From Cytobacillus kochii (GTDB lineage: Bacteria; Bacillota; Bacilli; Bacillales; Cytobacillaceae), in assembly GCF_020171845.1 (NCBI RefSeq), contig NZ_JAIVAM010000009.1, positions 248,001 through 312,000 on the forward strand: DNA of 64,000 bases, in the 5' to 3' direction. The translations under genes and the position numbers were made by a program. Position 1 is the first letter of the stretch. Each line of letters opens with the position of its first letter. The notes under the pieces are model-generated. The model was not told the DNA's origin. It saw only the letters and a program-made list of their open reading frames with translations, and did no database searches. Shown piece after piece: positions 1 through 64,000 of the stretch.

Positions 1-71
1 AGAAGTAGGATAAAAACATGCCTAGAGAGAAACCTTAAGTTAAAGGGTTGTTTTGGAAAGGAGATAAACAA

Positions 72-308
72 TTGTCACAATTACAAGGCATATTGACTAG
101 ATTAAAAAATTTACAAGAGCAGGCAACTGGCTCAGAACCCACACAGAGATTTTTTGAGGTGAATGGTGAAAGAAAATGCCAAGTTACTTATCATCCGAAA
201 AACGAAACATTCGAATTGGAAGTTTACAATGACAAAGAGAAGCCTAAACGTTATCAATTTGATAATGTTGATATGATAACAATTGAAGTGTTCGAGCTCA
301 TTCAGTAA
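72..308 (+). CDS. ykuJ: YkuJ family protein (DUF1797)
   Basis: A 78-residue protein of unknown function that I recognise as YkuJ of Bacillus, from the conserved core around FFEVNGE, the FELEVYN strand and the C-terminal FDNVDMITIEVFEL. The start is TTG at 72, because AAAGGAG at 57-63 lies 8 bases upstream; the earlier in-frame TTG at 48 has no such site. No membrane segment or catalytic motif is visible. A strong terminator follows directly, so it is the last gene of its transcript. In B. subtilis it also lies upstream of ykuL and ccpC, which supports the name; ykuK is absent here. Confidence 0.85.
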   Translation: MSQLQGILTRLKNLQEQATGSEPTQRFFEVNGERKCQVTYHPKNETFELEVYNDKEKPKRYQFDNVDMITIEVFELIQ

Positions 309-326
309 TCATACCCTTATATGCGG

Positions 327-355
327 AGAGACCAACTAAATGGTCTCTTTTTTTT
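327..355 (+). terminator. Rho-independent terminator of ykuJ
   Basis: Arms AGAGACCA (327-334) and TGGTCTCT (341-348) form an 8-bp stem with a 6-base loop, followed by a T run. It sits 18 bases after the ykuJ stop. Confidence 0.9.
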
Positions 356-712
356 AATTAGAGATAAAAATGAAGGCACCTGCTCTTGCTTACGTAGGGA
401 TACAAAAAAGCTTACATTCAAGATGATAGTCAATCCTCCAAAATAGAATGAGAAGTGAACCTATGGGCTAATAAAGCGAATAGTTAGCTTAGACAAATTG
501 GTTATCCCTGTCGTCTTTGTGCAAAATAAAATAAATATTAGACAATAGCATTAATTTTTCAGAAGGTTATTAGGAAGTACAGTAAGTTTGAATGAAGCAA
601 CGGATAAATTACATTCACGAGAGAGTAAAACGTGTTATCAAGTTAAATAAGGATTTGTCTCCTTCATTTCCATCGGCTAAATAATTTCATCGTTCTTCGG
701 TCATTCTATAAA
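356..712. other. Intergenic stretch, no gene seen
   Basis: About 350 bases between the ykuJ terminator and the small zinc-ribbon gene. Only very short open frames occur, without good ribosome binding sites. In B. subtilis ykuK occupies this place; I see no recognisable remnant of it. Confidence 0.5.
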
Positions 713-726
713 AGAGGTGATGTGAT

Positions 727-870
727 ATGGTACCAGAGGTTATTTGTCCAAACTGTGATAGACGAGCGAAGATGGATAAAACACTTACTGCGCAATCAAA
801 CCAAAACTTGATTTTTCATTGTCCTTACTGTCAATATCGTAGTAGAAATATTCATACAAGTAAAGGATAG
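727..870 (+). CDS. Small zinc-ribbon-like peptide, 47 aa
   Basis: A 47-residue open frame starting at ATG 727, with AGAGGTGA at 713-720 six bases upstream. Two CxxC pairs, C7/C10 (CPNC) and C32/C35 (CPYC), are spaced as in a one-finger zinc ribbon. The rest is basic and polar with no membrane segment, so it should be a soluble cytoplasmic metal-binding peptide. In B. subtilis the small gene ykzF lies at this position before ykuL, but I cannot confirm that the two are homologous. Function unknown. The good ribosome binding site and the paired cysteines make it a credible gene. Confidence 0.65.
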   Translation: MVPEVICPNCDRRAKMDKTLTAQSNQNLIFHCPYCQYRSRNIHTSKG

Positions 871-961
871 GTTTATGGGGTAAATATAAGGCAGATGTGA
901 GGAAACTATGATAAAATCATAATTGAATACAAATCATTAAAGTTTGAGGAGTTTTCAAATT

Positions 962-1411
962 ATGATCAGTCTCCACAGTGAAGAGTTTTTAGAAATTGAT
1001 ATTAAAGACTTGCTTATTCCTTCAGAGCGAGTGGCACATGTTCAAATCGGCAATAATTTAGAGCACACCCTTTTAGTTTTGACGAAAAGTGGTTACACAG
1101 CTATTCCTGTCTTAGATCCTCACTATAAGCTCCATGGATTGATTAGCACTCCAATGATTATGGAATCTATTCTTGGTTTACAAAGAATTGAATTCGATCA
1201 ATTGGAAGAAAAGCGTGTAGAAGAATTTATGAATCATGATGTACCACGCCTAAATATTAATACTTCTCTTAGAAATGCCACAGGACTATTAGTCGATCAT
1301 CCATTTATTTGTGTTGAAGATGATGAAGGGTACTTTGAAGGTATTCTTACCCGTAGATCCTTATTAGTTCAACTGCAAAAAGCATTGCATAGCAAAAAGA
1401 AGAAGGACTAA
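962..1411 (+). CDS. cbpB: CBS-domain c-di-AMP sensor CbpB (DarB, YkuL)
   Basis: A 149-residue protein with two CBS modules (roughly residues 15-70 and 85-145) and little else. The block VAHVQIGNNLEHTLLVLTKS and the following GYTAIPVLDP are hallmarks of Bacillus YkuL. From the family: YkuL/DarB binds cyclic di-AMP and, when the nucleotide is scarce, binds and stimulates the (p)ppGpp synthetase Rel and pyruvate carboxylase. The start is ATG 962 with GAGGAG ending at 951. It precedes ccpC as in B. subtilis. Its partner enzyme, pyruvate carboxylase, is encoded at 35.1-38.6 kb of this window. Confidence 0.88.
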   Translation: MISLHSEEFLEIDIKDLLIPSERVAHVQIGNNLEHTLLVLTKSGYTAIPVLDPHYKLHGLISTPMIMESILGLQRIEFDQLEEKRVEEFMNHDVPRLNINTSLRNATGLLVDHPFICVEDDEGYFEGILTRRSLLVQLQKALHSKKKKD

Positions 1412-1413
1412 AG

Positions 1414-1440
1414 AGCTCCCAAAAGATATTGGGAGCTTCC
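1414..1440 (+). terminator. Probable terminator after cbpB
   Basis: Perfect 8-bp stem AGCTCCCA (1414-1421) / TGGGAGCT (1430-1437) with an 8-base loop directly after the stop codon. The T tract is poor (TTCC), so termination may be partial. Confidence 0.45.
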
Positions 1441-1517
1441 GTATGTCAAGATTATTCACCCGTTTGCCCGTATGTGAAGGGGAGTGGTGTGAGTTTTAGA
1501 GGTGGTGAACGTCAAAA

Positions 1518-2402
1518 GTGGCTTCTCTATCGGAATTCCATATGTTAAGTGTACTTGCACAAGAAATGAATATGCGTAAAGCAGCTGAACGATTGTTTGT
1601 ATCACAACCAGCTCTTTCTCAAAGGTTACAAAATATCGAGAAAGAATGGGGAAGTAGATTATTCGTACGGTCTCAAAAGGGATTGTCCTTAACACCAGCA
1701 GGTGAAATGGTCATCAAGTTTGTTAATGAGGTCGTGGTAGCTGAGGAAAAGGTAAAAGAATCGATTCAGTCTTTAAATACTGAAGTATACGGGACATTGA
1801 AAATTGCTGTTGCTTCCATTGTCGGGCAAAATTGGTTACCTCAAGTATTAAAGAAATTTGTTAATCGCTATCCTCAAGCGAAAATATCCTTGATTACAGG
1901 CTGGAGTAGTGAAATTCTAAGATCACTTTATGATGACGATGTACATATTGGGATTATTCGCGGTACACCAGATTGGAAAGGTGTTAAGATACCTTTATTT
2001 AAAGATAGCCTGTATCTTGTTGATACAGAGATTAAGGATACGAATCAAATATTAGAAACCGATCGGCCCTTTATTCAATTCAAAAGTGATTCAAATTATT
2101 ATCAAGAGATACAAGACTGGTGGTTAAGGAAATTTAAGACACCGCCGAAAAGGACGATTGTAGTCGATCAAATTGAGACCTGTAAACAAATGACATTAAA
2201 TGGGATAGGTTATGCAATATTACCTGCCATTACATTAACGGGGATGGAGAAAAATATATTTATTAGTCCCCTACAGGATGAAAACGAACAACCTATTAGT
2301 CGTGATACATGGTTACTTGGATATGAATCAGCTTTTGAGCTGAAGCAAGTACAAGCATTTGTCGAATTAATTAAGCAACATATAGCTGAAGAACAAAAAT
2401 GA
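1518..2402 (+). CDS. ccpC: LysR-type regulator CcpC, citrate-responsive
   Basis: A 294-residue LysR regulator. The N-terminal winged helix (residues 5-60) contains MRKAAERLFVSQPALSQRL, and the C-terminal substrate-binding domain contains the CcpC-type blocks ISLITGWSSE, GIIRGTPDWKG and DQIETCKQMTLNGIGYAILP. In Bacillus CcpC represses the aconitase and citrate synthase genes and is relieved by citrate. The start is GTG 1518 behind GAGGTGGTGA. It stands alone between cbpB and dapH, the same context as in B. subtilis. It is the one clear central-carbon transcription factor in the window. Confidence 0.9.
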   Translation: MASLSEFHMLSVLAQEMNMRKAAERLFVSQPALSQRLQNIEKEWGSRLFVRSQKGLSLTPAGEMVIKFVNEVVVAEEKVKESIQSLNTEVYGTLKIAVASIVGQNWLPQVLKKFVNRYPQAKISLITGWSSEILRSLYDDDVHIGIIRGTPDWKGVKIPLFKDSLYLVDTEIKDTNQILETDRPFIQFKSDSNYYQEIQDWWLRKFKTPPKRTIVVDQIETCKQMTLNGIGYAILPAITLTGMEKNIFISPLQDENEQPISRDTWLLGYESAFELKQVQAFVELIKQHIAEEQK

Positions 2403-2487
2403 TAATATCACTTGTTTTCAATGCGTTAGTTTGTTAAATTAATTCTAGTTAGTTTATACATATATGAACATCAAAGGAGGAATTACA

Positions 2488-3198
2488 ATGAAAATGATGG
2501 ATGCAAATGAAATCATTTCTTTTATTCAAAATAGTACTAAATCTACACCTGTAAAAGTCTATATTAAAGGTGATTTAGAGAATATCGATTTTGGTAGCTC
2601 AAGTCAATCTTTTCTGAATGGTCAAAGTGGTGTCGTTTTCGGTGAATGGGCTGAAATTGAACAAGCAATTAAAAATAATGAAGCGAAAATTGAAGATTAT
2701 GTAATCGAAAATGATCGCCGTAATTCTGCTATTCCATTATTAGATATGAAAAACATTAAAGCACGTATTGAACCAGGTGCAATTATTCGTGATCAAGTTG
2801 AAATTGGCGACAATGTTGTCATTATGATGGGGGCTTCTATTAATATCGGTGCTGCTATCGGAGAAGGAACAATGATTGATATGAATGTCGTCCTTGGTGG
2901 ACGAGCAACTGTCGGTAAAAACTGCCACATTGGTGCAGGTTCCGTATTAGCAGGTGTCATTGAACCCCCTTCTGCAAAACCAGTTATTGTTGAAGATGAC
3001 GTAGTAATTGGGGCAAATGCAGTTATTTTAGAAGGCGTAACTGTTGGTAAAGGTGCTGTTGTTGCAGCGGGTGCAATTGTCATTGATGATGTAGCACCTA
3101 ATACAGTTGTAGCTGGTACACCAGCAAAGGTCATCAAACAAATTGATGATAAAACAAAATCAAAAACAGAAATTAAGCAAGAACTTCGTCAACTTTAA
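2488..3198 (+). CDS. dapH: Tetrahydrodipicolinate N-acetyltransferase DapH
   Basis: Transfers an acetyl group from acetyl-CoA to tetrahydrodipicolinate, the first step of the acetylase branch of diaminopimelate/lysine synthesis. The 236-residue length equals that of B. subtilis DapH. A short alpha domain (about 1-85) is followed by left-handed beta-helix hexapeptide repeats (about 90-190, with [13 protein letters not shown] and GEGTMIDMN) and the C-terminal [14 protein letters not shown]. The start is ATG 2488 with a near-perfect AAAGGAGG at 2473-2480; an upstream in-frame ATG at 2464 lacks this site. It is paired with dapL. Confidence 0.95.
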
Positions 3199-3221
3199 TC
3201 ATAAGGTAAAATGAATATAGA

Positions 3222-3256
3222 AAAAGCGTGGAAGTTTATTTCCACGCTTTTGTATA
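3222..3256 (+). terminator. Hairpin between dapH and dapL
   Basis: 11-bp perfect stem AAAAGCGTGGA (3222-3232) / TCCACGCTTTT (3241-3251) with an 8-base loop. It looks like an intrinsic terminator inside the dapH-dapL unit, and could lower dapL expression relative to dapH. Confidence 0.65.
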
Positions 3257-3272
3257 TGGAGGAGAATAGTAG

Positions 3273-4403
3273 TTGATTGATAATCAATTTGTGAGAATAC
3301 GCCGAGACTTGCATAAGATACCGGAACTAGGATTTCAAGAAGTGAAAACCCAGAAATATTTATTAGAATATATTGCCTCATTGGATCAAACGCGAATGGA
3401 AGTAAAAACGTGGAGAACTGGTATTATCTTAAGGATTAAGGGCTTGAATCCTTCCAAAACGATTGGTTACAGGGCAGATATAGATGGCCTGCCAATTGAT
3501 GAAGAAACAGACTATCCTTTCCAATCCACGCATAAAGGAAATATGCATGCCTGTGGTCACGACTTTCATATGGCAATCGCACTTGGTGTATTAACTAATA
3601 TCGTCAATCATCCAATTAATGATGATATGGTATTTATTTTTCAACCTGCTGAAGAAGGACCAGGTGGAGCCAAGCCATTGTTAGAATCAGCAGAATTTCA
3701 ACAATGGAAACCTGACATGATTTTCGCTTTGCATATTGCACCCGAATACCCTGTTGGTACAATCGCTGTGAAAGAAGGGCTGTTGTTTGCTAATACGTCA
3801 GAATTGTTTATCGATTTAAAAGGCAAAGGTGGTCATGCAGCCTACCCTCATCAAACAATAGATATGGTCGTAGCAGCATGCTCTTTAGTTAATCAACTTC
3901 AGACCATTGTTTCAAGAAACATTGACCCTCTTGATAGTGCTGTTGTAACAGTAGGAAAAATCACTGGTGGTACAGTACAAAATATTATTGCTGAAAATGC
4001 AAGAATAGAGGGAACGATCAGAACGCTCTCACCAACATCGATGAACAGAGTAAAACAAAGAATTGAGGCGCTTGTACAAGGAGTAGAAGTGGGCTATGAA
4101 TGTCAAACAACAATCGATTATGGAAGTAATTATTATCAAGTATACAATGATGAAGTGTTAACAGCCGATCTCATGCAATTCACAGAAGGCCATAAAGAGG
4201 CAAACTTATTTATTTGTAAAGAAGCGATGACAGGTGAAGACTTTGGATATATGCTACGTGAAATTCCCGGTTTTATGTTCTGGCTAGGAGTTAATTCTCC
4301 ATTTGGTTTACACCATGCACGTCTTAAGCCAGATGAGGGAGCAATTAATTTAGCGATTAACTATATCGTTGATTACTTGAACTATAAAGGGAATAGGGCG
4401 TAA
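3273..4403 (+). CDS. dapL: N-acetyldiaminopimelate deacetylase DapL-type (YkuR)
   Basis: An M20-family metallo-amidohydrolase of 376 residues that removes the acetyl group from N-acetyl-L,L-diaminopimelate, the later step of the pathway begun by DapH. Visible motifs are the metal-binding HACGHD (residues 92-97), QPAEEGPGG with the catalytic glutamates, the dimerisation-domain [11 protein letters not shown], and [11 protein letters not shown] near the C-terminus. The start is TTG 3273 with GGAGGAG at 3258-3264. The symbol follows common B. subtilis usage (ykuR/dapL); the same name is used elsewhere for an unrelated aminotransferase. Confidence 0.92.
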
Positions 4404-4531
4404 TCACTTCATATCAATCGAGCGCACGCTCAATTATTTTCATCACTTAGCTCTTTTTGATAATATAATAATATAGATAATAAATTGAATAATTTAGAAT
4501 AAATCCTAATTTAAATTCATTTTAATTTACC

Positions 4532-4568
4532 TTGACTATTATCAAGAAGAAATGTATAATTATTATCG
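4532..4568 (+). promoter_or_regulatory. Sigma-A promoter of ykuU overlapped by a PerR-like box
   Basis: TTGACT (4532-4537), a 17-base spacer, then TATAAT (4555-4560). The sequence 4554-4568 matches the PerR consensus TTATAATNATTATAA at 11 of 14 defined positions, including the full ATAAT-N-ATTAT core. It covers the -10 element, so bound repressor would block the polymerase. The promoter call is strong; assignment to PerR rather than Fur or chance is inference. Confidence 0.65.
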
Positions 4569-4636
4569 ATGAACAAGTTGCAAATGAGAATATACATATC
4601 AATTGTTTAGTACATAATTACTGGAGGGAATTAATC

Positions 4637-5179
4637 ATGGCAGAACGTATGGTAGGAAAACAAGCACCAAGATTTGAAATGGACGCTGTATTGGCTAATA
4701 AGGAATTTGGTAAAGTAAGTCTTGAAGAAAATATGAAGAATGATAAATGGACAGTTCTTTTCTTTTATCCAATGGATTTCACTTTTGTTTGCCCAACTGA
4801 AATTACTGCAATGTCAGATCGCTATGATGAATTCGAAGATCTTGATGCAGAAGTAATTGGTGTATCAACAGATACTATTCACACTCATTTAGCATGGATT
4901 AATACTGATCGTAAAGAAAATGGACTTGGTGATCTTAACTATCCATTAGCTGCGGATACAAACCATGTTGTATCACGTGACTATGGTGTCTTAATTGAAG
5001 AAGAAGGTGTAGCACTTCGTGGGCTATATATCATTAACCCTGAAGGAGAGCTAATGTATTCAGTAGTAAACCATAACAACATTGGCCGTGACGTTGATGA
5101 AACCCTACGTGTGCTTCAAGCACTTCAAACGGGTGGCCTTTGCCCAGCTAACTGGAAACCAGGTCAAAAAACTCTATAA
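4637..5179 (+). CDS. ykuU: 2-Cys peroxiredoxin YkuU (AhpC/TSA family)
   Basis: A 180-residue typical 2-Cys peroxiredoxin that reduces hydrogen peroxide and organic hydroperoxides. The peroxidatic cysteine is C52 in DFTFVCPTE, and the resolving cysteine is C169 in GGLCPANW. The AhpC/TSA fold spans almost the whole protein. The start is ATG 4637 with GGAGGG at 4623-4628; a longer in-frame extension upstream overlaps the promoter and is rejected. It is followed by the thioredoxin-fold gene ykuV, as in B. subtilis. It has its own promoter with a PerR-like site and its own terminator. Confidence 0.92.
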   Translation: MAERMVGKQAPRFEMDAVLANKEFGKVSLEENMKNDKWTVLFFYPMDFTFVCPTEITAMSDRYDEFEDLDAEVIGVSTDTIHTHLAWINTDRKENGLGDLNYPLAADTNHVVSRDYGVLIEEEGVALRGLYIINPEGELMYSVVNHNNIGRDVDETLRVLQALQTGGLCPANWKPGQKTL

Positions 5180-5217
5180 TTCATTAGAGTCTTATAACCC
5201 TATTGTTGGGTTACATA

Positions 5218-5258
5218 AGAAAAGAGGCCTAACATTCGTTTGTTAGGTCTCTTTTCTT
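5218..5258 (+). terminator. Terminator of ykuU
   Basis: A long stem of about 17 bp with one G-T pair: 5218-5234 pairs with 5241-5257, loop of 6, T-rich 3' side. A smaller AACCC/GGGTT hairpin precedes it at 5196-5212. Confidence 0.85.
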
Positions 5259-5291
5259 CAGAGTTATCTATCATGAAGGGAGATTGACTAT

Positions 5292-5747
5292 ATGAAATTA
5301 CGTGCGCCAATGCCTGAATTAACAGGAGCAACAGAATGGTTAAATGGACAAGTGACAAAAGAGGAGCTTATTGGTGAAAAGCCAACACTTATTCATTTTT
5401 GGTCTATCAGTTGTCATCTATGTAAAGAAGCCATGCCTCAAGTGAATCAATTTAGAGATGAATATAGTGAAAAGTTAAATGTGATTGCTGTTCATATGCC
5501 AAGGTCTGAAGATGATTTAGATTTAGAAGAAATCAAGAAAGTGGCAGCAGAACACGATATCACACAACCAATTTATGTTGATAGTGAACATAAATTGAAT
5601 GATGCCTTTGAAAATCAATATGTCCCTGCTTATTATGTATTTGATAAAGAGGGTGTCCTCCGTCACTTCCAAGCAGGTGGTAGTGGAATGAAAATGTTAA
5701 CAAAGCGCGTTAATCGTGTGTTGGATGAAATGGAGAAATCTGAATAA
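5292..5747 (+). CDS. ykuV: Thiol-disulfide oxidoreductase YkuV
   Basis: A 151-residue cytoplasmic thioredoxin-fold protein. The redox motif is CHLC at C41-C44 after HFWSIS, and the cis-proline segment is in YVPAYYVF. There is no signal peptide. YkuV of B. subtilis reduces disulfides and was characterised as a thiol-disulfide oxidoreductase. It may recycle oxidised partners such as the neighbouring peroxiredoxin, but that link is inferred only from adjacency. The start is ATG 5292 with an AAGGGAG-type site upstream. It lies behind the ykuU terminator, so it probably has its own promoter or is read by read-through. Confidence 0.9.
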   Translation: MKLRAPMPELTGATEWLNGQVTKEELIGEKPTLIHFWSISCHLCKEAMPQVNQFRDEYSEKLNVIAVHMPRSEDDLDLEEIKKVAAEHDITQPIYVDSEHKLNDAFENQYVPAYYVFDKEGVLRHFQAGGSGMKMLTKRVNRVLDEMEKSE

Positions 5748-5756
5748 AGGGTAGCT

Positions 5757-5790
5757 TAAAAGCTGAGATTAATGAATCTCAGCTTTTTTT
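5757..5790 (+). terminator. Terminator of ykuV
   Basis: AAAAGCTGAGATT / AATCTCAGCTTTTTT with a 4-base loop (AATG) and a T7 tract. Confidence 0.92.
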
Positions 5791-5896
5791 CTATTGGAAT
5801 TGAAAAGATAAAATGAATCACTACATTTATGGCTTTTCCATTCATAAATGTGGTAGAATAATGTTCGTTAATAGGTGATAATTCGGAGGTTTACTT

Positions 5897-6556
5897 ATGA
5901 GAAAAAACTTTGTTGTCATTGGTTTAGGTAGATTTGGTGGTAGTATTTGTAAAGAGCTAACGGAACAAGGGATGGAAGTAATGGCGATTGATTCGAATGA
6001 GGCAAGAGTGAATGAGTTTTCAGTTATTGCCTCTCACGCAGTAGTAGGTGATACAACGGATGATGCTGTCATTAAAAGTCTGGGTTTGCGTAACTTCGAT
6101 CACGTAATTGTAGCCATCGGAGACGATATTCAAGCAAGCATATTGACAACATTGATGTTAAAAGAAAATGGCGTTAAAAAAGTAACTGTTAAAGCTCAAA
6201 ATGATTATCATGGCAAAGTATTAAGTAAAATAGGGGCAGACGTCATTGTGCACCCTGAAAGAGATATGGGGATTAGGATTGCTCATAAGTTAGCCTCCAA
6301 TAGTATACTTGATTATTTAGAGTTATCTGATGAGCATAGCATCGTTGAAATTGAAGCAAATGAAAGAATTGGCGGTCATTCGATTATTGATTTGGATATA
6401 AGAGCAAAGTATGGTGTGAATATAGTAGCAATCAAACGCAGGTCAAGTATTATTGTCTCGCCACAAGCTACGGAAATTATACAATATAAAGATGTACTTA
6501 TTGTTATTGGGGCAGATAATGATATTAATCGTTTAGAGAAAAAGATGTTAAGTTAA
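5897..6556 (+). CDS. ktrC: Potassium channel gating subunit KtrC (RCK domain)
   Basis: A 219-residue cytosolic RCK/TrkA protein that gates a KtrD-type K+ channel. The N-terminal Rossmann fold starts with VIGLGRFGGS (residues 7-16). The central block DHVIVAIGDDIQASILTTLMLKE and the C-terminal RCK_C domain (about 140-219) match KtrC/YkqB. In Bacillus the RCK_C domain of KtrC binds cyclic di-AMP, which closes the channel. The start is ATG 5897 with GGAGGT at 5885-5890. No membrane partner gene (ktrD) is adjacent, as is normal for this family. Confidence 0.92.
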   Translation: MRKNFVVIGLGRFGGSICKELTEQGMEVMAIDSNEARVNEFSVIASHAVVGDTTDDAVIKSLGLRNFDHVIVAIGDDIQASILTTLMLKENGVKKVTVKAQNDYHGKVLSKIGADVIVHPERDMGIRIAHKLASNSILDYLELSDEHSIVEIEANERIGGHSIIDLDIRAKYGVNIVAIKRRSSIIVSPQATEIIQYKDVLIVIGADNDINRLEKKMLS

Positions 6557-6592
6557 AAAAAAGCATTCGAGGTAAACTCGAATGCTTTTTAT
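6557..6592. terminator. Bidirectional terminator between ktrC and rnjA
   Basis: GCATTCGAG (6563-6571) / CTCGAATGC (6577-6585), flanked by A and T runs, so it works for both converging genes. Confidence 0.9.
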
Positions 6593-8259
6593 CATACTTC
6601 CATAATGATAGGTAGTATCATTGGACGGCGTTTTGTTTTTTCATATAAGAACGGAGCAAGTGTATCTGTAATTTCATTTTTAATCTCAGACCATTGTGTT
6701 GTTTTTCTTTCCATCACTTTATTCAAATGTTTAGCGATTAAGGATTGTGCATCATTGATAAGGTCTCCAGATTCTCTCATGTATACAAATCCTCTAGAAA
6801 TTAAGTCTGGGCCAGCAGAAATCTTAAACTCTTTCATGTTAATACTAACAACAACCACAACTAGTCCTTCTTCTGATAGAATGCGGCGGTCACGTAAAAC
6901 AATATTTCCTATATCGCCAATACCATTACCATCGATATACACATTACCTGATGGGATTTTCCCTGCAACTTGAGCAGTCTGATCACTGAGGGCTAGCACA
7001 TCACCATTGTCCATGATAAAGATATCTTCTTCATTCACACCACAATCTATAGCTAGGCCAGCGTGCATTTTTTGCATGCGATATTCACCGTGTATCGGCA
7101 TGAAGAACTTTGGTTTGATTAATCTTAACATAAGCTTTTGCTCTTCTTGTCCACCATGTCCTGATGTGTGAATATTATTTAATTTACCATAAATCACTTC
7201 AGCACCAGCACGTGAGAGACGATCAATCGTTCTACTTACACTAATCGTATTACCAGGTATTGGTGAAGAAGAAAAGACAACAGTATCACCCGGGTGAATC
7301 TGAATTTGGCGATGTGTACCATTTGCGATTCTTGAAAGTGCTGCCATCGGTTCGCCTTGACTTCCCGTACAAAGGATAGTGACTTGGTTAGCAGGGAGAC
7401 GATTAATTTGCTGTGCATCAATAAATGTATCTTTTGGTGCAGTAATATAACCAAGTTCTTGACCAATATTAATTGCAGCTTCCATACTTCTTCCAAACAC
7501 TGCGACCTTTCTTCCGTTCCTTACAGCTGCTTCTGTTACTTGCTGAAGACGATGAATGTTCGAAGCAAAGGTAGCAAAGATAATTCTACCCTCTACTTTA
7601 CGGAAAATATCATGAATGCTATCTCCGACTTTTCTTTCAGACATCGTAAATTCAGGAATTTCACTATTTGTACTATCTGAAAGTAAGCAAAGGACACCTT
7701 CTTTACCAATTTCAGCGATTTTAGTTAAATTAGCAGGTTCACCAACTGGCGTAAAATCAAATTTAAAGTCTCCAGTATGAACGACTTGACCTGGAGGAGT
7801 TTTTACAACAATCCCATAAGAATCAGGGATACTATGCGTTGTTCTAAAGAATGTCACAGAAGTTTTTCTAAATTTAATGATATCATCTTCCTGAATCTCA
7901 TATAACTTCGTCTGTCTTAGTAAACCATGTTCTTCAAGCTTATTTTTTAATAAGCCTAGTGCTAGTTTTCCACCATAAATGGGGATATTTATCGTTTTTA
8001 ATAAATACGGAATCCCGCCGATATGGTCCTCGTGTCCGTGCGTAATAAACAAACCTTTAATCTTATCTTCATTCTTTTGTAAATAAGTGTAATCAGGAAT
8101 AACATAGTCAATCCCTAATAATTCATCTTCCGGAAATTTAATTCCCGCATCAATTAGGATAATCTCATCTTGGAATTGTACTGCATACGTATTTTTTCCG
8201 ATCTCTCCAAGACCACCAAGAGCGAATACAGCAGTCTGGTCATTTTTAACAAATTTCAT
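6592..8259 (-). CDS. rnjA: Ribonuclease J1
   Basis: A 555-residue metallo-beta-lactamase/beta-CASP ribonuclease with 5'-3' exonuclease and endonuclease activity, central to mRNA decay and rRNA maturation. The zinc motif is HGHEDH (H74, H76, D78, H79). The beta-CASP part contains [14 protein letters not shown], and the C-terminal region contains SGHGGQEE and HGEYRM. Full length. It lies 3 bases downstream of rpoY, so the two are co-transcribed on the minus strand, as in B. subtilis. The start is ATG at 8259. Confidence 0.96.
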
Positions 8260-8262
8260 AAA

Positions 8263-8475
8263 TTATTCAATCTCCAATACTTTAAAATCTTGATGATCTT
8301 GCTCATAAGCTAAGTAGTCACCTTCAACTGCTGTAACAAACTCAATATTGATTGGACGCGTTTTTAGTTTAGTTCGCACGTCCCTTTCATTTTTACCTTC
8401 TACATACACGGTTTTTGTGTGCTCACGTACAGGCACTTCTTTCGCGGACTCTTGATAGTAAACTTTAAATAACAT
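8263..8475 (-). CDS. rpoY: RNA polymerase epsilon subunit RpoY
   Basis: A 70-residue small auxiliary subunit of Firmicutes RNA polymerase. The sequence runs from MLFKVYYQ to the acidic tail FKVLEIE and includes REHTKTVYVEG, typical of YkzG/RpoY. The family binds core polymerase and resembles the phage inhibitor Gp2 in fold. The start is ATG 8475 with AAGGAGAG on the minus strand 8 bases upstream. It is the first gene of the rpoY-rnjA operon; the genome-wide conserved pairing supports the call. Confidence 0.93.
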   Translation of the reverse strand: MLFKVYYQESAKEVPVREHTKTVYVEGKNERDVRTKLKTRPINIEFVTAVEGDYLAYEQDHQDFKVLEIE

Positions 8476-8491
8476 AGGGTATCTCTCCTTA

Positions 8492-9190
8492 TTCCGTAGT
8501 CTTTATCTATATTTTTTAAAAAGTAACATGAGATATAGGATAAGAGATCGTCACATGTAAGTATATTAAGGAAAAAAGGCTGCTCATACATTGACTCATT
8601 ATTTATTTTTAGTATGGTTACCTACCAGGGGTAACAAAGACCTTTTTTTAAGAATCAATGTTTAGCATTACTTACTCGACTTTAAATCGTATGTTTAAAT
8701 AATTTATAGACTAAGCCAAATATTGGTCTTATATACTTAACATTGTTGGATTTCTTAACACAATCTAATGTATTTACTTAGTTAAAGCGTTAATTGTATA
8801 ATAAAATTAAATCAGTCTAGTGGCTTTCATCATCATGCCCATTCTTATTTATGTCTAAAACAGTGACTTTTTATTTCACGAATTGCCATTTCATTTCTGT
8901 ATGTCATGTATGTAATTAAGTGTATTGATTATAAATTTACAATAATGAAGGAGCCCTTCGCAAGTTTGAAGGGCTCAAAATCCGTTTTCACTACTATTTG
9001 TCATACTTTAAACACTTTTCGATTCAATTCCCTTAATCCTATTGTATACGATATGCGTGTAAAGTAAAGCCTTCGGTTAGAGTTTTAGTAAAAAATGTTA
9101 TTGATCTGTAGTTGTTTGACATCTTAAACAAGAAGGTTATATGGTTTTAGTAGTGGGAATCGTAATGAACAGAAATCATTTATCATGTAG
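8492..9190. other. 700-base divergent intergenic region
   Basis: Between the divergent rpoY and HAD genes. AT-rich without credible open frames. The one structured element is a 9-bp inverted repeat GAGCCCTTC (8951-8959) / GAAGGGCTC (8968-8976) without a T tract on either strand. I could not assign promoters with confidence. Confidence 0.4.
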
Positions 9191-9211
9191 GTAGAAAAAA
9201 GGAGTTATAAA

Positions 9212-9979
9212 ATGAAAATTGTATTTTTTGATATAGACGGAACTTTGCTCAATAAAGATAATGTTATACCTGATTCAACAAAAAAAGCGGTCAAGCAGTT
9301 ACAGGAAAATGGCATTTATGTAGCGATTGCTACAGGAAGAGCTCCATTTATGTTTAAGCATATTAGAGAGCAATTAGATATTGAGTCTTTTGTTAGTTTT
9401 AACGGTCAATATGTTGTGTTTGAAGGAAACGTCATCTATAAAAAACCCTTAAATAAGGTCCAATTAAGACAATTAGAGAAACATACACATAAAAATGGTC
9501 ATCCGATGGTCTATTTAAATGAAGAGACAATGAAATCATCTGTTTCTCATCATCCATATATTCAAGAAAGTATGGATAGCCTTGATTTTCCACACCCTGA
9601 AGAAGATGCTATTTTCTATGAAAAGAAAGAGATTTATCAGGCACTTGTTTTCTGTAAACATGAGGATGAAAGCCTATATTTAGATGTTTATGACGATTTT
9701 GGCTTTGTAAGATGGCATCGTGTATCTACTGATGTTGTCCCATCTGGAGGAACGAAAGCAGAAGGAATAAAAGAAATGATTAAGAGACTAAACATCAGCA
9801 TGGAAGATGTATACGCTTTTGGTGATGGTTTAAATGATATTGAAATGCTTGAGGCTAGTGGTGTCGGTGTTGCTATGGGAAACGCTTTTCCAGAAGTTAA
9901 AAAAGTCGCAAATATGGTGACTGAACATGTAGACCAAGATGGGATATGGAAGGGGCTAAGAAGGCTGGAATTAATATAA
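9212..9979 (+). CDS. ykrA: Cof-type HAD hydrolase (YkrA)
   Basis: A 255-residue haloacid dehalogenase phosphatase of the Cof/YidA subfamily, type IIB cap. Motif I is DIDGTLL with D7 and D9; the C-terminal motif IV is GDGLNDIEML, followed by AMGNAFPEVK. Such enzymes dephosphorylate sugar phosphates or nucleotides; the substrate is not predictable here. The start is ATG 9212 with AAAAAAGGAG upstream. Its place between rpoY and def matches ykrA of B. subtilis. Confidence 0.85.
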   Translation: MKIVFFDIDGTLLNKDNVIPDSTKKAVKQLQENGIYVAIATGRAPFMFKHIREQLDIESFVSFNGQYVVFEGNVIYKKPLNKVQLRQLEKHTHKNGHPMVYLNEETMKSSVSHHPYIQESMDSLDFPHPEEDAIFYEKKEIYQALVFCKHEDESLYLDVYDDFGFVRWHRVSTDVVPSGGTKAEGIKEMIKRLNISMEDVYAFGDGLNDIEMLEASGVGVAMGNAFPEVKKVANMVTEHVDQDGIWKGLRRLELI

Positions 9980-10001
9980 CGAAAGCCTGGGTAAAGATTA
10001 A

Positions 10002-10032
10002 AATGGAGGGAGTAATTATACTCTCCTCCATT
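10002..10032. terminator. Hairpin between ykrA and def
   Basis: AATGGAGGG (10002-10010) pairs with CTCCTCCATT-type sequence ending at 10032. A T-rich tail is better on the minus strand, so it may mainly serve def. Confidence 0.55.
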
Positions 10033-10043
10033 ACTTAAGAACT

Positions 10044-10601
10044 TTACATTCTTTCTATCGCAATAGCATTTTCAATTGGTTTGAAAGGGTCTTGTTGATT
10101 TATATGGTCATAGAACATCACACCGTTTAAATGATCAATTTCATGTTGAAAACAAATAGCAGGTAACCCTTTTAATCTTATTTTAACTTCTTCATTGTCA
10201 ATGTTATACCCTTTAACTGTAACTCGTGCATACCTTGGAACAAACCCTTCAATCACCTCATCCACTGAAAGACAGCCTTCTCCAGCTGTTAAATATGCCT
10301 TCTCAACTGAATGGCTAATAATTTTGGGGTTGAAGAGTGCGTAACTGATTAAGTTGTTTTTTTCATCCGAACAATGAACGGCAATCATTCTTTTTGATAC
10401 ATTTATTTGTGGAGCTGCTAACCCTATTCCTGGCCTTAATCCATATTGCTCCGCAATGGCAGGGTTTTGACTATTTTGTACATACATCATCAAATCGTTT
10501 AATAGTTTCTTGTCCTCTGAAGAAGCTGGTAAAATAACCTCTTCGGCTACTTTCCTTAACACAGGATGACCATCTCGGACAATATCATTCATCGTTAACA
10601 A
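10044..10601 (-). CDS. def: Peptide deformylase
   Basis: Removes the N-formyl group from nascent proteins; a ferrous/zinc metalloenzyme. The three motifs are GIGLAAPQ, EGCLS (metal Cys about 110) and HEIDH (His about 153 and 157). The start is TTG 10601, giving a protein that begins M-L-T-M-N-D-I: the AAGGAG on the minus strand is about 10 bases upstream of it but 19 bases from the ATG at 10592. Length 185 residues, close to the larger B. subtilis deformylase (DefB/YkrB), which sits at this same locus upstream of ykyA. Confidence 0.93.
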   Translation of the reverse strand: MLTMNDIVRDGHPVLRKVAEEVILPASSEDKKLLNDLMMYVQNSQNPAIAEQYGLRPGIGLAAPQINVSKRMIAVHCSDEKNNLISYALFNPKIISHSVEKAYLTAGEGCLSVDEVIEGFVPRYARVTVKGYNIDNEEVKIRLKGLPAICFQHEIDHLNGVMFYDHINQQDPFKPIENAIAIERM

Positions 10602-10780
10602 AATTTCAACACTCCTTGAAAAGGTAAATATCATGTTATTGTATTTTTTAGGATCTATTGAAAAGTTTTAGTGAAATAAGGGTGTCTTATGTTCCCTCTC
10701 TTTTCAATCGACAAGGTAATGAAATAAGTTTACCAAACAAAATTGAAAAAGTTAATCTAATCATTGACATATTCTCTATG

Positions 10781-10805
10781 TAAAGGTGTAGATATTATCT
10801 ACACC
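10781..10805 (-). terminator. Terminator of the YjcZ-like gene
   Basis: A 10-bp perfect palindrome GGTGTAGATA (10785-10794) / TATCTACACC (10796-10805). On the minus strand it is followed by TTTA and lies ten bases past the stop. Confidence 0.7.
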
Positions 10806-10814
10806 CTCCAAATA

Positions 10815-10934
10815 CTAGTTCCAAAGAGCTGCCCCTACGATAATCAATAAAATAAAGAGAACGATAATTAAAGCAAATCCACTTCCACCACAACCGTTTC
10901 CACAACCACCATTACCGTATCCGTATCCAGACAT
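10815..10934 (-). CDS. YjcZ-family sporulation peptide, 39 aa
   Basis: A 39-residue peptide: a Gly/Tyr/Asn-rich head with three cysteines ([13 protein letters not shown]), then one hydrophobic helix ([18 protein letters not shown]) ending in Trp-Asn. This is the pattern of the YjcZ/YhfX-type tiny sporulation proteins of Bacillus, which are membrane-bound and made in sporulating cells. The start is ATG 10934 on the minus strand with GGAGGT 7 bases upstream. It is monocistronic, with its own terminator. Exact function unknown. Confidence 0.85.
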
Positions 10935-11194
10935 AGTTTATACCTCCAGCATTTTTCATTTTCATCCTTAGCGGACGATTAGTATAGGCTATGACCAAGA
11001 AAAGCAAATTGTATGGGCCAGCGCCTAAAGCATAGTTGAAAATAACAAGAATATATATAGTACTAGTTAATAATTGTAAAATGTTTAAAGTATCGATATA
11101 GTAGAAGTGATAAACGACAAAATTTTTATAAATTAGACAAGTTTATGCAAACAGAGATACATAATGGTCTAGACGAATTAAGTGGAGGGATAGG

Positions 11195-11857
11195 ATGTAT
11201 AAGAAAGTAAAACTCATTGGACTAACAATGGTCGCAAGTATCGTATTCCTAGGTGGTTGCAGTCAAAGTCCAAAAGAAGAGATGCTCAATACGTTAGAGG
11301 AAGTTGCTCAAGCTGAACAAGAATTCAAAAATCAACAGGAGCCTCTTGTAGAAATTGAGAAAAAAGAAAAAGAAATTTATGATCAAATTATTGCTTTAAG
11401 TATGAAAGAATTCGATCAAATTAAAGAACTTTCAAATGAAGCGATTGAACTTGTTAATGAACGACAAGAATTAATGAAAAAAGAAGAAGAAAGTATTAAT
11501 GCTTCGCAAAAAGAGTTCGAAAAAACGGAGAAGCAAATGAGTAAAATTGAAGATGAAAATTTAAAAAAGTCAGCTGATGAATTATACGATGTTATGATGC
11601 AGCGTTATGATGTACACAGTGAATTATACAATCATTATATGAATTCAACTGAAATGGACATTGAACTGTATGAGCTATTTAAAAAAGAAGATGTTACATT
11701 AGAACAGCTTGAATCCCAAATTGAGAAAATTAATCAATCATATGAGAAGATTGTAGAAAATAATGAAACATTTAATGAGAAAACGAAAGAATATAATGAT
11801 AAGAAGCTTGCGTTTTATAAGGATGCTGGCATAGAAATGGAAGAGAAAAAAGAATAG
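11195..11857 (+). CDS. ykyA: Coiled-coil lipoprotein YkyA
   Basis: A 220-residue secreted lipoprotein: signal peptide residues 1-21 with the lipobox LGGC, lipidated C22. The rest is highly charged, almost entirely helical and rich in E, K and Q, with heptad-like coiled coils. It corresponds to the YkyA family (cell-wall-binding lipoprotein), which lies between def and pdhA in B. subtilis too. The molecular role is unknown. The start is ATG 11195 with GTGGAGGGA upstream, and a terminator follows. Confidence 0.85.
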   Translation: MYKKVKLIGLTMVASIVFLGGCSQSPKEEMLNTLEEVAQAEQEFKNQQEPLVEIEKKEKEIYDQIIALSMKEFDQIKELSNEAIELVNERQELMKKEEESINASQKEFEKTEKQMSKIEDENLKKSADELYDVMMQRYDVHSELYNHYMNSTEMDIELYELFKKEDVTLEQLESQIEKINQSYEKIVENNETFNEKTKEYNDKKLAFYKDAGIEMEEKKE

Positions 11858-11882
11858 TATACGATTAAAAGAGTATATGTAA

Positions 11883-11925
11883 ACGAGCAAATTCAATTAT
11901 CTGGATTTGCTCGTTGTTTGTTTAT
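11883..11925 (+). terminator. Terminator of ykyA
   Basis: ACGAGCAAAT (11883-11892) / ATTTGCTCGT (11905-11914), followed by a T-rich stretch. Confidence 0.85.
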
Positions 11926-13601
<1,676 letters not shown>

Positions 13602-13604
13602 GCC

Positions 13605-14582
13605 ATGGCGCAAATGACAATGATCCAAGCAATCACTGATGCACTTCGTACAGAACTTAAGAATGACCCGAATGTATTAGTATTTGGAGAAGACGTAGGC
13701 GTAAACGGTGGAGTGTTCCGTGCTACTGAAGGTCTTCAAAAAGAATTCGGCGAAGAGCGTGTGTTTGATACACCACTAGCGGAATCTGGAATTGGCGGTC
13801 TTGCAGTCGGACTTGGTTTACAAGGCTATCGCCCAGTTCCTGAAATTCAATTCTTTGGATTTGTTTATGAAGTAATGGATAGTATTTCCGGACAGCTTGC
13901 TCGTATGCGCTATCGTTCTGGAGGAAGATATAATGCCCCTGTTACTATTCGTTCACCATTTGGTGGCGGTGTACACACACCAGAAATGCATGCTGATAGT
14001 TTAGAAGGATTGATGGCTCAACAACCTGGTCTAAAGGTCGTTATTCCTTCTTCTCCATATGATGCAAAAGGTCTTTTAATTTCTGCGATTCGAGATAATG
14101 ATCCTGTTATTTTCTTGGAGCATATGAAATTATATCGTTCATTCCGCCAAGAAGTGCCTGAAGAAGAATATACAATTCCTCTAGGTAAAGCTGAAGTGAA
14201 ACGTGAAGGTAATGACATATCAATTGTTACTTATGGTGCAATGGTGCATGAAGCATTAAAGGCGGCTGACGAATTAGAAAAAGAAGGACATTCAGCAGAA
14301 GTGATTGACCTTCGAACAGTTAGCCCAATTGATATTGAAACAATTATTTCTTCTGTTGAGAAAACAAACAGAGCAATTGTTGTGCAAGAAGCACAAAAAC
14401 AAGCTGGTGTTGCAGCAAATGTTGTGGCTGAAATTAACGACCGTGCGATTCTTAGCTTAGAGGCGCCTGTATTACGTGTAGCAGCTCCTGATACTGTGTT
14501 TGCTTTTCCACAAGCGGAAACAGTATGGTTGCCGAACTATAAAGACATTATTCAAACTGCAAAAAAAGTAATTGAATTTTAA
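13605..14582 (+). CDS. pdhB: Pyruvate dehydrogenase E1 beta subunit
   Basis: Beta chain of the E1 heterotetramer, 325 residues, full length. It has the transketolase-like pyrimidine-binding domain (about 4-180, with [18 protein letters not shown] and [11 protein letters not shown]) and the C-terminal transketolase domain (about 200-320, with [12 protein letters not shown]). The start is ATG 13605 with AAGGAG 6 bases upstream inside the end of pdhA. It is translated in step with pdhA to give equal subunits. A 65-base gap separates it from pdhC. Confidence 0.97.
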
Positions 14583-14647
14583 ATAAAATAGGGAACGTGA
14601 CCCCTAATTTCTTTAATAACTATGATACAATAGGATGGTGAATTTAA

Positions 14648-16003
14648 TTGGCATTTCAATTTAGATTGCCTGATATCGGTGAAGGTATCCATGAAGGCGA
14701 AATCGTCAAATGGTTTGTAAAAGCTGGTGATGAAGTTCAAGAAGATGATGTTCTTTGTGAAGTTCAAAATGATAAAGCGGTAGTTGAAATACCTTCTCCT
14801 GTAAAAGGGAAAGTAGAAGAGATTCACGTAGAAGAAGGTAGCGTAGCCACTGTTGGACAAGTACTTATTAGCTTCGATGCACCTGGTTATGAAGACTTAA
14901 AGTTTAAAGGTGACCATGAAGAAGAAGAGTCTGAGGAAAAGAAAGAAACAGAATCTCAAGTTCAAGGAACTGCTGAAGAAGGAGAAAGTGTAGAAAAAGA
15001 GAAAACAGCTCCTAAAGATGAAGACAAAAAAGAAGGAAAAGTTATCTCTGAAACAAACACTGACTCTAATCAGCGTGTTATTGCTATGCCTTCAGTACGT
15101 AAGTATGCAAGAGAAAAAGGTGTAGATATTCAACAAGTAAGCGGTAGCGGAAAAAATGGACGTGTGGTAAAAGAGGATATTAATCTATTCTTAGAAGGTG
15201 GAAATGAGCAACAAGCTGACACTAAGCCTCAACAACAAGACGCTTCGGTTGAAAGTAAGGAAGAGGAGAAATCCCAAACTCAGTCTATTCCTGAAGGAAG
15301 CTATCCTGAAACACGTGAAAAAATGAGTGGTATTCGAAAAGCGATTGCTAAAGCAATGGTTAAGACGAAGCAAACGGCTCCGCATGTGACATTAATGGAC
15401 GAAATCGATGTAACAAAATTAGTTGCTCATCGTAAGAAGTTCAAAGAAGTTGCCGCAGAAAAAGGAATTAAATTAACCTTCTTACCTTATGTAGTAAAAG
15501 CATTAACAAGTGCATTACGTGAATATCCAGTCCTTAACACTTCACTAGATGAAGAAGCGGGAGAAATCGTTCACAAGCATTATTACAATATTGGTATCGC
15601 TGCTGATACTGATAGAGGGTTACTTGTACCAGTGGTTAAAGATGCTGACCGTAAATCAATATTCACTACGTCAAATGAGATAAATGAATTAGCTACAAAA
15701 GCAAGAGATGGAAAACTTTCAGGAAGCGAAATGAAAGGTGCTTCTTGTACGATAACAAATATCGGCTCTGCTGGTGGTCAATGGTTTACACCACTTATTA
15801 ACCAACCAGAAGTAGCTATTTTAGGTATCGGTCGAATTGCTGAAAAAGCAATCGTCAAAGATGGAGAAATTATCGCAGCACCAGTTCTAGCATTATCATT
15901 GAGCTTTGATCACCGCATCATCGATGGCGCTACTGCTCAAAATGCACTAAATCACATCAAGCGTTTACTAAATGACCCAGAATTATTGCTAATGGAGGCG
16001 TAA
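14648..16003 (+). CDS. pdhC: Dihydrolipoamide acetyltransferase E2 of PDH
   Basis: Core of the PDH complex, carrying acetyl groups on a lipoyl arm to CoA. 451 residues: one lipoyl domain (residues 3-78, lipoylated K43 in [11 protein letters not shown]), an acidic Glu/Lys-rich linker (about 90-135), the peripheral subunit-binding domain (about 140-175), a second Q/E-rich linker, then the catalytic domain with H422 and D426 in HRIIDG. The start is TTG 14648 behind AGGATGGTGA. Confidence 0.96.
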
Positions 16004-16006
16004 GAA

Positions 16007-17416
16007 ATGGTAGTAGGAGATTTCCCAATTGAAACAGATACTATAGTAATTGGTTCAGGTCCAGGAGGATATGTGGCAGCCATTCGTGCCGCACAAATAG
16101 GACAAAAAGTAACAATCGTAGAAAGAGGTGAAGTAGGGGGCGTATGCTTAAACGTTGGATGTATTCCATCTAAAGCATTGATCTCTGCTGGTCACCGTTA
16201 TGAAACGGCTAAAGAATCAGAATCAATTGGTATTACAGCTGAAAACGTAAAAGTTGATTTCTCTAAAGTCCAAGAATTTAAAGCTGGCGTAGTTAAAAAG
16301 TTAGTAGGCGGTGTTCAAGGTTTACTTAAAGGTAACAAAATTGACATTGTTAAAGGTGAAGCGTACTTTGTCGATGCCAACACTTTACGTGTAATGGATG
16401 ACAATTCCGCACAAACATACACTTTCAAAAATGCGATTATTGCAACTGGTTCAAGACCAATTGAACTACCGGCATTTAAATATTCTAAACGTGTATTAAA
16501 TTCTACAGGGGCGCTAGCGCTTGAGGAAATTCCAGAAAAAATCGCTGTTATTGGTGGCGGTGTAATTGGTGTCGAGCTTGGTGGTGCATACGCAAGCTTT
16601 GGTTCTCAAGTAACTATTCTAGAAGGTGCAGATGATATTCTTCTAGGTTTTGAGAAACAAATGACAACACTTGTGAAAAAGAACTTAAAGAAAAAAGGTG
16701 CAGAAATTATTACTAAAGCATCTGCAAAGTCAGTTGAAGAAACTGAAAATGGTGTAAAAGTAACTTATGAAGTAAAAGGTAAAGAAGAAGTTTTAGAAGC
16801 TGATTACTTATTTGTTATGGTTGGTCGTCGTCCTAACACAGATGAACTTGGCCTTGAGCAAGTAGGTGTGAAAATGACTGATAAGGGCGTAATTGAAGTT
16901 GACAAACAATGCCGTACAAATGTAAATAGCATTTTTGCTATTGGTGATGTTGTGGCTGGACCTCAACTAGCACATAAAGCTTCATATGAAGGTAAAATTG
17001 CTGCTGAGGCAATTGCTGGTGAACCGTCTGAAATTGACTATCTTGGCATTCCAGCTGTTGTATTCTCAGAACCTGAACTTGCAACTGTAGGCTATTCAGA
17101 AGCCCAAGCAAAAGAGGAAGGTCTTGAGTATACAGCTGCTAAGTTCCCATTTGCTGCAAATGGCCGTGCATTGGCTCTTGATAGCACAGATGGTTATGTG
17201 AAGTTAATTACGCGTAAAGAAGATGGATTAGTAATCGGTGCGCAAATCGCTGGTGCAAATGCATCTGATATGATTGCTGAGCTCGGCTTAGCAATTGAAG
17301 CAGGAATGACTGCAGAAGATCTTGCGATGACTATTCATGCCCATCCAACTTTAGGTGAGATAACAATGGAAGCAGCTGAGGTTGCTCTAGGTACACCTAT
17401 TCATATTGTAAAATAA
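16007..17416 (+). CDS. pdhD: Dihydrolipoamide dehydrogenase E3
   Basis: FAD-dependent E3 that reoxidises the E2 lipoyl group and reduces NAD+; shared by other 2-oxo acid dehydrogenases in Bacillus. 469 residues. FAD fold [15 protein letters not shown] at 16-30, redox-active C47/C52 in CLNVGC, NAD fold with [13 protein letters not shown], and the C-terminal dimer interface with the His-Glu pair in [11 protein letters not shown] 16007 is 3 bases after pdhC, with GGAGG at the pdhC stop. Last gene of the operon. Confidence 0.97.
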
Positions 17417-17444
17417 TTATTTTACAAATCGCTGTTATATGATG

Positions 17445-17490
17445 AACTGCACCACAAATGTTTGCTACATTTGCTGGTGCAGTTTTTTTT
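17445..17490 (+). terminator. Terminator of the pdh operon
   Basis: AACTGCACCA (17445-17454) / TGGTGCAGTT (17475-17484), extended inside by CAAATG/CATTTG, then a T8 run. The arms resemble those of the hairpin at 27825-27878. Confidence 0.92.
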
Positions 17491-17759
17491 GCAAAAAAGT
17501 AGCTGTTTAAGGTAAAATTCCTGGAAAGCATAAAAAATTCAAGATTATTGATAAGAGTGACTTATGTTATGTCTCATGATGTAAGTTAAAGCAAATCTCA
17601 CACGACTAAAATTCTATATGAAATTAGCACTTTTTTTCGCTTAATTGGAAAGAATACGGAAGTTTTTGGTATATGTTGTATGATACAATGGAAATATCGT
17701 TCTGTTCGCATGCATACAATGATAGAAATAAAAGTGCAAATTTTCAGGACGGTGAGGGT

Positions 17760-18011
17760 ATGAGGCTATACACAGTCGTTATTTTACAGTTAATCATATG
17801 GAGTGGTTACACATTTGTTGAATGGTTATCAAGATATGACAAATTAAGTATGAAGGTCATCATCCTGCTTATATTTGTTTATTTTGCCATGGTATTGGGT
17901 AATCATTTATTACATTCAAAAATGAGAACAGTATTAGCTACTTCTATCAGTATTAGCGTATATTTATTTTTCTATTTCATTATGTTCTACATAGATGATC
18001 TAATAAGATAA
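17760..18011 (+). CDS. Small membrane protein, unrecognised
   Basis: An 83-residue protein with three predicted hydrophobic helices (about 3-18, 28-45 and 55-77), so an integral membrane protein. The start is ATG 17760 with GGTGAGGG just upstream; an in-frame ATG at 17673 would add 29 polar residues without a ribosome binding site. I do not recognise a family. It lies between the pdh terminator and a deacetylase lipoprotein, 37 bases before the latter, and may be co-transcribed with it. A 13-base palindrome TTGTATGATACAA (17676-17688) upstream may be an operator or part of a promoter. Confidence 0.6.
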   Translation: MRLYTVVILQLIIWSGYTFVEWLSRYDKLSMKVIILLIFVYFAMVLGNHLLHSKMRTVLATSISISVYLFFYFIMFYIDDLIR

Positions 18012-18048
18012 CTTTTAACAAAAGAAATGCTTGAGAGGAATGAATGAG

Positions 18049-18897
18049 ATGAAGAACAGTTTTTTCGTTTTATTACTTAGTCTTGTTTTAGTTGTTACTG
18101 CATGTGGTAATGAAGAAAAAGAAACAACGAATGAGCCAAAAGACGATGAAGCGATAGAAGAAACAGAGCAGGAAGAAGAAACGAATCCACAAGAAGAAGA
18201 AAAGGATGAAGGTGTGACTGAAGAGAAAGAAGATTTGGCAGAAGTTGATGTCCAACCATCATATATCGTTAATGAAAAAACATGGAAGGTTGAGCCGATA
18301 AAAGATGCTAATGATAAAGTTGTATTGTTAACGATTGATGATGCACCGGACAAGCATGCATTGGAAATGGCAAAAACATTAAGTGAAAAAAAAGTGCCTG
18401 CTATTTTCTTTGTCAATGGGCATTTCCTACAAAGTGAAGAAAGTAAAAAGACATTGAAAGAAATTGCTGATTTAGGTTTCCCAATTGGTAACCATACATA
18501 TCACCATGAGAACTTAACGGAGATTTCAGAAGAAAAGCAAAGAGAGGAAATCATTTCTTTAAATGATTTAGTAGAGGAGATCATTGGAAGTAGACCTCAG
18601 TTTTTCAGAGCTCCGTTTGGGGCGAACACAGACACTAGCTTGAGAATTGCTAAAGAAGAGGAAATGATACCAATGAATTGGACTTTTGGGTATGATTGGG
18701 AAGTAGATTACCAGTCAAAAGATGCATTAGAAAAGATCATGGTAGAGAACCCTTATTTGAGTAATGGAGCTATTCTATTAACACATGATCGTTCATGGAC
18801 CAATGAAGCATTGGAAGGAATTATTAATGGCATACAAGAGAAGGGCTATGAGTTTCTAGATCCAAACAAAATACAAAAAGAAAAAGAGGCAGCTTAA
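18049..18897 (+). CDS. Polysaccharide deacetylase lipoprotein (NodB domain)
   Basis: A 282-residue secreted lipoprotein: signal peptide with lipobox VTAC, lipidated C19, then an unstructured acidic linker (residues 22-70, mostly E, D, K and T), then a NodB carbohydrate esterase domain (about 90-275). Visible NodB motifs are TIDDAP with the metal Asp pair, HTYHH, RAPFGAN and LLTHDR. It probably deacetylates peptidoglycan or another wall polymer outside the membrane. ATG 18049 is chosen because GAGAGGA lies 9 bases upstream. Its stop overlaps the convergent membrane gene by 4 bases. Confidence 0.85.
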   Translation: MKNSFFVLLLSLVLVVTACGNEEKETTNEPKDDEAIEETEQEEETNPQEEEKDEGVTEEKEDLAEVDVQPSYIVNEKTWKVEPIKDANDKVVLLTIDDAPDKHALEMAKTLSEKKVPAIFFVNGHFLQSEESKKTLKEIADLGFPIGNHTYHHENLTEISEEKQREEIISLNDLVEEIIGSRPQFFRAPFGANTDTSLRIAKEEEMIPMNWTFGYDWEVDYQSKDALEKIMVENPYLSNGAILLTHDRSWTNEALEGIINGIQEKGYEFLDPNKIQKEKEAA

Positions 18898-19244
18898 GGC
18901 TGATCCTCTTTTTCTTTTCTTGTTGCCCGTCCATTAATAAATCGTGAAGTAATGGAGTAAATTGAGAAGAATAATAGAAAGTAGCTTAAAATATTTAAAA
19001 GAAATGGAACCCATTGGATACTCGTCTCAGCGTCAAGTGGTGAGGTGAATTCTATTACTTGCGGGTAGGATGATGTATCGTCTGAAACGGTTACGCTCTG
19101 TTTGGCATAAGGAAATGGCCCCCCAAACAAAAATGATTGTTCTAATGGTTCTGGCACATCTTCGAGATATTTACTGAAAATAAATGGCGAGATGAATGTG
19201 AAAATAAGTGCAATGATTAAAATTATTATGACTGGTTTTCGCAT
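18894..19244 (-). CDS. Membrane protein, unrecognised
   Basis: A 116-residue protein with one N-terminal hydrophobic helix (about 4-23), a polar extracellular-type segment (25-80), a second helix (about 82-102) and a basic C-terminus. The hairpin-like two-helix layout suggests both ends are cytoplasmic. No known domain recognised. The ribosome binding site is weak (GAGGGG about 13 bases before ATG 19244). It converges on and overlaps the deacetylase gene by 4 bases, and lies 33 bases downstream of the DUF1885 gene on the same strand, so the two may form an operon. Confidence 0.6.
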   Translation of the reverse strand: MRKPVIIILIIALIFTFISPFIFSKYLEDVPEPLEQSFLFGGPFPYAKQSVTVSDDTSSYPQVIEFTSPLDAETSIQWVPFLLNILSYFLLFFSIYSITSRFINGRATRKEKEDQP

Positions 19245-19277
19245 GAAGATTATAACCCCTCTAGCTGAAGTATTTTT

Positions 19278-19718
19278 TCATTGTAGTTTTCTTTTGTAGT
19301 AGTACATGATTCGTCCATTGAATAGATGAAGCTCGGCTTGTAGTTTTTTAGCGAGAAATTTGCAATATTCATTTGCTTTTCCTTTATCGCCGAACGTTGC
19401 TACTTCAGGCAATGTAAAGCAAATATTTGTTTGAATCCTCGGTATATCATCATTATCCATTATTTTTTCTTTTTGAATAGAAATAAGGATGGCACGATAT
19501 CTTTCATTTTCAGAATAGAGAGTAATTTGTTCTCCTTGTTTCTCATTAGAATCAATGATCTCATATGGGAAAGCAGCTTGACTATAGGCCCAATCCACCT
19601 GATTTCCAGTTTTTGCAGTGATGTCTTTATAATATTGGAAATAATCTTTTAGTTCAGTTGTTGTAATTGTGTCAATCTTGGATGCAGGCACTAGCTTAAT
19701 CGATGCATATGCATTCAT
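19278..19718 (-). CDS. DUF1885 family protein
   Basis: A 146-residue soluble protein that I assign to DUF1885, a Bacillus family with solved structure but no known function. The start MNAYASIKLVPAS and the end CKFLAKKLQAELHLFNGR are the blocks I recognise. ATG 19718 on the minus strand has GGAGGC 8 bases upstream. No signal or membrane segment. It heads a possible two-gene minus-strand unit with the membrane protein below it. Confidence 0.65.
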   Translation of the reverse strand: MNAYASIKLVPASKIDTITTTELKDYFQYYKDITAKTGNQVDWAYSQAAFPYEIIDSNEKQGEQITLYSENERYRAILISIQKEKIMDNDDIPRIQTNICFTLPEVATFGDKGKANEYCKFLAKKLQAELHLFNGRIMYYYKRKLQ

Positions 19719-19861
19719 TTAAAAAAGCCTCCATTCAAAAGTCCTAAGGGTATACACTATATCTATTCTATCACCAGTGAAATATATGTGACAATGAAAA
19801 TGTTGCATAGAAATCAAAGATAAATTATAATAATATTCAAATTATTTAAAGGAGGGTGGAT

Positions 19862-20134
19862 ATGAAGTTTTTAAATCAAATGTATGATGATTTAGAGGAT
19901 GTACATGCCAGATTTGTTGGCTTTTCTTCTTCTATTACTCGCTACGATTTTGCCATTTTTTCGGTCCCTTTCTTTACAAAACCCCTTGTGGTTTGCTTGC
20001 AGACGAGTTGTTCTACTCTCCTCGATATAAAAGATCTTGATGATCGCCATTACCTCCAAAAAGCTTTTCAAATTGAAAGTAATGAACAAACAGCTGAACT
20101 TATTCAATTTTTTAAGATTGAATTAAATAAGTAA
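19862..20134 (+). CDS. DUF3055 family protein
   Basis: A 90-residue soluble protein. The pattern ARFVGF, RYDFAIF, a KPLVVCLQT strand, DLDDRHYLQKAF and a closing LIQFFKIEL helix fits DUF3055 (SAV0927-like) of Firmicutes. The start is ATG 19862 with AAAGGAGGG at 19848-19856; the in-frame codon at 19856 lies within that site and is rejected. Function unknown. It is followed by its own terminator and then by the SR1 RNA gene. Confidence 0.72.
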   Translation: MKFLNQMYDDLEDVHARFVGFSSSITRYDFAIFSVPFFTKPLVVCLQTSCSTLLDIKDLDDRHYLQKAFQIESNEQTAELIQFFKIELNK

Positions 20135-20165
20135 GGTTGTAGATAAATCAAGGTTAATAAGGTAC

Positions 20166-20200
20166 AAGAAATCAGTTAATATGCTGATTTCTTTTTCTTT
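20166..20200 (+). terminator. Terminator of the DUF3055 gene
   Basis: AAGAAATCAG / CTGATTTCTT around a short loop, followed by TTTTCTTTT. Confidence 0.85.
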
Positions 20201-20249
20201 TGCGATATTTAGTATGTCTTATTTTATCGATATTAGTTAAAAAAAGGGC

Positions 20250-20305
20250 TTGATAAGATAAATAGTATGTATTATTATAATATATAAGATGAAAACGATT
20301 ACAAT
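20250..20305 (+). promoter_or_regulatory. SR1 promoter with a perfect CcpA cre site
   Basis: TTGATA (20250-20255), a 17-base spacer, TATTAT (20273-20278), with TATAAT in an overlapping register. Just downstream, 20289-20305 matches the cre consensus WTGNAARCGNWWWCAWW at all 17 positions. A CcpA-HPr(Ser-P) complex bound there would sit at the start of the transcript and block it when glucose is present. Repression of SR1 on glucose is known in B. subtilis; the cre call here is read from the sequence. Confidence 0.8.
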
Positions 20306-20329
20306 GAATGATGAAAGGATGGATGAAGA

Positions 20330-20455
20330 ATGGGTACCATCGTTTGTCAAATATGTGACGAAACTATTGAAGTTTTTGAAGATGAAAAGGTGTCAGTTTT
20401 ATACGGTCAATGTGGATGTAAAAATGAGCATAGCAAGATGCACATTGAAGAATAG
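20330..20455 (+). CDS. sr1P: SR1P-like peptide (GapA-binding), 41 aa
   Basis: A 41-residue peptide starting MGTIVCQICDETIE; B. subtilis SR1P starts MGTIVCQDCNEAIH, and both continue with FEDEKV and LYG. Cysteines C6/C9 and C28/C30 form a possible metal-binding set. The C-terminus is longer and different (a KNEHSK stretch in place of a Cys-rich end). ATG 20330 follows AAAGGATGG. From the family: SR1P binds glyceraldehyde-3-phosphate dehydrogenase GapA and promotes its interaction with RNase J1, which is encoded at 6.6-8.3 kb here. Confidence 0.85.
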   Translation: MGTIVCQICDETIEVFEDEKVSVLYGQCGCKNEHSKMHIEE

Positions 20456-20497
20456 ATGATATATTAAACTATTAATCTTTATAATAAACAGAGTGCA

Positions 20498-20528
20498 AAT
20501 GCCATAGATTTAATCTATGGCATTTTTT
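20498..20528 (+). terminator. Terminator of SR1
   Basis: 13-bp perfect arms AATGCCATAGATT (20498-20510) / AATCTATGGCATT (20512-20524), then TTTT. The loop is formed from the central bases. Confidence 0.92.
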
Positions 20529-20550
20529 ATAGGGTTCTTATCATAATAAT

Positions 20551-20591
20551 TTTCCATAAAAAATGCGAATCAAATATGTCATTCGATTCGC
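20551..20591 (-). terminator. Terminator of speA
   Basis: GCGAATC (20565-20571) / GATTCGC (20585-20591), with an inner AT extension. On the minus strand it is followed by ATTTTTTAT. Confidence 0.8.
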
Positions 20592-20634
20592 AATAGAAAT
20601 GTGAAACTAAGCCAATTACCATTTATCTCGCGTT

Positions 20635-22104
20635 TTATTTTATCGCTTTATGTTCTTTAATTACTCGAATATATTTAAAATCATAATCTTCTGGTCCCTG
20701 GACAGGTAGTCCAGCTTCCATATTTGTTTTGATATAATTAAGGTTTTCCTTTGTAATAATCTCCCCAGGAGTAAAGATAGGAATGCCTGGTGGGTAAACC
20801 ATAATGAATTCAGCAATAATTCTACCTTCTGATTCATCAAAAGGAACAAGTTCACTATCAGCATAAAATGCATCTCTAGGAGATAGTGCTAATAATGGAA
20901 TATTGGGTAATAACACTTGCGGATTTACTTTCGCTGCTTTTCCGTGTCTTTCTTTAGATAGCTCTTTCAAGGCATGAATAAGCTTATCCGCATCACTTCT
21001 ATCATCACCAGGCGTGATGATACAGAGAATATTATATAGATCAGATAATTCAACTTCAATATTGTAATGCTCTCTTAACCATACTTCTACATCAAACCCA
21101 CTTATGCCTAAATCTTTCACAGATATGATTAATTTTGTAGGATCGTAATTAAAGGTTGCATTTGTACCAAGAATTTCTCTTCCTACACAATAAATATGTT
21201 CAATTTCGTTTAATTCTTTCCTCATATATTGAGCAAGCTCAATAGTTTCCTCGATAATTGCTCTTCCTTCAGTGGCTAAACGTTTTCTAGCAACATCTAA
21301 TGAGGCAAGAAGCAAATAAGAGGTAGAGGTAGTCGTTAGCATGCTAAGAATGGACTGTACCCTTTTTGCTGACACTCTCGTACCCTTTAAATTAAGAATG
21401 GAGCTTTGTGTCATAGAACCACCTAGCTTATGGACGCTCGTAGCAGCTAAATCTGCACCAGCTTGCATGGCAGACAATGGGAGCTCATCATGAAAATGAA
21501 TATGAACACCATGTGCTTCATCTACTAATACAGGAATATCGTACGAATGGGCTAAATCAACAACTTCCTTTAAGTCACAGGCAATACCAAAATAAGTAGG
21601 GTTAATAACAAGTAACCCTTTGGCATCTGGATGTTGTTCTAACGCTTTCTCAACAGCATCAGTTGTGATACCGTGTGAGATACCTAATTCTTTATCAACG
21701 ACAGGGTGGATAAAGATAGGGGTTGCGCCAGCAAAGATAATGGCAGACATGACAGATTTGTGCACATTTCTTGGTACGATAATTTTATCTCCAGGACCAC
21801 AAACAGCCATAACCATCGTCATAATAGCACCACTCGTACCTTGTACGGAAAAGAACGTATGGTCAGCACCAAAGGCTTCAGCTGCTAAGTCTTGTGCTTC
21901 TTTTATGATGCCTGATGGGCGATGCAGGTCATCTAGTGGACCTATATTTATCAAGTCAATCGAAAGTGCATTTTCTCCAATAAAGTTTCTGAAATCAGGA
22001 TCCATCCCTCTTCCTTTTTTATGTCCAGGAATATGAAATTGAATCGGTTCGCGTTTTGCGTGGGAGAGAAGTCCATTAAATAATGGTGTTTCTGTTTGAG
22101 ACAA
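20635..22104 (-). CDS. speA: Arginine decarboxylase SpeA (Orn/Lys/Arg decarboxylase family)
   Basis: A PLP enzyme that converts arginine to agmatine, the first step of the Bacillus polyamine (spermidine) route. 489 residues, full length. PLP-fold motifs: FSVQGTSGAIMTM, DEAHGVHIHFH (195-205) and the Schiff-base lysine K226 in TSVHKLGGS. The C-terminal part PPGIPIFTPGE is typical. Start ATG 22104, next to the reversed AAAGAGGTG site. Paralogues use lysine, so substrate is assigned from close likeness to B. subtilis SpeA and from the pdh-SR1-speA-yktA gene order. Confidence 0.9.
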   Translation of the reverse strand: MSQTETPLFNGLLSHAKREPIQFHIPGHKKGRGMDPDFRNFIGENALSIDLINIGPLDDLHRPSGIIKEAQDLAAEAFGADHTFFSVQGTSGAIMTMVMAVCGPGDKIIVPRNVHKSVMSAIIFAGATPIFIHPVVDKELGISHGITTDAVEKALEQHPDAKGLLVINPTYFGIACDLKEVVDLAHSYDIPVLVDEAHGVHIHFHDELPLSAMQAGADLAATSVHKLGGSMTQSSILNLKGTRVSAKRVQSILSMLTTTSTSYLLLASLDVARKRLATEGRAIIEETIELAQYMRKELNEIEHIYCVGREILGTNATFNYDPTKLIISVKDLGISGFDVEVWLREHYNIEVELSDLYNILCIITPGDDRSDADKLIHALKELSKERHGKAAKVNPQVLLPNIPLLALSPRDAFYADSELVPFDESEGRIIAEFIMVYPPGIPIFTPGEIITKENLNYIKTNMEAGLPVQGPEDYDFKYIRVIKEHKAIK

Positions 22105-22200
22105 TTAAATTCACACCTCTTTAAACAATCAATTTTGCAAACAAACAAGTGAATTATAGCATTTATCCTTCCTCCTGCATAGAAAGATAAACAAAAATTT

Positions 22201-22347
22201 TTATTGTGCTAACTTTGCACTCCATTCGTGAGGATAGATAGTTAACGATCCATCATCTTTAGAGGATTCAATTATTCGTATGAAATGATTCATTTGAGTG
22301 GATTCTTCCCATACTAAGATAAATGCATATCCACTAAATAATCTTGT
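22201..22347 (-). pseudogene. Possible decayed small gene fragment
   Basis: On the minus strand a 48-codon run from 22347 to a TAA at 22201-22203 reads like a real protein tail (FILVWEES, then HFIRIIESSKDDGSLTIYPHEW) with Bacillus-like codon use, yet no ATG, GTG or TTG start precedes it in frame; the only in-frame ATG is inside. A short open frame with ATG lies just upstream on the same strand in another frame (reading about 22418 to 22363), so a frameshifted gene is plausible. Family not recognised. Confidence 0.35.
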
Positions 22348-22441
22348 CTATGTTTTTTTAGATTCTAAAATTTAGCATATGCTTGCTCTTCTTCGTTAAC
22401 TCCCGTACAATCAGCATGTAATCTATGTGAGAGGTGTTTAT

Positions 22442-22711
22442 ATGGAGTATCAATATCCAATGGAAAGCGATTGGTCAACAGAAGAAATTATAGATGCAAT
22501 TGCTTTTTTTCAAGCAGTCGAAAAAGCTTACGAAAAAGGAATTCAACGTGAAGATTTCATGGCTGCTTATCGTCGTTTTAAAGAAATCGTACCGGGCAAA
22601 GCACAAGAGAGAAACCTTTGTAATGATTTTGAAGAAATAAGTGGGTATTCTTCTTACCGCACGGTTCAAATGGCAAAAAAAGCAGATGAGAGTAGTAAAA
22701 TTAAAATGTAA
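22442..22711 (+). CDS. yktA: UPF0223 protein YktA
   Basis: An 89-residue helical protein of unknown function. It begins MEYQYPM and contains FFQAVEKAYEKG and RFKEIVPGKAQE, the conserved UPF0223/YktA core. The start is ATG 22442 with GAGGTG at 22431-22436; an upstream in-frame codon overlaps that site. It is the divergent neighbour of speA, as in B. subtilis, and ends with its own terminator. Confidence 0.88.
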   Translation: MEYQYPMESDWSTEEIIDAIAFFQAVEKAYEKGIQREDFMAAYRRFKEIVPGKAQERNLCNDFEEISGYSSYRTVQMAKKADESSKIKM

Positions 22712-22716
22712 TAAGA

Positions 22717-22763
22717 AAAAGCAGTAAGAGACGGTTTGAACCAGTCTTCACTGCTTTTTTTTT
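22717..22763. terminator. Terminator between yktA and yktB
   Basis: AAAAGCAGT... / ...ACTGCTTTT stem with inner GAGAC/GTCTT pairing and T9, between converging genes. Confidence 0.85.
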
Positions 22764-22792
22764 ATAAAATGATTAAACTTTACAGAGGTTTA

Positions 22793-23410
22793 TTACATTT
22801 TATAGAGGGGTATAACTTTTTTAAAAACACTCTCTGTGTAAGTAGTAAATTCAGAACCAGAAAGTTTCATTGCTTCTTCTTTTGACATATTTATACCACA
22901 GAGTAACTCTGCTCTTTTGACATTCTGTAGTCGAACAAACATGTTTTCTAGCTCATCCTTTGTAAGGTCGCTATGTTTGATCACTTCTGGTTTCGTGTGA
23001 TCTAATGACCAAACGAAGTCTTGTGGGATATCATCATAGATTTTATCTATTTTGGTTTGCAATTTTTCAGCAATCTCAACTTTATTCGGTGCTTCATAAA
23101 TAATGGCAAACCAGACAAATACATGCGTTTCCCACAGACCAATCTGAAAGTGAGGAAGCATCTTATAGCCTCTTGTATTATTGGCGAAAGCGACCCAAGT
23201 ATCATTTGGTGGATTTTTTGTCCTTCTCGCATGCTTAGCCACATGAGGAATCATTTCATCACCTGTTTCCGTAGAGAGAAAAGGGGAAAATGTTTCTCCA
23301 AGTGCTTCAAGTTTGGGTCTTACTGTTGCAATTAAGGCTTCCATTCTTTCTTCTAAACCATCAATTGTAAAAACATCGAAATCTTCTTTCTTAAATCCAT
23401 TAAATGTCAT
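22793..23410 (-). CDS. yktB: UPF0637 (DUF1054) protein YktB
   Basis: A 205-residue cytoplasmic protein of the YktB family, function unknown. It starts MTFNGFKKEDFDVFTI and contains HVAKHARRTKNPPNDTWVAFA and GLWETHVFVWFAI, which are conserved blocks. ATG 23410 on the minus strand has AAGGAG 7-8 bases upstream; an in-frame extension to 23569 has no ribosome binding site. Position next to yktA agrees with B. subtilis. Confidence 0.88.
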   Translation of the reverse strand: MTFNGFKKEDFDVFTIDGLEERMEALIATVRPKLEALGETFSPFLSTETGDEMIPHVAKHARRTKNPPNDTWVAFANNTRGYKMLPHFQIGLWETHVFVWFAIIYEAPNKVEIAEKLQTKIDKIYDDIPQDFVWSLDHTKPEVIKHSDLTKDELENMFVRLQNVKRAELLCGINMSKEEAMKLSGSEFTTYTESVFKKVIPLYKM

Positions 23411-23640
23411 ATGTAAACACTCCTTAAACCGTTTTACTATGTCGCATATTGTAGCATAAAACCGGGAGAGAGAACCAATTTTGTACACCAAAATAATAAT
23501 CAATTGGGTAAAATCATCTTCTTCATAGGTAAACGTACAATTTTGTTGCACTGTGAAAAGAAGCTTCATATGATAAAAGTAAAAATAATCAGAAAACTTT
23601 TCTTGTGAAATTACTAAAACGAAAAGGGGTGCACTGTCTA

Positions 23641-23835
23641 ATGAAGCAGCTAATTAATTCAATCAAAATGGCTACATTTGAAAAAGAAAGAACGGCAGTA
23701 TTGCGATTAGAGATGGATTATGAGTTAGCAACACTTTTTGAAGCTTTAGAACTGAAAGATGAAGAGGAAGTAAAATCTACAAAGAAAAAGCTTGAAAAAA
23801 TCAGACAGGAACTTCTCAAGCTTAATGCATTTTAA
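23641..23835 (+). CDS. YkzI-like small coiled-coil protein
   Basis: A 64-residue charged helical protein (KSTKKKLEKIRQELLKL at the end suggests a coiled coil). ATG 23641 is preceded by AAGGGGTG about 10 bases upstream; an in-frame TTG at 23605 lacks one. B. subtilis ykzI occupies the same place between yktB and yktC, so it is probably its counterpart, but I cannot align them here. Function unknown. Confidence 0.65.
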   Translation: MKQLINSIKMATFEKERTAVLRLEMDYELATLFEALELKDEEEVKSTKKKLEKIRQELLKLNAF

Positions 23836-23857
23836 GTTGTGATGAATAAAGATGTTA

Positions 23858-23895
23858 AAGCGAACTTAACAGCAAGCAGTTAAGTTCGCTTATTG
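23858..23895 (+). terminator. Terminator of the ykzI-like gene
   Basis: AAGCGAACTTAAC (23858-23870) / GTTAAGTTCGCTT (23879-23891), perfect 13 bp, 8-base loop, short T tract. Confidence 0.85.
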
Positions 23896-23983
23896 CTTTT
23901 TAAAGCTGTTCACTTGAAGTATTGCTATTTTTTCGATAAGCTAATGGTATTTTATACCGCTTAATAAAGAGTGGAGGATGAAA

Positions 23984-24784
23984 ATGACTAATTGGAATGA
24001 AATACATAGATTAGCCACCACATGGGTGAAGGAAGCTGGAGAGAGAATCAAAGCATCATTTAGTGAAGAATTAACCATTGCAACAAAATCTCATCGCAAT
24101 GACCTTGTCACGGATATGGACAAAGGAACCGAGCAATTTCTTATTGGTAAAATACATGACCATTTTCCATCACATCGAATCTTAAGCGAAGAAGGTTTTG
24201 GTGATGATTTTGCGGATGTAGGTGGGATTATTTGGGTGATTGATCCCATTGATGGCACCATGAATTTTATTCACCAACAAAGAAATTTTGCCATTTCCAT
24301 TGGTGTATTTCATGAGGGAGTCGGTAAAGTCGGGATGATTTATGATGTGGTACATGATGAAATGTATCATACGATTAGTGGTGAGGGTGCATACATGAAT
24401 GACACGAAGCTGAAGCCATTGACTAAGGGTGAAGTAAGAGATGCAATAATTGGCATCAATGCCACTTGGGTAACGAGTAACAAGCGTATTGACCCTAGTT
24501 ACCTTGCTCCATTAGTAAAGGATGCGAGAGGAACAAGATCGTATGGTTCTGCTGCGCTTGAAATGGCCTATGTTGCTTCTGGTCGTCTAGATGCTTATAT
24601 AAGTTTGCGACTCGCTCCTTGGGATTATGGTGGCGGCATGATTTTAATCAATGAAGTTGGAGGGAAAACGACAAATTTAAAAGGGGAAGCCTTGATGATT
24701 ACACCTCAAACTTCAGTATTTGTTGCAAGACCGGGTGTACATGAAGAAATTCTTCAGCAGTATTTAAATAGTGGAAATTGGTAA
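23984..24784 (+). CDS. suhB: Inositol monophosphatase family protein (YktC/SuhB)
   Basis: A 266-residue magnesium-dependent phosphatase of the IMPase fold. Motifs: LVTDMDKGTE, SEEGFG, DPIDGTMNF (D87, D90, T92) and WDYGGGMILINEVGG. Substrates in this family include inositol phosphate, NADP and other sugar phosphates; in Bacillus the physiological one is not certain. ATG 23984 is taken as start, because GTGGAGGA at 23971-23978 leaves 6 bases; ATG 23978 lies within that site. Position matches yktC. Confidence 0.88.
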   Translation: MTNWNEIHRLATTWVKEAGERIKASFSEELTIATKSHRNDLVTDMDKGTEQFLIGKIHDHFPSHRILSEEGFGDDFADVGGIIWVIDPIDGTMNFIHQQRNFAISIGVFHEGVGKVGMIYDVVHDEMYHTISGEGAYMNDTKLKPLTKGEVRDAIIGINATWVTSNKRIDPSYLAPLVKDARGTRSYGSAALEMAYVASGRLDAYISLRLAPWDYGGGMILINEVGGKTTNLKGEALMITPQTSVFVARPGVHEEILQQYLNSGNW

Positions 24785-24786
24785 TA

Positions 24787-24838
24787 AAAAAATGGTGCCA
24801 GGCTTGTCCAATTCAAGGGTAGTCGGCACCATTTTTCT
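24787..24838. terminator. Bidirectional terminator between suhB and ylaF
   Basis: AAAAATGGTGCC / GGCACCATTTTT arms around a long loop, with A and T runs outside. Confidence 0.85.
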
Positions 24839-24861
24839 AACTTGATGTTGTATTTTAGCCT

Positions 24862-25047
24862 TTATAATTCTCCATTTTCTCGCATTTTTTTCTTCAGCGT
24901 AAAGCCGTATCCCATAACAGCAACGATACCTACGATACATAGAAGAAATCCAAGAATACTTCTTTCTCCGATAGCAATACCAATTCCGCCTATACATATA
25001 GCCGCAGCAATCGCACAAGCTAATAATGGCCATTTAATATTTTTCAT
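24862..25047 (-). CDS. ylaF: Two-helix membrane protein YlaF
   Basis: A 61-residue membrane protein with two hydrophobic helices (about 7-25 and 31-49) joined by GERS, and a basic tail LKKKMRENG. Matches the YlaF/DUF5325 pattern and lies divergent from typA, as ylaF does in B. subtilis. ATG 25047 on the minus strand has GGAGGT 9 bases upstream. Function unknown. Confidence 0.75.
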   Translation of the reverse strand: MKNIKWPLLACAIAAAICIGGIGIAIGERSILGFLLCIVGIVAVMGYGFTLKKKMRENGEL

Positions 25048-25263
25048 TTAATCCTAACCTCCAATTTTGTACATTGGATACCATAATCGTCCACAGAACT
25101 TATTTTACACAAAAAGAAGTTAGTTTTCTACAATATATGTGATATAATGTATCAGTTATAGTATGAAGGCAGTGATTTTTAGTCAAAAATGAAAAGAAAA
25201 TAAACTGATTATATATCTTCACATAGTAAGAAGGTTTACACAATCAGCTAGGAGGAAACATAG

Positions 25264-27099
25264 TTGAAACATAGAGATGATATACGTAATATTGCGATTA
25301 TCGCCCACGTTGACCATGGTAAAACAACTTTGGTTGACCAATTATTAAAGCAGTCTGGAACATTCCGTACAAATGAGCATGTAGAAGAACGTGCAATGGA
25401 TTCCAACGATATCGAGAGAGAGCGTGGAATTACAATCCTTGCTAAGAATACAGCTATCAAATATCAAGATACGCGTATTAATATACTTGACACACCAGGG
25501 CACGCTGACTTTGGTGGGGAAGTAGAACGGATTATGAAAATGGTTGATGGTGTATTGCTTGTAGTCGATGCTTATGAAGGTTGTATGCCACAAACGCGAT
25601 TTGTATTGAAAAAAGCATTAGAGCAAAATTTAACACCAATCGTCGTTGTCAATAAAATCGATAGAGACTTTGCTCGTCCTGAAGAAGTCATTGATGAAGT
25701 CATTGATCTATTTATTGAATTAGATGCAACTGAAGAGCAATTAGAGTTCCCTGTTGTTTACGCTTCTGCTATTAATGGAACAGCTAGTCTAGATCCACAA
25801 AAACAAGATGAAGATATGAAATGCTTATATCAAGAAATCGTCAATAATATCCCAACACCAATTGATAATAGTGAAGAACCTTTACAATTCCAAGTAGCAC
25901 TATTAGATTACAATGATTATGTTGGACGAATTGGGATTGGTCGTGTATTCCGCGGAACGATGAAAGTAGGCGAGCAAGTTGCGTTAATGAAGCTTGATGG
26001 GTCTGTTAAGCAATTCCGTGTAACAAAAATGTTTGGTTTCTTTGGTTTGAAACGCCTTGAAATACAAGAAGCAAAAGCAGGAGATTTAATTGCTGTCTCT
26101 GGAATGGAAGATATCAATGTCGGGGAAACAGTATGCCCGGTAGATAATCAAGACGCTCTTCCTGTATTACGAATCGATGAACCAACATTACAAATGACCT
26201 TCCAAGTGAACAATAGTCCATTTGCTGGTAAAGAAGGAAAATATATTACTGCAAGAAAGATCGAAGAACGTTTGCATGCGCAATTACAAACAGATGTCAG
26301 CTTAAGAGTGGAAGAAACGGATTCTCCTGATGCATGGACTGTATCTGGTCGAGGAGAGCTTCACTTATCGATTTTAATTGAAAATATGCGTCGTGAAGGC
26401 TTCGAACTTCAAGTATCTAAGCCAGTTGTTATTATAAAAGAAATTGATGGTGTTAAGTCTGAACCAATTGAACGCGTTCAAATTGATGTTCCTGAAGAAT
26501 ATACTGGTGCCATTATGGAATCTATTGGTGCGCGTAAAGGTGAAATGCTAGATATGGTTAATAACGGGAACGGTCAAGTGAAATTAATTTTCCATGTCCC
26601 TGCTCGTGGATTAATTGGTTATACAACTGAATTCTTAACACAAACTCGTGGTTACGGAATCATTAACCATACTTTTGACAGCTATCAACCAATGATGCAA
26701 GGTCAAGTAGGTGGAAGAAGACAAGGCGTGCTAGTTTCCATGGAGAGTGGAAAAGCATCTACTTATGGTATCATGCAGGTAGAAGACCGTGGTACAATAT
26801 TTGTAGAGCCTGGCACAGAAATTTACGAAGGTATGATTGTTGGTGAACATACACGTGAAAATGATCTAGCTGTTAATATTACAAAAGTCAAGCATGCAAC
26901 GAATGTTCGTAGTGCAACGAAAGACCAAACATCAACAATTAAAAAGCCTAGAATCATGACGCTTGAAGAAGCACTCGAATATTTAAATGATGATGAGCTT
27001 TGTGAAGTTACACCTGAATCGATTCGTCTTCGTAAAAAAATTCTAGATAAAAACGAACGAGAAAAAGCAGCTAAAAAGAAAAAATACGCTGAAGCTTAA
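25264..27099 (+). CDS. typA: Ribosome-associated GTPase TypA/BipA
   Basis: A 611-residue translational GTPase of the EF-G-like family that binds 70S ribosomes and helps ribosome assembly and stress adaptation. Domain order: G domain (1-200; AHVDHGKT at 14-21, [19 protein letters not shown]), domain II, EF-G-like domains III and V, and the BipA-specific C-terminal domain (TFDSYQPMM, basic end). The start is TTG 25264 with TAGGAGG at 25249-25255. It is followed by ylaH. Confidence 0.96.
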
Positions 27100-27177
27100 G
27101 CCCACATAGTCACTCGAAAAAGAGGAGGTAATTCATATTGCCTCCTTCCTTAATACATACTAAGGAGGATTTGGAGC

Positions 27178-27492
27178 ATGATTGAAGATCACCTTTCCTT
27201 TTTTGCAGCACTATATAAAGTTCATGAGAATTCAGATCTAGGGATGTGGTTGTTGTATCTCACCATTGTTGCACTCTGTATTATTGTCTTTAAGTTAGGG
27301 TTTGCTAAAAAGCTTCCTTTACTAAAATCAATAATTATATATGCGTTCTTATTTATGGGATGTACAATGCTAACTTTCTTAGGGGTATTTTTACCAATTG
27401 CAGAAGGACTTGTCGTTGCTGCTGTCATATTAATAATATATAAAATCCGTCTTCATCAAGAAAAGAAACAACAAAGAGCCAGCGCGGAATAA
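27178..27492 (+). CDS. ylaH: YlaH-like membrane protein
   Basis: A 104-residue protein with three hydrophobic helices (about 22-40, 48-65 and 70-90) and a charged C-terminus rich in K, Q and R. The order typA-ylaH is conserved in Bacillus and the length fits. ATG 27178 with AAGGAGG upstream at about 11 bases. Function unknown. Confidence 0.78.
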
Positions 27493-27514
27493 TGAAGAGT
27501 GGGGGAGATTTTAA

Positions 27515-27802
27515 TTGAACGTGCATGATAGTATTTATAATTGGCTTACCATTAAAGTTGTGACTGATGCGAGACCAGAGGATGAAGCAGCAACCGAAAC
27601 AGAAGAAATGTTTTTACAAATGTTGAAAAATGATCACGGAATTAACGAAATCCAATATGAAAAAGCTGATCTATTCTATCATGTCTCTTATAGAGATAAT
27701 GAAGATAGTAAATCAGCAAAATATCCGATTGAATTAATAGAAGTGATGTTAAAACAAATATTAGCAGAACCTGAAAAATACAAAAACTTCCCCACGGTAT
27801 AA
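27515..27802 (+). CDS. Conserved small acidic protein, unrecognised
   Basis: A 95-residue soluble acidic protein starting at TTG 27515 behind GTGGGGGAG. It opens with MNVHDSIYNWLTIKVV and is predicted to be mixed alpha/beta. I do not recognise a family. Only 23 bases separate it from ylaH, so the two are probably co-transcribed, and the strong hairpin after it ends the unit. Confidence 0.7.
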   Translation: MNVHDSIYNWLTIKVVTDARPEDEAATETEEMFLQMLKNDHGINEIQYEKADLFYHVSYRDNEDSKSAKYPIELIEVMLKQILAEPEKYKNFPTV

Positions 27803-27822
27803 TAAAAAAACGCCACCCGATT

Positions 27823-27878
27823 TGAACTGCACCCAAATTGTTAGACACACAACTAACAATGGAGGTGCAGTTTTTTTA
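27823..27878 (+). repeat. 55-base hairpin resembling an IS3-family (IS150-type) end; also a terminator
   Basis: TGAACTGCACC followed by CAAATTGTTAGACA resembles the left end of IS150-group elements as I remember them. It folds into AACTGCACC (27825-27833) / GGTGCAGTT (27864-27872) with an inner ATTGTTAG / CTAACAAT stem and a T7 tract, so it can terminate the ylaH unit. No transposase follows. IS origin is inference; no right end or target duplication was found. Confidence 0.45.
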
Positions 27879-27879
27879 T

Positions 27880-28300
27880 TATATTATAGTAGTACAAAGA
27901 GCAACAGTGCGCCTTAAAAGATTGGTCGATGAGGAGAAGATTCAAACGCCTCAGAATTAGAGAAAGAATAGAGCTCTGTTAGTGACAGGCTCGAATCTAG
28001 ATGAGACGTGAGGAAAGGGGTTCATTTTTATTTGTTCAAAACGGCTCTACCGGATTGAAGAGTATTTCGTTCATGAACATATTTCGGAGATAGTTTCGGA
28101 AAACACTTTGAAATATGGATACTGGACAATGATAGTGCATTTTGTACAATTATGTACATCTCTCTTCTTTATCGTTAAAATAAAGGGACTAAACAGTGCG
28201 ACTGCAAGAGTTAGCGATTGAAAGCTTTATATTACATCGAAAAGGTTATTGTCGATTGTATCCGTTCTGCAGTTCACCAAAGGCTTCCTTTTAAGAGTGA
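27880..28300 (+). other. Decayed non-coding stretch
   Basis: About 420 bases with stops in all forward frames. It follows an IS-like end and leads into the LysR-like remnant, which suggests a degraded insertion region. No promoter is assigned. Confidence 0.4.
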
Positions 28301-28510
28301 GCAATGGGGTTTAAATTAGTTGCTAAAGGGCTAGGTGTAGCCTTACTACCCGAAAGTATATGTAAGTTGATTGGATTTGATATAGTATACTTCAAAAATG
28401 ATCCCATTGATTGTGCTAGGCAATTTCATGGAACTTGCTATGGTTTGGCGTGTTGTGGTGAGTGGATTATTGAAGGGATTGAAGAAAGCTTAGGGGGAGG
28501 AAATAGATGA
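28199..28510 (+). pseudogene. Remnant of a LysR-type regulator, effector domain end
   Basis: The frame from ATG 28304 gives GFKLVAKGLGVALLPESICKL, the typical last conserved stretch of LysR substrate-binding domains. Upstream, another frame (about 28205-28290) reads ELAIESFILHRKGY, which fits the strand before it in such proteins; a frame change of one base joins them. No helix-turn-helix part is present. The stop overlaps the next ATG (ATGA), so the tail may still be translated. Remnant status is inference. Confidence 0.4.
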
Positions 28511-29061
28511 TTCGAAATGAAGGAGATATTTTACAGTTAATTAGAGATGATAAAGAAATGATGGCCATATTAAAAGCCGCTAAACAACTTCAATTACCTG
28601 ATTGGTGGATTTGTGCTGGTTTTGTTCGATCAAAAGTATGGGATACCCTTCATCATTTTCAAGAAAAGACGCCATTGCCTGATGTTGATGTCATCTATTA
28701 TGATAATCAGCAATTGAGTGAAACCATTGAAAAATACTATGAAGAAAAATTACACAAGATACTACCGCATATTCCTTGGTCAGTTAAGAATGAAGCGAGA
28801 ATGCATTCTGTTAATGGCCTGCCGCCTTATCAATCCTCAGAGGACGCTATTGCAAAATTTCCGGAGACGGCCACCGCTATTGGCGTAAAGTTAGATAGCG
28901 AAAATCAATTAGTCATAACGGCACCATGGGGCATAGAAGACCTTATTCATTTTCGTATCAAGCCGACTCCGTTTTTTTCAGCTTCGAGGAAGAGAATGCA
29001 ATTATTTCAAAGCAGGGTTATTTCAAAAGGTTGGAAAAAAAGATGGCATTTTGTTAACTAA
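28507..29061 (+). CDS. Nucleotidyltransferase family protein (NTP_transf_6, DUF925)
   Basis: A 184-residue protein of the nucleotidyltransferase-like DUF925 family. Features are WWICAGFVRSKVWD near residue 35, the acidic pair in LPDVDVIYYD (about 58-67) that corresponds to the catalytic Asp-x-Asp, and HFRIKPTPFF near the end. The substrate is unknown. ATG 28507 with GGGGGAGG upstream inside the LysR-like remnant. Family members are often scattered by transfer, and this one lies in a region with signs of insertion. Confidence 0.72.
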   Translation: MIRNEGDILQLIRDDKEMMAILKAAKQLQLPDWWICAGFVRSKVWDTLHHFQEKTPLPDVDVIYYDNQQLSETIEKYYEEKLHKILPHIPWSVKNEARMHSVNGLPPYQSSEDAIAKFPETATAIGVKLDSENQLVITAPWGIEDLIHFRIKPTPFFSASRKRMQLFQSRVISKGWKKRWHFVN

Positions 29062-29065
29062 TATG

Positions 29066-29103
29066 AAATCCCTCCGTTTTATCTTTAACGGAGGGATTTT
29101 AAA
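29066..29103. terminator. Terminator between the nucleotidyltransferase gene and ylaI
   Basis: AAATCCCTCCGTT (29066-29078) / AACGGAGGGATTT (29087-29099), perfect 13 bp, with A and T flanks. Confidence 0.9.
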
Positions 29104-29304
29104 TTACCATTCTTCTTCTTCTTGTTTACTTCTATACAATTTAAAGTTGCCTGTAGCTGCTCTTTCATTCGTCTTCGTAGTTATTCTGTCATTGCATTCA
29201 ACACACATATATGTGTGAATAGGTCGGTTTCTTAATCGTTTTGCTTCATAAGATTCATTATCAATTGATTCAATTTTATCACAAATAACGCATTGTACTT
29301 TCAT
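29104..29304 (-). CDS. ylaI: Zinc-ribbon protein YlaI (DUF2197)
   Basis: A 66-residue protein with paired CxxC motifs, CVIC (C5/C8) and CVEC (C34/C37), that can hold one zinc ion, and a polar C-terminus with EEEEW. It matches YlaI/DUF2197 of Bacillus in size and layout, and lies before ylaJ as in B. subtilis. ATG 29304 on the minus strand, AAAGGATG-type site upstream. Function unknown. Confidence 0.82.
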   Translation of the reverse strand: MKVQCVICDKIESIDNESYEAKRLRNRPIHTYMCVECNDRITTKTNERAATGNFKLYRSKQEEEEW

Positions 29305-29386
29305 TTATATACATCCTTTTCTAATAAACAAGCATTTTCCTTATTATAAACTAGCTGTTTTTGAAATGAAAGGATGCTGTCGTGAA

Positions 29387-29989
29387 TTACTTATGATAAT
29401 TCGATTGTTCCTCTTGATGCTTATTTAATTTTTTTGATTCTGTTTCATTAAGCTGTTCTTTTGATTCTTCCGTTTCCTCTGATTTATTCGGTTCAATGAT
29501 ATCACCAGGTACTTCTGGCATCATTCGACCAGAAATATCAGCTAACTCATTTAAAACCCCTTTTATCGGATGGCCATTTTCCACATCCTCTTTTACTTCC
29601 TTAAGTCTGGCATATAAATCAGGATCGGCAATAATTACAGCATTCGCACCGTAGGGGTCATGCTTTAAGCTTTCAGCAACTGCATATTTTATCGAGCCAA
29701 CCTCAGACCGCTCAACATCTTCATCAATATCAATACCTACGATGCAATAGTCACCTAATACGACAGCAGTTGCATCGTTCACACGACGATTATCAGAAGC
29801 TAATGTGGCTAAGTGCTTAGAAGTCTCTTGTCCAGTCAATACTTCTTGTTCAGATATGGTACTATTTTTTACATTAACTGTATGAGGTGTACCTTTCTCA
29901 TTTTGTGAAGATTGTGCGTTATTTTGTGCACCACACCCCGTTAAGTTGAGTACGATAAATAATGATAGTAGAACGTGAAAGTACTTCAT
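29387..29989 (-). CDS. ylaJ: YhcN/YlaJ family sporulation lipoprotein
   Basis: A 200-residue lipoprotein: signal peptide with lipobox LTGC, lipidated C19, then a low-complexity Asn/Gln/Ser part, the YhcN/YlaJ domain (about 60-160, with DATAVVLGDYCIVGIDID and AVAESLKHDPYGANAVIIADPD) and an acidic Glu/Lys/Asn tail. The family is found in spore inner membranes and affects germination or outgrowth. ATG 29989 is the start, with GGAGGT 6 bases upstream; the longer frame to 30136 has none. Confidence 0.85.
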   Translation of the reverse strand: MKYFHVLLSLFIVLNLTGCGAQNNAQSSQNEKGTPHTVNVKNSTISEQEVLTGQETSKHLATLASDNRRVNDATAVVLGDYCIVGIDIDEDVERSEVGSIKYAVAESLKHDPYGANAVIIADPDLYARLKEVKEDVENGHPIKGVLNELADISGRMMPEVPGDIIEPNKSEETEESKEQLNETESKKLNKHQEEQSNYHK

Positions 29990-30187
29990 TATACTACCTC
30001 CATCAAGATTAAACTTTAAAAAAAGTAAATGTTTACAACTAGTGTGCGAAAGTTCTTCTATCTTTATGCGATAAATCATATATTTTAGCAAAGTTAGATT
30101 TGTCCATGTTGATATTGAAAATGTTGAAACTAACAAGCAATGAACTATTTATGCACTAATGTATTTCTAATGGCGGGAGGCATCGGG

Positions 30188-31516
30188 TTGAGTAAAATAT
30201 ACGTGTTAGATACAAATGTCTTATTGCAGGATCCAAATTCCATTTATTCTTTTGAGGATAATGAAGTCGTTATTCCAGCTGTGGTGTTAGAAGAGGTAGA
30301 TTCGAAAAAAAGGTATATGGATGAAATTGGGAGGAATGCAAGGCAAGTATCAAGAATGATTGACAGTATGAGACAGTCCGGGAAATTGCATGAGCAAATC
30401 CTTCTTGAAAATGGTGGAAGCTTACGCATTGAACTAAACCATCGTTCTTTTCACCAGCTACAAGAAATTTTTGTTGAGAAAACGAACGATAATCGGATTT
30501 TGGCTGTCGCTAAGAACCTCTCATTAGAAGAAGAGACAAAAGAAGGTGGTAGACCAGTTATTCTTGTGAGTAAAGATGCGCTTGTAAGAGTAAAGGCAGA
30601 TGCTATTGGTTTACTAAGCGAAGATTTTTTAAGCGATCGCGTGATTGAAAATGATCATATATATACAGGTTTTCTTGAAGTATATCTCCATTTAGATATG
30701 GTGAATGAATTTTACAGTCAAGGAGAATTATCACTAAATAAAGTAGGAAACCATTCATTCTATCCTAATCAATTTGTCATTCTAAAAGATGCGCTTGGTT
30801 CATCAGCTTCTGCACTTGGCATTGTTGATCAAACGAAAGGGAAATTGAAAAAACTTATTTTTGATTATGATCATATTTGGGGTATTAAACCAAGAAATGT
30901 ACAACAAACGATGGCATTAGAACTGCTTTTACGCAGGGACTTGCCTCTTGTTACTTTAATTGGTAAAGCAGGAACTGGAAAGACGTTACTCGCGCTAGCT
31001 GCAGGCCTAATGCAGACTGAGGATTTAGGAGATTTCAAAAAGTTACTTGTCGCTAGACCAATTGTTCCAGTTGGTAAGGATTTAGGGTTCTTGCCAGGAG
31101 AAAAAGAAGAGAAATTACGGCCATGGATGCAACCGATTCATGATAATCTTGAATATTTATTTAATGTTAAGAAGCCAGGGGAATTAGATGCCATTTTGGC
31201 AGGAATGGGTTCAATTGAGGTTGAGGCTCTTTCTTATATAAGAGGGAGAAGTATACCTGACCAGTTTATTATTATTGACGAGGCACAAAATTTAACAAAG
31301 CATGAAGTAAAAACGATTTTAACAAGAGTTGGTGAGGGTAGTAAGATTGTCTTAATGGGGGATCCTGAACAAATTGACCATCCATATTTAGATGCCTATA
31401 ATAATGGTCTTACTTACGTTGTCGAAAAGTTTAAAGATCAGAAGATTGCCGGCCATTCCAAATTGATTAAAGGTGAAAGGTCAGGGCTAGCTCAACTCGC
31501 TGCTGATATCTTATAA
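30188..31516 (+). CDS. ylaK: PIN-PhoH family ATPase/ribonuclease YlaK
   Basis: A 442-residue PhoH2-type protein: N-terminal PIN nuclease domain (about 1-150, acidic residues in YVLDTNVLLQDP and EEVDSKK) and C-terminal PhoH ATPase (about 240-440, Walker A GKAGTGKT at 259-266, Walker B IIIDEAQN). Proteins with this arrangement are described as RNA helicases/ribonucleases in other bacteria. The start is TTG 30188 with GGAGG 7 bases upstream, giving the B. subtilis YlaK length. The earlier in-frame codon at 30140 has no site. Confidence 0.9.
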   Translation: MSKIYVLDTNVLLQDPNSIYSFEDNEVVIPAVVLEEVDSKKRYMDEIGRNARQVSRMIDSMRQSGKLHEQILLENGGSLRIELNHRSFHQLQEIFVEKTNDNRILAVAKNLSLEEETKEGGRPVILVSKDALVRVKADAIGLLSEDFLSDRVIENDHIYTGFLEVYLHLDMVNEFYSQGELSLNKVGNHSFYPNQFVILKDALGSSASALGIVDQTKGKLKKLIFDYDHIWGIKPRNVQQTMALELLLRRDLPLVTLIGKAGTGKTLLALAAGLMQTEDLGDFKKLLVARPIVPVGKDLGFLPGEKEEKLRPWMQPIHDNLEYLFNVKKPGELDAILAGMGSIEVEALSYIRGRSIPDQFIIIDEAQNLTKHEVKTILTRVGEGSKIVLMGDPEQIDHPYLDAYNNGLTYVVEKFKDQKIAGHSKLIKGERSGLAQLAADIL

Positions 31517-31537
31517 GGATACTCTTAAATACTTCTA

Positions 31538-31590
31538 TAAAAAAAGACTGAACGAGCATAGTTGCTCTCGATTCAGTCTTTTTTTTATAT
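31538..31590. terminator. Bidirectional terminator between ylaK and ylaL
   Basis: AAAAAGACTGAA / TTCAGTCTTTTT with an inner CGAGCA / TGCTCTCG pairing, A and T runs outside. Confidence 0.88.
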
Positions 31591-32082
31591 AATATGGAAA
31601 TCTTGTACGTTTTTAATCGGCTGTAGGCGATTGCTTCCATCTTTATAATAAATATGCACTGGACCATCTTCTTTCAATGGTTTACCCTTTAAAGAAAAGG
31701 CGAGAATGAGGTTTTCTGCCTCTGTCATAGGGATACTGACTGTTTCATTCTCACAATGTACTTCTATTGTCCTCGATCCACTATTTGGCTCAGCATTTGT
31801 AAGAAAAGGCAAGAAGGGAATCCCAAAAGTACCGGTTAAGACACGAACCTTTTCAAATTTCTTTTCTGTTTTAAGTGTTGGTGGGTAAACGGCACCTTCC
31901 ATTATTTCACGATCCCAATGTTTAGAGGCTGCTTTCGTATATTCCTCCTTTTCATTCGGTAATTCTTCTTGATTCTCAAAATATGTATCAAGGTCAATTT
32001 TTCGGTCATCAAAAATCCATACACTTGGATCGAGTGTAATTGTATATTTGACGTTACCTGTAATATGGATGATATCCTTCAT
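31585..32082 (-). CDS. ylaL: YlaL family protein
   Basis: A 165-residue cytoplasmic protein with the blocks ITGNVKYTITLDPSVWIFDDRK, KHWDREIMEGAVYPPT and LKEDGPVHIYYKDGSNR, all conserved in YlaL of Bacillus. Start ATG 32082 on the minus strand, with GGGGG upstream. Divergent from glutaminase and convergent with ylaK, the same context as in B. subtilis. Function unknown. Confidence 0.85.
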   Translation of the reverse strand: MKDIIHITGNVKYTITLDPSVWIFDDRKIDLDTYFENQEELPNEKEEYTKAASKHWDREIMEGAVYPPTLKTEKKFEKVRVLTGTFGIPFLPFLTNAEPNSGSRTIEVHCENETVSIPMTEAENLILAFSLKGKPLKEDGPVHIYYKDGSNRLQPIKNVQDFHII

Positions 32083-32227
32083 TTGTCATACCCCCTGCTT
32101 GTGTCACTAATATCTAATGTTCCTTATAAAGTATAACGCTTTTAACTGCAAATGTCATTTCAACTCGCATGGAATGTTACTAAATGTATTAAACTATAAG
32201 GAAATATTGAAGGAGAGTAGGGGAGTT

Positions 32228-33166
32228 ATGGGTTGTCAGACTGATCAAGAATTGTTAGGAATAATTGAACGAGTGAAACCGCTTGTGGCTAAAGGTAAAG
32301 TAGCAGATTATATCCCGGCTTTGAAGGCTGCTGATCAGTCAAATGTTTCAGCAGCTGTCTTTCATATTACTCGAGGTAGTGATGTTTGTGTTTCAGCTGG
32401 AGATATTGAACAAAAGTTCACATTACAAAGTATTTCAAAAGTGCTTGTTCTAGCACTAGCATTAATTGATCAAGGATACACAAATGTATTTCAAAAAGTA
32501 GGTATGGAACCAACTGGGGATCCTTATAATTCAATGATTAAGCTTGAGACGAGCTCACACTCTAAACCTCTGAACCCAATGATTAATGCAGGAGCTTTGG
32601 CGGTTACAAGCATGGTAAATGGAAATTCTCCCGATGAGAGATGGCACCGTATTCTCCACTTTGTCCAATGCTTATTAGGGGGTAAAGCCATTGGTTACAA
32701 TAAAGAGGTGGCAGATTCGGAATATAAGACAACAGACTTAAATCGTTCATTATGTTATTTTATGAAACAACATGGAGTGATTGATGGAGATGTTGATGAG
32801 TTAATTGATATTTATACGAAACAATGCGCGATTGAAATGAATTGTTTAGATTTGTCAAGAATAGCAGCAGTATTTGCCAATAATGGCCGTGATCCGCAAT
32901 CAGGAAACATATTAATTGAGGAGGAAATTGCAAGAATATGCAAAACATTCATGGTAACTTGCGGTATGTATAATGCTTCAGGTGAGTTTGCAATCAAAGT
33001 GGGAATTCCTGCGAAAAGTGGTGTATCGGGTGGTATAATGGCAGTTGTGCCAGGGAAGTTAGGAATAGGCATTTTCTCTCCTGCACTAGATGAGAGAGGG
33101 AATAGTATTGCCGGTGCAGAAATTTTGAAGATTATGGCAGAGGAATATCATTTTAGTATTTTTTAA
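32228..33166 (+). CDS. glsA: Glutaminase
   Basis: Hydrolyses glutamine to glutamate and ammonia. 312 residues of the serine-beta-lactamase-like glutaminase family; the nucleophile is S68 in SISK (S-x-x-K, K71). Other family blocks: NPMINAGALA, FANNGRDPQSG, MYNASGEFAIKVGIPAKSGVSGGI and the C-terminal LDERGNSIAG. B. subtilis carries the related glsA2 (ylaM) here. The start is ATG 32228 with AAGGAGAG upstream. The long in-frame extension to 32117 is rejected for lack of a site. Confidence 0.93.
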   Translation: MGCQTDQELLGIIERVKPLVAKGKVADYIPALKAADQSNVSAAVFHITRGSDVCVSAGDIEQKFTLQSISKVLVLALALIDQGYTNVFQKVGMEPTGDPYNSMIKLETSSHSKPLNPMINAGALAVTSMVNGNSPDERWHRILHFVQCLLGGKAIGYNKEVADSEYKTTDLNRSLCYFMKQHGVIDGDVDELIDIYTKQCAIEMNCLDLSRIAAVFANNGRDPQSGNILIEEEIARICKTFMVTCGMYNASGEFAIKVGIPAKSGVSGGIMAVVPGKLGIGIFSPALDERGNSIAGAEILKIMAEEYHFSIF

Positions 33167-33200
33167 TCAGCGGATATCCCTGATTATCCTTGCTTTTTTT
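33167..33200 (+). terminator. Terminator of glutaminase
   Basis: Short AATCAG / CTGATT stem right after the stop, and a T9 tract about 15 bases later. The spacing is not ideal. Confidence 0.45.
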
Positions 33201-33259
33201 TTCACTTAAGTTTAAAATTTATAGATAGGATAATCGCTCGGAAACGGGGGGATTGAAAG

Positions 33260-33541
33260 TTGGCTTCTGAAATGGTTATTGATCATAAAGAAAGAGCTAA
33301 TGCTCTATTACAAGCAGATGCTGAAAAAATATTAAAATTAATCAAAGTCCAAATGGATAATTTGACTATGCCTCAATGTCCATTATACGAAGAAGTACTT
33401 GATACGCAGATGTTTGGCTTATCTCGTGAAATTGATTTTGCTGTGAGACTTGGATTAATTGCTGATAAAGATGGAAAAGAAATTCTTGATAAACTTGAGA
33501 GAGAATTATCCATTCTACATGAAGCATCAGTAAAAAAATAA
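33260..33541 (+). CDS. ylaN: YlaN, iron-related Fur-modulating protein
   Basis: A 93-residue all-helical protein of the YlaN family ([31 protein letters not shown] is the conserved core). YlaN is essential under iron limitation in B. subtilis and has been reported to bind Fe(II) and relieve Fur repression in Firmicutes. TTG 33260 with GGGGGGA upstream. It lies upstream of ftsW, as in B. subtilis, but is separated from it by a terminator and 365 bases. Confidence 0.92.
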
Positions 33542-33549
33542 AACATATT

Positions 33550-33588
33550 AAAAACTCAAGCTAAGAATATTAGCTTGAGTTTTTTTGT
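33550..33588 (+). terminator. Terminator of ylaN
   Basis: AAAACTCAAGCTA / TAGCTTGAGTTTTTTT, perfect 12-13 bp stem and T7. Confidence 0.92.
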
Positions 33589-33589
33589 T

Positions 33590-33871
33590 TGTTAAAAATT
33601 GGTTAAGAGAAGAATAGAGAAAAAATAGAAAAAATATATGTTATGCTGCTTTAAAATTAATAGTCAATATTATGCTAATCTATACAATTGATTCTACGAA
33701 TTAAGCATATATAGTAGACAAAAAGATAATTATGATGTATAAATATATTAATTAGTATGTCACATTAGATAGAATCATACAGAACAATGATCTAATCATT
33801 TAACGCGTTACGTTTTAATTACATTCCTTTTTATCTTTATTTTGGCAGGAAAATCAATGCTATAGTAGAAT
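33590..33871 (+). promoter_or_regulatory. AT-rich leader with the ftsW-pyc promoter
   Basis: About 300 bases upstream of ftsW, very AT-rich and without genes. The best promoter is TTGGCA (33842-33847), 18 bases, TAGAAT (33866-33871), 35 bases before the ftsW ATG. It would drive ftsW and pyc together. Confidence 0.5.
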
Positions 33872-33906
33872 AAATATACTACTTAAGAGAATAAAGGAAG
33901 AGGCAT

Positions 33907-35121
33907 ATGTTTAAAAAAATTCTAAAATCTTATGATTATTCATTGATCGTTGTATTAGGTCTGCTATGTATATTTGGACTGGTTATGGTCTATAGTTCAA
34001 GCATGGTGACTGCTGTCCAACATAATGGAGTTGCTAGTGACTACTTTTATGATAAACAAAGAACACATTTAATTCTTGGTACGATTGCGTTTATTGTTGC
34101 TGCCCTATTCCCATATAAAGCTTATAAAAGTAACAAGTTTCTCATTCCAATCGTCTTCTTTTCATTTTTTGGTTTGTTACTTGTATCGATTATCGGGAAC
34201 GCGGTTAATAACGCACAAAGCTGGATTGATTTAGGTACCCGTTCTATTCAACCATCGGAGTTTGTAAAGGTTATTGTTATTGTTTATTTGTCTGCTGTTT
34301 ATGCAAAGAAACAATCGTATATTAATGAATTTAATAAGGGTGTTGTACCACCGCTTGTTTATTTGATTCTCGTTTGTGGCCTGATTGCGATGGAACCAGA
34401 TTATGGAACGGCAGGAATTATCTTTTTAATTGGTCTAGCGATTATTTTATCTTCTGGTATGAATATGAAAAACCTTTTAAAATTAGCTGGTATTGGTGCT
34501 ATTTTTTTAGTTCCAATCATGCTTATTTTAAGAGATAAAATCTTTACAGATACTAGGCTAGCAAGATTCGATTTCCTACATCCGTTTGAAGCTGAAGGGG
34601 GATATCAATTGTCCAACGCATTTATCGCCCTTGGTAATGGTGGATTAACCGGTTTAGGATTAGGACAAAGTATTCAAAAAATGGGCTACTTACCAGAAGC
34701 TCATACAGATTTTATTATGGCTGTTATCGTTGAAGAACTGGGTGTTTTTGGTGTGATGTTTGTGCTTTTTGCTTTAGGCTTCATCGTACTAAAAGGCATA
34801 TTCGTCGCACTCAAGTGTAAAGATGCATTTGGAAGTTTATTAGCTATAGGTGTTTCTAGTATGATTGGCATTCAAGCATTTATTAACCTTGGCGGTATAT
34901 CAGGAGTCATTCCTTTAACTGGGGTGCCTTTGCCTTTTATAAGCTATGGTGGATCATCCTTATTAGTACTTATGGTTTCAATGGGCATTTTAGTGAATGT
35001 ATCAATGTTTGTAAACTATGAAAAGAAATATAAAGAAAAAGAAGAACAAGATGTAACGACTGACAAACCAGTAAATACAACAGCAAGTATGGGTGGTCGT
35101 TTTACATATAATAGACGATAA
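33907..35121 (+). CDS. ftsW: Septal peptidoglycan glycosyltransferase FtsW
   Basis: A SEDS-family polytopic membrane protein of 404 residues with about 10 helices. It polymerises lipid II into glycan at the division septum, together with a class B PBP. SEDS motifs seen: YSSSMVTAVQHN near residue 30, QPSEFVKV, DYGTAGIIFLIG, GNGGLTGLGLGQS and VPLPFISYGGSSLL. The start is ATG 33907 with AAGGAAGAGG. It could also be RodA or SpoVE by fold, but position (ylaO) and pairing with pyc identify FtsW. It ends 19 bases before pyc. Confidence 0.92.
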   Translation: MFKKILKSYDYSLIVVLGLLCIFGLVMVYSSSMVTAVQHNGVASDYFYDKQRTHLILGTIAFIVAALFPYKAYKSNKFLIPIVFFSFFGLLLVSIIGNAVNNAQSWIDLGTRSIQPSEFVKVIVIVYLSAVYAKKQSYINEFNKGVVPPLVYLILVCGLIAMEPDYGTAGIIFLIGLAIILSSGMNMKNLLKLAGIGAIFLVPIMLILRDKIFTDTRLARFDFLHPFEAEGGYQLSNAFIALGNGGLTGLGLGQSIQKMGYLPEAHTDFIMAVIVEELGVFGVMFVLFALGFIVLKGIFVALKCKDAFGSLLAIGVSSMIGIQAFINLGGISGVIPLTGVPLPFISYGGSSLLVLMVSMGILVNVSMFVNYEKKYKEKEEQDVTTDKPVNTTASMGGRFTYNRR

Positions 35122-35140
35122 AAATATACGGGGTGTTATT

Positions 35141-38100
35141 ATGGGTCAAAAGATTAGTAAGGTATTAGTCGCCAATCGAGGAGAAATTGCCATTCGTGTT
35201 TTTCGTGCCTGTACGGAATTAAATATCCGTACAGTTGCGATCTATTCAAAGGAAGACTCAGGGTCGTATCATAGATACAAAGCAGATGAAGCATACCTTG
35301 TTGGTGAAGGTAAGAAGCCGATTGATGCTTACCTCGATATCGAGGGTATCCTTAAAATCGCAAAAGATAGCGGAGTTGACGCGATTCATCCTGGTTATGG
35401 CTTCTTATCAGAAAATATTCAGTTTGCTAGAAGATGTGAAGAGGAAGGTATTAAGTTTATTGGGCCTGAATCTAAACATTTGAATATGTTTGGAGATAAA
35501 GTAAAGGCGCGGTCACAAGCCCAAAGTGCGAATATTCCGGTTATTCCTGGTTCTGATGGTCCTGTGCAAGCTGTTGAAGAAGTAGAACAATTCGGAAGAG
35601 ATTACGGCTACCCAATTATTATTAAAGCCTCGCTTGGTGGTGGCGGTCGTGGAATGAGGATAGTTAACAGTGGCGAGGAAGTGAGAGAAGCCTATAATCG
35701 CGCGAAATCTGAAGCGAAAGCGGCGTTCGGTAATGATGAAGTGTATGTCGAAAAATTCGTGCAAAATCCGAAACATATAGAAGTGCAAATCATTGGGGAC
35801 CAACATGGTAATATTATTCACCTGTTTGAAAGGGATTGTTCTGTACAAAGACGTCACCAAAAAGTTGTCGAAGTCGCACCATGTGTATCGTTAGATGAGG
35901 AATTAAGAGGACGTATTTGCGAGGCAGCCGTACAATTAATGAAGAACGTCGATTATATTAATGCTGGAACAGTTGAGTTCCTTGTTTCAGGAGAAGAGTT
36001 TTATTTCATTGAAGTAAATCCTCGTGTCCAAGTTGAACATACAATCACTGAAATGATAACTGGTATTGATATCGTGCAAACACAAATTTTAGTTGCTGAA
36101 GGATATGGATTACACAGTGAAAAAATTGGTATACCAGATCAAGCAGATATCAAAACAATGGGATATGCGATTCAATCTCGTGTAACGACAGAAGATCCTT
36201 TGAACAATTTTATGCCTGATACAGGAAGACTAATGGCTTATCGTAGTGGTGGAGGGTTTGGTGTTCGTCAAGATGCAGGTAATGCTTACCAAGGTGCAGT
36301 AATCACACCACATTATGATTCTTTATTGGTGAAACTTTCAACTCATGCAATTACCTTTGAACAAGCTGCATCAAAAATGGTAAGAAATTTACAAGAATTT
36401 AGAATCAGAGGGATAAAAACCAATATTCCGTTTTTAGAGAATGTTGTTAAACATAAAAACTTTTTGACAGGTGAATATGATACATCTTTTATTGATCGTA
36501 CACCGGAACTGTTTATTTTCCCAAAAAGAAAAGACCGTGGAACAAAAATGCTATCATACATCGGTAATGTAACTGTTAATGGTTTCCCTGGAATCGAAAA
36601 GCAGAAGAAGCCAGCATTTGATCAACCAAGAATGCCTAAAATTATTTTACCTAATGAGTATCAGTCTGGTACAAAGCAAGTACTTGAAGAACGTGGTGCA
36701 GAAGGGCTTGTGTCATGGATTAAGGAACAAAAGAATGTTCTATTAACAGATACGACGTTTAGAGATGCTCATCAATCCTTACTAGCGACAAGAGTTCGAA
36801 CAAAGGATTTACAAAATATTGCTGAACCGACGGCAAAACTACTACCGCAAATGTTTTCTTCAGAGATGTGGGGCGGTGCGACTTTTGATGTGGCTTATCG
36901 CTTTTTGAAAGAAGATCCTTGGGAAAGATTATTAACATTACGTCAGAAGATGCCAAATATTCTCTTACAAATGTTGTTAAGGGCTTCTAATGCTGTTGGT
37001 TATAAAAACTATGCGGACAATGTTATTCAAGAGTTTGTAGAAAAGTCAGCACATGCAGGTATCGATGTCTTCCGAATTTTCGATAGTTTAAACTGGGTAA
37101 AAGGTATGGAGGTAGCAATTGATGCTGTTAGACAGACAGGCAAAATCGCTGAGGCAGCCATTTGTTATACAGGTGATATTTCTGATAAAACAAGAAAGAA
37201 ATATGATCTAGCGTATTATAAAGAGTTGGCTAAAGAACTCGAACATCAAGGTGCTCATATTTTAGGGATTAAGGATATGGCTGGATTATTGAAGCCTCAA
37301 TCAGCCTATGAGCTCATTTCAGAATTGAAAGAAACGGTAGATATTCCTATTCATTTGCATACGCATGATACTAGTGGCAACGGAATTTTCACTTATGCAA
37401 AAGCAATCGAGGCGGGCGTTGATATTGTTGATGTTGCCTTAAGTACGATGGCTGGATTAACATCACAACCTAGTGCAAATACATTATACTACGCGTTAGA
37501 AGGTTCAGAAAGACAACCTGAGATGAGTGTGGATGCATTAGAACAACTATCCTATTATTGGGAAGATGTACGTAAATATTATCAAGAATTTGAAAGTGGT
37601 ATGAAAGCACCTCATACAGAAATTTATCAACATGAAATGCCTGGAGGGCAATATAGTAACCTACAACAACAGGCAAAAGCAGTTGGATTAGGGGAGAAAT
37701 GGGATGATGTAAAAGGGATGTATTCCCGCGTCAATCAAATGTTTGGTGATATTGTCAAAGTTACACCGTCATCAAAAGTTGTAGGAGATATGGCTCTATA
37801 CATGGTACAAAATCAATTAGATGAAGAAGCGGTCATTCAAAAAGGTGCTTCACTAGACTTCCCTGATTCTGTTGTCGAGCTGTTTGAAGGTTATTTAGGA
37901 CAACCGTATCAAGGATTCCCTAAAGATTTACAAAAGGCGATATTGAAAAATAGAGAAGCCATCACTGTTAGACCTGGAGAGCTGCTAGAACATGTTGATT
38001 TTGAAGAAATAAAAGCGACATTATATAAAGAGTTAGGTAGAGAAGTGACAAGCTTTGATGCAATTGCCTATGCACTTTATCCTAAGGTATTTATGGACTA

Positions 38101-38584
38101 CCACAAAACATATACGCAATTTGGTGATGTTTCTGTTCTTGATACCCCTACATTCTTATACGGTATGAACTTAGGTGAAGAAATTGAAGTGGAAATTGAA
38201 AAAGGAAAAACGCTTATTGTTAAATTAGTGTCAATTGGTCAAGCGCGGGCAGATGGAACGAGAGTGATTTATTTCGAACTAAATGGACAACCTCGTGAAG
38301 TGGTGATAAAAGATGAAAGTATTAAATCTTCCGTTGCAACGAAAGTAAAAGCAGACCCCCACAATGAAACACATATTGCTGCGACAATGCCTGGAACAGT
38401 TATTAAGGCAGTAGTAAACAAGGGGGACATCGTTAATCAAGGTGATCACTTGATGATTACTGAGGCGATGAAAATGGAAACAACTGTACAAGCTCCATTT
38501 ACAGGTACGGTAAAAGAAATTTATGCAGCTGATGGTGAATCGATTGCTACTGGTGATCTTTTAATTGAATTAGCGCGATCATAA
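35141..38584 (+). CDS. pyc: Pyruvate carboxylase
   Basis: Biotin enzyme that makes oxaloacetate from pyruvate, bicarbonate and ATP, refilling the citrate cycle. 1147 residues: biotin carboxylase (about 1-455; ATP-grasp loop KASLGGGGRGMR, ERDCSVQRRHQK), carboxyltransferase (about 530-800; DTTFRDAHQSLLATRVR, metal site HLHTHD), allosteric PT domain, and the C-terminal biotin carrier with biotinylated K1111 in EAMKMET. ATG 35141, GGGGTG upstream, 19 bases after ftsW; the start at 35093 overlapping ftsW is rejected. In B. subtilis DarB (cbpB here) activates this enzyme. Confidence 0.97.
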   Translation: MGQKISKVLVANRGEIAIRVFRACTELNIRTVAIYSKEDSGSYHRYKADEAYLVGEGKKPIDAYLDIEGILKIAKDSGVDAIHPGYGFLSENIQFARRCEEEGIKFIGPESKHLNMFGDKVKARSQAQSANIPVIPGSDGPVQAVEEVEQFGRDYGYPIIIKASLGGGGRGMRIVNSGEEVREAYNRAKSEAKAAFGNDEVYVEKFVQNPKHIEVQIIGDQHGNIIHLFERDCSVQRRHQKVVEVAPCVSLDEELRGRICEAAVQLMKNVDYINAGTVEFLVSGEEFYFIEVNPRVQVEHTITEMITGIDIVQTQILVAEGYGLHSEKIGIPDQADIKTMGYAIQSRVTTEDPLNNFMPDTGRLMAYRSGGGFGVRQDAGNAYQGAVITPHYDSLLVKLSTHAITFEQAASKMVRNLQEFRIRGIKTNIPFLENVVKHKNFLTGEYDTSFIDRTPELFIFPKRKDRGTKMLSYIGNVTVNGFPGIEKQKKPAFDQPRMPKIILPNEYQSGTKQVLEERGAEGLVSWIKEQKNVLLTDTTFRDAHQSLLATRVRTKDLQNIAEPTAKLLPQMFSSEMWGGATFDVAYRFLKEDPWERLLTLRQKMPNILLQMLLRASNAVGYKNYADNVIQEFVEKSAHAGIDVFRIFDSLNWVKGMEVAIDAVRQTGKIAEAAICYTGDISDKTRKKYDLAYYKELAKELEHQGAHILGIKDMAGLLKPQSAYELISELKETVDIPIHLHTHDTSGNGIFTYAKAIEAGVDIVDVALSTMAGLTSQPSANTLYYALEGSERQPEMSVDALEQLSYYWEDVRKYYQEFESGMKAPHTEIYQHEMPGGQYSNLQQQAKAVGLGEKWDDVKGMYSRVNQMFGDIVKVTPSSKVVGDMALYMVQNQLDEEAVIQKGASLDFPDSVVELFEGYLGQPYQGFPKDLQKAILKNREAITVRPGELLEHVDFEEIKATLYKELGREVTSFDAIAYALYPKVFMDYHKTYTQFGDVSVLDTPTFLYGMNLGEEIEVEIEKGKTLIVKLVSIGQARADGTRVIYFELNGQPREVVIKDESIKSSVATKVKADPHNETHIAATMPGTVIKAVVNKGDIVNQGDHLMITEAMKMETTVQAPFTGTVKEIYAADGESIATGDLLIELARS

Positions 38585-38585
38585 T

Positions 38586-38625
38586 AAAAAAACTTTTCCT
38601 CTTAAATAGAGGAAAAGTTTTTTTG
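38586..38625. terminator. Bidirectional terminator between pyc and ctaA
   Basis: AAAAAACTTTTCCTCT / AGAGGAAAAGTTTTTT, 16 bp with a 5-base loop. Confidence 0.93.
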
Positions 38626-38648
38626 CTTACTTTCAATCAAATAAAAAC

Positions 38649-39608
38649 TTATGATAATGGAACGTTTTTGTCTTTTTTATTGTCCGTTTTCTTTGATTGA
38701 GTCAATTCATTCGCTTTGCTTCGTGTTGTGAGAAGGATAAAGTAGCTTAACACCCCAAACAAGCAAGAAATAAAAAATGCATGGGCGAGCGCAATGTACA
38801 AGTTTAATTGGGTAATTACAACTAGTGCGCCAGCAATGACTTGTAAACTGACTAAAATAAACGAGATAATCCAGCCGATATAAATGACTGGCTGATGCTT
38901 ATAATGTTTCAGTGCCAGTATCATGATATAGGTAATCCAAATAAATATGAAACCAGCTGCTGCACGATGTCCCATCTGAATCCATTCATACATATTTAGC
39001 GGAAGACCGATGGCGTCATTTCTACAGAATGGCCAATCGATACAAACGAGACTAGCATTTACATGTCGTACAAGCGCACCTGTATAAACAACGATATAAC
39101 TGTAGAGTGTAACCCCGATAATGTGGCGCTTCATTCGTTGATCGAGAACAAGTTTTTCTGCTTGGAACTTCTTATCCACTTCGAAAATTAACAAAGTAAG
39201 TAATAGAACAGCGGCAAATGATATTAATGAAATACCGAAATGGAGTGCCATCACAAAATCAGATTGTCCCCACATGACTGCAGCTGCACCGATGAGTGCT
39301 TGCAATACTAGAAAGATGACAGATGAAATGGCTAGAAATTTAGTTTCTCTTACATGACCAATCTTTTTCCATGACCAAATGGCTAAAATTAGAACCATAA
39401 ATCCGACAGAACCTGAAACAAGTCTATGCGCGAGCTCAATAATTAATTCGGGTGAAATATTGCTTGGGATAAATTCACCGTGACATAATGGCCATGATGC
39501 CCCGCAGCCGTCTCCCGAATCTGTCTTTGTAACTAATGCCCCGCCTAATAGAATGAGTAGCATGCCTATTGTTGTTAGGACAGCAAACCATTTTAATGAT
39601 CGTTGCAA
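38649..39608 (-). CDS. ctaA: Heme A synthase CtaA
   Basis: Oxidises the C8 methyl of heme O to give heme A for the aa3/caa3 oxidase. A membrane protein of about 319 residues with eight helices; conserved histidines in ELAHR, LHFGIS and QMGHRAA, and two Cys pairs ([15 protein letters not shown]) typical of the Gram-positive enzyme. Start: TTG 39608 places AAGGTG 5-6 bases upstream and gives the N-terminus [13 protein letters not shown], close to B. subtilis; a GTG at 39617 sits inside that site. Divergent from ctaC, but ctaB is not in between. Confidence 0.92.
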
Positions 39609-39617
39609 ATCTTTCAC

Positions 39618-40640
39618 CTTCTTCTGAATGTATAGGTATGTATGAGCGCTATGGCTATAAGAATATAAGGTTTACGCCACGCGTGATTATACTTATAGAT
39701 ACCATTTAAATGCTGATATTTGTCATAATGTATAACCAAATAATTGTGTTCATTTATGTTTATTTACTTCGTTTAAATCGGATAAGTTGTAATTGAACTA
39801 AATGTGAAAAAAATACGTCTATGTATACTCACTTTTTTGATACTACAGGATTCATCAAAATATTACAATACTTATAAAAATTCTTCCGTATTCATCCTTA
39901 TTTCCCTTGAAAACATAAGTTTTGTCTGCTAGAAATATAGTTGTCATGTAAATATTTCTAAAAAGCTTAAGTTGTGTGATTACCTTAATTTATCATTTAA
40001 TGAAAAAATTATTAACTTAATTATCTCAGAAAAGTGATGAATATATAATGAAAAACAAACTTCTGACACAAATTAGTCATAATTAATTCTAGAAAATTTC
40101 ACAAAATAACTAAAAAATGTGATTTAATATACAGTGAATGCATCACACTTGTTTTGTGTGGAATTGTCAATGATTTGGAATTAATTTTAACTGCTTTAGT
40201 GAATTTAATGACAAATATGGTAATGTAAACTAATTTGCTTTATAGTGGAGATAGTGCTTAACTTTTAATCTGTCATTAAATGCTTTCCAGTATCACATAC
40301 TAAAAGGAAATAGGATGAAAACGAAAAAATAGCTTGAAATCTGTCTAAGATTTTTTTAATAATCTGGATATTATGTTTACTCATAAATACATAACAAACA
40401 CAAAGAGATTACTTACATATTTAAAAAGTGAACATAATAGTAAGGAAGACAAGCTTTTTAAGAAAGTTGTTTTCTAAGATAGGAATACCTTTTCCAAAGT
40501 TTGTAACAATATGATTAGAAGTATGTGTTGGGCTTTACTTAATTTTACTGGTGGAGTAGCTCATTTTTCATTTGTTGGGAGATTCTCTCTTGTTGAGAGA
40601 TTTATCCATATTAAGTTTTAGCACTCAAAGAAATTTTCAC
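39618..40640. other. 1-kb AT-rich gap where ctaB is expected
   Basis: A gene-free stretch between divergent ctaA and ctaC. In B. subtilis the heme O synthase gene ctaB is the first gene on the ctaC side. Here I find only very short frames (for example ATGAAAACG... ending after five codons near 40315) and very AT-rich sequence, and no remnant of ctaB. It must hold the promoters of ctaA and of ctaCDEF; ResD-type sites may be present but I cannot assign them. Confidence 0.6.
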
Positions 40641-40662
40641 GAAAGAGGGGTATGAATAAGCT

Positions 40663-41721
40663 ATGAAAAGGCTTGCAAAAGGGCGTCTGCTATTTATGTT
40701 AGCTGTAACGACGTTATTTCTAGCCGGCTGTGGTGAGCCATTTATATCGGCACTACAACCAGCGGGTGAAGTTGCGCAAACACAATATGACCTTATGCTA
40801 TTGAGTACATTCATTATGGTTGGTGTCATTATTGTCGTGACAGTCATTTTCCTTATCGTACTGTTTAAGTTTCGTCGTAAAGACGATAAGATCCCTAAAC
40901 AAGTTGAAGGAAGTCACAAATTAGAGATTATCTGGACTGTTATACCAATTTTATTACTTCTAGTTTTAGCTGTACCGACTGTTGCAGCTACGTTTGACTT
41001 AGCTGATGTTTCTCCTATGGAAGATAAGAATGAAGAGGGGAAAACAGATGTAACGGTGGTAAATGTTAAAGCGAATCTTTATTGGTGGGAGTTCGAATAT
41101 CCGAATCAAGGTATCGTAACTAGTCAGGAGCTAGTGGTTCCTACTGACGAAAAAGTATATTTCAATCTACTATCAACAGATGTGAAACACTCATTCTGGA
41201 TTCCAGCTGCTGGTGGTAAGCTTGATACCAATACTGAAAATACGAATAAGTTTTGGTTAGAATTTGATAGTAAAAAAGCTGATGAAGTAGGTAATATTTT
41301 TTATGGGAAATGTGCTGAGCTTTGCGGACCATCACATGCATTAATGGACTTTAAAGTAAAAGCTATTTCAAAAGATGATTTTGATGCTTGGGCTGAAGAC
41401 TTGGCTTCTATGGAAGAAGCAGCTCAACCTGAAACTGCGTCTGCAGAACAAGGGCAAGAAATCTTTAATCAAAGCTGTATTGGGTGTCATGCAGTTACGC
41501 CTACAGGAGCAAATGCTGTTGGTCCTAACTTGACAACTTTTGGTGACCGTACGCATATAGCTGGATACTTAGAGCATACAGAAGAGAATCTGAAAGCTTG
41601 GATAAAAGATCCAGAAGAATTTAAGCCTGGAAATAAAATGACAGGTCAGTATGGTGACCTTTCAGATGAAGAAATCGATGCATTAACAGATTACTTAATG
41701 GGCCTTAAAGTTGAGGATTGA
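40663..41721 (+). CDS. ctaC: Cytochrome c oxidase subunit II with fused cytochrome c (CtaC)
   Basis: Subunit II of the caa3 oxidase, 352 residues. Lipoprotein signal with lipobox LAGC (C23), two membrane helices (about 45-68 and 88-108), the CuA cupredoxin domain (C217 and C221 in CAELCGPSH, copper His in VKHSFW), and a fused cytochrome c domain with heme motif CIGCH (C272, C275, H276) and distal Met in the GNKMTG segment. ATG 40663 overlaps the stop of a four-codon leader frame (40652-40666). First gene of ctaCDEF. Confidence 0.96.
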   Translation: MKRLAKGRLLFMLAVTTLFLAGCGEPFISALQPAGEVAQTQYDLMLLSTFIMVGVIIVVTVIFLIVLFKFRRKDDKIPKQVEGSHKLEIIWTVIPILLLLVLAVPTVAATFDLADVSPMEDKNEEGKTDVTVVNVKANLYWWEFEYPNQGIVTSQELVVPTDEKVYFNLLSTDVKHSFWIPAAGGKLDTNTENTNKFWLEFDSKKADEVGNIFYGKCAELCGPSHALMDFKVKAISKDDFDAWAEDLASMEEAAQPETASAEQGQEIFNQSCIGCHAVTPTGANAVGPNLTTFGDRTHIAGYLEHTEENLKAWIKDPEEFKPGNKMTGQYGDLSDEEIDALTDYLMGLKVED

Positions 41722-41755
41722 TAAGGCGATTTGCGTTTAAGAAGGAGGTAAAATT

Positions 41756-43621
41756 GTGAGTACCTATGCTCAGAAAAAAGGTGTTGGCGCCGTTTTATGG
41801 GATTACTTAACAACTGTTGACCATAAAAAAATTGCCATCCTTTATCTAATTGCTGGTGGATTTTTCTTCCTAGTCGGTGGACTAGAGGCAATGTTTATCC
41901 GTATCCAGCTAGCCGTACCAGGCAATGATTTTGTAAGTGCTGGAGTATACAATGAAATACTCACTATGCACGGTACAACAATGATTTTCTTGGCAGCGAT
42001 GCCGTTGATATTCGCATTTATGAATGCGGTTATGCCACTACAAATTGGGGCACGCGATGTTGCATTCCCTTTCCTTAACTCTCTAGGGTTCTGGTTGTTT
42101 TTCTTTGGTGGTGTATTCCTAAACCTTTCGTGGTTTTTAGGAGGAGCTCCTGATGCTGGTTGGACTTCTTATGCGTCCCTTTCACTTGCGTCAGAAGGTC
42201 ACGGGATAGATTTTTACGTATTAGGATTACAAATCTCAGGTGCGGGTACATTAATAGGGGGGATTAACTTCCTCGTAACGATTATTAATATGCGTGCACC
42301 AGGAATGACTTATATGCGTATGCCGTTATTTACATGGACAACGTTTGTAACGTCAGCATTAATACTATTTGCATTCCCTCCACTAACTGTGGCACTTTTC
42401 TTAATGCTTTTTGATCGTTTATTTGGAGGAAATTTCTTTAACCCAGATATGGGTGGTAACACAATTATTTGGGAGCATTTATTCTGGATCTTTGGACACC
42501 CAGAAGTTTATATCTTAGTATTACCAGCTTTTGGTATCTTTTCGGAAATCTTTGCGATTTTCTCAAGAAAAAGATTGTTTGGTTATTCATCAATGGTTTT
42601 CGCTACCGTGTTAATCGGGTTTTTAGGTTTCATGGTATGGGCTCACCATATGTTTACAACTGGATTAGGTCCGATCGCTAATGCCATTTTCTCTGTGGCG
42701 ACAATGGCAATCGCTGTTCCGACGGGGATTAAAATATTTAACTGGCTCTTTACAATGTGGGGCGGTAGCATTAAATTTACAACCCCAATGTTGTATGCGA
42801 TTGCGTTTATACCAACCTTTACAATGGGTGGAGTAACAGGTGTTATGCTTGCGTCAGCTGCACAGGATTATCAGTACCATGATAGTTACTTTGTTGTTGC
42901 TCACTTCCATTATGTTATCGTTGGTGGAGTTGTCTTCGCATTACTTGGCGGTTTACATCTATATTGGCCGAAGATGTTTGGCACAATGTTGAATGAAGCC
43001 CTTGGAAAAGTAACATTCTGGTTATTTTTAATTGGGTTCCATTTAACCTTCTTTATTCAACATTTCTTAGGTTTAATGGGGATGCCGCGTCGTATCTTTA
43101 CGTTTAACGAAGGTCAAGGGTTTGAAACTGCGAACTTGGTAAGTACTGTTGGTGCCTTCTTTATGGCGGTAGCAACAATCGTATTATTAATTAATGTGGT
43201 TATGACCATTGCGAAGAATAAAAAAGTTGGTGGCGATCCATGGGGTGACGGACGTACACTTGAATGGGCAATACCATCACCACCACCGTTTTATAACTTT
43301 AAACAGCTTCCACTTGTACGTGGTTTAGATCCTTACTGGATTGAGAAAATGGAAGGTAATAAAGAGATGACTCCGGCTGAGCCAATAGGAGACATCCATA
43401 TGCCTAACAATTCATTCGTTCCATTTGTTATTTCCGTAGGATTGTTTATCGCTGCATTTGGTGCAATGTACCATAATGAACATTCATGGGGCATCCCAGT
43501 ACTTATTATCGGCATGTTGGTTGTCTTTGGTTCTATGTTCTTTAGATCAGTGAAAGATGACCACGGATATCATATTCATAAAGAGGAATTAATGGATGAT
43601 GATAAAGGGGGTAAGGCATAA
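41756..43621 (+). CDS. ctaD: Cytochrome c oxidase subunit I (CtaD)
   Basis: Catalytic subunit of the proton-pumping heme-copper oxidase, 621 residues, about 14 helices. Ligands are seen in TMHGTTMIF (heme a), FGHPEVYILVLP (CuB His, cross-linked Tyr, and the A1-type Glu of the D channel), WAHHMFTTG (two CuB His) and HFHYV (heme a and a3 His). Start is GTG 41756 with a perfect AAGGAGGT at 41743-41749. Its stop overlaps the ctaE start by one base (TAATG). Confidence 0.97.
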   Translation: MSTYAQKKGVGAVLWDYLTTVDHKKIAILYLIAGGFFFLVGGLEAMFIRIQLAVPGNDFVSAGVYNEILTMHGTTMIFLAAMPLIFAFMNAVMPLQIGARDVAFPFLNSLGFWLFFFGGVFLNLSWFLGGAPDAGWTSYASLSLASEGHGIDFYVLGLQISGAGTLIGGINFLVTIINMRAPGMTYMRMPLFTWTTFVTSALILFAFPPLTVALFLMLFDRLFGGNFFNPDMGGNTIIWEHLFWIFGHPEVYILVLPAFGIFSEIFAIFSRKRLFGYSSMVFATVLIGFLGFMVWAHHMFTTGLGPIANAIFSVATMAIAVPTGIKIFNWLFTMWGGSIKFTTPMLYAIAFIPTFTMGGVTGVMLASAAQDYQYHDSYFVVAHFHYVIVGGVVFALLGGLHLYWPKMFGTMLNEALGKVTFWLFLIGFHLTFFIQHFLGLMGMPRRIFTFNEGQGFETANLVSTVGAFFMAVATIVLLINVVMTIAKNKKVGGDPWGDGRTLEWAIPSPPPFYNFKQLPLVRGLDPYWIEKMEGNKEMTPAEPIGDIHMPNNSFVPFVISVGLFIAAFGAMYHNEHSWGIPVLIIGMLVVFGSMFFRSVKDDHGYHIHKEELMDDDKGGKA

Positions 43622-44250
43622 TGAAGGCAGATGAAAAATTCACATATGAAACATGGCCTGCAGCGCCTGAAAAGCAAACCCTCGACGGAAAGAATAAATT
43701 TTTAGGTTTCTGGCTATTCCTTGGTGGTGAAACTGTTTTATTTGCGACTTTATTTGCAACTTATTTAGCATTAAAGGATCGTGTACCAAACAGTGACCAT
43801 TATTTAGCAAAAGACCTTTTTGAAATACCATTAGTGTTTGTTATGACAATGTTGTTATTAACAAGCTCACTAACTAGTGTTTATGCAATGTACCATATGA
43901 AGAATTTCAACTTCAAAAAAATGCAGTTATGGTTAGGCATTACCGTATTACTCGGTTTAGCTTTCCTTGGTTTAGAAGTTTACGAATTCAACCATTATGT
44001 ACATGAATACCATCATACATTTACAAGTTCAGCATTTGGTACAGCTTTCTACACACTTGTTGGCTTCCATGGTGGTCACGTTGCATTTGGTCTTGCATGG
44101 ATCATTACATTAATGGTACGTAATGCAAAACGTGGATTAGACCTTTATACAGCACCAAAGTTTTATGTTGCAAGTTTATACTGGCACTTTATTGATGTTG
44201 TATGGGTGTTTATCTTTACGGTTGTATATTTAATGGGAATGGTGGGATAA
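43621..44250 (+). CDS. ctaE: Cytochrome c oxidase subunit III (CtaE)
   Basis: Five-helix subunit III, 209 residues, which stabilises proton uptake by subunit I. Blocks: LGFWLFLGGETVLFATLFATY, VGFHGGHVAFGLAW and YWHFIDVVWVFIFTVVYLMG with the conserved His and Glu residues of the family. ATG 43621 overlaps the ctaD stop, so translation is coupled. GGGGGT lies inside the ctaD end. Confidence 0.96.
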   Translation: MKADEKFTYETWPAAPEKQTLDGKNKFLGFWLFLGGETVLFATLFATYLALKDRVPNSDHYLAKDLFEIPLVFVMTMLLLTSSLTSVYAMYHMKNFNFKKMQLWLGITVLLGLAFLGLEVYEFNHYVHEYHHTFTSSAFGTAFYTLVGFHGGHVAFGLAWIITLMVRNAKRGLDLYTAPKFYVASLYWHFIDVVWVFIFTVVYLMGMVG

Positions 44251-44253
44251 CTG

Positions 44254-44586
44254 ATGGCAAATGAAGAATTAAACTCAGGTAACCCAAAAGTTGACATTGA
44301 ATATCGTCGCAGAAAAAGCGCAGAGGAAATGAGATATCAGGTTGTTTCATTTGCCATGATGATCTTTTTAACATTTGTGGCTTTCATTGCTGTTGGCTAT
44401 GATATTTCCGGATGGTTTACCATTCCGTTTATCTTAGTTCTAGCAATCGTTCAAGTAGGCTTCCAACTATATTATTTCATGCATATGAGCCATAAAGGAC
44501 ATGAAGCTCCTGCATTGTTCCTGTATTCAGGTGTCTTTGTAGCTTTCATTACTCTGCTGGCATTCATGACAATTATTTGGTGGTAA
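44254..44586 (+). CDS. ctaF: Cytochrome c oxidase subunit IV (CtaF)
   Basis: Small three-helix subunit IVB of the caa3 oxidase, 110 residues: polar N-terminus (1-30), helices at about 33-50, 55-74 and 85-108, with QLYYFMHMSHKGHEAP between the last two. ATG 44254 is 4 bases after ctaE; the site GGTGGGA is modest, so coupling with ctaE is likely. Last gene of the operon. Confidence 0.92.
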   Translation: MANEELNSGNPKVDIEYRRRKSAEEMRYQVVSFAMMIFLTFVAFIAVGYDISGWFTIPFILVLAIVQVGFQLYYFMHMSHKGHEAPALFLYSGVFVAFITLLAFMTIIWW

Positions 44587-44591
44587 AAATG

Positions 44592-44623
44592 AAAAACGAC
44601 TGATAAATTTCAGTCGTTTTTTT
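44592..44623 (+). terminator. Terminator of ctaCDEF
   Basis: AAAACGACTG / CAGTCGTTTT, 8-base loop, T7. Confidence 0.92.
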
Positions 44624-44760
44624 GTGTGTTAAAAATGGTCAAAATAGATTGCTTAGTAATTCATGTAATAGATAATAACCAAATTGAGCTACAATTCTTA
44701 AAAATTTATGACAGTTACAACAATCAAGGTAAGATGTTGACACCGATTCCATAAAGTGGG

Positions 44761-44790
44761 TTGCCACGGTCTTTAAGACAAGCGTATAAT
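44761..44790 (+). promoter_or_regulatory. Promoter of ctaG
   Basis: TTGCCA (44761-44766), 18 bases, TATAAT (44785-44790), 64 bases before ctaG. Together with the terminator before it, this shows that ctaG is transcribed separately from ctaCDEF. Confidence 0.7.
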
Positions 44791-44854
44791 AGACATTGAT
44801 ATCAGAAACAATAATGATGGCCTGTAGTATTACATAAAATGAGGTGACGTAAGA

Positions 44855-45757
44855 ATGCCACTTAGTATTTTTGGATTTAGAGCATTATGGAGTCCGTATT
44901 TTTTTCTAGCATTGGTCTTGTTGTTAATTTTGTATTTTTTAGTGACCGTTAAGTTTCGCCACCGTTTTGCAAATAGTGAACCATTACATAAGAAAGAAGC
45001 GCTATTCTTCTCAAGTGCAATCTTAGTCTTATATTTGATTAAGGGTTCTCCGCTTGATCTAATGGGACATTTGATGTTTTATGCACATATGATTCAAATG
45101 GGTGTACTCTATTTAGTTGTGCCAATCTTGTTTATTTACGGAATTCCTAAATGGATGTGGCGTTCTTTTATTGCCTTACCAATCGTAAAACCATTGTTTC
45201 GCTTTTTTACAAAACCATTAATTGCTTTAATCTTTTTTAATGGCTTATTTTCTTTTTACCATATCCCGTTAATTTTTGATGTAATTAAAGTAGATATGAC
45301 TTTGCATACAGTTTATACAATTATCTTATTTCTCTTTGCTATATGTATGTGGTGGCCACTTATCACACCGTTACCTGAGCAGCAAAGAATAAGTGGGCTA
45401 AAAAAAGTCGGTTATATTTTTGCAGATGGTATTCTATTAACACCGGCTTGTGCACTGATCATATTTGCAGACGCACCGATGTATGCAACGTATTCTGATC
45501 CACATGCATGGGGACAAGCATTAGCTCTCTGTGTTCCCACAGGAACCCTCGCAGGATTAAATTTAAGTGGACCAGAAATGTTTAATAGTATGTCTCTACT
45601 GCATGATCAGCAGTTAGGCGGCGTTATTATGAAAATTATACAGGAAATTGTTTATGGCTATGTTTTGGCGCTTGTATTTTTTGAATGGTATCGCAAAGAA
45701 CAGTCAGATGAGAAAGAAGCTGAAAATCAGCTCATGAACCCAAGAACAGTGGAATAA
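44855..45757 (+). CDS. ctaG: Cytochrome c oxidase assembly factor CtaG
   Basis: A 300-residue membrane protein with about seven helices; needed for formation of active caa3 oxidase in B. subtilis, probably by helping copper insertion. The block GHLMFYAHMIQMGVLYLVVPILF contains the conserved histidines, and FNGLFSFYHIPLIFD is also typical. ATG 44855 with GAGGTGA upstream. It is not related to the Cox11-type protein also called CtaG. Confidence 0.93.
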   Translation: MPLSIFGFRALWSPYFFLALVLLLILYFLVTVKFRHRFANSEPLHKKEALFFSSAILVLYLIKGSPLDLMGHLMFYAHMIQMGVLYLVVPILFIYGIPKWMWRSFIALPIVKPLFRFFTKPLIALIFFNGLFSFYHIPLIFDVIKVDMTLHTVYTIILFLFAICMWWPLITPLPEQQRISGLKKVGYIFADGILLTPACALIIFADAPMYATYSDPHAWGQALALCVPTGTLAGLNLSGPEMFNSMSLLHDQQLGGVIMKIIQEIVYGYVLALVFFEWYRKEQSDEKEAENQLMNPRTVE

Positions 45758-45762
45758 ATCTC

Positions 45763-45798
45763 GAGCCTACCTAGCTACTAAGGTAGGCTCCATTTTTG
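45763..45798 (+). terminator. Terminator of ctaG
   Basis: GAGCCTACCT (45763-45772) / AGGTAGGCTC (45781-45790), then CATTTTT. Confidence 0.9.
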
Positions 45799-45877
45799 AA
45801 CAATTAAAGAACTTTTACGAAAACCATTCAATCATGATTGAAAAAGAAGGAATACTTTTATAAAATGAGCATAGCTT

Positions 45878-45897
45878 CTTCATGTAATTACATGAAG
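45878..45897. promoter_or_regulatory. 20-bp perfect palindrome upstream of the DUF420 gene
   Basis: CTTCATGTAATTACATGAAG, 45 bases before the start codon. There is no T tract after it, so an operator or a small leader hairpin is more likely than a terminator. Binding protein unknown. Confidence 0.45.
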
Positions 45898-45941
45898 GAT
45901 AAAGTACATATAGGAAGTTTGATAAGAGAAAGGAAGTTACC

Positions 45942-46409
45942 ATGGAGCATTCATTGCCTGTCTTACCAACAATCAGTACAACCTTTATCGTGTTAAGTGC
46001 CATTATGGTGGCAATTGGTTGGGTTCAAATTAGTAAGAGAAAAATTGACGCACATAAAAAATCGATGACATTAGCTGGCATTTTTGCCATCATATTCTTT
46101 ATTATTTATGCTAGTCGAACAATCTTTATCGGAAATACATCATTTGGTGGCCCTGATGATATAAAAATTTATTATACCCTTTTTCTTGTCTTTCATATTA
46201 CATTGGCGACATCAGGAGCGGTACTTGGAATCATTAACTTGTATACGGGATATAAGAATAAGTTAAAGCTTCATAGAAAGATCGGTCCCTTTACAAGTAT
46301 TATTTGGTTTGCTACTGCCATTACGGGGGTAGCCGTTTATTTACTACTATATGTTTTTTATCATGGCGGAGAAACAACTTCATTAATCAAAGCGATATTC
46401 GGATTCTAA
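45942..46409 (+). CDS. DUF420 membrane protein, CtaM-like
   Basis: A 155-residue protein with four to five helices and histidines in DAHKKSMTLAG, VFHITLATSG and KLHRKIG that are typical of DUF420. The family includes YozB of B. subtilis and CtaM of Staphylococcus, which is needed for heme A-containing oxidases. Position right after ctaG supports a role in oxidase assembly. ATG 45942 with AAAGGAAG upstream. Confidence 0.82.
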   Translation: MEHSLPVLPTISTTFIVLSAIMVAIGWVQISKRKIDAHKKSMTLAGIFAIIFFIIYASRTIFIGNTSFGGPDDIKIYYTLFLVFHITLATSGAVLGIINLYTGYKNKLKLHRKIGPFTSIIWFATAITGVAVYLLLYVFYHGGETTSLIKAIFGF

Positions 46410-46539
46410 AAAGTCCAAAATAATGCAAGTCCGAGCTTATTCGAGTGCTAGTATCATTCGAATATGTTCGGACTTTTTTTACTTGTATTTCCATGTCAAT
46501 ACATAGTAATACATAAAACTTTAGATGGAGAAAGAATAA

Positions 46540-47039
46540 ATGAGAATAAAGGAAGTGACCCCATCAAATAGTAAGAAAAAAGTAGATTTTGGGCACCTGT
46601 TTAAAGAGTACTTTTTGTAGACATAGCAGAACAAAATGAGATCGAACTGCATTAACTATACTATCCTTTACTTAAGAAGGTTGAATTCAGAAATGAATGG
46701 ATGATGCAATTGGAAAAGCGAGATGTGGAAAAACAAAAAGTACGCAAATTTATCATTTCATCCATTGTAGAATCCAATATACGCTATCTTCAAATGGATG
46801 GTGCGGAGGAAAAGGTAAGGTTAATTAGAAGAAGTAGTGAAGATATTATTACGCGATTAGATGATCAGGTGATAATTGAAGTAAGATTAAGTATTATACC
46901 GTATAAAGAAGTATTAACAGATTTGATGATTTTACAAAAACAAATAATTGAAGATATTCGATTATTGACTGGACTTCGCGTTGGTAAGGTAGTTTTGAAA
47001 ATAGAGCATTGCTCTATCGATTCGATAGAAAAAACGTGA
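46540..47039 (+). pseudogene. Possible frameshifted gene, C-terminal half open (46701-47039)
   Basis: The open frame 46701-47039 encodes 112 residues, mostly alpha/beta, with IIEVRLSIIPYKEVL and a LLTGLRVGKVVLKIEHC end that weakly recalls Asp23-type proteins. Upstream, ATG 46540 opens a 24-codon frame (MRIKEVTPSNSKKK, HLFKEYF) ending at 46620. From 46617 the frame of the downstream gene reads VDIAEQNEIELH, a TAA at 46653, then LYYPLLKKVEFRNEW directly into 46701. One lost base in a T tract and one nonsense change would explain the whole; otherwise the 112-residue frame is a gene with a poor ribosome binding site. Confidence 0.45.
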
Positions 47040-47064
47040 AGATTTGTTCTTCACGTTTTTTTTT
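47029..47064. terminator. Bidirectional terminator before ylbA
   Basis: AAAAACGTGAAGA / TCTTCACGTTTTTTTT, between converging genes. Confidence 0.9.
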
Positions 47065-47066
47065 GC

Positions 47067-47426
47067 TTACTTAAGTATTTGTTCTAAATCATTATTAATG
47101 TCTGTTAAGATCTTTTCAGATTGCTTAACAAGTGATTGTGGAAAGTGTTCGCCATCCCCATATTCTACTCCATGAGGATAATAATGTTTGCCTAATAAAG
47201 GAGTAAGTAATTGAATCGTAGCCTTTCTAGCGCCAACGTCACCTTCTACTGCATGTCCAAATATACGAAGATAGTAGATTCCTTCTTTTAATTCAAATTT
47301 TCGATCGTATGTAACTCTTTCATAATCCCACTGTCCTGCACGTACTAACTGATAAGAATCCATTAGGTCATCTAGTCGCTTTAGTTCAACTTGCTTGTTT
47401 TCTAAACCAGTATTTTCAAGCTTCAT
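47067..47426 (-). CDS. ylbA: YugN-like family protein YlbA
   Basis: A 119-residue soluble protein beginning MKLENTGLENKQVELKRLDDLM, with WDYERVTYDRKFELKEGIYYLR and HYYPHGVEYG; I assign it to the YugN-like family, of which B. subtilis YlbA is a member at this locus. ATG 47426 on the minus strand has GGAGGG 10 bases upstream; the 15-residue extension is rejected. Function unknown. Confidence 0.82.
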   Translation of the reverse strand: MKLENTGLENKQVELKRLDDLMDSYQLVRAGQWDYERVTYDRKFELKEGIYYLRIFGHAVEGDVGARKATIQLLTPLLGKHYYPHGVEYGDGEHFPQSLVKQSEKILTDINNDLEQILK

Positions 47427-47474
47427 AATAATCAATCCCTCCTGAAAAAAACAATTGGTAAACAGAACCAATAT

Positions 47475-47921
47475 TGAATCATCTCAAATTTAATAATAGT
47501 TGAAAAATGGACAAGTTGCAATCTTTTTCAAATGTATCATTATATTCACCTAACACTAGTATTCCCAACATCCTTTATATATGTATAATGAAAAATTAGC
47601 GAAAAGAATGATAAATATAGAGGCTAATGATATAAAGTTCATTTCCATGTATAATAAGATGTATAAACCTTTAAATCGAGATTTTTATACAATTTAAATC
47701 TGCTTCTTTACTGAAGTGTACCCTATAGTTGTTGTAAAGGTTTTCTTAATTCATAAACAACTTGCTATTATCCATTTCTATGTGATGATATACTATATTT
47801 AAACATATGTTATAAAAAATGCTTTTTCGTGTATTGAAAAGATTGGAAGTTATGTGATTCTTAACGATACTCATGTATATGACATGGATATAATAGAAGT
47901 GTCCGGGTTTTAAAAGAAGTC
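47475..47921. other. 450-base divergent intergenic region
   Basis: Between ylbA and ylbC, AT-rich, without credible genes. B. subtilis has the CBS-domain gene ylbB here; I see no trace of it. Confidence 0.4.
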
Positions 47922-49004
47922 ATGGGAGGTGCAAGTTCTCTGAAGAGTGTATTACGCGTATTTGTACTGATATTGGCTCTTACCGTTATATGGTTATACT
48001 TAGATTTTAGTAGTGAAGATCAACTGCTGTTGAGTGATGAGGGTACAGAAGTTGCTCAAGATGAGACGATAGGTAATCAACATGATGAAGAGTCAATGGT
48101 TGCTGAGATGCCTGAAGAAGGATTGCTTACTTTAATGGGGTCAAAAGCTTCGGATATTAAGAAACAGTTTGGTGAACCGGAACGGATTGATCCTACACTT
48201 CAAGGCTATGAATGGTGGATTTATCCGAATGGCAATCATGAATATATACAAGTCGGTATATGGGAAGGGAAAGTAATTTCCATATTTGCCACAGGTGAAG
48301 AAGTGGATGTTACCCCTTTTAAAATAGGACAACCATCTGGAGAAATTTATTCTTCTTTATATGCAGAAACAAATATAGAAATTGAATTCGAAGGTAGTGT
48401 TTATCGCTTTGAGTTATCAGAAGCGGACATGAATATGAGACCAATTATTAGAATCGGTGATTATTATGCATTACTTTATTTAGATAAATTTACAGGTACG
48501 CTTTCTAGTGTTCGTTTTCTAAATGATGAGTCTTTCGTGATGTTAAGGCCTTATGAATTAGTTTATAGGGGCGAGTTATTTGTTGTAAATGATATAGAAG
48601 AAGAGGAAGAAGCGGCTATCAATCGAGGGATGGAGCAGCAGATTATTGATATTACAAACGTAATGAGAGAAAGATATAATGTAAATGAACTTAGCTTAGA
48701 TGAGAAGACCCAAGAAGTAGCCTATAACCACAGTGTGGATATGTACGAAAGTGAAGCCTTTTCGCATACGTCGGATGAATATGGTGAACTGTCAGACCGC
48801 CTAAAGGCTGGCGAGGTTGCTTATCTATCTGCTGGTGAAAATATCGCTGCTAATTATGTAGATGCACCTTCAGTAATGGAGGGATGGTTAAATAGTAGTG
48901 CGCATCGTGAAACTTTATTGAATGAACAATTCACTCACATTGGTGTAGGTGTTCATAAGAAGCACTTTACACAAAACTTTATTGAAAAATGGGAACAAGA
49001 ATAA
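47922..49004 (+). CDS. ylbC: CAP-domain (SCP/PR-1) secreted protein YlbC
   Basis: A 360-residue exported protein: N-terminal hydrophobic anchor (about 10-27), acidic linker, CAP-associated N-terminal domain (about 65-205, GSKASDIKKQFGEPERIDP) and a CAP domain (about 235-355, NHSVDMYESEAFSHTS, LSAGENIAANY, GWLNSSAHRETLL). Function in Bacillus unknown; the locus is ylbC. ATG 47922 is given as start, but GGAGGTG at 47925-47931 lies just inside and points to CTG 47940, six codons later. Confidence 0.85.
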   Translation: MGGASSLKSVLRVFVLILALTVIWLYLDFSSEDQLLLSDEGTEVAQDETIGNQHDEESMVAEMPEEGLLTLMGSKASDIKKQFGEPERIDPTLQGYEWWIYPNGNHEYIQVGIWEGKVISIFATGEEVDVTPFKIGQPSGEIYSSLYAETNIEIEFEGSVYRFELSEADMNMRPIIRIGDYYALLYLDKFTGTLSSVRFLNDESFVMLRPYELVYRGELFVVNDIEEEEEAAINRGMEQQIIDITNVMRERYNVNELSLDEKTQEVAYNHSVDMYESEAFSHTSDEYGELSDRLKAGEVAYLSAGENIAANYVDAPSVMEGWLNSSAHRETLLNEQFTHIGVGVHKKHFTQNFIEKWEQE

Positions 49005-49050
49005 AGACGTGGCCTACTCATTTGTATGATGAGTGCACGTCTTTTTTTTG
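49003..49050. terminator. Terminator between ylbC and the thioesterase gene
   Basis: AAAGACGTG / CACGTCTTT with an inner ACTCAT / ATGAGT pairing and T8. Confidence 0.88.
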
Positions 49051-49051
49051 T

Positions 49052-49540
49052 TCACTTTCCGACAACAAAAAAGGTAGAGGAAGCAGTTGCAACCTTCTTA
49101 CCGTCGTCTCTTTCAACGACAGCAGAGAGGACCATCATGCGACTTCCTTTATGAGTGATTGTTGCATGACAAGTAAGGTTGTTGCCTTTAATTGCGGCTA
49201 AATAATGAAGGTTTAATTGTGTAGTCACTGCCACCTTATCTAACGGAGTTGCTTCATTGCTTAAAGTACCCATTGCGGTATCAATGAGTGTAGCAATCAT
49301 ACCTCCGTGAACAATACCAAGCGGATTATAAAGTAGAGGTGTAATAGGGATGGAAATTGTAACAGCATCATCTTCTAACTGTTCTTCTACATTCATAAAT
49401 GCTTCAATATATGAACGATTAGCCCCATTTTGCTGTCTTTCTAAACTATCCACAATCCTATTAATTAACGCTAAATCTTTGTCATTGGTCTCAGCAACAA
49501 TTTGTGAAAACTTCTGAAGTAAGAGATCTTTCTTTGTCAT
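49052..49540 (-). CDS. PaaI-type hotdog thioesterase
   Basis: A 162-residue acyl-CoA thioesterase of the hotdog fold. The block NPLGIVHGGMIATLIDTAMG (about 83-102) holds the HGG motif and catalytic acid of the PaaI group; the rest (TQLNLHYLAAIKG, VERDDGKKVATASSTF) fits. Substrate unknown. ATG 49540 on the minus strand with AAGGAG about 11 bases upstream. Confidence 0.85.
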   Translation of the reverse strand: MTKKDLLLQKFSQIVAETNDKDLALINRIVDSLERQQNGANRSYIEAFMNVEEQLEDDAVTISIPITPLLYNPLGIVHGGMIATLIDTAMGTLSNEATPLDKVAVTTQLNLHYLAAIKGNNLTCHATITHKGSRMMVLSAVVERDDGKKVATASSTFFVVGK

Positions 49541-49743
49541 AATTTGTGAAACTCCTTGTTATATCATTAACTTTAAGCATTATCATTTTCATTTCCTCAT
49601 TCCAATAAAATGAAGTTTTGTATATATGCTTATCTTTATCGTAACAGAAACCTAAGCAATAGAAATATAGAAATTTATCACTTTTATGGTGATGCACTCA
49701 TACAATAAAGTAGGCATTTGTAACGAAAACGAGGTGAATAATA

Positions 49744-50148
49744 GTGGCACAGAAACAATTGCACCCAACTGTGGAACGGTTTAAGTCTTATGTGAAAAAG
49801 AATCCATCAGTACTAAAAGAGGTGAGGTCCGGTAAAAAGTCGATGCAGCAATTGTATGAAGAATGGTACCTATTGGAAGATGATGAGCAAGATGAGCGTG
49901 ATCAGAAGACTGATTCTTCCGAACCCACTACTGAAAACAAACAAGATTGGATCAATCAAGTGATGGGAACTGTAAAAAACATGGACGTTAATCAAGTACA
50001 AGGTTATATTACAAATATGAGCCAAGCTCTCGGAGCGATCCAAGGGGTGTTATCACAATTTCAAGGAGGAGCTACATCCTCTAAAAGCTCTACTAAATCA
50101 AATTCAATTGCTCAAAAGCCAAATCCATTTGCATTTAAAAAAGATTAA
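49744..50148 (+). CDS. ylbD: YlbD-like spore coat protein
   Basis: A 134-residue protein: N-terminal part HPTVERFKSYVKKNPSVLKEVRSG, an acidic Asp/Glu patch, a helix with WINQVMGTVKNMDVNQVQGYITNMSQ and a Ser/Lys-rich tail. This is the YlbD family, listed as a putative coat protein. GTG 49744 with GAGGTGA at 49731-49737. It is 15 bases before ylbE, and the two form an operon. Confidence 0.85.
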   Translation: MAQKQLHPTVERFKSYVKKNPSVLKEVRSGKKSMQQLYEEWYLLEDDEQDERDQKTDSSEPTTENKQDWINQVMGTVKNMDVNQVQGYITNMSQALGAIQGVLSQFQGGATSSKSSTKSNSIAQKPNPFAFKKD

Positions 50149-50163
50149 AGAAGGTGAAAATCT

Positions 50164-50403
50164 TTGCGTAAAGATATAAGAGAGTATATTCAACAAAATG
50201 AAGAATTAAAAAAGTTCGTTAGAGAACAGCCACAGTGGTATCGAACGTTATCGCGAAACCCAACAGAAATACAGAAATTAGAGGTAGCGTCTTTACATTA
50301 TCATAAAAAAACAATTCCTCATCATGTAGAAAAGTTTTCTAATGGGGTTCAGATGGCATCTATGATGATGAGTATGTTTCAAGCAATGAACAGTCAATCA
50401 TAA
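50164..50403 (+). CDS. ylbE: YlbE-like protein
   Basis: A 79-residue protein beginning MRKDIREYIQQNEELKKFVREQPQWYR, the YlbE family core. The C-terminus is Met-rich (MASMMMSMFQAMN). TTG 50164 with AAGGTGA upstream. Function unknown; paired with ylbD. Confidence 0.85.
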   Translation: MRKDIREYIQQNEELKKFVREQPQWYRTLSRNPTEIQKLEVASLHYHKKTIPHHVEKFSNGVQMASMMMSMFQAMNSQS

Positions 50404-50406
50404 ATG

Positions 50407-50438
50407 GTCTTCTTCGCTTAGGAAGAAGGCTATTTTTT
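50407..50438 (+). terminator. Terminator of ylbDE
   Basis: GTCTTCTTC / GAAGAAGGC with a short loop and T6. Confidence 0.8.
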
Positions 50439-50493
50439 ATGAGTAATTATTTTTGTAAAAGCAAATAATACATAATAAAAAGGGTTGATGAGC

Positions 50494-50925
50494 TTGCAAA
50501 AAATATATCAATACTTCTCGCTTTGTATTTTATTCATCTTATTAGTAGCTTGCACCAAAGATATTCCAGAGCCAGAAACAAATAGCATACTAGCTCCTGT
50601 TAAGGGGCTTGAAATTAGAGAATCTATTCCGGTAACAACTGCCATGGCAAAAGGGCCACAAGATTTTTTCGTCAAGCATGTAGTGGAAGGTAACGATGTA
50701 TTTATTGAATGTATTGTTGATGGGATAACATTTAGAGAAGATCGACAAGGGGTGAAGGGAAAGTTTATTGTTTATGTTGATGGGGAGAAAACAGAAGAAA
50801 TCAACCGCGCAGCTTTCAAAATAAAAGGGTTGTCACAAGGGAAGCATCATATCAAACTAGAAGTAGTGAGTAGTGATCCCGCGCTTTACTTTTTGACAAA
50901 GGAATTTATCATACAAGTGGAATAA
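50494..50925 (+). CDS. Lipoprotein with an Ig-like C-terminal domain, unrecognised
   Basis: A 143-residue lipoprotein: signal with lipobox LVAC, lipidated C20, short Pro/Glu linker, then a beta-rich domain (about 35-143, with strands FFVKHVVEG, VFIECIVDG and KHHIKLEVVSSDP) that looks like a small Ig or FixG-like fold. TTG 50494 is favoured, because AAAAGGG at 50478-50484 leaves 9 bases; TTG 50485 and ATG 50488 are closer in. No B. subtilis counterpart known to me at this place. Confidence 0.7.
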   Translation: MQKIYQYFSLCILFILLVACTKDIPEPETNSILAPVKGLEIRESIPVTTAMAKGPQDFFVKHVVEGNDVFIECIVDGITFREDRQGVKGKFIVYVDGEKTEEINRAAFKIKGLSQGKHHIKLEVVSSDPALYFLTKEFIIQVE

Positions 50926-50990
50926 TTGTTCTCAGTACTTTAGATTTTAGGTATTCCATGATATGATGAAAAGTGGAGGTGAGCTTCCAG

Positions 50991-51431
50991 ATGCTTGCTA
51001 CTTTAGAAAGATTAGAGATATTGGACGTAGCCGATGAGATTGTCACGATGATTGTCAAGTCTGAGGAAGCTACTCAATACAAGCAATGCCTCAAGGAGAT
51101 GCAATCAAATCCTGAAACTCAGGAAAAGATTCGTCAATTTGTTGAAATGAAAGATCTTTATGAGGATGTACAACGATTTGGTAAGTATCATCCTGATTAT
51201 AAAAGAGTTACGATGTCTATACGTCAGTTAAAGAGAGAAATGGATATGGATCCGTATGTTGCAGCGTATAGACAATCGGAAACAGAGTTACAGAGTTTGC
51301 TTGACGAAATTAGCGTCATTATAAGTCACTCTGTGTCTCAACATATTAAAGTCCCAACAGGTAACCCATTTTTTGATAATGCTTGTTCGGGTGGTTGTGG
51401 ATCAGGCGGAGCATGTAGCTGTTCTGCTTAA
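50991..51431 (+). CDS. ricF: RicF (YlbF), Fe-S subunit of the Y-complex
   Basis: A 146-residue helical protein. With RicA (YmcA) and RicT (YaaT) it forms a complex that binds Fe-S clusters and directs RNase Y processing of operon mRNAs; it affects competence, sporulation and biofilm. The conserved part includes YEDVQRFGKYHPDYK and HIKVPTGNPFFDNA, and the C-terminal cysteines CSGGCGSGGACSC are the cluster ligands. ATG 50991 with GGAGGTG at 50975-50981. Confidence 0.93.
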   Translation: MLATLERLEILDVADEIVTMIVKSEEATQYKQCLKEMQSNPETQEKIRQFVEMKDLYEDVQRFGKYHPDYKRVTMSIRQLKREMDMDPYVAAYRQSETELQSLLDEISVIISHSVSQHIKVPTGNPFFDNACSGGCGSGGACSCSA

Positions 51432-51462
51432 CAGTGCGGTCATGACCGCACTGTTTTTTTAA
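51430..51462 (+). terminator. Terminator of ricF
   Basis: Perfect palindrome: AACAGTGCGGTCA (51430-51442) pairs with TGACCGCACTGTT (51443-51455), then T6. It begins at the stop codon. Confidence 0.92.
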
Positions 51463-51553
51463 AAGATAGAGAATGAAAAAATCAATCACATTGTAAAAAT
51501 AATGAAATATATGCTAGACTAATAACAATCATTTGAACAAAAGGGGAAGTATT

Positions 51554-51829
51554 ATGCTTGGAGAGAGGCAAGGTTTAATTGTTTGGCTTTATTCATTAAA
51601 GCAAGCGAAAATGTTACGTCGCTTTGGGAACGTTCATTTTGTATCGAAACGGTTAAAGTACGTAGTTGTTTATTGTAACTTGGAGGATATCGACGCCTTA
51701 ACTGAAAAGATTAGTTCATATTCGTTTGTTAAAAAAGTTGAACCTTCATACAAACCTTTTTTAAAAACTGAATTTGAAAACGCAAAACCAGATAAAGCAA
51801 AAGAGTATGATTATAAGATGGGCATTTAA
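51554..51829 (+). CDS. ylbG: UPF0298 protein YlbG
   Basis: A 91-residue protein beginning [19 protein letters not shown], with [21 protein letters not shown] and [11 protein letters not shown], the UPF0298/YlbG signature. Predicted ferredoxin-like alpha/beta fold. ATG 51554 with AAGGGGAAG upstream. Function unknown; position matches B. subtilis. Confidence 0.9.
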
Positions 51830-51830
51830 C

Positions 51831-51886
51831 AACTTAAACAAACCTAGGCACATATAGTAAATATAGTGCCTAGGTTTGTTTAAGTT
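51831..51886. terminator. Long 21-bp perfect inverted repeat between converging genes
   Basis: Arms at 51831-51851 and 51866-51886 are perfect complements (core AAACCTAGGCAC / GTGCCTAGGTTT) with a 14-base AT loop. It probably ends transcription from both sides; the right arm overlaps the last codons of the minus-strand gene. Confidence 0.75.
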
Positions 51887-52269
51887 AGTGCAGGTAAATA
51901 GTGATTTAACCTGAAAATAGCGATTAAATGTTGAAAATATAAGTCTTTCTCAGAGAAAAGTGTCGAAGGTTTCACATTGAATTGGATGAGTTCTTTATTT
52001 AACTCTTTCGCTGTATCCGCAAATAATTGAAAGCGTTTATTAGGTCTGATTGTATGATTTGGCACGCCTTCTCTGCATATATATATAGGTTGGAATTTAC
52101 CTTCAGCAGGTGGGTTTAATATCACGATCAGTGAACTCATGGCCTTGTCATTTATGGTTGTATGTAAAACCATCATATGTTTAAGGCGGTCATCATTCCT
52201 TTTCGCTATCTCAATCAATTCATAAATGTCAGAAAACCCTTCTCCGAGTTCAATAAATCTTTGAATCAT
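51880..52269 (-). CDS. Conserved Bacillaceae protein, unrecognised
   Basis: A 129-residue soluble protein beginning MIQRFIELGEGFSDIYELIEIAKRN, with LHTTINDKAMSSLIVILNP and REGVPNHTIRPNKRF. It recurs in Bacilli near ylbG, in my recollection, and is sometimes labelled a methylthioribose kinase, but I see no kinase motif. ATG 52269 on the minus strand has AAGGAG 7 bases upstream. Its end overlaps the long inverted repeat. Confidence 0.72.
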   Translation of the reverse strand: MIQRFIELGEGFSDIYELIEIAKRNDDRLKHMMVLHTTINDKAMSSLIVILNPPAEGKFQPIYICREGVPNHTIRPNKRFQLFADTAKELNKELIQFNVKPSTLFSEKDLYFQHLIAIFRLNHYLPALT

Positions 52270-52400
52270 ATTTGTTCTCCTTTTATGTTTAATCAACACT
52301 TTCCTACTTTATCATTTTTTTTTATTGATTAGAAGGATATTCGGTGTTTATATATAATTAGGTACAATTATTTCTTGAATGAGTAGTAAGGGAGCACAAG

Positions 52401-53783
52401 ATGAAAAAGGTAATTTCTATTCTTTTTGTTATCATTATTCTCTGTATATTTTTTAATCAATGGGATCAATTCATAGCAGATGAGCAAACTGTCAATGCAC
52501 AAGAAAGTGCACAATCAAAAGTTACCATTCATTCAGATGAAAAATCTGTCCAAGTCTTTCAAACAATTTCTAGTTTATCTGACAAATCCATTTACGAAAT
52601 AATCGTACCGGAGAAAGCTTCAAATTGGACATGTACATATAATGATAAAGATGAGTGTAAAAGAGTTTGGCGAGCTGAAAACATTATAGAGACTAAAGGT
52701 AGTCAGTTACATATTACCTATAGTTTGCCTCTGAATAAAAAGACTAACACTTTGATTCGTGATTGGTTATTTCAATTAAAAGGTGTCACTATAGATCATG
52801 TGGAATTAAAAATCATTGAATCTCACCATCGAAATGGAAAGTGGCTGGCTGGTATTCCATTATCTGGGTTCGTAAAAGAGGATCTAATAGATTATTACTT
52901 CTTTTCTGGTAAGACCAACAATCCGGCACTGCTTTGGTATAATGAAGACATAAACACCGAGCGAAACGAAACGTATTATTCGTACTATGGTGATCACTAT
53001 CCTGAGATCAAAGAACTGATACAAAAACATGAAGAAAAGGTAAAAGAAGCAAACTTTTTAAGTATCATTACAACTAATCAGTTAAAAAGTGGTCTATTTG
53101 GAGGCATTCTCATACTACCAATTGGGGAGTTATTAGAAAGAGAATTAGTAGACGCTCTCTATTTCCATTCTATTGAAAGTGAAGAAATAGAATGGTTCTT
53201 GGATTTGTTAACCTCATTTATTATTGATGAAAATCCTCGGTTTGATCTAAGTATGTATGCTTTTAATGAACTAAAAGAAAAGCTAACTTCAAGTGAGTTG
53301 GAGCAGCTTGTTGCCAGTATTTCCGACTTGGATGAAAGTTTCGTACCAGAAGATATGGATGAGATACTTTATCAAATAACGGGAAAACAAACGAACTTCT
53401 TTGCTGAATTAGTAAGGAATAAACAACCGGTTTCTTTAGAATTATATACAATGAAAGATTATCATTGGAATAATAAAAAATTAACTGTGAAAATAATTGA
53501 AATTGATGGAATAGAGTGGGTACCTCTACAAAAGACAATGTCATTCCTCGAGTTTGAAACAGAGCGTTTATCTGAAACGGAATGGGCAATCTTTAATGAC
53601 AAAGATGTTTATCGTTTATATTCAGACCAGTCGATTTTTATAAGAAACGAAGAGGTGTTTGGCTTGCTAGAACATCCACTGAAACAGATGAATGGAGAGT
53701 ATTATTTAGAAAAAAAATGGCTCCAGTCTATCTTTCAGATAAACTTGAGAGAAGAGGGTAATAAAGTTTATTTTGACATGTAA
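52401..53783 (+). CDS. Exported stalk-domain protein
   Basis: A 460-residue exported protein: N-terminal hydrophobic helix (about 4-20) as signal or anchor, a beta-rich part (about 40-130), a helical middle, and a C-terminal region (about 365-460; WVPLQKTMSFLEFE, YYLEKKWLQSIFQINLREEGNKVYF) that looks like the copper-amine-oxidase-N-like stalk repeat found in Bacillus surface proteins. No catalytic motif seen. ATG 52401 with AAGGGAG upstream. Role unknown; no close B. subtilis neighbour gene to compare. Confidence 0.7.
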   Translation: MKKVISILFVIIILCIFFNQWDQFIADEQTVNAQESAQSKVTIHSDEKSVQVFQTISSLSDKSIYEIIVPEKASNWTCTYNDKDECKRVWRAENIIETKGSQLHITYSLPLNKKTNTLIRDWLFQLKGVTIDHVELKIIESHHRNGKWLAGIPLSGFVKEDLIDYYFFSGKTNNPALLWYNEDINTERNETYYSYYGDHYPEIKELIQKHEEKVKEANFLSIITTNQLKSGLFGGILILPIGELLERELVDALYFHSIESEEIEWFLDLLTSFIIDENPRFDLSMYAFNELKEKLTSSELEQLVASISDLDESFVPEDMDEILYQITGKQTNFFAELVRNKQPVSLELYTMKDYHWNNKKLTVKIIEIDGIEWVPLQKTMSFLEFETERLSETEWAIFNDKDVYRLYSDQSIFIRNEEVFGLLEHPLKQMNGEYYLEKKWLQSIFQINLREEGNKVYFDM

Positions 53784-53846
53784 AAGGAAAGCATGTGTGG
53801 AATTTATAGAATCATTCCTATTTGAATGAGTTCACCGTCGATAAAA

Positions 53847-53879
53847 ATAAAAAATCCCTGTAGCAAAAAACCTACAGGG
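53847..53879 (-). terminator. Minus-strand terminator of the rsmD-upstream RNA
   Basis: 8-bp stem CCCTGTAG (53856-53863) / CTACAGGG (53872-53879). Read on the minus strand it is followed by ATTTTTTATTTTTAT; on the plus strand by TCCTTCC. No annotated minus-strand gene ends here. Confidence 0.8.
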
Positions 53880-54000
53880 TCCTTCCAACCATCTAATAGG
53901 CAGAAGGTAAAGGGAGAGGAGAAACCGGAGGAAGAACTTATGGGGAAACGTAAGTCTTCTCCGCGGTTGGCAACAACATCGTTTAGATGCTGTTAATTTC
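53847..54000 (-). ncRNA. Structured RNA upstream of rsmD, probably a minus-strand sRNA
   Basis: Stems: AACAGCATC / GATGTTGTT (53994-53972), a long bulged stem enclosing 53927-53962, an outer CCAACC / GGTTGG (53965-53970 with 53885-53890), and a terminator CCCTGTAG / CTACAGGG (53856-53879) whose T run lies only on the minus strand. The first stem has a G-U pair on the minus strand but an A-C mismatch on the plus strand. A motif upstream of ylbH (rsmD) was described in comparative surveys as the ylbH leader; identity with it is from memory. Confidence 0.55.
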
Positions 54001-54141
54001 ATTATCTCCATATAAGACATTGTTATACATTTTTATTCGGCATCTCTTGAAATACTTAGGAGAATATGAGTTTGTTTCCTATAAAAAGTATGGTAGGATG
54101 ATGAAGAAAAATTGAATTTAGAATAAGTGGTGAGTAGTAGT

Positions 54142-54705
54142 ATGCGGGTAGTATCTGGTCAATATAAAGGACTGCAACTTAAAGCCGTTCCTGGCAAATC
54201 AACAAGACCAACAACTGATAAAGTAAAAGAAGCAATCTTTAATATGATAGGACCCTATTTTGATGGTGGCATTGCCCTTGATTTGTTCGCTGGAAGTGGT
54301 GGCCTTGGGATTGAGTCATTAAGTAGAGGTGTAGAAAAAGCGATTTTCGTTGATCGTGATAGCAAGGCAATACATACAGTACATGAAAATTTACGAATTT
54401 GTAAAATCGAAAAAGGCGTTGAAGTTTATAGAAATGACGCAGAAAGAGCTTTAAAAGCCATTATGAAAAGGGAGTTGCAATTTGATTATATCTTCCTTGA
54501 TCCACCTTACAAAAAGCAGCAACTCGTTAAATTGTTAGAAATCATTAGTCAACAGAAGTTACTAAAGCAAAGTGGCATTATAATGTGTGAACATAGCTCG
54601 GATATACAATTACCCACATTATGCGGGGACTTAGAACAAGTAAAGTATGAAAGCTATGGTATCATTGCTGTTTCCATTTATCGTTATATTGTACCTAATG
54701 AATAA
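54142..54705 (+). CDS. rsmD: 16S rRNA (guanine966-N2)-methyltransferase RsmD (YlbH)
   Basis: SAM-dependent methyltransferase acting on 16S rRNA in the 30S subunit. 187 residues: the start MRVVSGQYKGLQLKAVPG and the TRPTTDKVKEAIFN block, the SAM motif LDLFAGSGGLGIESLSRG (about 50-67) and the catalytic LDPPYKK (D120-Y123). ATG 54142 with GTGGTGA upstream. It is 23 bases before coaD, as in B. subtilis (ylbH-ylbI). Confidence 0.93.
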   Translation: MRVVSGQYKGLQLKAVPGKSTRPTTDKVKEAIFNMIGPYFDGGIALDLFAGSGGLGIESLSRGVEKAIFVDRDSKAIHTVHENLRICKIEKGVEVYRNDAERALKAIMKRELQFDYIFLDPPYKKQQLVKLLEIISQQKLLKQSGIIMCEHSSDIQLPTLCGDLEQVKYESYGIIAVSIYRYIVPNE

Positions 54706-54710
54706 ATTAG

Positions 54711-55211
<501 letters not shown>

Positions 55212-55215
55212 AATA

Positions 55216-55252
55216 AAGAGGCAGATCAACTCTGAGAGTGTCTGCCTTTTTT
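55216..55252. terminator. Terminator of rsmD-coaD
   Basis: AGGCAGA / TCTGCCT stem with inner CTCT/AGAG pairing and T7; it may also stop minus-strand transcripts of ylbJ. Confidence 0.8.
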
Positions 55253-55282
55253 TATACGATCTTTTAGTTTTAAGGTTGTGTA

Positions 55283-56497
55283 CTAATGGGAAAGAAAATG
55301 CCTACGGTAGTAGATGAAAATATATAAAATAAGAGAAAATAAAGTAATGAGAGGTCCAAGTGTTATCATGTAATCATATATGGTAAATGCTTCGCTTTGA
55401 AAAACGGGTATAGCGTTAGATGGTTGCTCAAATGACACGCGGTCGTAGAGTAAATGCCAAAAAAGATAGGCGTAAAAAGCTGCAATAAATGAATGAATAA
55501 TTCGAGCGATGAAAAATGGCTTAAAACGAATATCGGATTGAGCGATAATGCTTGCGACTTGTGATTGAACACTAAATCCACAGAAGGCCAAGATAGCACT
55601 TGCAATCATTACTTGTTGTAACAACGGAACATGATCGACTTGAGCAGTCATCTGATTTCCTTGAGTCAGTTCAAAAATGCCAGAAAATAAAGCTTTACTA
55701 AAATCAGGGGAGATTTGGAAAATAGATAATAAAAAACCGAGCCCATGAGCGAAAAAGTCTGTAATGCCGATGTGGAATAATAATTTATTTATGACCGAAA
55801 ATAAAATAATAAAGCCACCGATCATTAATAAAGTATGGATAGAAGATATTACAGCATCACCAACAAGTTTTCCTAATGGACGCTGTTCTTGTAATCTTGT
55901 TTCGTGTAAGACATTAAATGCTTCCTTAAATGAAAATTTCCGCGCGGGGGGCGTCGCTATCTTAGTGTTCTTCTTTTCTTCCTTTCGTCCGTAAAAACGC
56001 ATGATAAAACCTACAGTTAAATTACCAAGATAATGGGCTAAAGCAAGGATAATCCCTAATTTTGTATTATGAAAGAAACCAACAGACACCGCGCCAAAAA
56101 TAAACAAGGGATTGGAACAGTTAGAGAAGGAAACAAGTCGCTCTGCTTCCAGACGTGATATTTGTTTCTCTTGTCTTAATCTTACAGTGAACTTTGCTCC
56201 AGCCGGATAACCAGATGCCATTCCCATGGCTAATACAAAGCCGCCAACACCTGGTACTCTGAATAGTGGTCGCATGAGAGGTTCTAATAGTACACCAATA
56301 AATTTTACTACACCAAAACCGATTAAAACCTCGGCTATAATAAAAAATGGTAATAGGGAAGGAAAAACAATCTCCCACCACATTTCGAGGCCCCTTCTCG
56401 ATGCATCAACGGATTCTTGTGGATATAATATAAGTGAAACGGCGATTAATGATGCCGAAAGTGCAAGCATGACTGTTTTTAACTTTGAACGTGACAC
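55283..56497 (-). CDS. ylbJ: Sporulation membrane protein YlbJ (SpoVV)
   Basis: A 404-residue polytopic membrane protein with about 10 helices, of the nucleoside-recognition (Gate) domain family. Blocks: VFPSLLPFFIIAEVLIGFGVVKF, GMASGYPAGAKFTVRLRQEKQIS and AFCGFSVQSQVASIIAQSDIRF. In Bacillus, YlbJ/SpoVV is made in the mother cell and moves dipicolinic acid through the outer forespore membrane. Loss gives heat-sensitive spores. ATG 56497 with GGGAGG on the minus strand. The clearest spore-forming marker in the window. Confidence 0.92.
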   Translation of the reverse strand: MSRSKLKTVMLALSASLIAVSLILYPQESVDASRRGLEMWWEIVFPSLLPFFIIAEVLIGFGVVKFIGVLLEPLMRPLFRVPGVGGFVLAMGMASGYPAGAKFTVRLRQEKQISRLEAERLVSFSNCSNPLFIFGAVSVGFFHNTKLGIILALAHYLGNLTVGFIMRFYGRKEEKKNTKIATPPARKFSFKEAFNVLHETRLQEQRPLGKLVGDAVISSIHTLLMIGGFIILFSVINKLLFHIGITDFFAHGLGFLLSIFQISPDFSKALFSGIFELTQGNQMTAQVDHVPLLQQVMIASAILAFCGFSVQSQVASIIAQSDIRFKPFFIARIIHSFIAAFYAYLFWHLLYDRVSFEQPSNAIPVFQSEAFTIYDYMITLGPLITLFSLILYIFIYYRRHFLSH

Positions 56498-56793
56498 GAA
56501 CGAGCCTCCCTTATGTAATACGGCTGGAACACAATGTAAGCATGTCCTTCTTCTATTGAATATACGACGACAGATGAAAAATTAGACCATTGATTTCAAA
56601 ATGACATTTACTTACTATTGGTGAATCTTCCTTTTAAATAGATTCGAACTAATACCCATTAAAAAAAAGTATGGAAAATGAAATCACTCGTCTGTTAACT
56701 AAAGCAACTATTTATACATAAGATAATAAATAGCATTTTGTTGTTTGATATCAATACATTAAAGAAGAAAGACAATCATTTTATGAAAGGGAT
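56498..56793. other. 300-base divergent intergenic region
   Basis: Between ylbJ and ylbK. AT-rich, without a gene. A sporulation (sigma-E) promoter for ylbJ is expected but I could not place it reliably. Confidence 0.4.
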
Positions 56794-56807
56794 TGGAGGG
56801 AAAGATT

Positions 56808-57596
56808 TTGGTTCGACCAAAAATAGGTCTTGCTCTCGGATCTGGTGGTGCGCGTGGGTTTGCACATCTTGGTGTAATAAAAGCGCTTGTGGATAAAGAT
56901 ATACCAATTGACATGATTGCAGGGAGCAGCATGGGGGCAATGGTAGGCTGCTTTTACGCTACAGGCATAGATATTGAAACATTATATAAATTTTCCACTG
57001 TTTTTAAAAGAAAGTATTATTTGGATTTTACGGTCCCTAGAATGGGGTTTGTCGCTGGTAATCGAGTGAAGGAATTCATCCGTGTATTCACACAAGACAA
57101 GAAAATAGAAGATTTAAATATTCCTGTTTCTGTTGTCGCAACTGACATCCAGAAGGGAGAAAAGGTTATTTTTCAAGACGGGCCAATAGCAGAAGCTGTT
57201 AGAGCAAGTATATCTATTCCTGGTATTTTCGTACCTGAAAAGGTTGAAGGACGGTTACTAGTCGATGGAGGGGTTATTGACCGTGTGCCTGTTTCAGTTG
57301 TAAAAGATATGGGAGCAGATATTATTATTGCTGTTGATGTCTCAAGAGTAAATGTTCAGACAGAGATACACTCCATTTATGATGTAATCATGCAAAGCCT
57401 AGATATTTTACAAATGGAGAATGTGATTAACCGTGAAATAGCATCCAATGTGATGATTCGACCAAGTGTAGGGATGTATAGTTCAAAAGCTTTTACAAAT
57501 ATAAATGAAATAATTAAGATAGGAGAAGAGGAAGCGCTCAAATATATCGACAAAATAAAAGAAATCATCGAAAATTGGAAGGAGCCAAATGAATGA
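56808..57596 (+). CDS. ylbK: Patatin-like phospholipase family protein YlbK (RssA-like)
   Basis: A 262-residue patatin-fold serine hydrolase. It has the oxyanion motif GSGGARG at about 10-16, the nucleophile S41 in GSSMG and the dyad Asp 153 in DGG. Substrate unknown; family members hydrolyse phospholipids or lysophospholipids. TTG 56808 is favoured, since GGAGGG at 56795-56800 leaves 7 bases; TTG 56793 overlaps that site. The stop overlaps ylbL by 4 bases (ATGA). Confidence 0.9.
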   Translation: MVRPKIGLALGSGGARGFAHLGVIKALVDKDIPIDMIAGSSMGAMVGCFYATGIDIETLYKFSTVFKRKYYLDFTVPRMGFVAGNRVKEFIRVFTQDKKIEDLNIPVSVVATDIQKGEKVIFQDGPIAEAVRASISIPGIFVPEKVEGRLLVDGGVIDRVPVSVVKDMGADIIIAVDVSRVNVQTEIHSIYDVIMQSLDILQMENVINREIASNVMIRPSVGMYSSKAFTNINEIIKIGEEEALKYIDKIKEIIENWKEPNE

Positions 57597-58612
57597 AAAG
57601 AAAAATTTGGGCTCGCTCCTTCTTCGTCTTAGCATTACTCGTCCTTGTTACTTCCTTTATACAACTTCCTTATTATGTCTCAAAGCCAGGAATGGCGAAA
57701 GAATTAGAACCAATCATTGAAGTTGAGAATGGTGACAGCGCTACAGGAAGTTTCATGCTTACGACTATAAGAATGGGCAAAGCTAATATTTATACTTATT
57801 TATGGGCAAAATGGCAAAAATATCAACATATTTATCCTATCGAGGATATCCGAAGAGATGATGAAACAGATAGAGAATATCAGTTAAGGCAATTATACTT
57901 AATGGATAACTCCAAGCAGTCAGCCATAGAAGTGGCATATCAACATGCTGGATTAGATGTGAATTACAATTATCAAGGTGTGTATGTACTTAATATTATG
58001 GAAGGTATGCCAGCAGAAGGGAAACTCGAAGCATCAGATATGGTAACGAAAGTAGATGGAAAATCTTTTCAATCTTCGGAGCAATTCATTGATATGGTTT
58101 CATCCAAATCGGAAGGTGATAGCATATCCCTTACGTTTGAAAGAAATGGGGAACAAAGAGAAACCGATATCGAACTAGAGAAAATTGCTGCGACTGGAAA
58201 GGCTGGTGTAGGCATTACTTTAGTGGATGATAAAGAGATTTCAGTTGATCCAGAAGTGGCGATTGATACAAGTGAAATTGGAGGTCCATCAGCTGGCTTT
58301 ATGTTTTCATTAGAAATTTATAATCAGTTAGTTGAGGGAGATTTAACAAAAGGTTATGAAATCGCCGGAACTGGCACAATCTCACCAGATGGTACAGTAG
58401 GGCGCATCGGTGGAATAGATCAAAAAATTGTGGCTGCAGATAATGCCGGCGCAGACATTTTCTTTGCACCTAATGAGAATAATAGTAATAAGTCAAACTA
58501 CAAAGAAGCTGTTAAAACAGCTAAAGATATTGATACTGATATGAAAATCATCCCAATTGACACATTTGATGATGCAGTGAAATACTTAGAGGGGCTAGAA
58601 AATAAATCATAG
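57593..58612 (+). CDS. ylbL: PDZ-Lon-like serine protease YlbL (SepM family)
   Basis: A 339-residue membrane-anchored protease: one N-terminal helix (about 8-25), an extracytoplasmic PDZ domain (about 120-200, YVLNIMEGMPAEGKLEASD) and a Lon-type S16 peptidase domain (about 210-335) with the Ser-Lys dyad S233 in GGPSAG and K278 in IDQK. Relatives process signal peptides (SepM) or, in B. subtilis, degrade the division inhibitor YneA. ATG 57593 overlaps the ylbK stop, so translation is coupled. Confidence 0.93.
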   Translation: MKRKIWARSFFVLALLVLVTSFIQLPYYVSKPGMAKELEPIIEVENGDSATGSFMLTTIRMGKANIYTYLWAKWQKYQHIYPIEDIRRDDETDREYQLRQLYLMDNSKQSAIEVAYQHAGLDVNYNYQGVYVLNIMEGMPAEGKLEASDMVTKVDGKSFQSSEQFIDMVSSKSEGDSISLTFERNGEQRETDIELEKIAATGKAGVGITLVDDKEISVDPEVAIDTSEIGGPSAGFMFSLEIYNQLVEGDLTKGYEIAGTGTISPDGTVGRIGGIDQKIVAADNAGADIFFAPNENNSNKSNYKEAVKTAKDIDTDMKIIPIDTFDDAVKYLEGLENKS

Positions 58613-58657
58613 AAATCATAGATTCAAGGCCATAAAGTGTGGGGCATGTAATGTATA

Positions 58658-58700
58658 AACGGAGAGATTCTGCTAAATCATCAGAATTTCTCCGTTATTT
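58658..58700 (+). terminator. Terminator of ylbKL
   Basis: AACGGAGAGATTCTG / CAGAATTTCTCCGTT, then ATTTTTTTT. Confidence 0.9.
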
Positions 58701-58864
58701 TTTTTGTGATTATTTTCGCTTTGTTATAAGTAACACTATATTATACAATCCATGTAAATTTTATTCGAATTCTATTGCCTAGGTGTACAAGTAGTGTGAA
58801 GAACGAAGAGGAGGAGGCCCTAGCTCGTTCAACTAGAAATAGCCAATCAAAAGGAATTTTTTAC

Positions 58865-59066
58865 GTACATCTAAAATGGGAAACTTCAAGATAGATAAGC
58901 AAAACGGTCTTGCACGTCCATCTAGGGTGAAATAGGAAGAGATAGCAGAATAAAAGCGATTTGCGCGTCCATCCAGATTAAACACGAGAGATAGCCGAGC
59001 AAAAGTAGCTTTATTCGACCATCTCTCATATTTTCTCAGTAAATAGCCAACAAAACCGAACAATCG
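58865..59066. repeat. Degenerate tandem repeat, about 51 bp, four copies
   Basis: Units at 58865-58915, 58916-58966, 58967-59016 and 59017-59066. Each starts near GTCCATCT, contains AGATAGC or AAATAGCC near the middle and CAAAA soon after. A fainter partial copy precedes them (AAATAGCCAATCAAAA at 58837-58852). On the minus strand the repeats stay open with a 17-residue period (LDGRA...F...I). It fills the space between ylbL and ylbM. Confidence 0.75.
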
Positions 59067-59079
59067 GCTCGTGTCTATA

Positions 59080-60294
59080 TCATTTGTCATAAATGATTGG
59101 TGGTTGGCTAAAGTCAAGTTTTAAAAGCTGCTGCTGTTGTGGAGAATTAGCTGCAAGCGCATATATTCTAGTTGCTTTAAGATCCAGTGCTAATGACTCT
59201 CGATTTTTGTCGGAGACTTTAGAAATGAGAGGAAGCTTAAACTCGCCTTTATATTTATTTAAGTAAACCCTTCCTTTTTTTGACATACCAAGTAGGCGAA
59301 GGTATGGTGCTTGCTTTAAATGCGACATAGTTTGTTTACCTGCATGGATAAGAATATATAAACAAATTCTCTGGATGCGTGTCCAAGTATATCGTTTTGT
59401 TTTCACTGCTTCCATAAATGTTTGAAAAGATGTTGAAGTCTTGCTCGCTTCGATTAAACGGAATTCGATTCCTTCTTCAACCTCATAAATTTCTCTAAGT
59501 TGAGCAGGTGACGAACTGAGCAAGCGGTATTGTAGCATAGGCCAATACAGTTCCCAATGATGCAGAACTCCAAATTTTTTATAATACGAATGCAAGGCTT
59601 CATATGAGGTTCTCGGCATATATTTAAAAGTTTCTTCTATATTTGTTTCTTGAGAAAATATCTTTTTTCTTATGCTAGTTGCACTTGCTATGGTTGATGA
59701 GTTAAAGTCTTCATCGTGGTACTCGGCATTCTTTCTTGCGATGGTTGTTGGCTCTATTTTCGCATTTTGTTGCTTTATAGCTTTTATGTATTGGAAGCCA
59801 AGAATATTATTTGGTTTTGTTAGGTCCACTATTTCTTCATTGATGGTTAATTGTTGGAAAGCAAGAGATGCAGATTTAGGATAACTATAGCCTTCTTTAC
59901 TATAATTTCTAATCAGTTGGTTATACTCCTTTTCATGTTGATGTAACTCACGATAAGTTGATAAAAATGGCTGTATACTACCTTGCTCACTACCGAATGA
60001 TAAATATTGACACAGAGTGGCATCGAGTATTGAAATGGCTCCATTTGCAAATATATCTGCTTGAGATGTCGCAAATGAAAAAGGAAGTTCAAAAACAAGG
60101 TCACAACCACCAGCCAATGCCATTTCAGCCCGTGCCCATTTTGATACGATTGCCGGCTCTCCTCTTTGCAGGAAATTACCACTCATCACACAAATCACCA
60201 CGTCTGCACCTGTTTCTTTTTTTGCTTGCTCTACTTGATAGGCATGCCCATTATGAAAAGGATTATATTCAACGACAATACCAACAGCTTTCAT
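59080..60294 (-). CDS. tmcAL: tRNA(Met) cytidine acetate ligase TmcAL (YlbM)
   Basis: Makes N4-acetylcytidine at the wobble position of elongator tRNA(Met), using acetate and ATP. 404 residues. The N-terminal nucleotidyltransferase-like motif is GIVVEYNPFHNGHAYQV (HxGH type), followed by VICVMSGNFLQRGEPAIVSKWARA and ELPFSFATSQADIFANGAI. ATG 60294 on the minus strand with AAGGAGTGG upstream. In B. subtilis ylbN-rpmF lies divergently beyond it; here the integrated element begins instead. Confidence 0.93.
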   Translation of the reverse strand: MKAVGIVVEYNPFHNGHAYQVEQAKKETGADVVICVMSGNFLQRGEPAIVSKWARAEMALAGGCDLVFELPFSFATSQADIFANGAISILDATLCQYLSFGSEQGSIQPFLSTYRELHQHEKEYNQLIRNYSKEGYSYPKSASLAFQQLTINEEIVDLTKPNNILGFQYIKAIKQQNAKIEPTTIARKNAEYHDEDFNSSTIASATSIRKKIFSQETNIEETFKYMPRTSYEALHSYYKKFGVLHHWELYWPMLQYRLLSSSPAQLREIYEVEEGIEFRLIEASKTSTSFQTFMEAVKTKRYTWTRIQRICLYILIHAGKQTMSHLKQAPYLRLLGMSKKGRVYLNKYKGEFKLPLISKVSDKNRESLALDLKATRIYALAANSPQQQQLLKLDFSQPPIIYDK

Positions 60295-60377
60295 CTGTTA
60301 ACCACTCCTTCTTATTTCTTAATTATAAATGAAGAAATAAAATTTCACTAATGCTTACATAAATTGACGATAAAGGT

Positions 60378-60405
60378 TTGCAAATTGAACAAAATTGGTT
60401 ACAAT
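60378..60405 (+). promoter_or_regulatory. Plus-strand promoter pointing into the integrated element
   Basis: TTGCAA (60378-60383), 16 bases, TACAAT (60400-60405). It diverges from ylbM and is placed where the ylbN-rpmF promoter would be. With the element inserted, its first downstream gene is the integrase, read on the opposite strand. A hairpin AAGAGAA / TTCTCTT follows at about 60408-60437. Confidence 0.5.
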
Positions 60406-60516
60406 ACTAAGAGAAAATGAGATAAATGATTCTCTTTTCAATAACCTTCTGACTGTAAAGAAAAAATTTACACTACATTTCGAGGAAATACCTTAATACG
60501 AGTGGTTTAACGGGGG

Positions 60517-61632
60517 TTATTCTTCATCGTTGACCACAAAGTGACCACCAGTTAAAATATCATCAATTTTTTTGCTAGCTTCAGCTTGACGTTCGTCAAA
60601 AACATCTGTATAAACATTAAGTGTAATACTAACATCAGAATGACCTAATCTTTGGGAAACAACTTTTGGACTCACACCCTCATCTATCAAAATTGTGGTG
60701 TGGGTTCTTCTTATGTCATGAAACCTTATTTCAGGAATACCTAATTCTCGACTAACTGTTTTTATGTTTCGTCTTAACGTATAAGGACCTACTAAGGTGT
60801 TGTTTCTAGTGCAGAAAACAAAAGTTTCATTTGTATAGGGACTATTTTCTTTGTGATCTTTTAACATTTTTATCAAAAAATCACCTATAGGTATCCAGCG
60901 GTCAGACGACTCTGTTTTAACTGGACCAATCACATATGTGCCTTCTTGCAAAGTAAGCGTATGCTGCACATGGATCATCTTTGCCTCATAATCAATATCA
61001 TCCCAATGCAAACCTAAAATTTCCCCAACTCTCATACCTGTGTAAAAGGCTATATAATACGCCAAATGATATTTAGTCCTAAACCGAATCTTATCAAGAA
61101 AAAGTAACGTCTCTTCTTTTGTCCAACTTAATTGTTTCTTTTTTTGTATTTTCGGCTTCTTTGCTTTATTTACTGGATTTGAATGGATAAACTCCATTTC
61201 TACTGCTTTGTTCATAATATTTCCTAATATTACACCTACATATGATATATACTTGCTTGATAAACCTTGCTTCTTTAAATCCTGATAAAAATTGTGAATA
61301 TGCATAGGTTTTATCTTCTTAACATCTGCATTGTCGAACTTTGGTCTTATACGTGCTTCAATCGCTCTTTTATATGAGTATAAAGTACTAGCACGTACAG
61401 TTTCTTCTTTCTCTTCATACCACATTTTTATTAAATCCTTAAATAAAACTGTCTTATGAGAAATAAAAGAACCGTTTTCGAATTCAGAAATAGCTTGAGC
61501 TAAAGCCTTTTCTGCGTCTTTTTTCCTCTCGAATCCACCTTTAGAGATTTCTTTACGTTCGTTGGTTAATGGATCTCTTGTGTGGAATCTGTATTGGTAG
61601 TAGTTGCCGCGTTTACGAACACTTCCTCGCAT
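60517..61632 (-). CDS. int: Tyrosine recombinase (phage/ICE integrase)
   Basis: A 371-residue site-specific integrase. N-terminal Arm-binding AP2-like domain (about 1-55, RGNYYQYRFHTRDP), core-binding SAM-like domain (about 60-160) and catalytic domain (about 170-360) with Arg in TGMRVGEILG, H-x-x-R in HDIRRTHT, LGHSDVSIT and the nucleophile in NVYTDV. All catalytic residues are present, so it should be active. ATG 61632 on the minus strand with AGGAGGG upstream. It marks the left end of the element; attL probably lies between 60440 and 60516. Confidence 0.93.
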   Translation of the reverse strand: MRGSVRKRGNYYQYRFHTRDPLTNERKEISKGGFERKKDAEKALAQAISEFENGSFISHKTVLFKDLIKMWYEEKEETVRASTLYSYKRAIEARIRPKFDNADVKKIKPMHIHNFYQDLKKQGLSSKYISYVGVILGNIMNKAVEMEFIHSNPVNKAKKPKIQKKKQLSWTKEETLLFLDKIRFRTKYHLAYYIAFYTGMRVGEILGLHWDDIDYEAKMIHVQHTLTLQEGTYVIGPVKTESSDRWIPIGDFLIKMLKDHKENSPYTNETFVFCTRNNTLVGPYTLRRNIKTVSRELGIPEIRFHDIRRTHTTILIDEGVSPKVVSQRLGHSDVSITLNVYTDVFDERQAEASKKIDDILTGGHFVVNDEE

Positions 61633-61766
61633 AATTACCCTCCTATAAATGACCAAAAAATCTAAGATGTAGAAATATTTGTAATAAATTACTAAAGAAA
61701 AAAATTGTTATTTCGACATAATATGACAAAAGTATTAGTCTTTTTTGTGTATAATTAAGTCATAAA

Positions 61767-61783
61767 GTTCGATATGTGCGAAC
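61767..61783. promoter_or_regulatory. Candidate repressor operator upstream of int
   Basis: GTTCG (61767-61771) and CGAAC (61779-61783) form an inverted repeat around a 7-base centre. It resembles GTTGAACATGTCGAAC at 62753-62768. A plus-strand TATAAT lies just left of it. Recognition by the element's repressor is inference. Confidence 0.4.
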
Positions 61784-61806
61784 ATTTGTGTAGACTTTGA
61801 CACATT

Positions 61807-62034
61807 TTATAAAGTGTCATCGTCCGCGACAGTATTAAATTCATAAAGATCTTCAATAGTGCATTTTAAACAATCAGAAATATTCTTTGCAGTCTCAATT
61901 GACATGATATGTTTATTATTCACATATTCTGATATTTGAGATTTAGGAATGTTACACATTTCTGAGAGTTGTTGTTGTGATAGATCTGCATCTTTTAATC
62001 TGTCGCTAAGTTTGCACCTACCGACCTTGTACAA
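61807..62034 (-). CDS. Small XRE-family DNA-binding protein
   Basis: A 75-residue helix-turn-helix protein: DLSQQQLSEMCNIPKSQISEYVNNK is a Cro/CI-type motif, and the end is acidic (DDDTL). TTG 62034 on the minus strand with AAGGTGGTGA 6 bases upstream. It lies between the integrase and the 41-aa peptide gene and may regulate the integrase. Target unknown. Confidence 0.8.
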   Translation of the reverse strand: MYKVGRCKLSDRLKDADLSQQQLSEMCNIPKSQISEYVNNKHIMSIETAKNISDCLKCTIEDLYEFNTVADDDTL

Positions 62035-62146
62035 CTATTTATCACCACCTTTCAAGAAAATTGAATGAATAAAACCTTCACATTATATCGGCTTCATTGT
62101 ATCATTATGTATATAGGAACTAATGTTCTCATAAGGAGTTGTGAAA

Positions 62147-62272
62147 ATGGACTTAACCACCCTCGTAGAATTAGCTGCCACAAATGATGATGTAGATTTG
62201 AAAAAATTAATTGTATCTTTATATGGTGAAAAGGAAGCAGAAAAATTTTATGAACAATTAAAAAATTGCTAA
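62147..62272 (+). CDS. Small element-encoded protein, 41 aa
   Basis: A 41-residue acidic helical peptide (MDLTTLVELAATNDD..., ending EKFYEQLKNC). ATG 62147 with a good AAGGAG at 62133-62138, 8 bases upstream. Codon use fits. Its last four bases overlap the end of the converging repressor gene. No known family; phage-type small protein. It stands on the opposite strand from both neighbours. Confidence 0.6.
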   Translation: MDLTTLVELAATNDDVDLKKLIVSLYGEKEAEKFYEQLKNC

Positions 62273-62631
62273 TCATTTTTGTTTGTTTGGAAAAGCAAAT
62301 TAAGCATATCTATAGCTCTTTTTCTTTCGCTTTCATCTAAGACTTCATCACCCCAACGTAATGTTTTATTTTTTAGTAATCTTTCTAAATCGATTGTCTC
62401 GACATCCTCTACATATCCTGCAAGCTTGAGTAACTTATCATAAGGGTATTCATAAGCAGCCCCGAGTTTTTTTAAAACTTCTGGAGATGGGTGTAGAGGG
62501 GTGTTCGTGCCTCTTCTTTTTCCTTTTTCTAAATCAGAAATATAAGAATGACTTAACCCTGTTTCTTCTCCAACACTTCTTAACGACCTTTTTCCTCTTA
62601 ATTCTTTTAGTAAATTACCTAATTCATTCAT
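62269..62631 (-). CDS. XRE-family repressor (CI-like)
   Basis: A 120-residue repressor: N-terminal HTH (about 5-60, LRSVGEETGLSHSYISDLEKGKRRG) and a helical C-terminal region that may dimerise; no Ser-Lys peptidase domain, so it is not a LexA-type self-cleaving repressor. ATG 62631 with GGAGGT 8 bases upstream; TTG 62637 is too close to that site. Divergent from the Cro-like gene, across a symmetric operator region. Confidence 0.85.
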   Translation of the reverse strand: MNELGNLLKELRGKRSLRSVGEETGLSHSYISDLEKGKRRGTNTPLHPSPEVLKKLGAAYEYPYDKLLKLAGYVEDVETIDLERLLKNKTLRWGDEVLDESERKRAIDMLNLLFQTNKND

Positions 62632-62697
62632 AGTCAAATACCTCCACGTACATATTGTAATATATGTTCAACAAAAATAATCAAAAAAACTTAAAAA

Positions 62698-62768
62698 ATA
62701 TTGTAGAACATAGTTGACAATTTGTTCATCAAGTTCTACAATATGGTTATAAGTTGAACATGTCGAAC
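62698..62768. promoter_or_regulatory. Divergent promoters and operators of the element switch
   Basis: Plus promoter: TTGACA (62714-62719), 17 bases, TACAAT (62737-62742). Minus promoter: TGAACA (62728-62723), 17 bases, TACAAT (62705-62700). Both -10 boxes lie in the arms of a 12-bp perfect inverted repeat, ATATTGTAGAAC (62698-62709) / GTTCTACAATAT (62733-62744). A further partial palindrome GTTGAACATGTCGAAC is at 62753-62768. Confidence 0.75.
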
Positions 62769-62784
62769 AACAAGGAGGAAGTAA

Positions 62785-63015
62785 TTGAAGAACACCATCA
62801 AGTATTTAAGAAGAAGCCCAGAGTTTGATCTTACTCAGCAAGAATTAGCTGAAGAATTAGGTGTATCTAGATCGACAATTCATTCAATTGAATCTGGTGC
62901 TACCCCATCAGGTCATATAATGTTGAAGATATCAAATTATTTCAACAGAGATGCAAGAGATATTTTTTTTGATGATGATGTAGCACATGTCGAACATAAG
63001 AGGGGAGAAAAATGA
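62785..63015 (+). CDS. Cro-like HTH transcriptional regulator
   Basis: A 76-residue XRE protein: LTQQELAEELGVSRSTIHSIESG is the helix-turn-helix, and FNRDARDIFFDDDV follows as in Cro-like regulators of Firmicutes phages. TTG 62785 with AAGGAGG at 62772-62778. First gene of the rightward early operon, driven by the promoter at 62714-62742. Its stop overlaps the next ATG (ATGA). Confidence 0.88.
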   Translation: MKNTIKYLRRSPEFDLTQQELAEELGVSRSTIHSIESGATPSGHIMLKISNYFNRDARDIFFDDDVAHVEHKRGEK

Positions 63016-63194
63016 AAAAAATACAACCAATGCTTACAGCAAAAGATGTAGCTAAACGATTAAATGTTTCAATTCGGTTTGCTTATGAATTGATGCAGAG
63101 GAGCGATTTAACAACAGTTAAGATGGGCAGGTCAGTTAGAGTTGAGGAAGATGACCTTCAAAAATGGATCGATAAGCAGAAACAAATCAGTTAA
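63012..63194 (+). CDS. Excisionase-family DNA-binding protein
   Basis: A 60-residue winged-helix protein of the HTH_17/excisionase type: MLTAKDVAKRLNVSIRFAYELM followed by VKMGRSVRVEEDDLQKWI. It probably acts as a recombination directionality factor for the integrase or as a regulator; that is inference from the family. ATG 63012 overlaps the stop of the Cro-like gene, with AGGGGAG upstream. Confidence 0.85.
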   Translation: MKKIQPMLTAKDVAKRLNVSIRFAYELMQRSDLTTVKMGRSVRVEEDDLQKWIDKQKQIS

Positions 63195-63222
63195 ATATAT
63201 ACAAATAGAAAGGTTGATGTGC

Positions 63223-63795
63223 GTGAATCCACTAAACATTTTAGAAGAAATTGAACAAGAGGAAAAAGTGTTGTTTCAAGAAGCTTTTCAAGTTAATGAT
63301 TTAGAAAGTGCTGCAGAAGCACAAAGGAGAATTGCTTGGTTTGAGGATAAAAAGAAAGAAATTGAAGATATTACTCAAGCTCAAATTGAACCATTTCAAA
63401 AGAGAATAGAAAAAATCAAGTCCTGGGGAGAAGAATCTAAACAGGAATTTATTCAAAAACAAACGTATTACAGTAATCTTTTAGAACAGTTTATGAAAGA
63501 ACAAGTTGCTGAACAAATTTTAAATGGTAAGAAACCTAAAAAAACATTATCTCTTCCTTATGGAAAGATCGCATTGAAAAAGCAACAACCTGAGTTTTTG
63601 AAGGATGAAGCGACTTTGCTAAGTTATGCGGAACAATCCGGGTATGTGAAAGTGGAAAAGAAAACAGATTGGGCAAGTATTAAAAAGTCCTGCATTGTTG
63701 TAGGAGATAAACTGTATGACCAGAATGGAGAGCAAATCCCTGGAGTAACTGTTGTAGAAAGAGAAGAAAAATTCGAAGTCAAGTTGGATTGCTAA
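63223..63795 (+). CDS. Gam-like host-nuclease inhibitor
   Basis: A 190-residue protein, long coiled-coil N-terminus (residues 1-100, AAEAQRRIAWFEDKKKEIED, QIEPFQKRIEKIKSWGEESK) and a small beta domain (LPYGKIALKKQQPEF), the pattern of the Mu Gam-like family in Firmicutes phages. Such proteins bind DNA ends and protect them from RecBCD/AddAB. GTG 63223 is chosen, 9 bases after AAAGG; ATG 63217 is closer in. It stands beside the ERF gene, forming a recombination module. Confidence 0.78.
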   Translation: MNPLNILEEIEQEEKVLFQEAFQVNDLESAAEAQRRIAWFEDKKKEIEDITQAQIEPFQKRIEKIKSWGEESKQEFIQKQTYYSNLLEQFMKEQVAEQILNGKKPKKTLSLPYGKIALKKQQPEFLKDEATLLSYAEQSGYVKVEKKTDWASIKKSCIVVGDKLYDQNGEQIPGVTVVEREEKFEVKLDC

Positions 63796-63864
63796 TCGCC
63801 ACAATTAGCAACCCTAGGTAAAACTTTAACAAGCCAATTATATATAAAGGGAGAGAAATAGGCA

Positions 63865-64000
63865 ATGACTCAAAATGCCAGTATCTATAAGAAAATCGCT
63901 AAAGTAATGTCAGAAGTTAGTCGGGTACCTAAAAATGGATATAACTCCTTTAATAAATACAAATATGCAACTGAGAGCGATTTAACTGAATCTATTCGTC
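63865..64000 (+). CDS. ERF-family single-strand annealing protein (5' end only)
   Basis: The first 45 codons: MTQNASIYKKIAKVMSEVSR then FNKYKYATESDLTESIR, the ERF signature (short basic stretch, YKYAT, D-L). ERF proteins anneal single strands during phage recombination and genome circularisation. ATG 63865 with AAAGGGAGAG upstream. The gene is cut by the window edge. Confidence 0.78.
   Translation, partial: MTQNASIYKKIAKVMSEVSRVPKNGYNSFNKYKYATESDLTESIR

Follow-up and report, generated by a model that had tools for sequence, protein, structure and literature searches.

The 64,000 nucleotides of Cytobacillus kochii DNA analysed here, referred to as the window, contain a structured intergenic stretch upstream of rsmD (ylbH). 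RF00516, the "ylbH leader" of Rfam, is the only family matched at gathering level by cmscan on either strand of the whole window, and this match (100.8 bits) bears out the suggestion of an earlier sequence-only reading of this DNA that the locus might be the motif once described as the ylbH leader. On the minus strand at the element, no Rfam family reached the gathering threshold in cmscan. The locus is organised as follows:

52401-53783, plus strand: 460-aa gene without Pfam match (ORF list, Pfam)
53846..53966, plus strand: RF00516 "ylbH leader" match, antisense to csfG (cmscan, 100.8 bits, gathering threshold 50)
53848..53994, minus strand: csfG sRNA, about 147 nt, with start predicted from the promoter and end from the terminator; RF00516 match on the opposite strand
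53846..53879, minus strand: intrinsic terminator, stem 53879-53856 followed by a T-rich tail (terminator search)
53881..53907, minus strand: third stem, whose G-U pairs become A-C mismatches in the plus-strand RNA (sequence, cmscan, alignment)
53908..53925, minus strand: unpaired CU-rich linker with almost no variation, which probably serves for pairing (invariant alignment columns)
53926..53963, minus strand: central hairpin with loop CGTTTCCCCA, nearly invariant in 49 sequences
53972..53994, minus strand: 5' hairpin AACAGCATC/GATGTTGTT, outside the RF00516 match (A-U, G-U and G-C exchanges, 49 sequences)
54001..54009, minus strand: -10-like element GGAGATAAT, spacer of 14 (sequence, pattern, matrix)
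54024..54028, minus strand: -35-like element GTATA of a sigma-F/G-type promoter (sequence; recurs across loci)
54127..54705, plus strand: rsmD (ylbH), ATG at 54142, PF03602, read away from csfG (ORF list, Pfam)

The rsmD gene starts about 130 nt beyond the predicted start of csfG, and its ATG lies 176 nt downstream of the RF00516 match. The minus-strand promoter at 54028-54001 falls just outside the stretch covered by the sequence-only reading, and its elements are classed as sigma-F/G-type on what we take to be the consensus of these sigma factors. CsfG itself is reportedly an sRNA of Bacillus subtilis, described by Marchais et al. in 2011. We regard it as nearly certain, as far as identity and strand are concerned, that this structured stretch encodes CsfG, transcribed from the minus strand and divergently from rsmD; RF00516 models the strand opposite to its transcript.

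This reassignment is already known from two B. subtilis studies, which appeared in 2011 and 2013. The ylbH leader goes back to Barrick et al. 2004, as cited by Dambach, Irnov and Winkler 2013 (PMC3574147), and according to the passages of the latter study on this locus, a B. subtilis northern blot found the leader strand silent and its reverse complement strong. The same passages assign an Hfq-bound peak of 136 nt within ylbG-ylbH, at the orphan riboswitch upstream of ylbH, to the CsfG of Marchais et al. 2011 and not to the leader, and describe the CU-rich stretches of CsfG as highly conserved and located in loops or between helices (PMC3574147). CsfG is listed among antisense RNAs at ylbG/ylbH in RNA-seq of B. 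licheniformis (PMC3871023), and is described as under sigma-F and sigma-G control in the forespore (PMC9147052, PMC8216469), with expression also under some non-forespore conditions according to citing papers. The transcript S547 is given as a homologue of Bvs196 in one of the two papers PMC9147052 and PMC8216469 and as CsfG in the other, so that the two papers contradict each other on this point. The sequence-only reading had proposed that the sense strand of the leader may have been misread and that the RNA would be made divergently from rsmD. Both proposals agree with the reported northern (PMC3574147), with the promoter, terminator and pair changes on the minus strand described below, and with the placement of csfG on the minus and rsmD on the plus strand; the reinterpretation was thus correct, but its presentation as a possible new reading does not stand, since it had been in print from 2011 and 2013.

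The stretch is indeed structured, as that reading had noted, but its hairpins (53994-53972, 53963-53926, 53907-53881 and 53879-53856) lie side by side and do not form three nested stems. Folding energy cannot tell the strand, since both strands fold better than shuffled sequences (z of -3.69 for minus and -3.82 for plus); RNAalifold energies were nearly equal (-29.8 for minus and -28.3 for plus), and both single-strand folding and RNAalifold energy were rejected as non-discriminating tests of strand. Between 53000 and 55000 there is a single terminator-like site, which belongs to the minus strand, in agreement with the earlier reading. It consists of the stem 53879-53856 followed by ATTTTTTATT, and is weak evidence alone because 0.8 such sites are expected from shuffles. 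The accompanying observation that no minus-strand gene needs this terminator was also accurate, the nearest long minus-strand frame upstream ending at 55283.

A comparative set was built from 88 loci around RF00516 matches in relatives and in the class, from which two duplicate fetches and three loci without hit (L086-L088) were removed, leaving 83. The latter three came from relatives in which RF00516 gave an additional, weak hit of 30-31 bits that did not reach the cut-off, and were judged from alignments to be due to chance. A loose terminator rule was satisfied on the minus strand in 83/83 loci and on the plus strand in 57/83. Runs of at least five T were present in 78/78 extracted minus-strand transcripts versus 6/78 on the plus strand (28/78 for plus-strand runs of at least four), a count that leans to the minus strand because the 78 transcripts had been chosen by a rule for minus-strand promoter and terminator.

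Promoter evidence was gathered with a pattern (GTATA-like, N14-15, GGnnAnAHT) applied to the 90 nt upstream of csfG on the minus strand. Its strict form was found in 55/83 loci and its loose form in 76/83, compared to means of 0.04 and 3.96 in shuffles; when the 83 segments were read on the plus strand, the strict form was found in 0 and the loose form in 5. A promoter matrix trained on 47 of these loci was applied to 36 further ones, 16 from the class and 20 from outside it, of which 35 scored above the 95% shuffle level, compared to 4/36 on the plus strand; a few of these 35 sites lie at odd distances from the core. By both minus-strand pattern and matrix, the sigma-F/G-type promoter expected of CsfG is present here.

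A G-U pair on one strand is an A-C mismatch on the other, so that pair changes may distinguish the strands, and here they favour the minus strand. The strand-wise check of covariation proposed in the sequence-only reading was carried out on an alignment (A1) of 49 of the 78 extracted transcripts. In the minus-strand structure, which was predicted with G-U allowed, the non-Watson-Crick cells, which are non-independent events, were G-U in 71 cases versus A-C in 21 (13 versus 4 by column), and the predicted plus-strand structure was neutral, with G-U 7 versus A-C 8. The clearest pair changes are in the 5' hairpin, where one pair is A-U in 26 sequences of A1, G-U in 13 and G-C in 4; in the central hairpin, one A-U pair changes to G-U in 7 of 49 sequences. 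Within the window, T53902-G53886 and G53901-T53887 can pair on the minus strand and are A-C on the plus strand, as had been pointed out for one of the stems, and cmscan flags non-standard pairs in the third stem on the plus strand. Conservation of the CU-rich core, a trait of CsfG, was confirmed across the 49 loci of A1.

Orientation relative to rsmD provides further evidence. In 82 of the 83 loci rsmD lies beside csfG, divergently in 79 and with csfG on the rsmD strand in three (L038-L040), which belong to one genus and in which promoter and terminator are flipped along with csfG. Among 36 further loci, 34 are divergent, one lacks rsmD (L100) and one is flipped together with its promoter (L122, 1/35 of those with rsmD). 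A scan for the exact 24-nt core returned at least 118 named stretches; among the 118 listed, 107 are divergent, one is flipped (L158, Bacillus sp. PAMC26568, 1/108 of the listed loci with rsmD) and 10 are without rsmD, 3 of which have the core at the end of the stretch. A sixth and last flipped locus, L298, is found outside the Bacilli (1/95 loci with rsmD). By eye, the flipped copies of L158 and L298 keep promoter, core and terminator. A leader cannot undergo such a flip and retain both function and sequence, as an autonomous sRNA gene can, so that these flips fit an sRNA gene. With six flipped loci, and with 9/104 non-Bacilli loci in which rsmD was not found nearby, the rule "always sense to and upstream of rsmD", though true in the window, fails for RF00516 overall.

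RF00516 is present in 61/61 relatives. Across 299 genomes of the class it was found in 183 and SpoIVA in 211, and cross-tabulation by hand gave 182 genomes with both, 1 with the RNA only, 29 with SpoIVA only and 87 with neither. The restriction of CsfG to endospore formers therefore holds in the class (182/183 RF00516 genomes with SpoIVA), the sole RNA-only genome (G278) lacking the core and matching RF00516 only weakly (E 2.0e-4). When three mismatches were tolerated, the core was still absent from G278, from 20 searched of the 87 genomes with neither, and from 28 of the 29 SpoIVA-only genomes (it was found in G302), two of these 28 having weak SpoIVA matches (G062 and G345). The occurrence of SpoIVA without the core implies that not every spore former needs CsfG. 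A single family, f33, accounts for 19 of the 29 SpoIVA-only genomes (one with a weak match), the core being absent from all 19, and may sporulate without CsfG.

At the level of the phylum, an RF00516 match was obtained in 115/299 genomes, 8 of them above the cut-off. All 108 of these lying outside the class were analysed at the locus: 76 have the 24-nt core without mismatch, 26 with one to three mismatches and 2 with four; the remaining 4 are without ungapped core, one of them (L317) having the core minus one base. The named core loci listed include Alicyclobacillus, Brevibacillus, Thermoactinomycetaceae, Clostridia bins and Fuchsiella. An exact core with divergent rsmD and no RF00516 match at E 0.01 is also seen in metagenome-assembled genomes labelled Acetobacteraceae (L207) and Desulfovibrio (L208), names that do not belong to the Bacillota; these are probably mis-binned contigs. 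A literature search on CsfG returned no paper on its range outside the Bacilli; Marchais et al. 2011, which was outside this search, may describe it.

A core with no more than four mismatches is present in 104 non-Bacilli loci; 94 of these have rsmD in divergent orientation, one (L298) is flipped, and 9 showed no rsmD, one of which (L355) is at a contig end. Within 1500 nt on the far side, tblastn detected a codirectional gpr gene in 27/104, an alpha/beta SASP gene in 34/104 and either in 58/104, GPR identity having been checked with Pfam (PF03418) in L192 only. Genes for GPR, the germination protease, downstream of csfG and on the same strand are seen in L192, L209, L215, L224, L227, L230, L243 and L270, and alpha/beta SASP genes convergent to csfG on the far side in L090, L101-L107 and others. 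In L192, gpr begins only about 20 nt past the csfG terminator, and may hence be transcribed by readthrough from csfG. A control set of 19 genomes comprised 16 without RF00516 match and 3 with a match lacking the ungapped core. Four of the 19 were found to have a csfG-like core, i.e. L374, L387 and L390 among the 16, and L376, which is the L317 locus; RF00516 thus misses copies, in 3/16 match-less genomes. In the remaining 15 csfG-less controls, 4 of which are without SpoIVA, gpr or SASP genes are beside rsmD in 5. This neighbourhood was therefore dropped as proof of a functional pair, being a feature of the locus that also occurs without csfG.

These data allow other readings of the stretch to be weighed. 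The reading implied by the Rfam name, namely that the plus strand carries a cis-acting 5' leader of rsmD, has in its favour the match itself with the rsmD ATG 176 nt downstream, a position beside rsmD that is widely kept, and a plus strand that folds as well as the minus strand. Two plus-strand promoter-like sites upstream of the element (53445-53474 and 53745-53774, 9/12 each) are within chance, because the region 53000-55000 holds 5 sigma-70 promoter-like sites compared to 8.0 expected. The same region has no terminator-like site on the plus strand, the strand gave a negative northern in B. subtilis according to the pertinent passages of PMC3574147, and both the six flipped loci and the pair changes argue against it; under the minus structure these changes read A-C in plus-strand RNA, and under the plus structure they favour neither strand (7 to 8). 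Sigma-A-like sites between csfG and rsmD occur in 17/79 loci versus 25 in shuffles, so that this interval bears no sign of a leader or of a promoter for one, and a sigma-A promoter for rsmD within it was rejected for lack of excess over shuffles. We consider a leader of rsmD extremely improbable, and the same holds for a small protein encoded on the minus strand. The 62-aa frame at 53832-54020 does span the stretch; its first ATG, however, lies between the -35 and -10 elements, ahead of the predicted transcript start, the frame is without Pfam match, and gaps of 1 and 2 nt in the conserved hairpin of L051, L052 and L067 indicate that it is not conserved.

Less far-fetched, though still unlikely, is an additional role of CsfG in cis, in which it would act as an antisense RNA on rsmD or on its other neighbour, or interfere with the promoter of either. 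Such a role would fit the divergent placement kept from Bacilli to Clostridia and the SASP or gpr genes that 58/104 non-Bacilli loci have no more than 1500 nt downstream. Against it stand the 9/104 non-Bacilli loci in which rsmD was not found beside csfG and the flips elsewhere, the presence of gpr/SASP genes beside rsmD in 5/15 csfG-less genomes, and the distance in the window, where rsmD starts about 130 nt past the predicted csfG start. CsfG is likely trans-acting; the divergence from rsmD across the phylum (94/104 non-Bacilli core loci) is counter-evidence to this main reading, because an RNA working in trans alone could do without it.

For a trans-acting CsfG, the mode of action that we find likeliest, while giving it somewhat less than even odds, is pairing with forespore translation starts. 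As proposed for the C-rich regions of RoxS, the CU-rich stretches would bind purine-rich sequence at the translation starts of mRNAs in the forespore, which would then be translated less, a scheme that we put forward as plausible rather than probable. A conserved protein partner of the core may be an alternative. Shine-Dalgarno pairing of the core with 49 translation starts of the window was strong, but 52/200 shuffled cores did as well, and a search of 9 genomes for targets by near-complement of the core gave no consistent excess over the reversed pattern (24 versus 6 in G219, 4 versus 9 in G582). In the genome that holds the window, GGAAGAAGAGAAACCGG recurs in four near-copies spaced 60 or 120 nt apart at G000:C11:205955-206211, perhaps a repetitive coding region. 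In their passages on CsfG, papers of 2021 and 2022 describe it as without known mRNA target (PMC8216469, PMC9147052), and a 2025 paper refers in passing to mRNAs regulated by CsfG, none of which is named in that passage (PMC12456014).

The exact core also occurs in two viral contigs of IMG/VR (L276 and L277), and two further core patterns yielded no additional contigs there. A csfG-like element follows a complete tyrosine integrase gene (PF00589) at a distance of 100 nt in L277 (1350-1680), and the end of an integrase gene in L276 (5760-6090); cmscan scores for RF00516 are below the cut-off in both (38.7 bits for L277, 31.0 bits for L276). In both phage contigs the element is flanked by GCGCACA-rich repeats of 34 and 33 nt, 242 nt apart, and the arrangement looks, from its sequence, like an attP carrying the csfG core. 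Genes for tRNAs serve as bacterial attachment sites for phages. A search for prophages at csfG found no related integrase at any of the 118 core loci listed (tblastn, E 1e-4), the 5 related integrases detected in 398 genomes (E 1e-60) had no core nearby and no bacterial junction was found, and a search for further phages with the L277-type integrase returned the same contig only. It is tempting to speculate that spore formers have had CsfG since ancient times and that its near-invariant core, kept from Bacilli to Clostridia, is used by temperate phages as a bacterial attachment site, a proposal that we advance tentatively.

As for annotation, Rfam release 15 still gives RF00516 the type of a cis-regulatory leader and models the reverse of the transcribed strand. 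The element is listed as a cis-regulatory motif in one transcriptome paper (PMC4342826); in another, the pertinent passage reports the leader as undetected and attributes this tentatively to low expression (PMC4634765), although a search on the wrong strand would have had the same outcome. The strand question is closed, and the uncorrected Rfam entry has been carried into both papers, as seen in their passages on this element.

Among known systems, RoxS/RsaE and FsrA, likened to CsfG in PMC4409812 and PMC8216469, also have C-rich unpaired regions that could pair with Shine-Dalgarno sequences, RoxS pairing with a ribosome-binding site via one C-rich region according to the relevant part of PMC4409812; they differ from CsfG by their regulators (ResDE, Fur). 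RF00516 covers the same DNA (100.8 bits), but on the opposite strand, as a cis-regulatory leader, and ends before the 5' hairpin 53994-53972. In the RNA itself, no difference from B. subtilis CsfG, as known from citing papers, was found; the surroundings differ in that the window has DUF7147 and 460-aa genes between the DUF2129 (ylbG-like) gene and csfG. The locus of the window shares with B. subtilis CsfG its intergenic place upstream of rsmD/ylbH, its strand, CU-rich core, sigma-F/G-type promoter and terminator.
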